Assembly: GCA_902803285.1 (NCBI GenBank)
Contig: CADCPC010000026.1
Span: 1 to 34,839, forward strand
DNA: 34,839 nt
DNA from: an uncultured Erysipelotrichaceae bacterium
GTDB lineage: Bacteria; Bacillota_I; Bacilli_A; RFN20; CAG-826
Reading direction: 5' to 3'
A model generated the notes under the pieces. The model had not been told where the DNA came from, did not search any database, and worked only from the letters and a program-made list of their open reading frames with translations. The position numbers and the translations under genes are program-made. This document shows positions 1-34,839 of this stretch, piece after piece; positions within the stretch are counted from its first letter, which is position 1; each line of letters opens with the position of its first letter.

Positions 1-1
1 A

Positions 2-115
2 GAAAAGCTCGAATGGTGGAATAAATCCGAAAAACAAATACAAAAGCTTATTCCAATTCTTTCTAATGGCGATATCGATTATGTAAAAAAAGAGCTCAAA
101 ACAATTCTCCAATAG
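2..115 (+). CDS. C-terminal fragment of an unidentified protein
   Basis: An open frame enters from the left edge and stops at TAG 113-115, giving the last 37 residues of a protein that starts outside the window. The tail is charged, with many Lys, Glu and Ile residues and a WW pair near the visible start (EKLEWWNKSEKQ), and looks like a helical C-terminus. I do not recognise the family. AT-rich codon use matches the rest of the window, which supports real coding, but 37 residues are too few for a function call. Confidence 0.45.
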   Translation, partial: EKLEWWNKSEKQIQKLIPILSNGDIDYVKKELKTILQ

Positions 116-432
116 GATGGTAATTATAGTGTTAAACTCAATTTGACTATTTTCGCCCAATAATTGGGGTACGCAAATTACTTAAAGGGTACGCATTGTA
201 TCAAATAAGGTAAACCATTCCATAATCATATATAATCCCTGATACAAATTGGGGATTTTATTTTTCAATATAAGCCTTTTTATAAAATAAAAAGAAATGT
301 ATTTATATTTCCCAAAATCAAAAATTACTTAAAATTGGGAAATGTAAATGTAAAATGCTTTAATCAACGATTAGAGTTTTTTCTTTTTAGCCAGTTTATG
401 CAAAACCTTCTTAATAGTGGTATATTATTCTC
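116..432. other. 317-base AT-rich intergenic region
   Basis: No open frame of note lies here. It contains a direct repeat of GGGTACGCA at 167-175 and 187-195 (20-base period), a CCAAT..ATTGG symmetry just before the first copy, and a 9-base inverted repeat ATTTCCCAA / TTGGGAAAT at 307-315 and 335-343. A TTGACTATTTT motif lies at 143-153. No T-run follows the inverted repeat, so it is not a standard terminator. The direct repeats could be a relic of an insertion-sequence end or binding sites, but no transposase is present. Confidence 0.4.
418..426 (+). promoter_or_regulatory. Extended -10 promoter of the first glycosyltransferase, leaderless start
   Basis: TGG followed by TATATT (421-426) fits an extended -10 element. 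Only six bases separate it from the ATG at 433, so transcription should begin at or next to the start codon. No Shine-Dalgarno sequence precedes the ATG. This is inferred from sequence only. Confidence 0.5.
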
Positions 433-1413
433 ATGCTAGATATCCAAGCTTACGAAAATAAAAAATATCCTTTTCCTGGTATTTATCGTTTAAGACCTCT
501 AATCGCAGTTGGTAGATTTACAAAAGGTTTATATAGTAAGAGTCGTAAACTCTTTACTATTTTATCTATACCTTTATATTTACTCGCCTATCCATTTAGA
601 TTTTGGAAAGTTTCTAAGCCTAAAAAGTTTAAACACGAATTAGGAATAGCAATCATAGTTAAAAACGAACAGGACTATATTAAAGAATGGTTAGATTACC
701 ATCTTCTACTTGGTTTTGAAGTGTTCTATGTTTTTGATAACGAATCTACAGATGGGACTTATGAAGTATTAAAACCATATATCGAAAAAGGTGTAGTGGT
801 ATATCATAAAATCAAAGGAAAAGGCAGACAAATTGATGCCTACAACAAGGTGATAAACAAAGAGAAAAATCACTGCAAATATATTGGATTTTTTGACATC
901 GATGAGTTCATCAAAGTTGATCACAATATTAACTTAGTCAATTATATTAAAAATATATTTGAAAGCGATAATACAGTAGGCGGAATCACTCTTAACTGGA
1001 TGTTTTTTGGAAGCTCTAATTTAAAGAAGAAAACAGACGGTTTAGTAATCAAAAAATTCGTTTATCACGCAAAACCAGATTTCATTGAGAATATTCATAT
1101 TAAGAGCATTGTTAATCCACGTGTAGTAATGGATTTTAGGAACCCACATTATGCGATATATAAAAAAGGATATTACGCATATAACTTATCTAAGAAAATT
1201 GTTAAAGGACCTTTCAATGACGACTTCTCTAATTTAGAAGTAAGAATTAATCATTATTTCACTAAATCAGAAGAGGAATTCATGGCTAAAAGGAATAAGG
1301 GTTTAGCGGATCAAGCTAGACAAAGAGACATCGATGAATTTGAGAAATTTGACCGTAATGAGGTCTTTGATGACTCGATGATAGAGGTCGCCAATAGGCT
1401 AAGTGACAAATAA
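433..1413 (+). CDS. Glycosyltransferase, GT-A fold (GT92 / Glyco_tranf_2_4-like)
   Basis: This 326-residue protein is predicted to transfer a sugar from a nucleotide-sugar donor onto a surface glycan. Residues about 70-160 carry the GT-A signature seen in the GT92-like families: IIVKNEQDYIKEWLDYH, then FDNESTDGT, then the metal-binding DIDEF at 155-159. Residues about 40-55 are hydrophobic and may anchor it to the inner face of the membrane. The start at 433 has no ribosome-binding site, but an extended -10 box ends six bases upstream, which supports a leaderless start there. The gene stands alone, with a strong terminator at 1487-1516. Donor and acceptor cannot be read from the sequence. Its product may feed the polysaccharide locus 16-27 kb downstream, which is inference. 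Confidence 0.85.
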   Translation: MLDIQAYENKKYPFPGIYRLRPLIAVGRFTKGLYSKSRKLFTILSIPLYLLAYPFRFWKVSKPKKFKHELGIAIIVKNEQDYIKEWLDYHLLLGFEVFYVFDNESTDGTYEVLKPYIEKGVVVYHKIKGKGRQIDAYNKVINKEKNHCKYIGFFDIDEFIKVDHNINLVNYIKNIFESDNTVGGITLNWMFFGSSNLKKKTDGLVIKKFVYHAKPDFIENIHIKSIVNPRVVMDFRNPHYAIYKKGYYAYNLSKKIVKGPFNDDFSNLEVRINHYFTKSEEEFMAKRNKGLADQARQRDIDEFEKFDRNEVFDDSMIEVANRLSDK

Positions 1414-1486
1414 ATTTGAAAAAAAGTTTTCTGCTAATATTTTAGATCAATTATTTGTTTAAACATCTAGATAGCATCAAAAAATT

Positions 1487-1516
1487 CTTCCAATATATTG
1501 GAAGGTTTTTATTTTT
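1487..1516 (+). terminator. Rho-independent terminator after the glycosyltransferase
   Basis: A perfect 18-base palindrome, CTTCCAATATATTGGAAG (1487-1504), is followed by GTTTTTATTTTT. This is a classic intrinsic terminator that separates the glycosyltransferase from the opp operon. Confidence 0.85.
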
Positions 1517-1638
1517 GCCTAATTTTTTTCTAAACATCTTAATAAAAAAACGCGCGTGAAAATTCCTAAAAAAGTATCTAGAATTTTAACCTCAATAATT
1601 TTTAATTAATTTAAAAAATATTTTACATATATTTCCAT

Positions 1639-1668
1639 TTGTTGTATATTTTTAGACAATCATATAAT
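1639..1668 (+). promoter_or_regulatory. Promoter of the opp operon
   Basis: A perfect -10 TATAAT at 1663-1668 lies 18 bases after a partial -35 (TTGTTG, 1639-1644). The predicted transcription start, near 1675, falls inside the small inverted repeat at 1671-1689 and leaves a leader of about 30 bases with a strong Shine-Dalgarno site. Confidence 0.55.
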
Positions 1669-1670
1669 GA

Positions 1671-1689
1671 GCATACTATTTATGTATGC
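1671..1689 (+). promoter_or_regulatory. Small inverted repeat at the opp transcription start
   Basis: GCATAC (1671-1676) and GTATGC (1684-1689) flank seven bases and sit between the -10 box and the ribosome-binding site of oppA. It could be an operator at +1 or a 5' mRNA hairpin that affects stability or translation. Confidence 0.35.
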
Positions 1690-1705
1690 AGAAAGGAGAA
1701 AGTAT

Positions 1706-4177
1706 ATGAGAAAAACATCTAAAGTGATTTTCGGTCTTATGGCTACTTCTCTTCTCGGCTTATCCGCTTGTAATAAGGGACCAAGCATTCCAGAAGATCC
1801 AAAGACTCCTACAGCTTTCTGTTACACTTATATGGATTACACAACTGTATCTCCATCTAACTGGAACGAACTCACCTACCAAGACAATAATGATACACAA
1901 ATCATGTCTCACATTGGTGGAAGCTTCTTCACTTTTAACTACGAATTCGATGCTGATGGCGAAATCGTAGATGGCGGTTTTACTGTTGATTATGATGGTG
2001 CAACTAACTTAGAAGACGTTAGTGAACTTATTGGTAAACAAGCAGGCAGTGGATACGCTTACAAAATTACACTCCGTCACGATTTAAAATGGGATGATGG
2101 CAGCCCAATCAAAGCAGCAGACTTTGTTTATTCTATGAAACAACAATTAGATCCTGCTTACAAAAACTACCGTGCTGATAGTTTCTATAACGGCTCATTA
2201 ATCATTCACAATGCTAAGAACTACGCAAAGATTGGCGATAAAGGCTTCTTCGCATCTACAGACGTTTACGAAGATTATGCATCTGCTGACTTAGAAAACT
2301 TATATTTCCATACAGCAATGCCTGATGAAGATGCAGAAGATGGTTCTTTTGAAGCATCTGACACATTATTCGATAAACAAGTTATCGAACCAGACTACTA
2401 TGCATCTGTCACAAAGAATGGTTTAGTTGCTTGCTTATCTTCTTGGTTCGCATTTGAAGTTCCTTTCACACAAGAAGAAATCGATTCTCTTGAAGGAAAA
2501 ACAGTCAAAGAAATTAAAGAAAGTTCAACTCTTTCTGCAATTTATGACAATGCAATTTCCTATGCTGAAAACTTCTATGGCCCAGCTGGCGAGGACTTAG
2601 CTCTTGTTTGGTGTGTTTCCGAATATGAATACCCAGAAATCAGCTTTGATCAAGTCGGTATTTTCGCTGATGGCGATTACGACTTATACATCGTTTTAGA
2701 TAGTTCATTAGATCTATTAAAACCAGATGGCACATTAAGCTACAAAGCAGCTTACAACTTAAGCTCTTTACCATTAGTTAAAGAAAGCTTATACGAAGAA
2801 TGTAGAGTTGCTCCAGCAACAGAAGGCGCTCTTCCAACTTCTAGATACAATAGTTCAGTTGAAACAAGTGCTTCTTGGGGCCCTTACAAACTCACATACT
2901 TCCAAGCTGGTAAACAATACATCTTGGAAAGAAATGAAAACTGGTATGGCTACAACATGAAAGAATACAAAGGCCAATACCAAACAGACAGAATTGTCTG
3001 TAACACAATCGAAGAATGGAATACTGCATGGTTATCCTTCCAACAAGGTAACATCACAAGCATCGGTATTGATGTTTCTATCTCTCAAGATTACAAATCA
3101 TCTTCCAGAGCAGTCTTCACAGGTGACGACTATGTCGCATCCTTACAATTACAATCTTCTAAAGAAGGTTTAAAGAACCGTGAAACAGCTGGTGTCGATA
3201 AAGAAATGTTATTATACCCTGACTTCAGAAAAGCATTATCCTTAGCTATCGACCGTGCTGATTACACAGCAAAATGTACAACAGCTTCTCAACCAGGCTT
3301 TGGTATCTTCAACGAATACCATTACTATGATGTTGAAAACGCTGGTGTTTACAGACACACAGACGCTGCTAAGAAAGTTATCTGTGAAACTTATGGTGTC
3401 AACATTGATGACTATGATTCATTAGACGAAGCTTATGCGGCAGTTACAGGTTACAACCTCGAATTAGCAAAACAATTAATCAACTCCGCTTATGATGAAG
3501 CTGTTGCAGCTGGTACAATCGCAGCTGGCGACAAAGTTGTCTTAACAGTCGGTGCTGCTGCAGACTCTGAAGCAACAAGAAGACAATTCAACTACTTAAA
3601 GAACGCTTTTGAAACTTTAGCAGTTGGTACAAAACTCGAAGGCAGATTAACACTCGAATTCGATGCTTCATTTGGTAGCAAATGGTCAACAGACTTCCGT
3701 GCTGGTGCTTACGATATCTGTACTGGTGGTTGGTCAGGTGCAGCTTGGAACCCAGGCTACTTCTTATTAGCTTACCTCTCACCAGATTATATGTACTCAA
3801 AAGGCTGGGATACTTCCAAAGCTATGCTTACATATGACATCTATCAAGATGGTTCTGACGTTAGAACAATGTCATTACTTGATTGGTATGATTGCTTAAA
3901 CGACAACGAAGGCGCTGCAATCAACTTATCTGAAGGTCACTATGACACTGACTTAAGATTAGGCTTAATCGCAGCTATCGAAGGCGAAATCTTAAAGGTT
4001 TACTACACAGTACCTTTATACAACTTCTACTCTGCAGCTCTCTTATCTTATAAGGTCAACTACGGCTCAACCACTTATAACACATTCATGGCTTACGGCG
4101 GAATCCGTTATATGACATATAACTATGATGATCTTGCATGGTCATACGTTAAAACACATTTTGATTACAAAGCATAA
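1706..4177 (+). CDS. oppA: Oligopeptide-binding lipoprotein OppA (SBP_bac_5)
   Basis: This is the extracellular solute-binding component of a peptide ABC importer. It has a type II signal peptide with lipobox LSAC, so Cys22 should be lipidated and tether the protein to the membrane. Family 5 solute-binding features include LRHDLKWDDGSPIKAADFVYS, SWGPYKLTYFQAGKQYILERNENWYG and FRKALSLAIDRADY. At 823 residues it is far longer than typical OppA (about 540-600), with extra sequence spread through the domain. I chose the ATG at 1706, not the in-frame ATG at 1667, because it has a strong Shine-Dalgarno (GAAAGGAG, 1691-1698) and the lipoprotein signal begins there. It leads the opp operon, and a hairpin downstream should raise its level relative to the permease genes. 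The peptide length preference cannot be read. Confidence 0.92.
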   Translation: MRKTSKVIFGLMATSLLGLSACNKGPSIPEDPKTPTAFCYTYMDYTTVSPSNWNELTYQDNNDTQIMSHIGGSFFTFNYEFDADGEIVDGGFTVDYDGATNLEDVSELIGKQAGSGYAYKITLRHDLKWDDGSPIKAADFVYSMKQQLDPAYKNYRADSFYNGSLIIHNAKNYAKIGDKGFFASTDVYEDYASADLENLYFHTAMPDEDAEDGSFEASDTLFDKQVIEPDYYASVTKNGLVACLSSWFAFEVPFTQEEIDSLEGKTVKEIKESSTLSAIYDNAISYAENFYGPAGEDLALVWCVSEYEYPEISFDQVGIFADGDYDLYIVLDSSLDLLKPDGTLSYKAAYNLSSLPLVKESLYEECRVAPATEGALPTSRYNSSVETSASWGPYKLTYFQAGKQYILERNENWYGYNMKEYKGQYQTDRIVCNTIEEWNTAWLSFQQGNITSIGIDVSISQDYKSSSRAVFTGDDYVASLQLQSSKEGLKNRETAGVDKEMLLYPDFRKALSLAIDRADYTAKCTTASQPGFGIFNEYHYYDVENAGVYRHTDAAKKVICETYGVNIDDYDSLDEAYAAVTGYNLELAKQLINSAYDEAVAAGTIAAGDKVVLTVGAAADSEATRRQFNYLKNAFETLAVGTKLEGRLTLEFDASFGSKWSTDFRAGAYDICTGGWSGAAWNPGYFLLAYLSPDYMYSKGWDTSKAMLTYDIYQDGSDVRTMSLLDWYDCLNDNEGAAINLSEGHYDTDLRLGLIAAIEGEILKVYYTVPLYNFYSAALLSYKVNYGSTTYNTFMAYGGIRYMTYNYDDLAWSYVKTHFDYKA

Positions 4178-4220
4178 TCTTTAACAACTTTATACTTATA
4201 TCAAATAAAACCATTAATAT

Positions 4221-4265
4221 TCGTGGGGTGGTTTAGGCCACCTCACGATATTTATTCTTTTATTC
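4221..4265 (+). terminator. Intercistronic attenuating terminator between oppA and oppB
   Basis: An 11-base-pair stem (4221-4231 with 4238-4248, one G-U pair) has a six-base loop and is followed by a T-rich tract. It lies 44 bases after oppA and before oppB. In peptide-importer operons such hairpins let more binding protein than permease be made, by partial termination or by protecting the oppA mRNA 3' end. Confidence 0.7.
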
Positions 4266-4274
4266 AAAAGAATA
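4253..4274 (+). promoter_or_regulatory. Second AT-rich hairpin before oppB
   Basis: TATTCTTTT (4253-4261) and AAAAGAATA (4266-4274) are perfect complements around a four-base loop, directly after the intercistronic terminator. It may form an alternative 3' end or an RNase-blocking structure. It is weak because it is nearly all A-T. Confidence 0.35.
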
Positions 4275-4318
4275 ATAATATATCAAAAAAGAATTAATAA
4301 AGAAAGAGGAATTAACTT

Positions 4319-5281
4319 ATGTATATGTTGAAATACATTATGAAGAGGCTTGGCCTTTTAGTGATGACATTCGTTATCATTGAAGTTATTTGCTTTGTCC
4401 TTATTAAAGCTTTACCAATTGTTATTAATGTCGGTATTGGACAAGATAGACAAATCATCATTGCTCAATTAACAGCACGTGGTTATTTCGATCCTATCCC
4501 AGTTCAATTCTGGAATTATTTAAAAGGCATTTTCACCAGAGGAGATTTCGGTATCTGCTACAACTTACCAGAATACCGTAATCAAAGCGTTGTAGAAGTT
4601 TTTAGAAGCAAACTTCCACCAACCTTGTTAATAAATGTTTACTCAAGCTTAATTGCAATTCCAATCGGTATAGCTTTGGGCATTTTCGCAGCACTTAAGA
4701 AAAATAAATGGGAAGACCAAGTTATCTCTACAACAGTTATGTTATTCATCTCTGTTCCTTCCTTCGTTTATGCTTTCTTAGTCCAATACATCTTCTGTTT
4801 CAAATTAGAGTGGTTCCCATTAACCATGTTAGCGGGTTATGACTACTTCTCACCTGATATGTTCCTCAGTATGTTACCAGCAGTCATCTCATTATCATTC
4901 GGATCTATTGCTGGATACGCTAGATATACCAGAGCAGAGCTTACAGAAGTGTTAACTAACGACTATATGCTCTTAGCTAGAACCAAAGGATTAACTAAAG
5001 CACAAGCTACAACCAGACACGCTTTAAGAAACGCAATGGTGCCTATTTTCCCAAGCATCGTTGGTGAATTCGTTTCTGTTTTATCTGGTTCATTAATCAT
5101 CGAAAAGATCTTCGCAATTCCTGGCGTTGGAGGACTATACCTCATGGCCATCAATGCACAAGACTACGATTCATTTATGTTTTTATCAGGCTTCTATATT
5201 TTAATCGGACTACTTGCTTCTATAGTTATCGACTTAAGCTATGGAGTTATTGATCCACGTATCAGAATGGGGGCGAAATAA
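4319..5281 (+). CDS. oppB: Oligopeptide ABC transporter permease OppB
   Basis: This 320-residue integral membrane protein is one of the two channel subunits of the peptide importer. Residues about 8-30 form the first membrane helix. The BPD_transp_1 core has about five more helices and contains the EAA coupling loop (DYMLLARTKGLTKAQATTRHALRNA), which docks on the ATPases. Length and layout match normal OppB/DppB, unlike its partner OppC. The ATG at 4319 follows a purine-rich site, AAAGAGGA. It is separated from oppA by tandem hairpins and from oppC by two bases, so it is cotranscribed with oppCDF. Confidence 0.93.
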   Translation: MYMLKYIMKRLGLLVMTFVIIEVICFVLIKALPIVINVGIGQDRQIIIAQLTARGYFDPIPVQFWNYLKGIFTRGDFGICYNLPEYRNQSVVEVFRSKLPPTLLINVYSSLIAIPIGIALGIFAALKKNKWEDQVISTTVMLFISVPSFVYAFLVQYIFCFKLEWFPLTMLAGYDYFSPDMFLSMLPAVISLSFGSIAGYARYTRAELTEVLTNDYMLLARTKGLTKAQATTRHALRNAMVPIFPSIVGEFVSVLSGSLIIEKIFAIPGVGGLYLMAINAQDYDSFMFLSGFYILIGLLASIVIDLSYGVIDPRIRMGAK

Positions 5282-5283
5282 TC

Positions 5284-7797
5284 ATGAGACCAGAAGAATT
5301 AACAAATCTCCCAAAAGAGAAATTCGTCCTTGTTAACGAAAATAAAAAATTACACGATAAAGAATTAGTTACTAAACCTATCGGATTCTTTAAAGACGCA
5401 ATGCATAGATTTGCAAAGAATAAAGGCTCTATTGTTGGTGCTATCATTATTGCATTATTAGTATTATTTGCAATTGTCGTCCCAATTTTCTCTCAATATA
5501 CCGTTTCATATCAAGACACCTATTACCGTTACACTTTGCCAAAATTATTTACAAGTGAAAACATTGACTTCCTTGATGGCGGTACAAAGAAAACTCTAAA
5601 CGAAGCATCATTCATCTATTATTACAGCATGGGCGCTGAAACAGGTCACAACGCTGTTAAGAGACAACAATATTCAAAGAATGATAAAGATATGTACACG
5701 TTTAGACTTGATACATATCAACAAACAGGTGTTGTCTTCAAGACTGTAACAAAAGAAGAATATGAATCTATTCAAGGGTATCAAGATGAGCACAATGTAC
5801 AAATCATCTACCCAATTACTGATCCATCTTTAAGACCAAGTCAAAATCAAGACAAGAACAACGCTAACTATTGGTACAAAACCAAGGTTAATGGTAGTGT
5901 TACTGTTCCTGATGAATACGTCATTCATGAAGATGGCACAATTACATTCACAAACATCTATCAAGAATATTCGAAACCAGTTCTAGATTCTGTCGCAAAC
6001 GCAACAGAAGCTACTCCTATCGAATTGGTGCCAAAAGAAGATGGCTATGGTATTCTTCTCAACACATTAGTGACAACTGATGAGAATGGCAATGACTTAG
6101 AAACTCCAATCTTTGCTAAGGCTGGATATCTAAGAGTCTATGTTGAAGATGATGTTAACTGTTCTGAAGTTGTTGAAGAAATTGATGATGGTTCAACTTT
6201 CCAATTCAATACAACTTACAACACATTAGTTACCTATTTAACTGGTCATACAGTTCCATCTAAAGACGGTTATCACTATTTCGCATTAAACAGAATTACT
6301 GGAACCGCTGCTAACTTAATTCACATTGATGTTATTGGCTCAGATACTTATCTTCCATTCTATTTATATCAAGATGGTGAAGTCGTAACTTCTCCTGTAG
6401 CAAATCAACAATACTTCTTCTCTGCTAATAGACAAAAATCGTCTGAAAAAGATTATTACGTCAAAAGTATTAATAGAGGAACTATCACATTAGTTGATAA
6501 TAGAAACACCGCTGCAGTATTTACCGCAGAAGAAGTGGAAGGTGGACATCGTATTTACTTACCTGGCCTCACTGCTGGACAAAAGAGTTATGTAACTGCT
6601 GTTGCACAAGGAGATAGGAACAATATTTCGACAAGTATTGTTGCTTCTGCTGCTTCAACATTCCAATTTGATGCTGCTAATCACACATTCAAAATCACTA
6701 TCAATGGACACACAGATACCAGTTATGATGGTGAATATTACTTCTTACTCAACAAAGATACCAAAACTATTTATTTAGGTAAGTCTACTGAAGTTGATGG
6801 CACTAATGTTTTATACTTACCAGTCGTTAATAGTGGTGATTTATCTCCAGTTTCTGCAATTGTTGATCAAGGCACATATAAGATTGGCGACATTATCACA
6901 ACAATTACCGATAACTATTATTACATTAATGGCACTTTCAAGGGTGATAACTATACCTCAAAAATGAGAATAGAAGGTGAAGGCAACTTTAAATACAATT
7001 ACGCTATTAAAAAGGATGGCGCTAACTACGAAATTCGTATTAATTATGCAGAATACTACCTTTATTATCACCACGCTGTCTTACATGATAAAATCAAAAC
7101 AGCACACTTCTTATTTGGTACAACCGCTAATGGACAAGATATCTTTACTTGCTTAGCTAGTGGTGCAAGATTCTCCTTCATCATGGCAATTGCTGTTGCA
7201 GCAGTGAACATGGTTGTCGGTGCAATCTATGGTGCTATTGAAGGTTACTATGGTGGTAAAGTCGACTTAGTCATGGAACGTATTGTTGAAATCTTATCAG
7301 CAGTCCCATTCATGATTGTCATTACCTTACTTAAATATCACATGAGAGGATCTTCTCAAGTCCTCATCTTATTCATCGCCTTCTTCTTGACGGGATGGAT
7401 TGGAGAAAGTGGACTGGTCCGTATGCAGTTCTACCGATTTAAGAACCAGGAATACGTCCTGGCGGCTAGAACACTGGGTGCTAAGGACTGGAGAATCATG
7501 TTTAAGCACATCTTCCCTAACTCTTTAGGAACGATTGTTACAAGCTCCGTCTTAGTCATTCCAAGCATGATCTTCTCAGAAACATCATTATCATATTTAG
7601 GAATTATCAACCTCAATAGTGGTTCGATGACCTCTGTTGGTACATTACTCGCTAATGCACAACCTTACTTAGTCACTTATCCACACATGATATTATTCCC
7701 AGCTATATTCATTTCATTATTGATGCTATGCTTCAACTTATTCGGTAATGGATTACGTGATGCGTTCAACCCATCACTCAGAGGAACGGAGGACTAA
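5284..7797 (+). CDS. oppC: Oligopeptide ABC transporter permease OppC with a giant extracellular insertion
   Basis: This is the second channel subunit of the peptide importer, but at 837 residues it is nearly three times normal length (about 300). The N-terminal cytoplasmic stretch and first membrane helix lie at about 30-72. The conserved entry to the BPD_transp_1 core (FGTTANGQDIFTCLASGARFSF, usually FGTDxxGRDxxSRxxxGxR) comes only at about 607-628. The EAA loop follows (EYVLAARTLGAKDWRIMFKHIFPNS). The roughly 530 residues between should lie outside the cell. They hold two diverged copies of one domain starting STFQFNTTYN (residue 304) and STFQFDAANH (residue 458). The start at 5284 is two bases after oppB. 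A patch of unusual codons covers the EAA loop (7386-7500). Confidence 0.9.
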   Translation: MRPEELTNLPKEKFVLVNENKKLHDKELVTKPIGFFKDAMHRFAKNKGSIVGAIIIALLVLFAIVVPIFSQYTVSYQDTYYRYTLPKLFTSENIDFLDGGTKKTLNEASFIYYYSMGAETGHNAVKRQQYSKNDKDMYTFRLDTYQQTGVVFKTVTKEEYESIQGYQDEHNVQIIYPITDPSLRPSQNQDKNNANYWYKTKVNGSVTVPDEYVIHEDGTITFTNIYQEYSKPVLDSVANATEATPIELVPKEDGYGILLNTLVTTDENGNDLETPIFAKAGYLRVYVEDDVNCSEVVEEIDDGSTFQFNTTYNTLVTYLTGHTVPSKDGYHYFALNRITGTAANLIHIDVIGSDTYLPFYLYQDGEVVTSPVANQQYFFSANRQKSSEKDYYVKSINRGTITLVDNRNTAAVFTAEEVEGGHRIYLPGLTAGQKSYVTAVAQGDRNNISTSIVASAASTFQFDAANHTFKITINGHTDTSYDGEYYFLLNKDTKTIYLGKSTEVDGTNVLYLPVVNSGDLSPVSAIVDQGTYKIGDIITTITDNYYYINGTFKGDNYTSKMRIEGEGNFKYNYAIKKDGANYEIRINYAEYYLYYHHAVLHDKIKTAHFLFGTTANGQDIFTCLASGARFSFIMAIAVAAVNMVVGAIYGAIEGYYGGKVDLVMERIVEILSAVPFMIVITLLKYHMRGSSQVLILFIAFFLTGWIGESGLVRMQFYRFKNQEYVLAARTLGAKDWRIMFKHIFPNSLGTIVTSSVLVIPSMIFSETSLSYLGIINLNSGSMTSVGTLLANAQPYLVTYPHMILFPAIFISLLMLCFNLFGNGLRDAFNPSLRGTED

Positions 7798-7801
7798 TTT
7801 T

Positions 7802-9967
7802 ATGGCAGAAAAGAAATTACAAGTTAAAAAATTACAAGTCTCCTTTAGAACTCAAGCTGGCATTTTAAAGGCTGTTAGAGGTATCTCCTTTGACTTATAC
7901 AAAGGTGAAACTCTTGCAATCGTTGGCGAATCAGGTAGCGGTAAATCCGTTACCTCTAAAGCCATCATTGGTATTCTTAGTGGAAACTCCATCGTTGAAG
8001 GTGGAGAAATCCTCTATGATGGCCAAGACTTATTAAAGATTGATGAAGAGCACTTCCATAAGATTAGAGGCGATAAAATCGCAATGATCTTCCAAGATCC
8101 TCTTTCATCTTTAAACCCAATCATGCGTGTTGGTAAACAACTTACCGAAGCCATGATTCTTAATGGTAGAGCAAGACAAAGAAATTCCCGTAAAGAATTC
8201 AATACTCACCTAGCTTTACTCAAAAAGAATTTAATCGAAAACAATCCTGAAAATAAGGATAAGTACGTGAAAATGTGCAGTGATTTCGATAAATTCTGTA
8301 TCAAATCAACCCAATTAGAAAAAGCATATAACGCGGCTAATTCTACTGCGGTTTCTACTCATACAAATATCGATGAGCTTGTATTCTTACTTGAAAAGAA
8401 TCAAAGAGTGGCCTTAAAAGCACAAGTTGTGACTATCTTAAGAATTCTTCCAAGAACTTATCATCATTATGTTGTTCATGGTGATGAATTAGAGACATTA
8501 ATCCCTGAACTCAACGGATTAGTTAAAGGCAAGAAAGCTATTGATATTGACAAAGTAGCAGTTATTGATGTTTTAAAACGCATCAATGATGTCGTCAAAG
8601 CAGGAATAGATAGAGAACATCCTGACTTCTTCAGATTAGGATATTACAAATTCAGAAACCCTGACTTTGATGAAAAGGGATATACAGGTTCCATCGCTGA
8701 TTTAGATAAGCTGACTCTCGACTTCCTTGATAGTGATTTCATGATTGAATTTATTAAACTTGGCAGCGAAGGAATGCTATATTCCCGTAACAAGAGTTTG
8801 GACGCTAAGAAAGAATTGCTTCCAAAACTCAATGAATTCCGTGACTTGGTGAACTCAATGGAAGTTCTTGATAAAAAGGTTTTATCACCAAGACTTAGAG
8901 AATTAAAAACAGGTGTTAAGCACGCTGTCGATTATGTCAGAGTTAAGAAACACTCTGTCGAATACTCATTTGGTATCTCTGTTTCTCACGAATTTAAACG
9001 TTATTATGAGGGTTTAAGATTAAATCCTAAGAACCTCCGTAAATACGAACAATCAAAAGCTAAATTTGATAAACTCATTGAATCAGGTAAGACACCAACA
9101 TGGAAAGTTATCCCTCCATATCTAGTTGATCTTGAATTAACTAAGAGCAATATCATCAAAATCTTAGATGACTTAATCTATAGATATAACAAAGATATCG
9201 CTTCAACCACCTATGACCCTCATAAGGAAATGATTGAACTTGTCGACTTCTTCAAAGAACAAGCTTCTAGACTTGTCTATAGAGTCACACAAGGTATCGC
9301 TAAAACAAGAGCGATTGAATTATTAAAAGAAGTTGGTATTGCTGAACCAGAAATCAGATATAAACAATATCCATTTGAATTCTCTGGTGGTATGAGACAA
9401 CGTATTGTTATCGCTATCGCATTATCTGCTAACCCAGATATCTTAATCTGTGATGAGCCTACAACCGCTCTTGACGTGACAATCCAATCTCAAATTCTTG
9501 AATTAATCAACAGAATTAAGAAGGAAAGAAATCTTTCAGTTATCTTTATTACTCACGACTTAGGTGTTGTTGCTAACATGGCAGACCGTGTTGCAGTTAT
9601 GTATGCTGGTAAGATTGTCGAATACGGAACAGCTGATGATATATTCTATGATCCAAAACATCCATATACATGGGCCTTATTAGCCTCTATGCCAGATCTT
9701 GATACCAAAGAGAAACTTGAAGCTATTCCAGGAACCCCACCTAACATGATTTATCCTCCTGTTGGTGATGCTTTCGCGGAAAGAAATAAATACGCTTTAG
9801 AAATTGACTTCGAACAAGAGCCACCTCTATTTGAAGTTAGTGAGACTCACTATGCGGCTACTTGGTTATTGCATCCAAATGCCCCAAAAGTTGAGCCACC
9901 AAAAATTATTACTGAGCGTATTGCAAGAATGAAGAAGGAGGTAGAAGACTATGGAAAAGACAGATAG
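7802..9967 (+). CDS. oppD: Oligopeptide ABC transporter ATP-binding protein OppD with a large insertion
   Basis: This ATPase powers the importer on the cytoplasmic side. Walker A GESGSGKS is at about residues 42-49, the Q-loop IFQDPLSSLNP near 96, signature FSGGMRQR near 527, Walker B ILICDEPTTALD near 548 and the H-loop FITHDLG near 583. Normal OppD has the signature near residue 155, so about 370 extra residues sit between Q-loop and signature. They are charged and mostly helical in character. The C-terminal peptide-transporter tail is present, but the usual cysteines are replaced: GDAFAERNKYALEID where relatives have GCPFxPRCxxAxxxC. The start at 7802 has a strong Shine-Dalgarno (CGGAGG); the longer in-frame extension to 7748 overlaps oppC and is rejected. 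It overlaps oppF by 17 bases. Confidence 0.92.
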   Translation: MAEKKLQVKKLQVSFRTQAGILKAVRGISFDLYKGETLAIVGESGSGKSVTSKAIIGILSGNSIVEGGEILYDGQDLLKIDEEHFHKIRGDKIAMIFQDPLSSLNPIMRVGKQLTEAMILNGRARQRNSRKEFNTHLALLKKNLIENNPENKDKYVKMCSDFDKFCIKSTQLEKAYNAANSTAVSTHTNIDELVFLLEKNQRVALKAQVVTILRILPRTYHHYVVHGDELETLIPELNGLVKGKKAIDIDKVAVIDVLKRINDVVKAGIDREHPDFFRLGYYKFRNPDFDEKGYTGSIADLDKLTLDFLDSDFMIEFIKLGSEGMLYSRNKSLDAKKELLPKLNEFRDLVNSMEVLDKKVLSPRLRELKTGVKHAVDYVRVKKHSVEYSFGISVSHEFKRYYEGLRLNPKNLRKYEQSKAKFDKLIESGKTPTWKVIPPYLVDLELTKSNIIKILDDLIYRYNKDIASTTYDPHKEMIELVDFFKEQASRLVYRVTQGIAKTRAIELLKEVGIAEPEIRYKQYPFEFSGGMRQRIVIAIALSANPDILICDEPTTALDVTIQSQILELINRIKKERNLSVIFITHDLGVVANMADRVAVMYAGKIVEYGTADDIFYDPKHPYTWALLASMPDLDTKEKLEAIPGTPPNMIYPPVGDAFAERNKYALEIDFEQEPPLFEVSETHYAATWLLHPNAPKVEPPKIITERIARMKKEVEDYGKDR

Positions 9968-11321
9968 AGAAGTTCTTTTAAAGGTTGATCACCTCAAACA
10001 ATACTTCAAACTTGGAAAACATGAATTACCAGCAGTCGATGACGTATCCTTTGAAATTTACAAAGGCGAAGTCTTCGGTCTTGTTGGTGAATCAGGTTGT
10101 GGTAAAACTACAACAGGTAGAACCATCATCCGTTTATATGACGCGACTGGTGGTAGTGTCTATTTTGATGGCAAAAGAATCGTTGCTGGTGTCAGAGGAT
10201 ATAAAGACGCGATTAAAGCCGCAAAAGCGGAATTTGTTGCTAAAGAAAACGCTCTTAAAGCAGAATTAAAATCTGGCTCCTTAGACGAAGTATCTTATCA
10301 AGAAAGGCATAATGAAAATCTCAATATCTACAAAGATATCGTTGAGAAGAATATGGAAGAAATCAAAAAAGCACGTTTCGACCATAGATACTGCAACCGT
10401 GAATTTGGTAGATTTGAAGCTCAAAAGGTTGATGATAAATATTTACCATTAATTGAAGCAGAAACTATCGAAGCTAAAAAAGGCTATTTGATTAAAGAAT
10501 ATCAAGCAGCCCGTAAACTCGCCTTGAAAGATCGTATTATGAACAAGATTCAAATGATCTTCCAAGACCCAATCGCATCATTAGATCCACGTATGACTGT
10601 TCGCGATATTATCGCTGAAGGATTAGTAATTCGTGGTATCAAAGATAAGAAATACATCGATGAGCAAGTCTATAAAGTCTTAGAGATGGTGGGATTAGTT
10701 CAAGAACACGCAACTAGATATCCTCACGAATTCTCTGGCGGACAAAGACAACGTATTGGTATTGCTAGAGCTATCATTCTTAAACCAGATATGATTATCG
10801 CTGACGAACCAATCTCTGCTCTTGATGTTTCTATTCAAGCTCAAGTCATTAACTTACTAAATGATTTAAGAGATAAGATGGGCTTAACTATTATGTTTAT
10901 CGCTCACGACTTATCAGTTGTTAAATACTTCTCTGACCGTATCGCAGTTATGTATTATGGAAAGATCGTTGAATTAACAACTTCTGATGAATTATTCAAG
11001 CATCCACTTCACCCTTACACAAAATCATTATTGTCGGCTATTCCTCTTCCAGATCCACATTATGAGAAGTTAAGACAAAGAATTACTTATAATCCTTTAA
11101 CCGCTCATGATTATTCTCAAGAGGGACCAACTATGAGAGAAATTCTTCCTGGCCACTTCATTTACTGTAATTCTGCAGAATTTGAAAAATACCAAGAAGA
11201 GATTAAGGCATTAGATGCAAAACAACAATCAGAATCCGAATCAGGAGACGGAGCAAAATCCAAATCTAAGCCAGCAAGAAAAGAAAAAGCTGGAGAAGAT
11301 CAAGAAAGTAAGGAATCCTGA
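9951..11321 (+). CDS. oppF: Oligopeptide ABC transporter ATP-binding protein OppF with an insertion
   Basis: This is the partner ATPase of OppD. Walker A GESGCGKT is at about 46-53, the Q-loop MIFQDPIASLDPRM near 202, signature FSGGQRQR near 261, Walker B MIIADEPISALD near 280 and the H-loop FIAHDLS near 316. About 105 extra, highly charged residues (rich in Lys, Glu and Ala, likely coiled coil, about 75-185) lie between Walker A and the Q-loop, a different place from the OppD insertion. Only one cysteine remains in the C-terminal tail (GHFIYCNS). The extreme C-terminus is a Ser/Lys/Glu-rich low-complexity stretch whose DNA is shared with the next gene. The ATG at 9951 is preceded by AAGGAGGT. 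It ends in TGA, showing that TGA is a stop here. Confidence 0.92.
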   Translation: MEKTDREVLLKVDHLKQYFKLGKHELPAVDDVSFEIYKGEVFGLVGESGCGKTTTGRTIIRLYDATGGSVYFDGKRIVAGVRGYKDAIKAAKAEFVAKENALKAELKSGSLDEVSYQERHNENLNIYKDIVEKNMEEIKKARFDHRYCNREFGRFEAQKVDDKYLPLIEAETIEAKKGYLIKEYQAARKLALKDRIMNKIQMIFQDPIASLDPRMTVRDIIAEGLVIRGIKDKKYIDEQVYKVLEMVGLVQEHATRYPHEFSGGQRQRIGIARAIILKPDMIIADEPISALDVSIQAQVINLLNDLRDKMGLTIMFIAHDLSVVKYFSDRIAVMYYGKIVELTTSDELFKHPLHPYTKSLLSAIPLPDPHYEKLRQRITYNPLTAHDYSQEGPTMREILPGHFIYCNSAEFEKYQEEIKALDAKQQSESESGDGAKSKSKPARKEKAGEDQESKES

Positions 11322-11757
11322 TAGTCTTCTATTAAGATACGGCATCACTGTTGGAATATGTTTAGTGCTCTCATTTATCTTAATTTGGGTATGGGGCATA
11401 TTCGATAACTTCGAAGTCGTAAAAGAGAGGACAAATTGGAACATTAATAGCGAATTAACCAAGAACATGTATATCCTCACCAATTCCACATTTGTTGTTG
11501 GAATAGTGTGTGCAGGATTTGGACTCTTGGTAGTCGCTAGTAATGGTGGAGCATTTGAGATGTTTGTCTACGGAATGAGACGATTCTTCTCCTTATTCCA
11601 AAGAGACGTTAATAAAGTCAAATTTAAAACCTTCTACGATTATCACGTCTATAGAAGTAGTGAACCAAAGCGATCCTTCGCTTACCTACTTATTGTAGGT
11701 GGGGCATTCTTAGCACTTTCTGGGGTGTTCCTGGCGGTTTACTTAAAATATCGTTAA
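11215..11757 (+). CDS. Small three-helix membrane protein downstream of opp (DUF3899-like)
   Basis: This 180-residue protein has a polar, Asn/Gln/Glu/Lys-rich N-terminus of about 36 residues and three predicted membrane helices at about 40-62, 87-110 and 155-177. It resembles DUF3899-type proteins, but I recognise this only loosely. The role is unknown; its place as last gene of the operon suggests a link to the peptide importer. The start at 11215 is preceded by AAGG at a good distance, and no other start lies before the first helix. The gene therefore overlaps oppF by 107 bases in another frame, so both proteins use that DNA for their low-complexity ends. A terminator follows at 11773-11800. 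Confidence 0.75.
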   Translation: MQNNNQNPNQETEQNPNLSQQEKKKLEKIKKVRNPDSLLLRYGITVGICLVLSFILIWVWGIFDNFEVVKERTNWNINSELTKNMYILTNSTFVVGIVCAGFGLLVVASNGGAFEMFVYGMRRFFSLFQRDVNKVKFKTFYDYHVYRSSEPKRSFAYLLIVGGAFLALSGVFLAVYLKYR

Positions 11758-11772
11758 TTTAATCGTTAGAAT

Positions 11773-11800
11773 AAAAAAAGGCCGTGAAAACGGCTTTTTT
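11773..11800 (+). terminator. Terminator of the opp operon
   Basis: GCCGT (11781-11785) and ACGGC (11790-11794) close on a GAAA tetraloop, with a run of A before and six T after. It is a strong intrinsic terminator 15 bases after the last gene. The A-run makes it partly usable in the opposite direction. Confidence 0.85.
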
Positions 11801-11899
11801 GATGCTTATAAGAAATAGTGATGGCCATGAATATTATCTCACATCCTCTTTTATATCGTTTTTGTATATTACAGTAAACAATTTTGACTATTTCCAGGC

Positions 11900-11933
11900 A
11901 AAATAAAAGACCTAACGGAAAACCGCTAGGCCT
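11900..11933 (-). terminator. Terminator of the subtilisin-like protease gene
   Basis: On the minus strand GGCCTAGCGG and CCGTTAGGTC form a 10-base-pair stem with two G-U pairs and a TTTT loop, followed by TTTTATTTT. It lies 14 bases after the protease stop and faces the opp terminator across about 100 bases. Confidence 0.8.
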
Positions 11934-11946
11934 TGAAAACTTTGGA

Positions 11947-14900
11947 TTAGTCTTCTTTCTTCTTTCTTGCTAAGAGTAAGATGACTCCTGCTAATGAGAG
12001 AATGGAAAGAATGACTGAAGTTGTTACGATTTCACCGCCACAACCTTTAGAAGGCTGTGGTTCTGGTTCTGGTTCGACGTGTTCGATAATTGTTAATTCA
12101 ATATTAGCAATCTCATCTTCGAATCTAACAGTAAGAATAATCTTACCTGGTTCAGAAGAATCAAATCCAGTATATGTAGCTTGTGAAGTAACAATCTTAG
12201 AAGAACCATCATCATAGTAAGCAGTGACAGTTAAAGTTGAAGAATCAAACTCTTCTCCAACTTCATAAGTCTTCTTAGTGACAGAAGCTTCAATTCTAGT
12301 TAAGGCTGGTAAGTCGATAATATTGTAACTAACTGTAGTGGACATGCCGTTAACAGTAACAGTTAATGTCTTTGTACCTGTAGTAGAGGAATCAAAACCA
12401 CTATAAGTGACTGTGCCTTCAACTGGACCAGTAACTCCGTTATCGTAGATACCATAAACTGAGATAGTTGATTCATCGAATTTATCACCAATATAGTATG
12501 TATCTTTTGTTAACTGAGCTCCGATTGCAGTAATAGTGTGAGTTTTACTACCTAATGTTACTTTGTAGTGTCCAATCGCACTTTCAAAAGCCACACCACC
12601 AGCAGTAACAGTTAAGCTTGCACTAACTTCGTTTCCTTCTGCATCAATATCAATAACAGAAATATCATGACTGTCATATCCGCCTGGAGTAGCAATAGCA
12701 ACCCACATACTTCCCTTCATTTCGTATGGAGAGTTATTTCTTGTGACTGCTAATGTGTATTCAGTAGTGCTACCAGAAGTAGACTTTGTAACCTTGAAAT
12801 TATGGTTAATTGTGAATTCAGAACTTGAAACAGAGATAATATCTTCTCCATCCACTCTAACTACTGAAGGCATTGTGTTCTTATTTAAAGCAGTTGTGGA
12901 ATAGAAGAATGCGTCTTTCTTTAATTGTTCTTTAGGAATATCAATATAGAATCCTTCTGCATCTTGTTTTGCATCATAAGATTCTTGGGTATTACCAGAA
13001 ACGTTAACAAAACTTGCACCTGCGTTGTCATCCGCTCTAACTCTTAAGAAAGAACCCAAGTCAGTAACAGAATTGATTTGTGGTTTAGCGTTGGTAATGA
13101 CAAAGTCATATGCTTTTGTGTGAACCACATCATCAGTAGTGGTGTATTTGAATTCGAGAACGTATTCGCCTTCTGGATAGAGGACTTTATCATCACCCCA
13201 TAATGGAATGATAGAATACGCTCTATGGCCGATAATACCATTATCAAGATAATCACTTAAAACGTGTGATTTTGCTAATGAGTAATTTGGCTCTTCACCT
13301 TTTTCAGGATCTCCTTCATCACCCCATAATGTGTCAAACATATGGTCATCTCTAACAAGAGACATATCACTCTTCTTATAAATCTTTAATGTATTAGTTT
13401 TAACAGAACGAGTGACATATTGTTGAATGAGAAGTGTATTGCCCATTTGTTCTCCGTCTTTAACGCTATCACCTTGAGCGATATATAAAGTATGGGAATC
13501 ATCTGCGTTGTGTTTAGCACCGATTTCGATACAAGATCTATTGTTATCATCAGCGATTGTTTTAAAATTGCCTTTGTTATAAATCCAGTTAGAAAGTGGG
13601 CTTGTGGATTCTTCCTCTTCCTCTTCCTCTTCTTCATCAGCCCATGTGCTTTGTTTGAAATCACCAAATGCAATCATGGATGCATAATCTGCGTTCTTAA
13701 AGCCCATGACAGTAGCGATATCGTTAACTAAATCAGATGGATAGACTCTGCCAGCTTCTTTTTCAAAGTTGAATGGTTCAACTGGGCTAGCGGCAGCGAC
13801 ATCACCATAATATCCTAAGAATGGAACTGATAAGTTAGTGACATCAGCGTTTTCAAATCTGACAAATCCTTCGATCGGACAAGCATATTCGAAGTAATCT
13901 TCGATAGCTGCTTTTTCTTCTGCTGTTAATTCAACGGTGCCTAAATCGATGTCGTTTGTGCCGACAGGGATAGTTACTGTCTTATCAACAGTTCTTAATA
14001 ATGTATTTCTAAATCCTTGGATTTTTGCATTTTTAACAGCATCAATTTCGGATTCAGCTTTTTCATAAACATAGATATCAGGTCTATAGATATCAATGTG
14101 AGCAGTAAATGTTACTGGTTCGCTACCTTCGTTAGTAGCAGATAATTGGAATTTTAGTGTGCCATTTTTGATGTCATCATTATTTTTCCATTCAATCTTT
14201 GCTTTTCCGCTATTGGCTTCGCTTTCAAGATAAATTTTGCTTTCTAATGCGTTACCAACGTTAGCCATACCAGCACCTTGCACTCTAACAGAAGTTGCAA
14301 CTCCTTTTTCATCATGAAGGATAGTGGTGGTTGACATTGTTCTAGCGTTGACTGTTTTCCAATAGTCAGGATCATCTAAATGTTCGCCAAGTAATAATGC
14401 GACAGCACCTGTGTAGTTAGGAGTGGCCATAGATGTACCGTTCCAATAGTCATATGAAGTAGTAGCTGTAGGATCTAAATTGCCTTTAGAATCTTCATAA
14501 ACTGCACCTTTGACCAACTTACCAGGAGCAGAGATTTCTGGTTTGATTCTTAAATCATATGTTGCACCATCAGAACTAAATGAAGCCATTTGTCCTGCGG
14601 TTGGGTTAGCAGCGTAAACATCTTTTAAGATAGTTAATTTACCACTATCATCGAATTTATCACGATCTTCATATGAGATAGAAACGACAGGAATTGCTGG
14701 AGAAACTCCATCACCAAAGGACATTCTAATAGAACCAGTAGTGTTATTAATAATTGCTAATGCGATAGCACCAGCTTTGTGAGCTGCTAAATATTTTTCA
14801 CCAAAGGAATTTTCACCACGGCTAACAACCGCAACTTTTCCTTGGACATTAAGACCTTTATAGTCAGCAGTAGCACCGTAATTAGGAACTTTTACCCAAT

Positions 14901-16236
14901 CAAATTCGGTTTTAGTGCCACCTTCAGTGATATCATATAAAGCTCTATCTTTTTCATAAATAGTGCTTGATGAAGAAATGACTTGGTCATCATAAGCTAT
15001 GTTATTGCCATTAACTTGGATAGCGTTTGTGAAGAATTCACGGTCAGCTTGGCTAGCACCGACTGACATAACTGATTCTAAGTTTGCAGAGCCAGACATG
15101 ATACCGGTTTCGATCATCTCACTAGTCCATCCTTCATAGGCCGTGCCGTTGAAGAATCCTTTTCCACTGTTACCAGCAGCGTAGTTAGACCAAATACCTT
15201 CTTCTCTTAATTGTTGTAATAAGTTAAAGACTGTTGTGTTTTCACCAAAGTCATTTAAATCACTACCAAATGACATGTTGAGAACATCACATCCTAATTT
15301 AGATGCATCTTCAAGAGCAGCGATAACTGCGGAATCGAAACATCCTGTACTTTGAGTGTGATCTTTCTTTTCTTCTTGTTTTGGATAGTATTCAGTGAAG
15401 ACTTTTAATAACGCTAATTGAGCGTTACTTGCAATACCTTTATAGGTAGGACCATTACCTGCTGCCATAGAAGCAACGTGTAGACCATGGTCAGAGATGC
15501 CTGAATAGACATCGTTATCAGGGAATGCTTTACCTTCGATATAATCGTCATAAGTATCTGTTTCTCCACCGTAATCGTAGAAGAATGGAACCTTATTATT
15601 GAAATATAAGGATGGGACATCAGTAGAAGTCTTAGCATTTAATCCTGATAATCCATCAACTGTAGCTTTGCTTAATTTGGTGCTAACAGTATTTGGTAAG
15701 GCAGTAAAGGTTTCATGAGTGTAGACATTACCATCAACAACGTGGTTAATGAGATATCCAGTATCAAGAATACCAATTAAAATTCCTTCGCCTTTCTTTG
15801 TGTCTGATGGAACATTCATTGTAGTAGCAGAGATGTTTTCTTCGATAACACTGCTTCCTGCACGAGTGATTGTTATAGCTCCATCGAGTGTTTCAATATG
15901 GTGTAATGTGTCATAATCGACATTCTTAACAAAATTAAGTTTTCTAATTGCATTAACTTGGCTTGAAGGTACTTTGAGTACGACAGCGTTTAATAAAGAG
16001 GTGTAACGATCGACAACCTTGAAGTTAGTGGTGACTTCACTTCTAATTAGTGATAAACCGTAATTTTGATAAGCGAGAACTTGTTTATCAGTCATGGACT
16101 TGCTGTAGCCATTGAAGTTAACAATGATTTTGGCGTCTTGTGCTTCTGCTGGTTCACTTTCTTTAGTGACCGCAAGAGAGATGCCACCTACTACAAGAGC
16201 GGATGCTAATAAACCTAAAGTTACAAATTTACGCAT
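11947..16236 (-). CDS. Cell-surface subtilisin-like serine protease (S8 family)
   Basis: This 1429-residue secreted protease should cut extracellular proteins. In order: signal peptide (about 1-33); inhibitor-like propeptide (about 35-115); S8 catalytic domain with Asp158 (GILDTG), His250 (DHGLHVA), oxyanion Asn356 (AAGNSG) and Ser602 (NGTSMATP); a PA domain inserted at about 450-550; Fn3-like and beta-rich regions; two Big_3-type Ig-like repeats near the end, each with a [ST]GFDSS motif; then a Pro/Glu linker, GCGGEIV, one membrane helix and RKKKED. The layout resembles lactocepin/C5a peptidase, but there is no LPXTG motif. A run of nine glutamates near residue 870 is encoded by CTTCCT-type hexamers (minus-strand GAAGAG). 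A strong Shine-Dalgarno (AAAGGAG) precedes the ATG. It converges on opp, so it may supply peptides to that importer. Confidence 0.92.
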   Translation of the reverse strand: MRKFVTLGLLASALVVGGISLAVTKESEPAEAQDAKIIVNFNGYSKSMTDKQVLAYQNYGLSLIRSEVTTNFKVVDRYTSLLNAVVLKVPSSQVNAIRKLNFVKNVDYDTLHHIETLDGAITITRAGSSVIEENISATTMNVPSDTKKGEGILIGILDTGYLINHVVDGNVYTHETFTALPNTVSTKLSKATVDGLSGLNAKTSTDVPSLYFNNKVPFFYDYGGETDTYDDYIEGKAFPDNDVYSGISDHGLHVASMAAGNGPTYKGIASNAQLALLKVFTEYYPKQEEKKDHTQSTGCFDSAVIAALEDASKLGCDVLNMSFGSDLNDFGENTTVFNLLQQLREEGIWSNYAAGNSGKGFFNGTAYEGWTSEMIETGIMSGSANLESVMSVGASQADREFFTNAIQVNGNNIAYDDQVISSSSTIYEKDRALYDITEGGTKTEFDWVKVPNYGATADYKGLNVQGKVAVVSRGENSFGEKYLAAHKAGAIALAIINNTTGSIRMSFGDGVSPAIPVVSISYEDRDKFDDSGKLTILKDVYAANPTAGQMASFSSDGATYDLRIKPEISAPGKLVKGAVYEDSKGNLDPTATTSYDYWNGTSMATPNYTGAVALLLGEHLDDPDYWKTVNARTMSTTTILHDEKGVATSVRVQGAGMANVGNALESKIYLESEANSGKAKIEWKNNDDIKNGTLKFQLSATNEGSEPVTFTAHIDIYRPDIYVYEKAESEIDAVKNAKIQGFRNTLLRTVDKTVTIPVGTNDIDLGTVELTAEEKAAIEDYFEYACPIEGFVRFENADVTNLSVPFLGYYGDVAAASPVEPFNFEKEAGRVYPSDLVNDIATVMGFKNADYASMIAFGDFKQSTWADEEEEEEEEESTSPLSNWIYNKGNFKTIADDNNRSCIEIGAKHNADDSHTLYIAQGDSVKDGEQMGNTLLIQQYVTRSVKTNTLKIYKKSDMSLVRDDHMFDTLWGDEGDPEKGEEPNYSLAKSHVLSDYLDNGIIGHRAYSIIPLWGDDKVLYPEGEYVLEFKYTTTDDVVHTKAYDFVITNAKPQINSVTDLGSFLRVRADDNAGASFVNVSGNTQESYDAKQDAEGFYIDIPKEQLKKDAFFYSTTALNKNTMPSVVRVDGEDIISVSSSEFTINHNFKVTKSTSGSTTEYTLAVTRNNSPYEMKGSMWVAIATPGGYDSHDISVIDIDAEGNEVSASLTVTAGGVAFESAIGHYKVTLGSKTHTITAIGAQLTKDTYYIGDKFDESTISVYGIYDNGVTGPVEGTVTYSGFDSSTTGTKTLTVTVNGMSTTVSYNIIDLPALTRIEASVTKKTYEVGEEFDSSTLTVTAYYDDGSSKIVTSQATYTGFDSSEPGKIILTVRFEDEIANIELTIIEHVEPEPEPQPSKGCGGEIVTTSVILSILSLAGVILLLARKKKED
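13611..13635. repeat. Hexanucleotide CTTCCT repeat coding for polyglutamate
   Basis: About four tandem copies of CTTCCT lie within the protease gene and encode a nine-residue glutamate run. The unit is a multiple of three, so length changes would alter the acidic linker without shifting the frame. Confidence 0.8.
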
Positions 16237-16333
16237 ATTGTTTCTCCTTTCTTAATAATTTTGAATTATGTGTATATTTTACTCTTTTTGAAAAATAGTA
16301 AAACAAAAACATATGTTGATTATTAATACCAAC

Positions 16334-16353
16334 AAAAAAGCAGCAAACGCTGC
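16334..16353 (-). terminator. Terminator of the polysaccharide export operon
   Basis: On the minus strand GCAGC, a GTTT loop and GCTGC are followed by six T. It lies just after the stop of the ABC exporter ATPase gene and before the protease promoter region. Confidence 0.8.
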
Positions 16354-16359
16354 CATTTG

Positions 16360-17139
16360 TTATTTTAGAGTTGCACAGTAATCGAGATACTGTTGAACAA
16401 CATCTTGTGTATTACCATACCCTCTAACATCTGAGTTTTCAATCCAGATAGTTTTTTCACATAGTTGTTTAACTTGATCGATATTGTGAGAAACGAATAA
16501 GAATGACACACCATCTTGCTTTAATTCTTGTATTTTTGCCAAACATTTTCTACGGAAATTTTCATCACCAACAGATAATACTTCATCTACCAACATGAGG
16601 TCAGGATGGACATCAATTGCTATAGCAAAACCTAATCTAGAAACCATTCCAGAAGAATAATTTTTAAGAGGTAATTTCATAAAGTCTTGAAGCTCTGAGA
16701 ACTCCACAATTGAGTCATATCTCTCTTTCATTTCGTGATGAGAGAATCCCATAATTGCGCCATTGAGGTAGATGTTTTCTTCTCCATCCGCTTCCATATC
16801 AAATCCAGCACCTAAATTAAGAAGAACAATCTTACCTTTAGTGGCAATTCTTCCTTCTGTTGGTTTGTATATGCCAGAGACAATTCTTAATAATGTGGAT
16901 TTACCAGCGCCGTTATGTCCAATAACACCTAAGGATTCGCCCTTTTTAATTCTAAAAGATACTCCCTCAAGAACTTTGAGTTCTTTTGCAGGGTTTTTTC
17001 TGCCTTTAAATAAGCCAACCACTCTTTCTTTAAGAGTGTCATATCTTCTTTCGTGAATACGGAAAGACATACCGACGTTTTCGGCGGCTACTAATTCATC
17101 TTCAGCAAGTTCAAGTGGCGGTAATTTTTCTTTAGACAT
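16360..17139 (-). CDS. Polysaccharide / teichoic acid ABC exporter ATP-binding protein (TagH/Wzt type)
   Basis: This is the ATPase of a two-component exporter that moves a lipid-linked surface glycan across the membrane. Walker A GHNGAGKST is at 74-82, the signature NYSSGMVSRL is the variant typical of Wzt/TagH ATPases, Walker B is DLMLVDEVLSVGD and the H-loop is FVSHN. At 259 residues it lacks the C-terminal carbohydrate-binding module of long Wzt proteins. I chose the ATG at 17137-17139. A TTG at 17154 is in frame but overlaps the permease end, and the ATG sits one base after the permease stop, suggesting coupled translation. It is the last gene of the minus-strand operon and a terminator follows. 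Confidence 0.9.
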   Translation of the reverse strand: MSKEKLPPLELAEDELVAAENVGMSFRIHERRYDTLKERVVGLFKGRKNPAKELKVLEGVSFRIKKGESLGVIGHNGAGKSTLLRIVSGIYKPTEGRIATKGKIVLLNLGAGFDMEADGEENIYLNGAIMGFSHHEMKERYDSIVEFSELQDFMKLPLKNYSSGMVSRLGFAIAIDVHPDLMLVDEVLSVGDENFRRKCLAKIQELKQDGVSFLFVSHNIDQVKQLCEKTIWIENSDVRGYGNTQDVVQQYLDYCATLK

Positions 17140-17140
17140 A

Positions 17141-18016
17141 TTACAAGTGCACAATGACCTTTCTCTTTAAGATTTTGAAGAACGCAATGCCGATTGTTAC
17201 TGAAAGCACCCCACAAGCATAAATGATACCTAAACGACCCCAGGAAGGGATATAAGGTAGTAGGTTTCCTGATCCATCAACAATGGTTTTTAATGTTTCT
17301 GGATTTTGTGCGATAGCGCCCATATAGACACATTCTCTAAAATATGTAACAAATTGGTACATAGGATTGATTTTGATAAGGATCATAATTGGAGAATTAG
17401 CCTGGAATCTATCTACCGTATAGAAGATAGGGGTGATATATTGCCATGCTAATAAGAAAACATTCCAAATATGTTTTAAATCTTTAAAGAAGATGTACAA
17501 AACACTTAGGAACAAAGAAATACCATATTCAAATAACCAGAATGCAGGAAGCATTAATAGGATAAAGACTAATTGATAGCTAAATAGATTAACATGAACT
17601 CCACCAGGGAAAGTGATTGCAATGGATAACCAAATCATGAATGGGATTAATGCAATCATCGATAGGAAGAAATTTATTAATGACGATATAGAAATGCTGC
17701 ACGAGAAAACATAAGGGCTTACCTTTGTTCTTAAAAGAAGTCCTCTATTGTTTTCAATAGAAGCTACAGACATAGATGTTGCGGTTCTAAGAGCAGTGAA
17801 CAAAATATTACCACATAGTAAGTAGAGAGGATAATATCCATCTTTACCAAAGATTTGTTGGAAGACAAACCACATGACAAGCATGGTTAAAAGTGGATTT
17901 AAGACAGTCCATAAAAAGCCCAATATAGAACCTCTATATTGTTGTTTAATATTTCTACGAGACAATTCGAATATTAGATTTTTATCTTCTCTTAAGAATC
18001 TAGGTAATAGTTTCAT
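17141..18016 (-). CDS. Polysaccharide / teichoic acid ABC exporter permease (TagG/Wzm type)
   Basis: This 291-residue ABC-2 permease has about six membrane helices. Near the N-terminus it shows the family segment ELSRRNIKQQYRGSILGFLWTVLNPLL, typical of TagG/Wzm proteins. With the adjacent ATPase it should form the channel that exports the glycan made by the neighbouring glycosyltransferases. A -10 box (TATAAT on the minus strand, 18029-18034) ends 12 bases before the ATG and no Shine-Dalgarno is seen. The exporter pair may therefore have its own nearly leaderless promoter as well as read-through from upstream. Substrate identity is not readable. Confidence 0.9.
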   Translation of the reverse strand: MKLLPRFLREDKNLIFELSRRNIKQQYRGSILGFLWTVLNPLLTMLVMWFVFQQIFGKDGYYPLYLLCGNILFTALRTATSMSVASIENNRGLLLRTKVSPYVFSCSISISSLINFFLSMIALIPFMIWLSIAITFPGGVHVNLFSYQLVFILLMLPAFWLFEYGISLFLSVLYIFFKDLKHIWNVFLLAWQYITPIFYTVDRFQANSPIMILIKINPMYQFVTYFRECVYMGAIAQNPETLKTIVDGSGNLLPYIPSWGRLGIIYACGVLSVTIGIAFFKILKRKVIVHL

Positions 18017-18028
18017 AAGCGTATTTAT

Positions 18029-18034
18029 ATTATA
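18029..18034 (-). promoter_or_regulatory. -10 box of the exporter permease gene
   Basis: TATAAT read on the minus strand, 12 bases before the ATG. The expected start point would leave a leader of about five bases. The -35 region is poor. Confidence 0.4.
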
Positions 18035-18087
18035 GATATTTGTCTAAGAAATCAAATTATTATCTAGGATAAGATTGTTGCGATTGG

Positions 18088-19494
18088 TTATTTTGCAGAA
18101 AGGATTTTCTTCAATTGTTTGACTTTCTTTCTGCTATTGTAAGTTTTTGTCGCTAAAATAAGTCTATTTTTATCACACAAAGTCAGTAAATCGGCCTTTG
18201 CTTTAGATGCATAGTCTTTATATAGCCTTTTTTGGATTTTGCTTAATGCCCATAAATGAGTGTCTAACTTAATTATGTGGTAATAGTCTAACTGTTTGTC
18301 TGAGCAGTTATTTTCAAACCAGCTGTCTAAATGCTTGAAAATATCAAAATGGACATATAATTTTTCATCATCTGCTTTAATGTCTTGACCAGCCCTATCT
18401 AAGCGATAATAGTATAAATATTCAGGCACTGAAACGACGTGTCGAGCTTTTAATAATGTGATAACTTTAAATGGCAAATCGTCAAATCTTCTTAAATCTG
18501 TGTAAAAGCCAATGTTATTCCTGTCCAATAATTCCTTTGAAAAAATACATCTCCAAATGCCTATTCTCATGAATGGTATTAATTGATCAATTTGGTTTCT
18601 AATCTCGGTTCCATTAAAATATGGAGCAAAAATCAAATCCTTAACTGGCTTATACTTTTTTGTATCGTTGTAGAATTCATTGTAACCGCAATATGCTATG
18701 TCTGACGAATGTTCTAAAGCAGCCGTAAACAATTTTTTAAACATAGTTTCGTCAACAAAATCGTCAGGATCAACAAACCCCACGTATTTACCTTTTGCTC
18801 TTTCTAATCCAAATTGTCTTGCGGATGCACAACCGCCATTTGCCTTATTTAATAGCTTGATTCTATTATCTTTTTTTGAGGCTTCAGCAATAATTTGTTC
18901 ACTATTATCTGGAGATCCATCATTAACAAACAAAAATTCTACATAAGGAGCATCCCAAGCGGTAACTGAATCAATACATTCTTGAATGTATTTACCTACA
19001 TTATAGACTGGGAAAATTAGACTAAGCTCAATATCGCTTTCTGATTTATGCCAATCAAGAACTTTATAATCACTCTGGCTTTTTAATTTAGCGATTAAAA
19101 TATGATCAGCGGATTTTCTTAATTGTTCCCATATTTCAAACGATTCAATGCCAAGCCAGTTGAAATCTAAAATAATTTCATGAATTTTTTTAGTAGATAA
19201 TTCTTTATAAAATGTTGGGTCTATCAAGTCCAAACAAATCACACTTGTATCTTCAGCACTCAAATCAAGGCCCATTAAGCGATCATAATCAATACCGATT
19301 ATTTGATGTTTTCCAATAGATGAAAAGGTAGCAGATGCTAATTCATCATGGACTAATACATACACTTCCTTAAAATTTGTGTTGCTCAAAATATCATGCA
19401 AAATGTGATACGTATCTATATGGCCAATACAAAAAACCGCTTTTTTAATCTCTGAATGATAACTTAGATAATTTATTGAATAATGTTTTGGCAT
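18088..19494 (-). CDS. GT2 glycosyltransferase with an N-terminal Rossmann-like extra domain
   Basis: This is a 468-residue glycosyltransferase. The GT2 domain begins near residue 157 (LSLIFPVYNVGKYIQECIDSV), with NDGSPDNSE at 191-199 and metal-binding DPDD at 242-245. Residues 1-150 form a separate domain of alternating strands and helices (KKAVFCIGHIDTYHILHDIL, EVYVLVHDE, TSVICLDLID, HEIILDF), a Rossmann-like pattern I cannot assign. It could be a degenerate second transferase or a binding domain. A good ribosome-binding site (AGAGGT) lies before the ATG, and the gene follows the upstream GT2 by 11 bases, so it belongs to the same operon. Donor sugar is unknown. Confidence 0.85.
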   Translation of the reverse strand: MPKHYSINYLSYHSEIKKAVFCIGHIDTYHILHDILSNTNFKEVYVLVHDELASATFSSIGKHQIIGIDYDRLMGLDLSAEDTSVICLDLIDPTFYKELSTKKIHEIILDFNWLGIESFEIWEQLRKSADHILIAKLKSQSDYKVLDWHKSESDIELSLIFPVYNVGKYIQECIDSVTAWDAPYVEFLFVNDGSPDNSEQIIAEASKKDNRIKLLNKANGGCASARQFGLERAKGKYVGFVDPDDFVDETMFKKLFTAALEHSSDIAYCGYNEFYNDTKKYKPVKDLIFAPYFNGTEIRNQIDQLIPFMRIGIWRCIFSKELLDRNNIGFYTDLRRFDDLPFKVITLLKARHVVSVPEYLYYYRLDRAGQDIKADDEKLYVHFDIFKHLDSWFENNCSDKQLDYYHIIKLDTHLWALSKIQKRLYKDYASKAKADLLTLCDKNRLILATKTYNSRKKVKQLKKILSAK

Positions 19495-19505
19495 ATTTTT
19501 ACCTC

Positions 19506-20594
19506 TTATTTTCGAAATAAATGCTTAATTTTCTTAGCGGCTGTTTTTGCTTTGCGTTTTAATTTCTCATATCTTTTTTCAAATCGTATTGTTTTGCTTC
19601 TGTCTGCTAAAATTTTATGTTTAGAATTTGATCTGAATAGCTTAAACATCATTCTTAGTTTAAATGATGTATGAATATATTTTTTGTAAGCTTTATACTC
19701 TTTTTTGCTCAACGATTTGTAAAGAATATGTGCAGATTCCACAAATTCCTTACGGTATTCATCACTAATAACCTCCATTGTCCATTTAACAAATTTTTGA
19801 AGTATATTGATGACGTGAGCTCTTTCGACCATAGGCCATTTTTGCTGTTTCATAATATCAACAATTTGTTTGAAAACAATTGGCATGTCTAATCTGCTTT
19901 TTCCAGTTCCTGCAGTTATTTGGCCACCAGTATTGATTCTATAAAAGAATGTTAATTTATCAGTTAATTTTATGATTCTTTTTGCTTCGTGAAATAAAAC
20001 GAAATGAACAGGCACATCTTCCCACGCCACATGTTCCATGAATCGCACATTGTTTGCTTTTAAAAATTCAGTTCTCCATATGCAACGCCAGAAACTTGCT
20101 TCTAAAGATAAAATTTCAGGATTGATTGAAACATTTGTGAAATCCTTGTTTGCAAATATTCTATTAACTTCAAAATTGTCATAAAATGGCCAATATGTTT
20201 TGTTAATAGAATTATAAATCGTAGGACCTGTAAGTATAATATCTGGTTCTTCTTCTTGTTTGCTAATAAGTTCTTCAAGATATTCAATTGTTCTTACAGC
20301 AATGAAATCATCGCTATCCAAGAAAATAGAATATTTGGTATCTATGTTATCGATGCCTGTGTTTCTTGCACCTCCAAGACCCTTGTTCTTTTGATAAATA
20401 TATTTAAAAATATTAGGATATTGTTCAACATATGACAAAGCAATTTCTTTGGTCTTATCTGTTGACCCATCATCAATAAGAATTGCACAAAAGTTTTTAG
20501 AAGATTGATTTACTAACGAATTCAAACAATCTTTCAAAAAACATTCAACGTTATACATAGGTACAACTATGGTAAAAAGTTTTTTATTCTCCAT
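19506..20594 (-). CDS. GT2 family glycosyltransferase
   Basis: This 362-residue GT-A enzyme has the family 2 opening KLFTIVVPMYNVECFLKDCLNSL, then DDGSTDKT at 41-48, NKGLGGARNTGI at 70-81 and metal-binding DSDD at 93-96. The C-terminal half is helical and ends in a strongly basic segment that could sit on the membrane surface. It starts immediately after the nitroreductase-like gene (stop and start abut as TAAATG), with GAGGA as ribosome-binding site, so the two are translationally close and cotranscribed. It is expected to add a sugar to the exported polysaccharide; the linkage is unknown. Confidence 0.88.
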   Translation of the reverse strand: MENKKLFTIVVPMYNVECFLKDCLNSLVNQSSKNFCAILIDDGSTDKTKEIALSYVEQYPNIFKYIYQKNKGLGGARNTGIDNIDTKYSIFLDSDDFIAVRTIEYLEELISKQEEEPDIILTGPTIYNSINKTYWPFYDNFEVNRIFANKDFTNVSINPEILSLEASFWRCIWRTEFLKANNVRFMEHVAWEDVPVHFVLFHEAKRIIKLTDKLTFFYRINTGGQITAGTGKSRLDMPIVFKQIVDIMKQQKWPMVERAHVINILQKFVKWTMEVISDEYRKEFVESAHILYKSLSKKEYKAYKKYIHTSFKLRMMFKLFRSNSKHKILADRSKTIRFEKRYEKLKRKAKTAAKKIKHLFRK

Positions 20595-21557
20595 TTAGAT
20601 TTTCCTCGAAAATTCATTCGCCTTTCTTTTGTGAGCTGCAGCAATTTTTAATTCGCTTTCTGGGAATCCAAATCCGATTGTTGCAATTATAATTTCATTT
20701 TCTTTTAAACCAACATTTTTAAGCGTTTCGATGTTTTTTGAAACAAAAATGGAAGTTTGGAAAGCTGTAGCTCCAAGTCCATGAGCATGGATTGATAGCA
20801 ACAAACTCTCTAAAAATATTCCGCCATTAACAAATTCTTGTAACTCTTCTCCAGGATTAAACATTGACTTATCAACAGCTATGATAAAAAAGTTAGGAAT
20901 TGTTTTAGAAACAAATTTATCAGGTACAACATTGCGAATTTTATTATTACCTTCTTCAGTTGTGGAATAAATAACTCTGCAAGGCTGCCTGTTGCAAGCT
21001 GTAGGAGTGTTAGCGGCAGTGTTAATAATAGACAATATTGTTTCTTCAGGCACAAGAATTGGCTTGAATCTTCTGTAAGAATGACGAGTTCTTAAAAACT
21101 CGATATTTTGCTTTCGATATTCTAATAATTCTGGTTCAATGCGGCCAACTTTTATATCTTTACATTCTTCTTTTAAATAATCTGGAATCTGATTTTGAAC
21201 GTTCAATGTATCTTCTTTGTCGTATTCCAACAACAATTTCGTAGCCAACAATAAAGCAAAATCATCAGATTTGTACTTGTTGTTCAACAAATAAATCAAA
21301 GCCTTAGAAATTGGTTCTAAAAACTTAAAAGACGCTGTATCGGTATTATTTACCGCCATTTCTTTCTCAATAAAGTGAGCATTTAAAATGATTAGATTTC
21401 TGTTAACTACATCTTGAGTTCTTTGGTGTTTAGCCAAAGATAAAATATATTCATCATTTGATGAGATTACTGGTGTTTCTACTTTGACTGGTGTTGGTTC
21501 TTTTGGAGCATCAACGCTTGGGATACTTATTTTTTTATGGCGATTGAAAATACACAT
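20595..21557 (-). CDS. Nitroreductase-like flavoprotein in the polysaccharide locus
   Basis: This 320-residue protein has a nitroreductase (FMN-binding) domain in its second half: RTRHSYRRFKPILVPEETILSIINTAANTPTACNRQP near 155-192, then a GGIFLESLLLSIHAHGLGATAFQTSIF segment and the final IIATIGFGFPES. Residues 1-140 are a helical region that I do not recognise. Nitroreductase-like genes do occur beside polysaccharide pyruvyl transferases in other bacteria, which matches the divergent neighbour here, but their role in the glycan is unclear to me. It is the first gene of the minus-strand operon. The ATG lies 11 bases after a -10 box (21569-21574), giving an almost leaderless mRNA. Confidence 0.8.
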   Translation of the reverse strand: MCIFNRHKKISIPSVDAPKEPTPVKVETPVISSNDEYILSLAKHQRTQDVVNRNLIILNAHFIEKEMAVNNTDTASFKFLEPISKALIYLLNNKYKSDDFALLLATKLLLEYDKEDTLNVQNQIPDYLKEECKDIKVGRIEPELLEYRKQNIEFLRTRHSYRRFKPILVPEETILSIINTAANTPTACNRQPCRVIYSTTEEGNNKIRNVVPDKFVSKTIPNFFIIAVDKSMFNPGEELQEFVNGGIFLESLLLSIHAHGLGATAFQTSIFVSKNIETLKNVGLKENEIIIATIGFGFPESELKIAAAHKRKANEFSRKI

Positions 21558-21573
21558 ATTTCATTGGTATAAT
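21544..21573 (+). promoter_or_regulatory. Promoter of the pyruvyl transferase-glyA operon
   Basis: Extended -10 TGG plus TATAAT (21568-21573), with TTGAAA (21544-21549) 18 bases upstream. The expected start point near 21580 gives a short leader containing AAAAGGAA. Confidence 0.6.
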
Positions 21574-21574
21574 A
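21569..21574 (-). promoter_or_regulatory. Divergent -10 box for the nitroreductase operon
   Basis: Read on the minus strand this is TATTAT, offset by one base from the plus-strand TATAAT, so a single AT box may serve both directions. It lies 11 bases from the minus-strand ATG at 21557. Confidence 0.4.
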
Positions 21575-21612
21575 TCAAAAATCATTTAAAAAAGGAAATG
21601 CCGGTTAATTTT

Positions 21613-22761
21613 ATGAATAAAAAAGTAGCTTTACTCACGTACCACGCAGCATACAATTTTGGTTCTATGCTTCAAGCTTTTGCAACGCAAACAGCTATTA
21701 ATAGTTTAGGATATGACTGTAAGATAATCAATTATCGACTTAAGTCTCAAAAAGATATTTATGCCACATTGCACTGGGATAAAGTAAAAAATCCTGTTGA
21801 ATACAAAAGGGAAATTGATAATCTAGGCGTTCTTTATGATTACAAAGTAAAAAGAGCTAAACGTTTTGAATCATTCATGAAACGTTATATGAATTTAACA
21901 AAGGAAATAAATGAGTATAAACCAGCCTTAGAAGAAATTAGTAAGTATAGAGTAGCAATTTCTGGCAGTGATCAAATACTTAATATGAATACCGGAGAAA
22001 TTAGCAGAATGACTTTTGATTATATGCGTCCTTATTTATTGGATGTTGATATGGTTAAAAAAGTATCATATGCATCTTCATTTGCGAATACAAAAGAAGA
22101 GCAATTGGATATATTGGGTCCTTACTTTAATAAATTTAGTTCTTTTTCAGTTAGAGAGAAATCTTGGCAAGAAAAAGTTCAAAAATATTGTATGTGTAAT
22201 GTGGAACATGTTGCCGATCCAACGTTTTTGCTTACAAGAAAGGATTGGATTAGATTATTGAATATTCGCAAGCGTAAGCCTAAGAAAAAATATATCCTCT
22301 TTTACACTTTGTATTCTTATGAACATACAAAGCCAAAGTTAGAAATACTTTTAAAAACTATTAAATATATTGACATCGACATTCATATTATTGCTCCATT
22401 TTGTGAGAAATCTGTTGCTGATATAAGCCCAAAAATTATTGAAAAATTAGACTGTGGTCCAAGAGAGTTTTTAGACGAATTATTAAATGCCGAATTTGTT
22501 ATACCCGAATCTTTCCATGGTTTAACTTTGAGTATTATTTTTAACAAACGTTTTGCTTGCCCAAGCGGGAAAACTGGACCTGAATTAAGAAAGATTGAAG
22601 TGCTTGAAGCAACCGGCTTATCGGATAGATGGAGACCAAATTTTTGGGAAATAAAGCTCCCTGATATTTTTGAAGATTTTGATTATACAGAAACCAATAA
22701 AAAAATAGAGGAATTTAGAGCAAAATCTTTTAAGTATTTGGCAAATAGTTTATTTGAATAA
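21613..22761 (+). CDS. Polysaccharide pyruvyl transferase family protein
   Basis: This 382-residue protein fits the PS_pyruv_trans family, which adds pyruvate ketals from phosphoenolpyruvate to sugars of surface polysaccharides. Typical marks are the N-terminus VALLTYHAAYNFGSMLQAFATQ, the ISGSDQILN motif, VADPTFLL, and late VIPESFHGLTLSIIF with the conserved SFHG. The start is uncertain. The ATG at 21613 fits the family N-terminus, but the AAAAGGAA site lies about 15 bases away; an in-frame ATG at 21598 is too close to that site. It has its own promoter facing away from the glycosyltransferase operon and is followed by glyA with 22 bases between. A pyruvylated glycan would be acidic, which is inference. 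Confidence 0.85.
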   Translation: MNKKVALLTYHAAYNFGSMLQAFATQTAINSLGYDCKIINYRLKSQKDIYATLHWDKVKNPVEYKREIDNLGVLYDYKVKRAKRFESFMKRYMNLTKEINEYKPALEEISKYRVAISGSDQILNMNTGEISRMTFDYMRPYLLDVDMVKKVSYASSFANTKEEQLDILGPYFNKFSSFSVREKSWQEKVQKYCMCNVEHVADPTFLLTRKDWIRLLNIRKRKPKKKYILFYTLYSYEHTKPKLEILLKTIKYIDIDIHIIAPFCEKSVADISPKIIEKLDCGPREFLDELLNAEFVIPESFHGLTLSIIFNKRFACPSGKTGPELRKIEVLEATGLSDRWRPNFWEIKLPDIFEDFDYTETNKKIEEFRAKSFKYLANSLFE

Positions 22762-22783
22762 TTTAGCTCCACGAAAGACAAGT

Positions 22784-23992
22784 ATGGATAAAATTTTTGA
22801 ATTAATTAACGAAGAACAAACTAGACAAAATGAAGGGATTGAACTCATCGCTAGTGAAAACTACGCAAGTAAAGAAGTTAGAAGAGCATGTGGCTCAATT
22901 CTTACAAATAAGTATGCAGAAGGATATCCTCACAAGAGATATTACGGTGGATGCGAATTTGTAGATGAAATAGAAGACATTGCTATAGATAGAGCAAAAA
23001 AATTATTTGGAGCAGCATATGCAAATGTCCAACCTCATAGTGGCTCTCAAGCAAACGCAGAAGCTTATAGAGCCCTTTTGCCTAATGGAGGAAAGATACT
23101 TTCTCTTGTATTAAATGATGGCGGACACTTAACCCACGGCAGTCCAGTTAGTTTCTCTGCAAACTTATATAATTTTATCCATTACCCACTAGATAAAAAC
23201 GGTCACTTAGACTATGAAGGAATTAAACAGATTATCTTGGAAGAAAAACCAGATCTTCTTTTAGCTGGTTTTAGTGCTTATCCTTACAAAATTGACTTCG
23301 AATTGCTGGGAAAAATCGCAAAAGAAACAGGAATTCTCTTCATGGTCGATATGGCCCATATTGCAGGATTAGTAGCAGGAGGAAAGCATCAAAATCCAGT
23401 TCCATATGCTGATTTAGTTACTACCACAACTCACAAGACTTTAAGGGGCCCAAGAGGTGGCTTAATTTTAACCAACAATGAAGAAATTGCAAAACGCGTC
23501 AATAGTGCGGTTTTCCCATATTATCAAGGTGGACCACTAGAGCATATTATTGCTGGAAAAGCCATTTGTTTTGAAGAAGCTCTATCTGATAATTTTAAAG
23601 AATATGCTGGCTTAGTGATTTCAAATACAAAAGCTTGTAGAGATCGTTTAGCCAAGTTAGGCGCTGTTGTTAGCGATACTGACAACCACTTGTTCTTGCT
23701 TAATGTCTTAGATACATTTGGCATTACTGGACTAGAAGCTCAAAAGAAATTAGAAGAGATTAAAATCACCACAAATAAAAACATGATTCCTGGAGATACG
23801 CTAAAACCAAATAAGACTTCAGGACTTAGAATTGGTTTTGCTGCAGTTACTACTAGAGGTTGTACCAAAAAAGACGCTGAAGACATCGCTGATTTAATTT
23901 TTGATTACCTCGGAAATAGAATTGGTGTTGAAGATGCAAATAAAAAAGTAGCATCTATTGTTTCTAACTGGAAATTTATTGAGGAAATTTAA
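22784..23992 (+). CDS. glyA: Serine hydroxymethyltransferase
   Basis: This PLP enzyme converts serine and tetrahydrofolate to glycine and 5,10-methylene-tetrahydrofolate. The 403-residue protein has the family opening RQNEGIELIASENYAS, the SGSQAN substrate loop, and the PLP lysine K218 in TTTTHKTLRGPRGG. Its length is close to normal (about 410-420). I chose the ATG at 22784, which matches SHMT N-termini; an in-frame TTG at 22754 overlaps the upstream stop and is unlikely. It sits inside a surface-glycan locus, behind the pyruvyl transferase and apparently on the same transcript. No local terminator was seen. It is probably the housekeeping enzyme rather than a glycan enzyme. Confidence 0.95.
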   Translation: MDKIFELINEEQTRQNEGIELIASENYASKEVRRACGSILTNKYAEGYPHKRYYGGCEFVDEIEDIAIDRAKKLFGAAYANVQPHSGSQANAEAYRALLPNGGKILSLVLNDGGHLTHGSPVSFSANLYNFIHYPLDKNGHLDYEGIKQIILEEKPDLLLAGFSAYPYKIDFELLGKIAKETGILFMVDMAHIAGLVAGGKHQNPVPYADLVTTTTHKTLRGPRGGLILTNNEEIAKRVNSAVFPYYQGGPLEHIIAGKAICFEEALSDNFKEYAGLVISNTKACRDRLAKLGAVVSDTDNHLFLLNVLDTFGITGLEAQKKLEEIKITTNKNMIPGDTLKPNKTSGLRIGFAAVTTRGCTKKDAEDIADLIFDYLGNRIGVEDANKKVASIVSNWKFIEEI

Positions 23993-24041
23993 TTTTGGAA
24001 TCTGAATCAGCCTACACGCAACCATTGCCTTCTTTACTGGA

Positions 24042-24125
24042 GTGTTTTTAATTGTTTTAGTAATACGTTTATTAATAACATTTTTGATTAAAAAATCAAA
24101 AGAGAAAACCACCTCAGTTGCATAA
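24042..24125 (+). CDS. Possible 27-residue membrane peptide or remnant
   Basis: A frame starting at GTG 24042 encodes 27 residues: a hydrophobic stretch (FLIVLVIRLLITFLI) followed by a basic, polar tail (KKSKEKTTSVA). The open frame extends upstream to about 24009 without an ATG, adding more hydrophobic residues. This could be a small membrane peptide with a GTG or other non-ATG start, or the last part of a decayed membrane protein gene. There is no strong ribosome-binding site and the region is AT-rich, so chance is quite possible. Confidence 0.2.
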   Translation: MFLIVLVIRLLITFLIKKSKEKTTSVA

Positions 24126-24152
24126 TGGTTATATTATTTCCTCTAAAGAGTG

Positions 24153-24158
24153 TATAAT
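24153..24158 (+). promoter_or_regulatory. -10 box of the GT2 pair, near-leaderless
   Basis: TATAAT ends nine bases before the ATG at 24168. The expected start point leaves a leader of one to three bases, with no room for a ribosome-binding site. An in-frame ATG at 24150 lies upstream of the start point and is excluded. Confidence 0.55.
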
Positions 24159-24167
24159 ATCTTTACT

Positions 24168-25154
24168 ATGGCAGAAATTAGTATCATCGTTCCAATTTAT
24201 AACGCTAAGCCATTCATTCATCGCTGTCTCGACAGTGTTGTGAATCAAACATTTTCCGATTTGGAAATTATTTTGGTTGATGACGGTTCTACTGATGGTA
24301 GTGGTGAGATTTGTGATGAATATGCTTTAGAAGATCCTAGAGTTATTGTCATTCACCAAGAAAATAAAGGCCTTTCATCTGCAAGAAATGCTGGCATCAA
24401 AAAATCAACCGCTCCATATATAGGCTTTGTTGACGCAGATGATTACTGCTCTTTAGTAATGTATGAAATTCTTTATAATTTTATAAAGAAAACTAAAGCA
24501 GATATCGCTTGTTGTAATGTTGATGTATTTGATGATCTTGGTAGCAAAAAGTTCTTTAATCCAACCCTTAGTGATTCTTTTATTTGGAGAGGACAAGATA
24601 TCTTTCATTATCATGTCGTGGGGGAAAATAGATATATTTCTACCGCCGCTTGGGACAAACTTTATAAAAGAGAAATAGTGTTATCTCGTTTATTTGAAAA
24701 GAATCAAATGTTTGAAGACTTAAGAGTCATGTCATATTGGCTCACTAAATGTAAGAAAGTGGTCTATACAGGACAGCCTTTATACCACTATTACGACAAT
24801 AGATCATCGCTAACTCATGGTGTGCATTTTAATGCAAAATGGTTAACTTGGTTTGATGCTAATAAAGAAAGAATTAAGGTATACGAGCAGTATTCACCAG
24901 ACAACTTGAAATATATTTATGCAACTTATATTGATAATGCTTTAAGCATTATGTATAGAGCAAGACACCATAATGATTTAAAAGATGTTCGTAGAGAAAT
25001 TAGAGATGAAATTAATAGAGTCCTTAAGGAAGAAAAGGACTTACCTTTGAACACAAAATGTCGTAGAAAACTTAAAGTGTATAGATTCTCGAGACATTTA
25101 TATTACCTTGTCATGGACTTTTACGAAGTGTTAAGAAAGATTATTCATAAATAA
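24168..25154 (+). CDS. GT2 family glycosyltransferase
   Basis: This 328-residue GT-A enzyme has ISIIVPIYNAKPFIHRCLDSVVNQ at 4-27, VDDGSTDGSGEICDEYA at 37-53, ENKGLSSARNAGI at 65-77 and metal-binding DADD at 89-92. The layout is that of many capsule and teichoic-acid glycosyltransferases. The C-terminal half is basic and helical. The start at 24168 is set by the promoter, because the -10 box lies just ahead of it. The stop overlaps the start of the next glycosyltransferase by one base (TAATG), so the two are translationally coupled. Sugar and linkage cannot be read. Confidence 0.88.
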   Translation: MAEISIIVPIYNAKPFIHRCLDSVVNQTFSDLEIILVDDGSTDGSGEICDEYALEDPRVIVIHQENKGLSSARNAGIKKSTAPYIGFVDADDYCSLVMYEILYNFIKKTKADIACCNVDVFDDLGSKKFFNPTLSDSFIWRGQDIFHYHVVGENRYISTAAWDKLYKREIVLSRLFEKNQMFEDLRVMSYWLTKCKKVVYTGQPLYHYYDNRSSLTHGVHFNAKWLTWFDANKERIKVYEQYSPDNLKYIYATYIDNALSIMYRARHHNDLKDVRREIRDEINRVLKEEKDLPLNTKCRRKLKVYRFSRHLYYLVMDFYEVLRKIIHK

Positions 25155-26086
25155 TGGGCAAGATTTTAACAATATCGGTTGCTGCTTATAAAACTGCTGA
25201 TACAATTGGTAGAACTCTAGACTCGCTGGTTAATAGCGATGTTTTAGATGATCTTGAAATCATTATTGTTAATGACGGTTCTCCTGATGATACTCCTCAA
25301 GTAGCAGCAAAATATGCAGTTAGATATCCTAACTCAGTAAAACTTATTGATAAAGAAAATGGTGGTTGGGGAAGTACAGTAAATGCTTCCTTAGAAGCAG
25401 CGACTGGCAAATATTATAAAATTCTTGATTCAGATGATTACTTCGAGACCGCAAATTTAAAACCATTTATCGAATATCTAAAAGGGTGCAGCACTGATAT
25501 TGTTTTTACTGACTTCGATTATGTTTATCCAGGTTCAGTTAAACATGTCACTTATCCTTATCAACCAAGGAAGGCGTATATTACACATAACATTAGAAAG
25601 ATTTTGATGCACGGTATAGCTGTCAGAACTGAAGTTATCCAAGGTAAACTAAAATTAATGGAACATTGTTATTACACTGATAACGAATTTTCCGTCAAAG
25701 CAATGCAGTTATCAGAAAATTTCTCATACTTACCAATTAAGATTTATAACTATGTGATGGGTAATTCATCTCAAAGTGTTTCTAAAGCGGGTTACGTTAG
25801 AAATGCTTATGATCACGAGAAGTTATTAGACGTCATTATGCCGATAGTGAGACATGATCCAAAATTCAAATTGGCAAATGAAAATCACTATCAATATTTA
25901 CCTGGCGATCAACTATATATTTTCATGCTTGATAAGAAGTTCAAAAATGATTTCTACCGCTATTATCAAAAGGCAAAGCTCACTTACCCTGATTTAGTTA
26001 AAAAAATGAAGATTTACATCAAATTTGCCTGCAAATCTCCAATTTTTTACAGTATTTTCTCTAGTATAATAGCTTCTAAACGTTAA
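25154..26086 (+). CDS. GT2 family glycosyltransferase
   Basis: This 310-residue GT-A enzyme has LTISVAAYKTADTIGRTLDSLV at 5-26, VNDGSPDDT at 39-47, ENGGWGSTVNASL at 68-80 and DSDD at 92-95. The GGWGSTVN variant in place of the usual GxSxARN suggests a different donor or acceptor from its neighbour. It has no ribosome-binding site and starts on the stop codon of the upstream gene, implying coupled translation. Its stop overlaps the convergent glf stop within a TTAA at 26083-26086, and no terminator separates them. Confidence 0.86.
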   Translation: MGKILTISVAAYKTADTIGRTLDSLVNSDVLDDLEIIIVNDGSPDDTPQVAAKYAVRYPNSVKLIDKENGGWGSTVNASLEAATGKYYKILDSDDYFETANLKPFIEYLKGCSTDIVFTDFDYVYPGSVKHVTYPYQPRKAYITHNIRKILMHGIAVRTEVIQGKLKLMEHCYYTDNEFSVKAMQLSENFSYLPIKIYNYVMGNSSQSVSKAGYVRNAYDHEKLLDVIMPIVRHDPKFKLANENHYQYLPGDQLYIFMLDKKFKNDFYRYYQKAKLTYPDLVKKMKIYIKFACKSPIFYSIFSSIIASKR

Positions 26087-27192
26087 GCTTTTAACTCCTC
26101 GTCAGCGAATTCTAGAGCGGATAAAATTACATCATCCATATCGTAATATTTGTATTCACCAAGACGTCCCTTGAAGAATACATTTTTTTCATTCTTCGCT
26201 AGTTCTTGATAACCTTGAACAAGTGTAGAATTACGCTCGTTATTAACTGGATAATATGGTTCTTTTCCTTCGCTATATTCGCTTGGATATTCTTTGGAAA
26301 TGATGGTCTTTAATTGATCATCGTGCTTATCAAAGTATTTGTGTTCAATGATTCTGGTATATGGAATTTCCCTTTCGGTGTAGTTAACAACTGCATTGCC
26401 TTGATAGTCTGGTTTATCGAAAGTTAGTACTTCAAATTCAACAGTACGATATTCTAATTTTCCAAGTTTGAAATCGAAATATTCATCAATTGGACCAGTA
26501 TAGATAATCTTATCAGCAACATGAGGGTTATCTTTGATAAAGTCTTGATATTTTGTGTTTAATAAAACATCAGCGCCTTCAATCATTTTTTCTACCATTT
26601 TGGTGTATCCGCCGATAGGGATGCCTTGATATTTATCATTGAAGTAATTGTTATCGTATGTGAAACGTAGTGGAAGTCTCTTGATAATGAAACTTGGAAG
26701 CTCTTTACAATCTCTTCCCCATTGCTTTTCTGTGTAGCCTTTAATTAATTTTTGATAGACATCAGTGCCCACTAAAGAGATGGCTTGTTCTTCCAAATTA
26801 GTGATTTCTTTAATATTTGCTTCTTTGATTTGCTTTGCAATGACAGCTTTAGCTTCTTCTTCAGTATTTACACCCCAAAGTTCGTGGAATGTATTCATGT
26901 TAAAAGGAAGATGGTAACGTTCGCCTTTATAGTCTGCTATGACATTATTAATAAAATTATTGAATGTTGCGAATTGGTTTACATATTTCCACACTCTTTC
27001 AAACGAAGTATGAAAAATATGTGCGCCATACACGTGAACGTGTATTTTCTCTCTTTCTTCGGTATAAATGTTTCCGGCTACATGGTTTCTCTTATCAATA
27101 ATAAGAACTTTTTTACCTTGTTGTAAGGCGATGTTGGCAAATGTAGCGCCGAAAAGCCCACAGCCAACAATCAAATAGTCATAATGTTTCAT
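26083..27192 (-). CDS. glf: UDP-galactopyranose mutase
   Basis: This FAD enzyme converts UDP-galactopyranose to UDP-galactofuranose, the donor for galactofuranose in surface glycans. The 369-residue protein has the FAD-binding start YDYLIVGCGLFGATFAN, then IIDKRNHVAGNIYTE, HVYGAHIFHTS and late FFKGRLGEYKYYDMDDVI, all typical of Glf. The start is placed at 27192, not at the upstream in-frame ATG at 27210, because a -10 box (TATAAT, 27199-27204) lies between them. The mRNA is then leaderless. Galactofuranose is absent in animals, so this gene is a useful marker of the glycan type. It is divergent from gdpP and convergent with a glycosyltransferase. Confidence 0.95.
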   Translation of the reverse strand: MKHYDYLIVGCGLFGATFANIALQQGKKVLIIDKRNHVAGNIYTEEREKIHVHVYGAHIFHTSFERVWKYVNQFATFNNFINNVIADYKGERYHLPFNMNTFHELWGVNTEEEAKAVIAKQIKEANIKEITNLEEQAISLVGTDVYQKLIKGYTEKQWGRDCKELPSFIIKRLPLRFTYDNNYFNDKYQGIPIGGYTKMVEKMIEGADVLLNTKYQDFIKDNPHVADKIIYTGPIDEYFDFKLGKLEYRTVEFEVLTFDKPDYQGNAVVNYTEREIPYTRIIEHKYFDKHDDQLKTIISKEYPSEYSEGKEPYYPVNNERNSTLVQGYQELAKNEKNVFFKGRLGEYKYYDMDDVILSALEFADEELKA

Positions 27193-27198
27193 GCCTCT

Positions 27199-27204
27199 AT
27201 TATA
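27199..27204 (-). promoter_or_regulatory. -10 box of glf, leaderless
   Basis: TATAAT on the minus strand, six bases before the ATG at 27192. The start point should fall on the ATG itself. Confidence 0.6.
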
Positions 27205-27332
27205 GAGCATATTGTGATTTTTATACCACGTTGAGATTTTAACTTAAGATTACATCTATATATTTTTGGATATTTTCTCTTGCTTTTAGTATGCTAAAGC
27301 AAGTTGTTATCGCATTTTTTTGAATAATTATT

Positions 27333-27338
27333 TATAAT
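27333..27338 (+). promoter_or_regulatory. -10 box of the gdpP operon
   Basis: TATAAT ends ten bases before the gdpP ATG at 27349, giving a leader of about three bases and no ribosome-binding site. The -35 region is not clear. Confidence 0.55.
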
Positions 27339-27348
27339 TAGTCTTACT

Positions 27349-29385
27349 ATGAAAAAGAACATTAAGATATTTAAAATTTTCGCTTATGCATTCATACTCC
27401 TCGAATTAGTAGGAATCGTTACATTTTCTATTTTATATTTTAATAATGTCTCCAATTTACGAGAGTCAGTTAAGCCTGAATTCGTTATCATCGGCGCTTT
27501 AACAATTGTCTTTGTTAACGCATTAATTCTTTGGCTTGGATTGCTCGTTTTTACAAGCGGAAGATTCCACACTGACTTAAAAGCCGCTGAAGTTATTGGT
27601 GAAGACGTTCAAGAAGCTTATAACTTTGCGATGATTGGTTTAGCGGTTACTGATGAAAATGACATTGTTATTTGGACCAACGATTTATTTAGAGACCGTC
27701 ATATCGATATTATCGATAATAATATCTTTGAATGGCAACCTTCTCTATTAGATTTAAAAGAGAAAAATAATGAAGAAGCAGTTGCAAAACTTAAGATTAA
27801 TAACCGCAACTTTGAAGTTAAATTCCTCTCTGAAGCAGGATTGTGGATCTTCAAAGATAACACAGATTATGAATCTATCTATGCATATAGCAAACAACAA
27901 GCACCTGTGGTAGGCATTTTATCTATAGATAACTATGACGAAGTTATCAAAGGCGAAGAAGATTATAACGACACTATTACTAAAGTTAAAAATATTATAT
28001 TTAACTATGCGAAAGATTATGGAATTCTTCTAAGAAGATTTAAAGACAGTAACTATTCAATGCTCTGTAACTTTGAATCATACGAAAAAATGAGAGAAGA
28101 CCATTTCTCTCTTGTTGATAAAGTTAGAGAGGTTTCTGCTGGAGAAGATATCCCATTAACTCTTTCTATTGGTTTAGCTAGAGATTTCCCTGATGTCGTA
28201 AAATTAAATGAACTCGCACAAGCAAGTTTGAGTATTGCAATGAGCCGTGGTGGAGACCAAGTTGTTGTTTCTGTTTATGGTAGCGAAATGGAATTCTATG
28301 GCGGTAAAACCGAAGCTCAAGAAAAGAGAAACCGTGTTCGTATTCGTGTTCTTGCCGACTCTTTAATTAACTTAATTAAGAATGCATCTAATGTCTTGAT
28401 TATGGGACACACTAATATGGATATGGATGCTTTAGGAAGCTGTTTAGGCATTAAAGCTATCTGTGATAGAGTGCAAATCCCAGCTCAATTAGTTGTAGAC
28501 TTAAAGGCTACCGAAAGTAAGACTAGAAGCGCTATTACTTCTTCCTTTACAAAAGATCAATTAGAAGAGCTTATTGTTTCTTCTAAGGAAGCGCTAGGAT
28601 TAGTAAGTCCTACAACACTTATTGTTGTAGTAGATGTCCATATTCCAAGCATGGTTATGGCTCCTGCATTACTCGATAAGAGTAATCGTGTTGTGGTTAT
28701 TGACCATCATAGACGTGGTGAAGAATACATTGAATCACCTGTCTTTGACTATATTGATCCATCCGCTAGTAGCGCTAGCGAAATCATTATTGAATTTATT
28801 AAATTCTGTTCTATTTCTCCACGTATTGAAGTTTCTTCTACATACGCGACTATCATGCTCGCTGGTATTTTCTTAGATAGTGAATTCTATAAGAGCAACA
28901 ATACTGGCATTAGAACATTTGAAAGCTCTACTATTCTTAAAGAATATGGCGCAAATAACTCAGTAGCTGATGACTTATTAAAAGATGACTACGAAGAATA
29001 CATTGAAGTTAATTCAATTGTTAGAAATATGAAAACAGCAGAATATGGTGTTGTTTACGCAATCGCAGATCCAGATAAATTCTATGATTCTGCTACTATC
29101 GCTAAAGCGGCAAATACATGCTTATCAATGAAAGGCATTCACGCTTCCTTTATCATTGGTAAAACAAGCAGTAGAGAGATTAAAATCTCTGCTCGTAGTG
29201 ATGGATTAATTAATGTCTCTACATTATGTGAAAAATTAGGCGGTGGTGGTCACTTTACAAGTGCTGCAGCAACCTTTATGAAGAGTGATGTTAAAGAAGT
29301 TGAAACTATGCTTACTAATGTCATCTCACTATATCTAAAAGAAGCGAAAGTGGAAGCTAGCAAAGCTAATAGGGAAGCAGAATAA
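27349..29385 (+). CDS. gdpP: Cyclic-di-AMP phosphodiesterase GdpP
   Basis: This 678-residue membrane enzyme hydrolyses c-di-AMP, a messenger that controls potassium balance and cell-wall stress. It has two N-terminal membrane helices (about 8-30 and 42-66), a PAS-like region (about 85-150), a degenerate GGDEF domain (about 170-320, with SRGGDQVVV) and a DHH/DHHA1 phosphodiesterase. The metal-binding motifs GHTNMDMDALGS (about 353), VVDVH, VVIDHHRRG (about 450) and GGGGHFTSAAATF (about 631) are intact, so it should be active. Length and domain order match Bacillus GdpP (YybT). It heads gdpP-rplI-dnaB, a classical Firmicutes order, with only one base before rplI. The start is nearly leaderless. 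Confidence 0.95.
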   Translation: MKKNIKIFKIFAYAFILLELVGIVTFSILYFNNVSNLRESVKPEFVIIGALTIVFVNALILWLGLLVFTSGRFHTDLKAAEVIGEDVQEAYNFAMIGLAVTDENDIVIWTNDLFRDRHIDIIDNNIFEWQPSLLDLKEKNNEEAVAKLKINNRNFEVKFLSEAGLWIFKDNTDYESIYAYSKQQAPVVGILSIDNYDEVIKGEEDYNDTITKVKNIIFNYAKDYGILLRRFKDSNYSMLCNFESYEKMREDHFSLVDKVREVSAGEDIPLTLSIGLARDFPDVVKLNELAQASLSIAMSRGGDQVVVSVYGSEMEFYGGKTEAQEKRNRVRIRVLADSLINLIKNASNVLIMGHTNMDMDALGSCLGIKAICDRVQIPAQLVVDLKATESKTRSAITSSFTKDQLEELIVSSKEALGLVSPTTLIVVVDVHIPSMVMAPALLDKSNRVVVIDHHRRGEEYIESPVFDYIDPSASSASEIIIEFIKFCSISPRIEVSSTYATIMLAGIFLDSEFYKSNNTGIRTFESSTILKEYGANNSVADDLLKDDYEEYIEVNSIVRNMKTAEYGVVYAIADPDKFYDSATIAKAANTCLSMKGIHASFIIGKTSSREIKISARSDGLINVSTLCEKLGGGGHFTSAAATFMKSDVKEVETMLTNVISLYLKEAKVEASKANREAE

Positions 29386-29386
29386 C

Positions 29387-29836
29387 ATGCAAGTTATATT
29401 ATTAAAGGACGTTAAAAACGTCGGTAAAAAAGATCAAATCGTTAATGTTAGCGATGGATACGCTAATAACTTTTTGCTTAAGAATAAACTCGCTGTCCCA
29501 GTTAGTAAAAAAAGCATCGAAGTTTTAGAAACTCAACAAGAAAATAAACGCATTGATGAGGCCAACAAAAAAGCACAAGCTCAAGAAGTAGCGGAAAAAT
29601 TAAAAGATATTATCGTTGAGTTTTCATTAAGTGTCGGTAAGGATTCAAGAACCTTTGGTTCTATTTCCTATAAACAAGTCGAAGAAGAGCTATTAGGAAA
29701 ATATCAAATTAAGATTGATAAGCGCAAATTCTTGGATAATCAAAAATTAGATGCGATTGGATATCATACATTAAAAATTGAATTATACAAGGGAGTAATT
29801 GGAGAAGTGAGGGTTCACATCTCAGAAAGGAAGTAA
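29387..29836 (+). CDS. rplI: 50S ribosomal protein L9
   Basis: This 149-residue ribosomal protein L9 binds 23S rRNA. It has the family signature MQVILLKDVKNVGKKDQIVNVSDGYANNFLLKNKLAV at the N-terminus, a long connecting helix rich in Lys, Glu and Ala, and the normal C-terminal domain (KIDKRKF through VRVHISERK). Length is normal. It lies between gdpP (one-base gap) and dnaB (one-base gap) in the conserved order. Confidence 0.97.
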   Translation: MQVILLKDVKNVGKKDQIVNVSDGYANNFLLKNKLAVPVSKKSIEVLETQQENKRIDEANKKAQAQEVAEKLKDIIVEFSLSVGKDSRTFGSISYKQVEEELLGKYQIKIDKRKFLDNQKLDAIGYHTLKIELYKGVIGEVRVHISERK

Positions 29837-29837
29837 T

Positions 29838-31373
29838 ATGGCTGAGAATAATACATATAAAAAGAAAACCGTTAAAAAGGCCGCTAAAGAGCTTCCTTTT
29901 AACCAAGAAGCAGAAAAGGTTGTTCTTGGTAGCGCAATGCTCACCAAAGATTATTGCTTAGATGTTGTTAATTCTCTTGAGGAGAAAGACTTTTTCTTGG
30001 GAAAACACCAACTCATTTTCCGCGCGATTGTCTCTTTAGTAGAAAGAGGCATTGATGTCGATGTTTTAACAGCAGCTGAGGAATTACAAAACTTAAAAGA
30101 ATTAGAAAATATTGGTGGTGCTAAATATTTAGCGGAATGCACCAATACTGTCGTAGCAAGAAGTTCTTTAAAACACTACATTCAAATCGTTCAAGATAAT
30201 TCTGTTTTAAGATCTATGCTTAACTCAATCAGAGAAATTGACCGTCAATATAAGGAAGAAGAAATCGAGGATATTAATGATTTCATATTAGCTAGTGAAA
30301 CTAGTTTCAAAGACAGCATTTCCAAAAGACATATTTCACAATTCCTAACCACTGGAGAAATTGCTCCAATCATTCAAGCAAATCTTGAAAAATTACAAGA
30401 CAGCGAAACTGATAGCGATGTTATTGGTGTAACCACAGGTTATGACAAATTAAATAAGATTACTCAAGGCTTTAAAAAAGAAGAGATGATTATTGTTGCG
30501 GCTCGTCCTGCTGTTGGCAAAACTGCATTATGCTTAAATTTTGCATATCGTATTGCTACTAGAGCCAAGAAAGCAGTCGCTATTTTCTCGTTAGAAATGA
30601 GCAAAGAACAACTCTTTAACCGTTTAGTGGCAATTGCTAGCTGTGTTTCCGCAAAAGATATAAATTCAGGTAGAATTAAAACTGCTGCTGATAGATTAAA
30701 GGTCAATAACGGCATTAAAGAACTTGCTAACAGCAAAATCTATATTGATGACACACCAAATATCAAATTAAACGATATTATTGCTAAAGCAACTAAGCTC
30801 CAAGCTCATGAACCAGATTTAGGTTTAATTGTTGTTGATTATTTAGGATTAGTGCAAGTTTCTTCTAAAGGAAGACAACCTGATAATAGACAAGAAGAAG
30901 TTAGACGTATTTCATTGGCTTTAAAGGCATTAGCCAGAGATTTAAAAGTACCAGTTATTGCTGTTAGCCAACTCAACCGTTCTGTTGAAACTCGTGGTGA
31001 TAATAAGAGACCATTAATGAGTGACTTACGTGACTCTGGAAACATTGAACAAGATGCTGATATTGTTATTCTCTTATATCGTGATGATTATTACGATGGA
31101 AGTAGAAAAAATAAAGCGGTTGATATAGCGGCTAATAAAAAAGGTTCACAACTTACTGGCCGTGACAAATTTGAACTTGCAAAACAAAAACAAACAGAAG
31201 AAAGAGGAACTGAAATTCCAGGCAATGCTTCTTATACAGAAGTCATTGTTGCGAAAAATAGAAGTGGTGAAACCGGCACCGCTAGATTATTCTTCTACAA
31301 AGATTACATTAGATTTGACCAACCTTCTCCTGAATGGGAACAAGCAATGAACGAAATTGCTGAAGAACAATAA
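29838..31373 (+). CDS. dnaB: Replicative DNA helicase DnaB
   Basis: This hexameric helicase (DnaC in Bacillus subtilis naming) unwinds DNA at the fork. The 511-residue protein has a basic N-terminal tail, the DnaB N domain from LPFNQEAEKVVLGSAML, and the RecA-like core with Walker A AARPAVGKTAL, Walker B LIVVDYLGLV, and the SQLNRSVETR and DLRDSGNIEQDADIV motifs. About 35 extra residues near the end (DKFELAKQKQTEERG) lengthen the loop before the last strand. The ribosome-binding site GAAAGGAAG precedes the ATG. No intein is seen. Confidence 0.96.
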   Translation: MAENNTYKKKTVKKAAKELPFNQEAEKVVLGSAMLTKDYCLDVVNSLEEKDFFLGKHQLIFRAIVSLVERGIDVDVLTAAEELQNLKELENIGGAKYLAECTNTVVARSSLKHYIQIVQDNSVLRSMLNSIREIDRQYKEEEIEDINDFILASETSFKDSISKRHISQFLTTGEIAPIIQANLEKLQDSETDSDVIGVTTGYDKLNKITQGFKKEEMIIVAARPAVGKTALCLNFAYRIATRAKKAVAIFSLEMSKEQLFNRLVAIASCVSAKDINSGRIKTAADRLKVNNGIKELANSKIYIDDTPNIKLNDIIAKATKLQAHEPDLGLIVVDYLGLVQVSSKGRQPDNRQEEVRRISLALKALARDLKVPVIAVSQLNRSVETRGDNKRPLMSDLRDSGNIEQDADIVILLYRDDYYDGSRKNKAVDIAANKKGSQLTGRDKFELAKQKQTEERGTEIPGNASYTEVIVAKNRSGETGTARLFFYKDYIRFDQPSPEWEQAMNEIAEEQ

Positions 31374-31378
31374 AAACT

Positions 31379-32131
31379 ATGTTTTTTGATATTATTGCCA
31401 GTGGCTCAAAGGGCAATGCAACCCTTGTTTTTAGTAAGAATCATTTAATAATGATCGATTTTGGTATCCCTCTAAAACAAGTGGAAGAAGAATTAAATAA
31501 ATTTAATAAGAGCATTAAAGATGTTGAGCTTCTTTTGATAACACATGATCACGCTGATCATTACCGCGGATTAAAATGTATTTCTCCTAAAAAACAATGT
31601 GCTTTAGAAGGAACATTACCTGGATCACTAAACACAGTTATTGAACTAAATACTCCTTTTTATTTAGATGAGATTAAAATCACTGCTTTTAGAACTAGTC
31701 ACGATGCGACTAATCCATGTGGTTTTATGATTGAAGATGATGAAGATAAACTAGTTTATATGACAGATACAGGTTGTTATTTATCTTCCAATACTCCGCT
31801 AATTAAAAACCCAACATATTTGGTTATCGAAAGCAATCATGATATCTCTATGGAATTAAAAACCAATCGTCCTTTTGAATTAAAACAAAGAATTTTAGGG
31901 GATCAAGGGCATCTATGTAATGAAGATAGTGCTTTTGCGACTTTAGAGATTATTGGTGATAGAACAAAAGAAATTATCTTAGCCCATTTATCTGAAGAGG
32001 CTAATACTGAAGAAAAAGCTATTGAAGCATATACAAAAGTATTTAAATACGCTCATAAAGACGTAAACGATTATAAGCTTAGATGTGCTAGACAATACGA
32101 AAGCGTAATAGGTGGAAATTATGAAAATTAA
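31379..32131 (+). CDS. MBL-fold hydrolase, WalJ/YycJ type
   Basis: This 250-residue metallo-beta-lactamase-fold protein carries the HxHxDH metal motif (LLITHDHADHYRG) and later metal ligands in FRTSHDATNP, MTDTGC and LAHLSEEANT. The opening FDIIASGSKGNATLVFS is typical of the YycJ/WalJ branch, which lies near dnaB and rlmH in many Firmicutes and is linked to cell-wall and DNA-processing phenotypes. The true substrate is not known. The gene is five bases after dnaB and overlaps rlmH by 11 bases. The walRK two-component genes often found nearby are not in this window. Confidence 0.9.
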   Translation: MFFDIIASGSKGNATLVFSKNHLIMIDFGIPLKQVEEELNKFNKSIKDVELLLITHDHADHYRGLKCISPKKQCALEGTLPGSLNTVIELNTPFYLDEIKITAFRTSHDATNPCGFMIEDDEDKLVYMTDTGCYLSSNTPLIKNPTYLVIESNHDISMELKTNRPFELKQRILGDQGHLCNEDSAFATLEIIGDRTKEIILAHLSEEANTEEKAIEAYTKVFKYAHKDVNDYKLRCARQYESVIGGNYEN

Positions 32132-32597
32132 GATTTACGCGATTGGTAAAATCAAAGACTTCTATAAAAGTGGATGTGATGAATATCTTAAGAGGATTAA
32201 TCCATACTGCAAAATCGAAGTAGTGGAACTTAAAGATGAGCCTATCAGTGATCATCCTAACGATAGCGAAATCAAAAAATCCAAGGATATTGAAGGGGAT
32301 AGAGTGCTGAAAAATTTGAAACCTGGAGAATACCTAATTGGTCTTGATTTAAACAAAAAAGAGCCAGATTCGCTGGAATTTTCTGAGCTTTTGCTGAAAA
32401 AATTAGAACAAAATGGCAGTAACATTTCTTTTATTATAGGTGGTAGTTATGGCCTCAGCGATGAACTTAAAAAAAGAGTTAATGAATCAATCTCTTTATC
32501 GAAGTTAACATTCCTCCACCAAATGACAAGATTGATACTACTTGAACAAATTTATCGAGCTTTTAAAATTATAAATAACGAGACTTATCACAAATGA
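32121..32597 (+). CDS. rlmH: 23S rRNA (pseudouridine1915-N3)-methyltransferase RlmH
   Basis: This SPOUT methyltransferase modifies pseudouridine 1915 of 23S rRNA. The 158-residue protein has IKIYAIGKIKDFYKSGCDEYLKRI at the start, FIIGGSYGLSDELKKR (the SAM-binding knot) and the end LTFLHQMTRLILLEQIYRAFKIINNETYHK, all diagnostic. The ATG at 32121 is chosen over a GTG at 32112 because AGGTGG (32110-32115) serves as its ribosome-binding site. It ends in TGA inside ATGA, which starts the next gene. Confidence 0.96.
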   Translation: MKIKIYAIGKIKDFYKSGCDEYLKRINPYCKIEVVELKDEPISDHPNDSEIKKSKDIEGDRVLKNLKPGEYLIGLDLNKKEPDSLEFSELLLKKLEQNGSNISFIIGGSYGLSDELKKRVNESISLSKLTFLHQMTRLILLEQIYRAFKIINNETYHK

Positions 32598-32932
32598 TTA
32601 TTGAAGAATTTACAAAATTTAAAGATATTACGGATAAAGATAATCCATTCATTCCTCATTATGAAATAGAAGAAGGAGTAGATTTTTATATCGAGCCTAT
32701 TTTCTATACTCAATTATTAGGATTTAAGGAAAGACATGAAGACAAATATCAATTAATCATTGATTCGCTTATTGAAAGAGTGAAGAAAAATAAAAAAGTC
32801 ATCTTTATAGGTGACTTTGAGACTAATGTTTTTGAAAAGGAAGGATATATCATCCTTGAAATTACCGATATTACCGATCCTCTCCATATATTTGTAGAAG
32901 ATAAATCTCGCGGTAGTGATTATGGTGATTAA
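32594..32932 (+). CDS. Small acidic protein of unknown function
   Basis: This 112-residue, acidic, soluble protein overlaps rlmH by four bases (ATGA) and is therefore coupled to it. The pattern is mixed: IEEFTKFKDITD, FYIEPIFYTQLLGFKERHEDKYQLIIDSLIERVKKNKKVIFIGDFETNVF and a final acidic tail. There are no membrane helices, signal peptide or cysteines. I do not recognise a family. Its stop shares a TTAA (32929-32932) with the convergent nitroreductase stop. Confidence 0.7.
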   Translation: MIIEEFTKFKDITDKDNPFIPHYEIEEGVDFYIEPIFYTQLLGFKERHEDKYQLIIDSLIERVKKNKKVIFIGDFETNVFEKEGYIILEITDITDPLHIFVEDKSRGSDYGD

Positions 32933-33438
32933 ATAATCACAACATTTTTATGATTATATTTATCTTTAACTTTTGATTTATCCTCATCATCAGGAAAACC
33001 AATATAAATTGCGGAGAACGGTGTTTCTCCTTTTTTACACTTTATTGCTGTAGCGATATCTTTTTCTCTTTTCTTATCAGGATAGACAGCACACCATACC
33101 GCTCCTAAACCTAAAGCGTGAGCGGCTAATAAGATATTTTCAGTGGCGGCAGAAAGGTCACAGTTAACTAAATCATGCATAAATGGAATGGCTCTACTTT
33201 CATCAATACATGGAACAATGATAATTGGCGATTTATATTTACCAAAAGGCATAGCCTTAATAACTGCGTTTTTCACTTCTTGACTTTTGCAAACGTAAAA
33301 TACCCAAGGTTGACGATTTACAGCGCTTGGAGCGGCCATAGCGGCCTTTAAAAGGGTGTTGATGGTTTCTTCATCAACCTCTTGGCTTTTAAAGCTTCTG
33401 ACAGACTTTCTAGTTAATAATGCTTCAATTGTTTCCAT
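32929..33438 (-). CDS. Nitroreductase family protein
   Basis: This small FMN-dependent oxidoreductase (169 residues) has METIEALLTRKSVRSFKSQEV at the start, the AAPSAVNRQPWVFYV motif, the LAAHALGLGAVWCAVYP segment and the end FSAIYIGFPDDEDK, typical of the short nitroreductase subfamily. The physiological substrate is unknown. The ATG has a Shine-Dalgarno (GAGGT). No room exists for a promoter between the start and the upstream hairpin at 33449-33473, so expression probably comes from read-through of the upstream gene or a promoter inside it. Confidence 0.9.
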   Translation of the reverse strand: METIEALLTRKSVRSFKSQEVDEETINTLLKAAMAAPSAVNRQPWVFYVCKSQEVKNAVIKAMPFGKYKSPIIIVPCIDESRAIPFMHDLVNCDLSAATENILLAAHALGLGAVWCAVYPDKKREKDIATAIKCKKGETPFSAIYIGFPDDEDKSKVKDKYNHKNVVII

Positions 33439-33448
33439 AGTGTTACCT

Positions 33449-33473
33449 CAAAAAAAAGAAGTCAAAGACTTCT
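33449..33473 (-). terminator. Terminator between the membrane protein and nitroreductase genes
   Basis: On the minus strand AGAAGTC, a TTT loop and GACTTCT are followed by a run of T. It starts three bases after the stop of the membrane protein gene and ends only about 11 bases before the nitroreductase start, overlapping its leader. It may act as an attenuator. Confidence 0.75.
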
Positions 33474-33475
33474 CT

Positions 33476-34549
33476 TTACATTGGTCTAAGTTGCCTCATA
33501 CTGAGCCACATCACTCTGAGAGAGACGAGGACGATGAATGACATTTGACCAATCATATTAGTGCCGAAGATAAATCCTAAGATTAAAGCAAGTACTGCAG
33601 GAGTGAAACTTGCCCACCAGGCAATCTTTTGGCAGGTGAAGAAATTAAGGAAGTGATATGGATTATTGCGTCCTCTAGTTAACAAGAAGACCATTAATCC
33701 TAAGAAGAGAATAAGTCCTGCATAGACTCCTAAGTATAGGAGTGAGGAATTTCTCCATTGAATATTTTTAGCGTCTAAATATGTTTCATTAAAGACACCT
33801 TTGTAATTATCATAAACATCTTTTAATTGAGCCACTTCAGTAGTAGACTCAGCTTTTACAGTTAAGACACGTGTTAATAAATCCTCACCTTTAGTGGTGT
33901 TTTTCCAATTTAATCCAGCAGCAGATGCTGTTGCTCTATCAGTCTTTTGGTTTTTATAAACCGCCATTGTTAAGGTATCTGGAGCAAGAATTAAATAGCT
34001 AGGAGTGTAATAGTTATCTTTATCTTCATCTTTTGGGTTATCAACACGAGTAGTGGTTCCCTTGAGATATTTAGCATTAGCAATATTTGTGACATAGTCA
34101 TTTAATGCAGAACCAGTTTTACTGGTGATGAAATATGTGAAATTGTAATATCCTTCAAATACATCGCCACGCATCTCATCGATTTCGCCAGTTAATTCAC
34201 TCCCAGCTTTATAGAAGTGTAATAAGTTGTCGTTAGCAACTTTGAATTCATATCCTTCACCTTTGAATGTTTCACTTGTATTTAATAAGCCACGATCACT
34301 GCCGTAGTTATTGCCATTCATAAATGAAGCACCATAAGTTTTGCTAAGTGAGACTGTTGTTGGAATAACAGGAATGCAGAAAGAAACGACAAATAAAATT
34401 AAAGCGATCCACCAAGGAAGTTCTTTTGCGGAATCGATTGCAGCTTGGTTGCTGATTAAACTTTTAAAACCATTGACTAAATTTCTTTTAGCCTCTGGTG
34501 ACATAGGTTTTCTTTTCTTTTTCAACTTTTTCGAATTGTTATTTGCCAT
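33476..34549 (-). CDS. Uncharacterised membrane protein with a large extracellular domain
   Basis: This 357-residue protein begins with a very basic tail (KKLKKKRKP), then a membrane helix at about 45-67, an extracellular region of about 195 residues (70-262), and three or four helices from about 266 to 346. It ends in a basic tail. This layout resembles DUF1189/YvdJ-like proteins, but I cannot confirm that and make no functional claim. The ribosome-binding site is weak (GAGAAAG). A terminator lies just after the stop. It is divergent from ssrA, across about 160 bases. Confidence 0.7.
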   Translation of the reverse strand: MANNNSKKLKKKRKPMSPEAKRNLVNGFKSLISNQAAIDSAKELPWWIALILFVVSFCIPVIPTTVSLSKTYGASFMNGNNYGSDRGLLNTSETFKGEGYEFKVANDNLLHFYKAGSELTGEIDEMRGDVFEGYYNFTYFITSKTGSALNDYVTNIANAKYLKGTTTRVDNPKDEDKDNYYTPSYLILAPDTLTMAVYKNQKTDRATASAAGLNWKNTTKGEDLLTRVLTVKAESTTEVAQLKDVYDNYKGVFNETYLDAKNIQWRNSSLLYLGVYAGLILFLGLMVFLLTRGRNNPYHFLNFFTCQKIAWWASFTPAVLALILGFIFGTNMIGQMSFIVLVSLRVMWLSMRQLRPM

Positions 34550-34564
34550 AATATCTTTCTCACT

Positions 34565-34578
34565 TTGCTAAGTAGCAA
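34565..34578 (-). promoter_or_regulatory. Inverted repeat in the leader of the membrane protein gene
   Basis: TTGCTA (34565-34570) and TAGCAA (34573-34578) flank two bases, 16 bases before the ATG of the minus-strand membrane protein. A possible promoter further upstream on the minus strand is TTTACA, 17 bases, TAAACT. The repeat may be an operator or a leader hairpin. Confidence 0.3.
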
Positions 34579-34640
34579 GATAAAGTTTATAAGGAAATTC
34601 ATTTATTGTAAAGCAAAATAGGCATCCACCTATCTCAAGT

Positions 34641-34658
34641 AGTAAAAATATTTTTACT
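34641..34658. promoter_or_regulatory. Perfect 18-base palindrome upstream of ssrA
   Basis: AGTAAAAATATTTTTACT is its own reverse complement and ends 22 bases before the -10 box of ssrA. It lies between divergent genes and has the size of a dimeric repressor site. Confidence 0.4.
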
Positions 34659-34677
34659 TAACCCCTATAGTGTTTTG

Positions 34678-34686
34678 TGTTAAAAT
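34678..34686 (+). promoter_or_regulatory. Extended -10 promoter of ssrA
   Basis: TGT followed by TAAAAT (34681-34686) makes an extended -10 element. The expected start point is near 34693, which is the first base of the leader hairpin before mature tmRNA. Confidence 0.5.
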
Positions 34687-34692
34687 GCTATC

Positions 34693-34708
34693 ACTCTTTT
34701 CGAAGAGT
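34693..34708 (+). other. 5' leader hairpin of the tmRNA precursor
   Basis: ACTCTT and AAGAGT close on a TTCG tetraloop just upstream of the predicted mature 5' end (34714). It probably belongs to the precursor removed by RNase P. Confidence 0.45.
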
Positions 34709-34713
34709 AATAT

Positions 34714-34839
34714 GGGGTCGAATAGGATTCGACGGAGAATGGCAGGGCAAAAACTGCAGCGGTTGGTAACCATAAACCAAAACAAAAATAACTGACAACA
34801 GTTATATGAGAGCTCCTAGAGCTCAATCACTCTGCTTAG
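34714..34839 (+). ncRNA. ssrA: tmRNA (ssrA), 5' part, cut by the window end
   Basis: The start GGGGTCGAATAGGATTCGAC is the conserved tmRNA 5' end, and GCAGCGGTTGG and CTCTGCTTAG match conserved tmRNA blocks. tmRNA rescues stalled ribosomes and adds a degradation tag. By alignment to known tmRNAs the tag frame may resume near GAC AAC AGT TAT (34794 onward), an Asp-first tag as in mycoplasmas. That frame stays open to the window end, so the tag cannot be settled. The tRNA-like 3' end lies outside. Confidence 0.9.

Follow-up and report, generated by a model that had tools for sequence, protein, structure and literature searches.

The oppC gene and its operon

The window, the whole stretch of 34,839 nucleotides that was analysed, carries an opp operon whose oppC gene encodes a permease with a very large segment between its first two transmembrane helices. 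The features of the operon, and the parts of OppC within it, are listed below with the evidence for each.

1667-4177, forward: oppA, 836-aa lipoprotein substrate-binding protein, SBP_bac_5 (open reading frame, Pfam)
4319-5281, forward: oppB, normal-size permease of 320 aa (open reading frame, Pfam, NCBIfam)
5284-7797, forward: oppC, permease with a 535-residue ectodomain (open reading frame, Pfam, NCBIfam, relatives)
5422-5490, forward: TM1, residues 47-69, within OppC_N (Pfam, model helix 47-69, hydropathy)
5497-5973, forward: N-terminal part of the base ectodomain, residues 72-230, with the PKxF..F(W/L)DG motif (alignments, model)
5974-6447, forward: predicted beta-trefoil 1, about residues 231-388, boundaries approximate (repeat, model strands, fascin alignments)
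6448-6918, forward: predicted beta-trefoil 2, about residues 389-545 (VIA-align match to Symfoil, profile match to a secreted module)
6919-7101, forward: C-terminal part of the base ectodomain, residues 546-606, with a conserved R..YxEYY (alignments, model)
7102-7776, forward: permease core, TM2-TM6 with the coupling helix, residues 607-831 (Pfam, NCBIfam, model, structural alignment)
7802-9967, forward: oppD ATPase, about 721 aa from the likely ATG at 7802; the frame as listed starts at 7748 (739 aa) (open reading frame, Pfam, NCBIfam)
9951-11321, forward: oppF ATPase, 456 aa, with an insert (open reading frame, Pfam, NCBIfam)
11215-11757, forward: DUF3899 membrane protein, a sixth gene after oppF (Pfam)

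The oppC frame encodes 837 residues from an ATG start with no internal stops, and lies beside the genes of OppA, OppB, OppD and OppF, as recognised by Pfam and NCBIfam. Its product is an intact permease, the OppC subunit of an ABC importer for oligopeptides. OppC_N was matched at residues 35-83 (45.7 bits, gathering cut-off 23.9) and BPD_transp_1 at residues 649-833 (79.6 bits, gathering cut-off 26.4), and the Pfam scan found no domain in the approximately 560 residues between them. The best-scoring OppC model, Opp3C (NCBIfam NF045475), aligned in two stretches, the larger covering residues 603-833; at 279.2 bits the protein scored below the equivalog cut-off of 450 and is not filed as Opp3C. 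TM1 and TM2-6 superposed on essentially the entire OppC chain of the E. coli OppBCDF structure (8z21_B) with a Z-score of 24.9 and an rmsd of 2.8 Å over 278/278 residues at 36% identity. These matches bore out the sequence-only reading that the first helix and the channel core are split by a large segment, which measures about 535 residues between TM1 and TM2.

An assembly or frame artefact could in principle produce such a gene, the window being a contig from a fragmented genome and its operon being closer to the operons of other genera than to that of its own genus, but this explanation has next to no probability. The same architecture (826-856 aa), free of stops, was found in four independent genomes, and the contig's GdpP (70-83% identity) placed it in its genus. 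The probability that the 316 trefoil codons stay open by chance, given the base composition, is about 1e-10. The artefact reading, named at the outset as a possible refutation, is already refuted as regards the oppC gene.

The G+C content of the operon (1667-11757) was 35-41%, compared with 29-34% for most of the window and 37.5% for the neighbouring S8 gene. With GdpP placing the contig in its own genus and the G+C content of the operon above that of most of the window, it is likely that the operon was acquired laterally and replaced the original one.

Some other genes of the locus also had unusual features. Both OppD and OppF carry large inserts inside their ATPase domains; nearly all relatives have an oversized OppD too (mostly 705-796 aa), similar to NF043079, the Mollicutes OppD model of 561 positions. 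The DUF3899 gene starts before oppF has ended and is conserved across dozens of genomes of Bacilli and Clostridia in their opp loci; it is probably the sixth gene of the operon. Adjoining the operon on the reverse strand (11947-16236) is a gene for a 1429-aa surface subtilase with S8, PA and two Big_3 domains. Distant relatives of this subtilase also lie near opp operons in related genomes, which suggests a link between the S8 protease and peptide uptake.

Topology and predicted fold of the ectodomain

Hydropathy analysis placed TM1 at about residues 43-76 and the next hydrophobic segment from residue 620 onward. No transmembrane helix was found in residues 80-605, where no 19-residue hydropathy window reached 1.3. 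The N-terminus of OppC was net positive (11 K/R and 7 D/E), and since OppC proteins start inside, the insert would lie outside. Hydropathy and the topology of the family thus point to an extracellular segment of about 535 residues, in agreement with the earlier estimate of about 530 extra outside residues; its length and freedom from transmembrane helices come from the hydropathy analysis, and its side from the charge and the family.

The ectodomain is built of two layers. The base ectodomain, about 200 aa, lies next to the membrane; its N-terminal part was predicted with pLDDT mostly above 90 and is also present in OppCs of about 520 aa that have no trefoils. The remaining residues, about 315, were predicted by the model to form two tandem beta-trefoils inserted within the base.

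AlphaFold2 with 44 sequences gave a mean pLDDT of 79.9 for the whole OppC and 85.8 for residues 72-606 folded separately. The ectodomain was folded by itself because the full-length model returned essentially permeases alone in Foldseek and VIA-align. With the ectodomain model, fascin was the top match in Foldseek (E 7e-4), and VIA-align gave Symfoil at a Z-score of 11.0 with an rmsd of 2.7 Å over 118 residues, followed by IL-1β, FGF, lectins and fascin at Z-scores of 9-10; all 50 matches listed by VIA-align were beta-trefoil proteins. In these comparisons the predicted model displayed the three-lobed beta-trefoil topology. The first trefoil was taken to start at OppC residue 231, where the fascin alignments begin (model residue 160), and the second to span about residues 389-519, extending more loosely to 545. 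Fascin is likewise a tandem beta-trefoil protein. The likeness to fascin, IL-1β, FGF and ricin-type lectins is one of fold only, with 7-14% identity and a different context, and the QxW motif of the ricin-type lectins was sought in OppC and was absent. Scans of the insert against Pfam and NCBIfam gave nothing credible, and a sequence search of the PDB gave no match.

The two trefoils were also visible as a repeat in the sequence. Their repeated stretches begin at residues 304 (STFQFNTTYN) and 458 (STFQFDAANH), a spacing of exactly 154, in agreement with the value of about 154 noticed earlier. Local self-alignment of residues 267-377 with 419-547 scored 104, beyond all of 200 shuffles, the best of which reached 58. 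Among the homologues, three of four beat all their shuffles; in the fourth (L068), 2 of 200 shuffles reached its score.

Type I ABC importers are usually described as a lean permease with a separate binding protein, to which the P2 domain of MalF is the well-known exception. The solved OppC/DppC importers, E. coli OppBCDF (8z21), M. tuberculosis OppABCD (8j5q-t) and E. coli DppABCDF (8z1y), have no TM1-TM2 ectodomain comparable to that of the window OppC. The “scoop” of DppABCDF that contacts the substrate-binding protein comprises about 30 residues, is linked to TM1 and belongs to DppB (PMC12136057). MalF of E. coli MalFGK2-MalE, like the window OppC, has a large external domain directly before the TM2-equivalent helix in one permease subunit. 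This domain, MalF-P2, comprises residues 91-271 and contacts MalE (PMC3150292). In the structural alignment, MalF residues 266-272 onward paired with OppC residues 610-619 onward, and since P2 ends at residue 271, the base occupies the MalF-P2 slot; as with P2, the insertion lies between core TM1 and TM2 of a single permease subunit. The two domains differ in that P2 has about 180 residues, whereas the OppC ectodomain has 535 with predicted beta-trefoils. No sequence relation between them was found, and P2 was not among the matches listed by Foldseek and VIA-align for the full-length and ectodomain models, the base being part of a larger query in each. From its position and conservation, the base may be a MalF-P2-like domain that docks or caps OppA.

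Distribution and origin of the trefoil pair

Enlarged OppC is widespread among the relatives. In a survey of 296 genomes of the class, the 150 best-scoring Opp3C-type matches listed, with frames measured from stop to stop and several matches per genome, comprised 44 frames of at most 380 aa, 26 of 381-439 aa, 42 of 440-599 aa, 36 of 600-799 aa and two of at least 800 aa. An oversized OppC is a class-wide trait, and the slot between TM1 and TM2 is a class-wide site of growth. A scan of named genomes yielded 80 loci, four of which encoded OppCs of 826-856 aa (metagenome-assembled genomes called Erysipelotrichaceae or Bacilli). More than 70 others, from Bacilli, Mollicutes and Clostridia MAGs, had OppCs nearly all of 513-546 aa. 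At least 70 genomes of Bacilli and Clostridia encode an OppC of about 520 aa with a base of about 200 aa. The short type shares the base ectodomain and lacks what corresponds to window residues ~206-548, as seen in its close homologue G056. The comparison of OppC lengths in related genomes, proposed as a check in the sequence-only reading, thus showed the 826-856 aa form in four genomes against a background of general enlargement.

When a tree was built from the alignment columns common to both types, the long OppCs, five in number with that of the window, formed one branch (support 96*) nested within the short type. The simplest account of this single nested branch is that the trefoil pair, roughly 315 residues, was acquired only once, in one lineage of Bacilli. 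Besides the window, at least four genomes have the trefoil-bearing OppC. In the genus to which the window belongs, the usual OppC is a different one of 730-760 aa, from a type that ranges over 640-760 aa, and its ectodomain shares with that of the window only the PKxF..FWDG motif after TM1. This type and the other long OppC ectodomains (G166, G324 and others) were considered as trefoil-bearing and rejected: two module profiles were negative, and hhalign against the window ectodomain recovered the short PKxF..FWDG motif only. By these profile comparisons they are separate expansions. No homologue of the trefoil pair was found in phage records, and a literature search of incomplete coverage returned nothing relevant on OppCs with large ectodomains or on permeases with trefoils.

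Within the same order, the trefoils of OppC have relatives in proteins that are exported. The first weak matches of the insert in relatives were three lipoproteins, one an endonuclease I, one with an OB fold and one metalloprotease-like. Profile searches added further carriers, often with tandem pairs, as in OppC, in proteins bearing Big_2 domains; examples of carriers are L050 (the endonuclease I protein), L051, L151, L154, L155 and L161. A profile built from secreted proteins only, free of OppC, placed the trefoil-bearing OppCs on top (window residues 371-496, E 3e-9). Trefoil-bearing OppCs again came first with a second profile, grown from a single module outside OppC (L069, E 2e-6; window, E 7e-5); the independence of these profiles is partial, since the secreted modules were originally found through an OppC-based search. 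The profile matches showed that the OppC trefoils are homologous to the module of the secreted proteins. The carriers differ in that the secreted ones are exported lipoproteins or enzymes and OppC is a membrane transporter. The secreted module is about 120 residues long, is often tandem and accompanied by Big_2 (L154, L155, L151, L176), and has no Pfam or NCBIfam model, scans of the module alone against both collections giving nothing credible. It is a candidate for a new beta-trefoil family, and the OppC trefoils mark this family.

The proposal that the ectodomain grew by domain duplication was therefore right in part. The duplicated unit is real, but of the 535 residues no more than about 315 belong to it; the others form the base ectodomain, which is older and occurs, without any duplication, in 70 or more relatives, and the unit itself is shared with secreted proteins. 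An in-situ duplication of the two repeats is weakly favoured over the import of a ready-made pair, with tree support of 80/78, which is too weak to decide.

Possible roles of the two layers

Sequence identity within the trefoil clade differed greatly between the parts of OppC, being 83-91% in the permease core, 44-73% in the base (residues 72-205) and 19-49% in the trefoils. In the trefoils, Tyr, Gly and Asp positions were kept, and the two copies were present in an open frame in 5/5 genomes. Between the window and its relatives, the trefoils were 21-25% identical and OppA 51-56%. The OppAs that accompany trefoil-bearing OppC (L067, L069) had 834-861 aa, those that accompany trefoil-free OppC had 808-851 aa, and both were 51-56% identical to the window OppA. 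A co-growth of OppA with the trefoils was tested and found no support, since the identity of OppA and, except in L066, its length were the same with or without them.

The ectodomain may act in two layers, a reading to which we give about an even chance. The base, which is old, conserved and adjacent to the membrane, would most likely touch or cap OppA during the hand-over of peptide. The trefoil pair inserted into it would be an outward-facing, fast-evolving putative binding module, most likely holding the importer near an extracellular ligand such as a glycan, a wall polymer or a peptide source. A binding module that faces the environment is favoured because the trefoils diverge fast, are akin to exported proteins and would lie outside; against the two-layer reading, fast divergence would also be expected of a passive spacer under relaxed constraint. 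As QxW is absent, a sugar as the ligand of the trefoils is a guess.

The whole ectodomain, trefoils included, could instead be a docking platform for OppA, an enlarged MalF-P2 in which the trefoils add contacts. It occupies the same topological slot as MalF-P2, and OppA is oversized in these lineages (808-861 aa, one 1118 aa). We consider this unlikely, because OppA has equal length and identity beside trefoil-bearing and trefoil-free OppC, and the pace of divergence is far higher in the trefoils than in OppA. With OppA alike in both cases, its docking is unlikely to require the trefoils. The suggestion that a permease-borne external domain helps to dock OppA is plausible for the base, given the MalF-P2 slot, and is weakened for the trefoils by the unchanged identity of OppA.

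Another reading sees in the trefoils a spacer or shield that is passive, has little specific function and is tolerated by a permissive loop; in our judgement it is quite unlikely. Unrelated inserts have grown at the same slot in many lineages of the class, and the divergence of the trefoils is very fast. Against a mere spacer speak the open two-copy arrangement and the Tyr/Gly/Asp positions kept at so low an identity, and the reuse of the module in other exported proteins.

The beta-trefoil is a common ligand-binding fold, and here it would be carried by the importer itself, next to a gene for an extracellular S8 protease. These points would suit trefoils that bind the peptides or glycopeptides to be transported and pass them on to OppA or the channel, so that OppC would be a second subunit capturing substrate; with the QxW motif absent, we find this improbable. 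In a broader form, a permease-borne lectin-like pair would capture an extracellular ligand (glycopeptides, mucin or wall polymer) and the loop would be a general socket for capture domains. This form is also unlikely to be correct; if it were, ligand capture would no longer depend on the binding protein alone.

The same OppC loop has been enlarged repeatedly across one bacterial class, and one lineage has added a predicted beta-trefoil pair. If the ectodomain docks OppA or binds ligand, the series of OppCs of about 300, 520 and 840 aa could test how importers gain substrate capture. The exceptional OppA of 1118 aa (L066, 3555-6911) has three Big_3-like Ig repeats, read by eye, between its lipobox and its substrate-binding domain.
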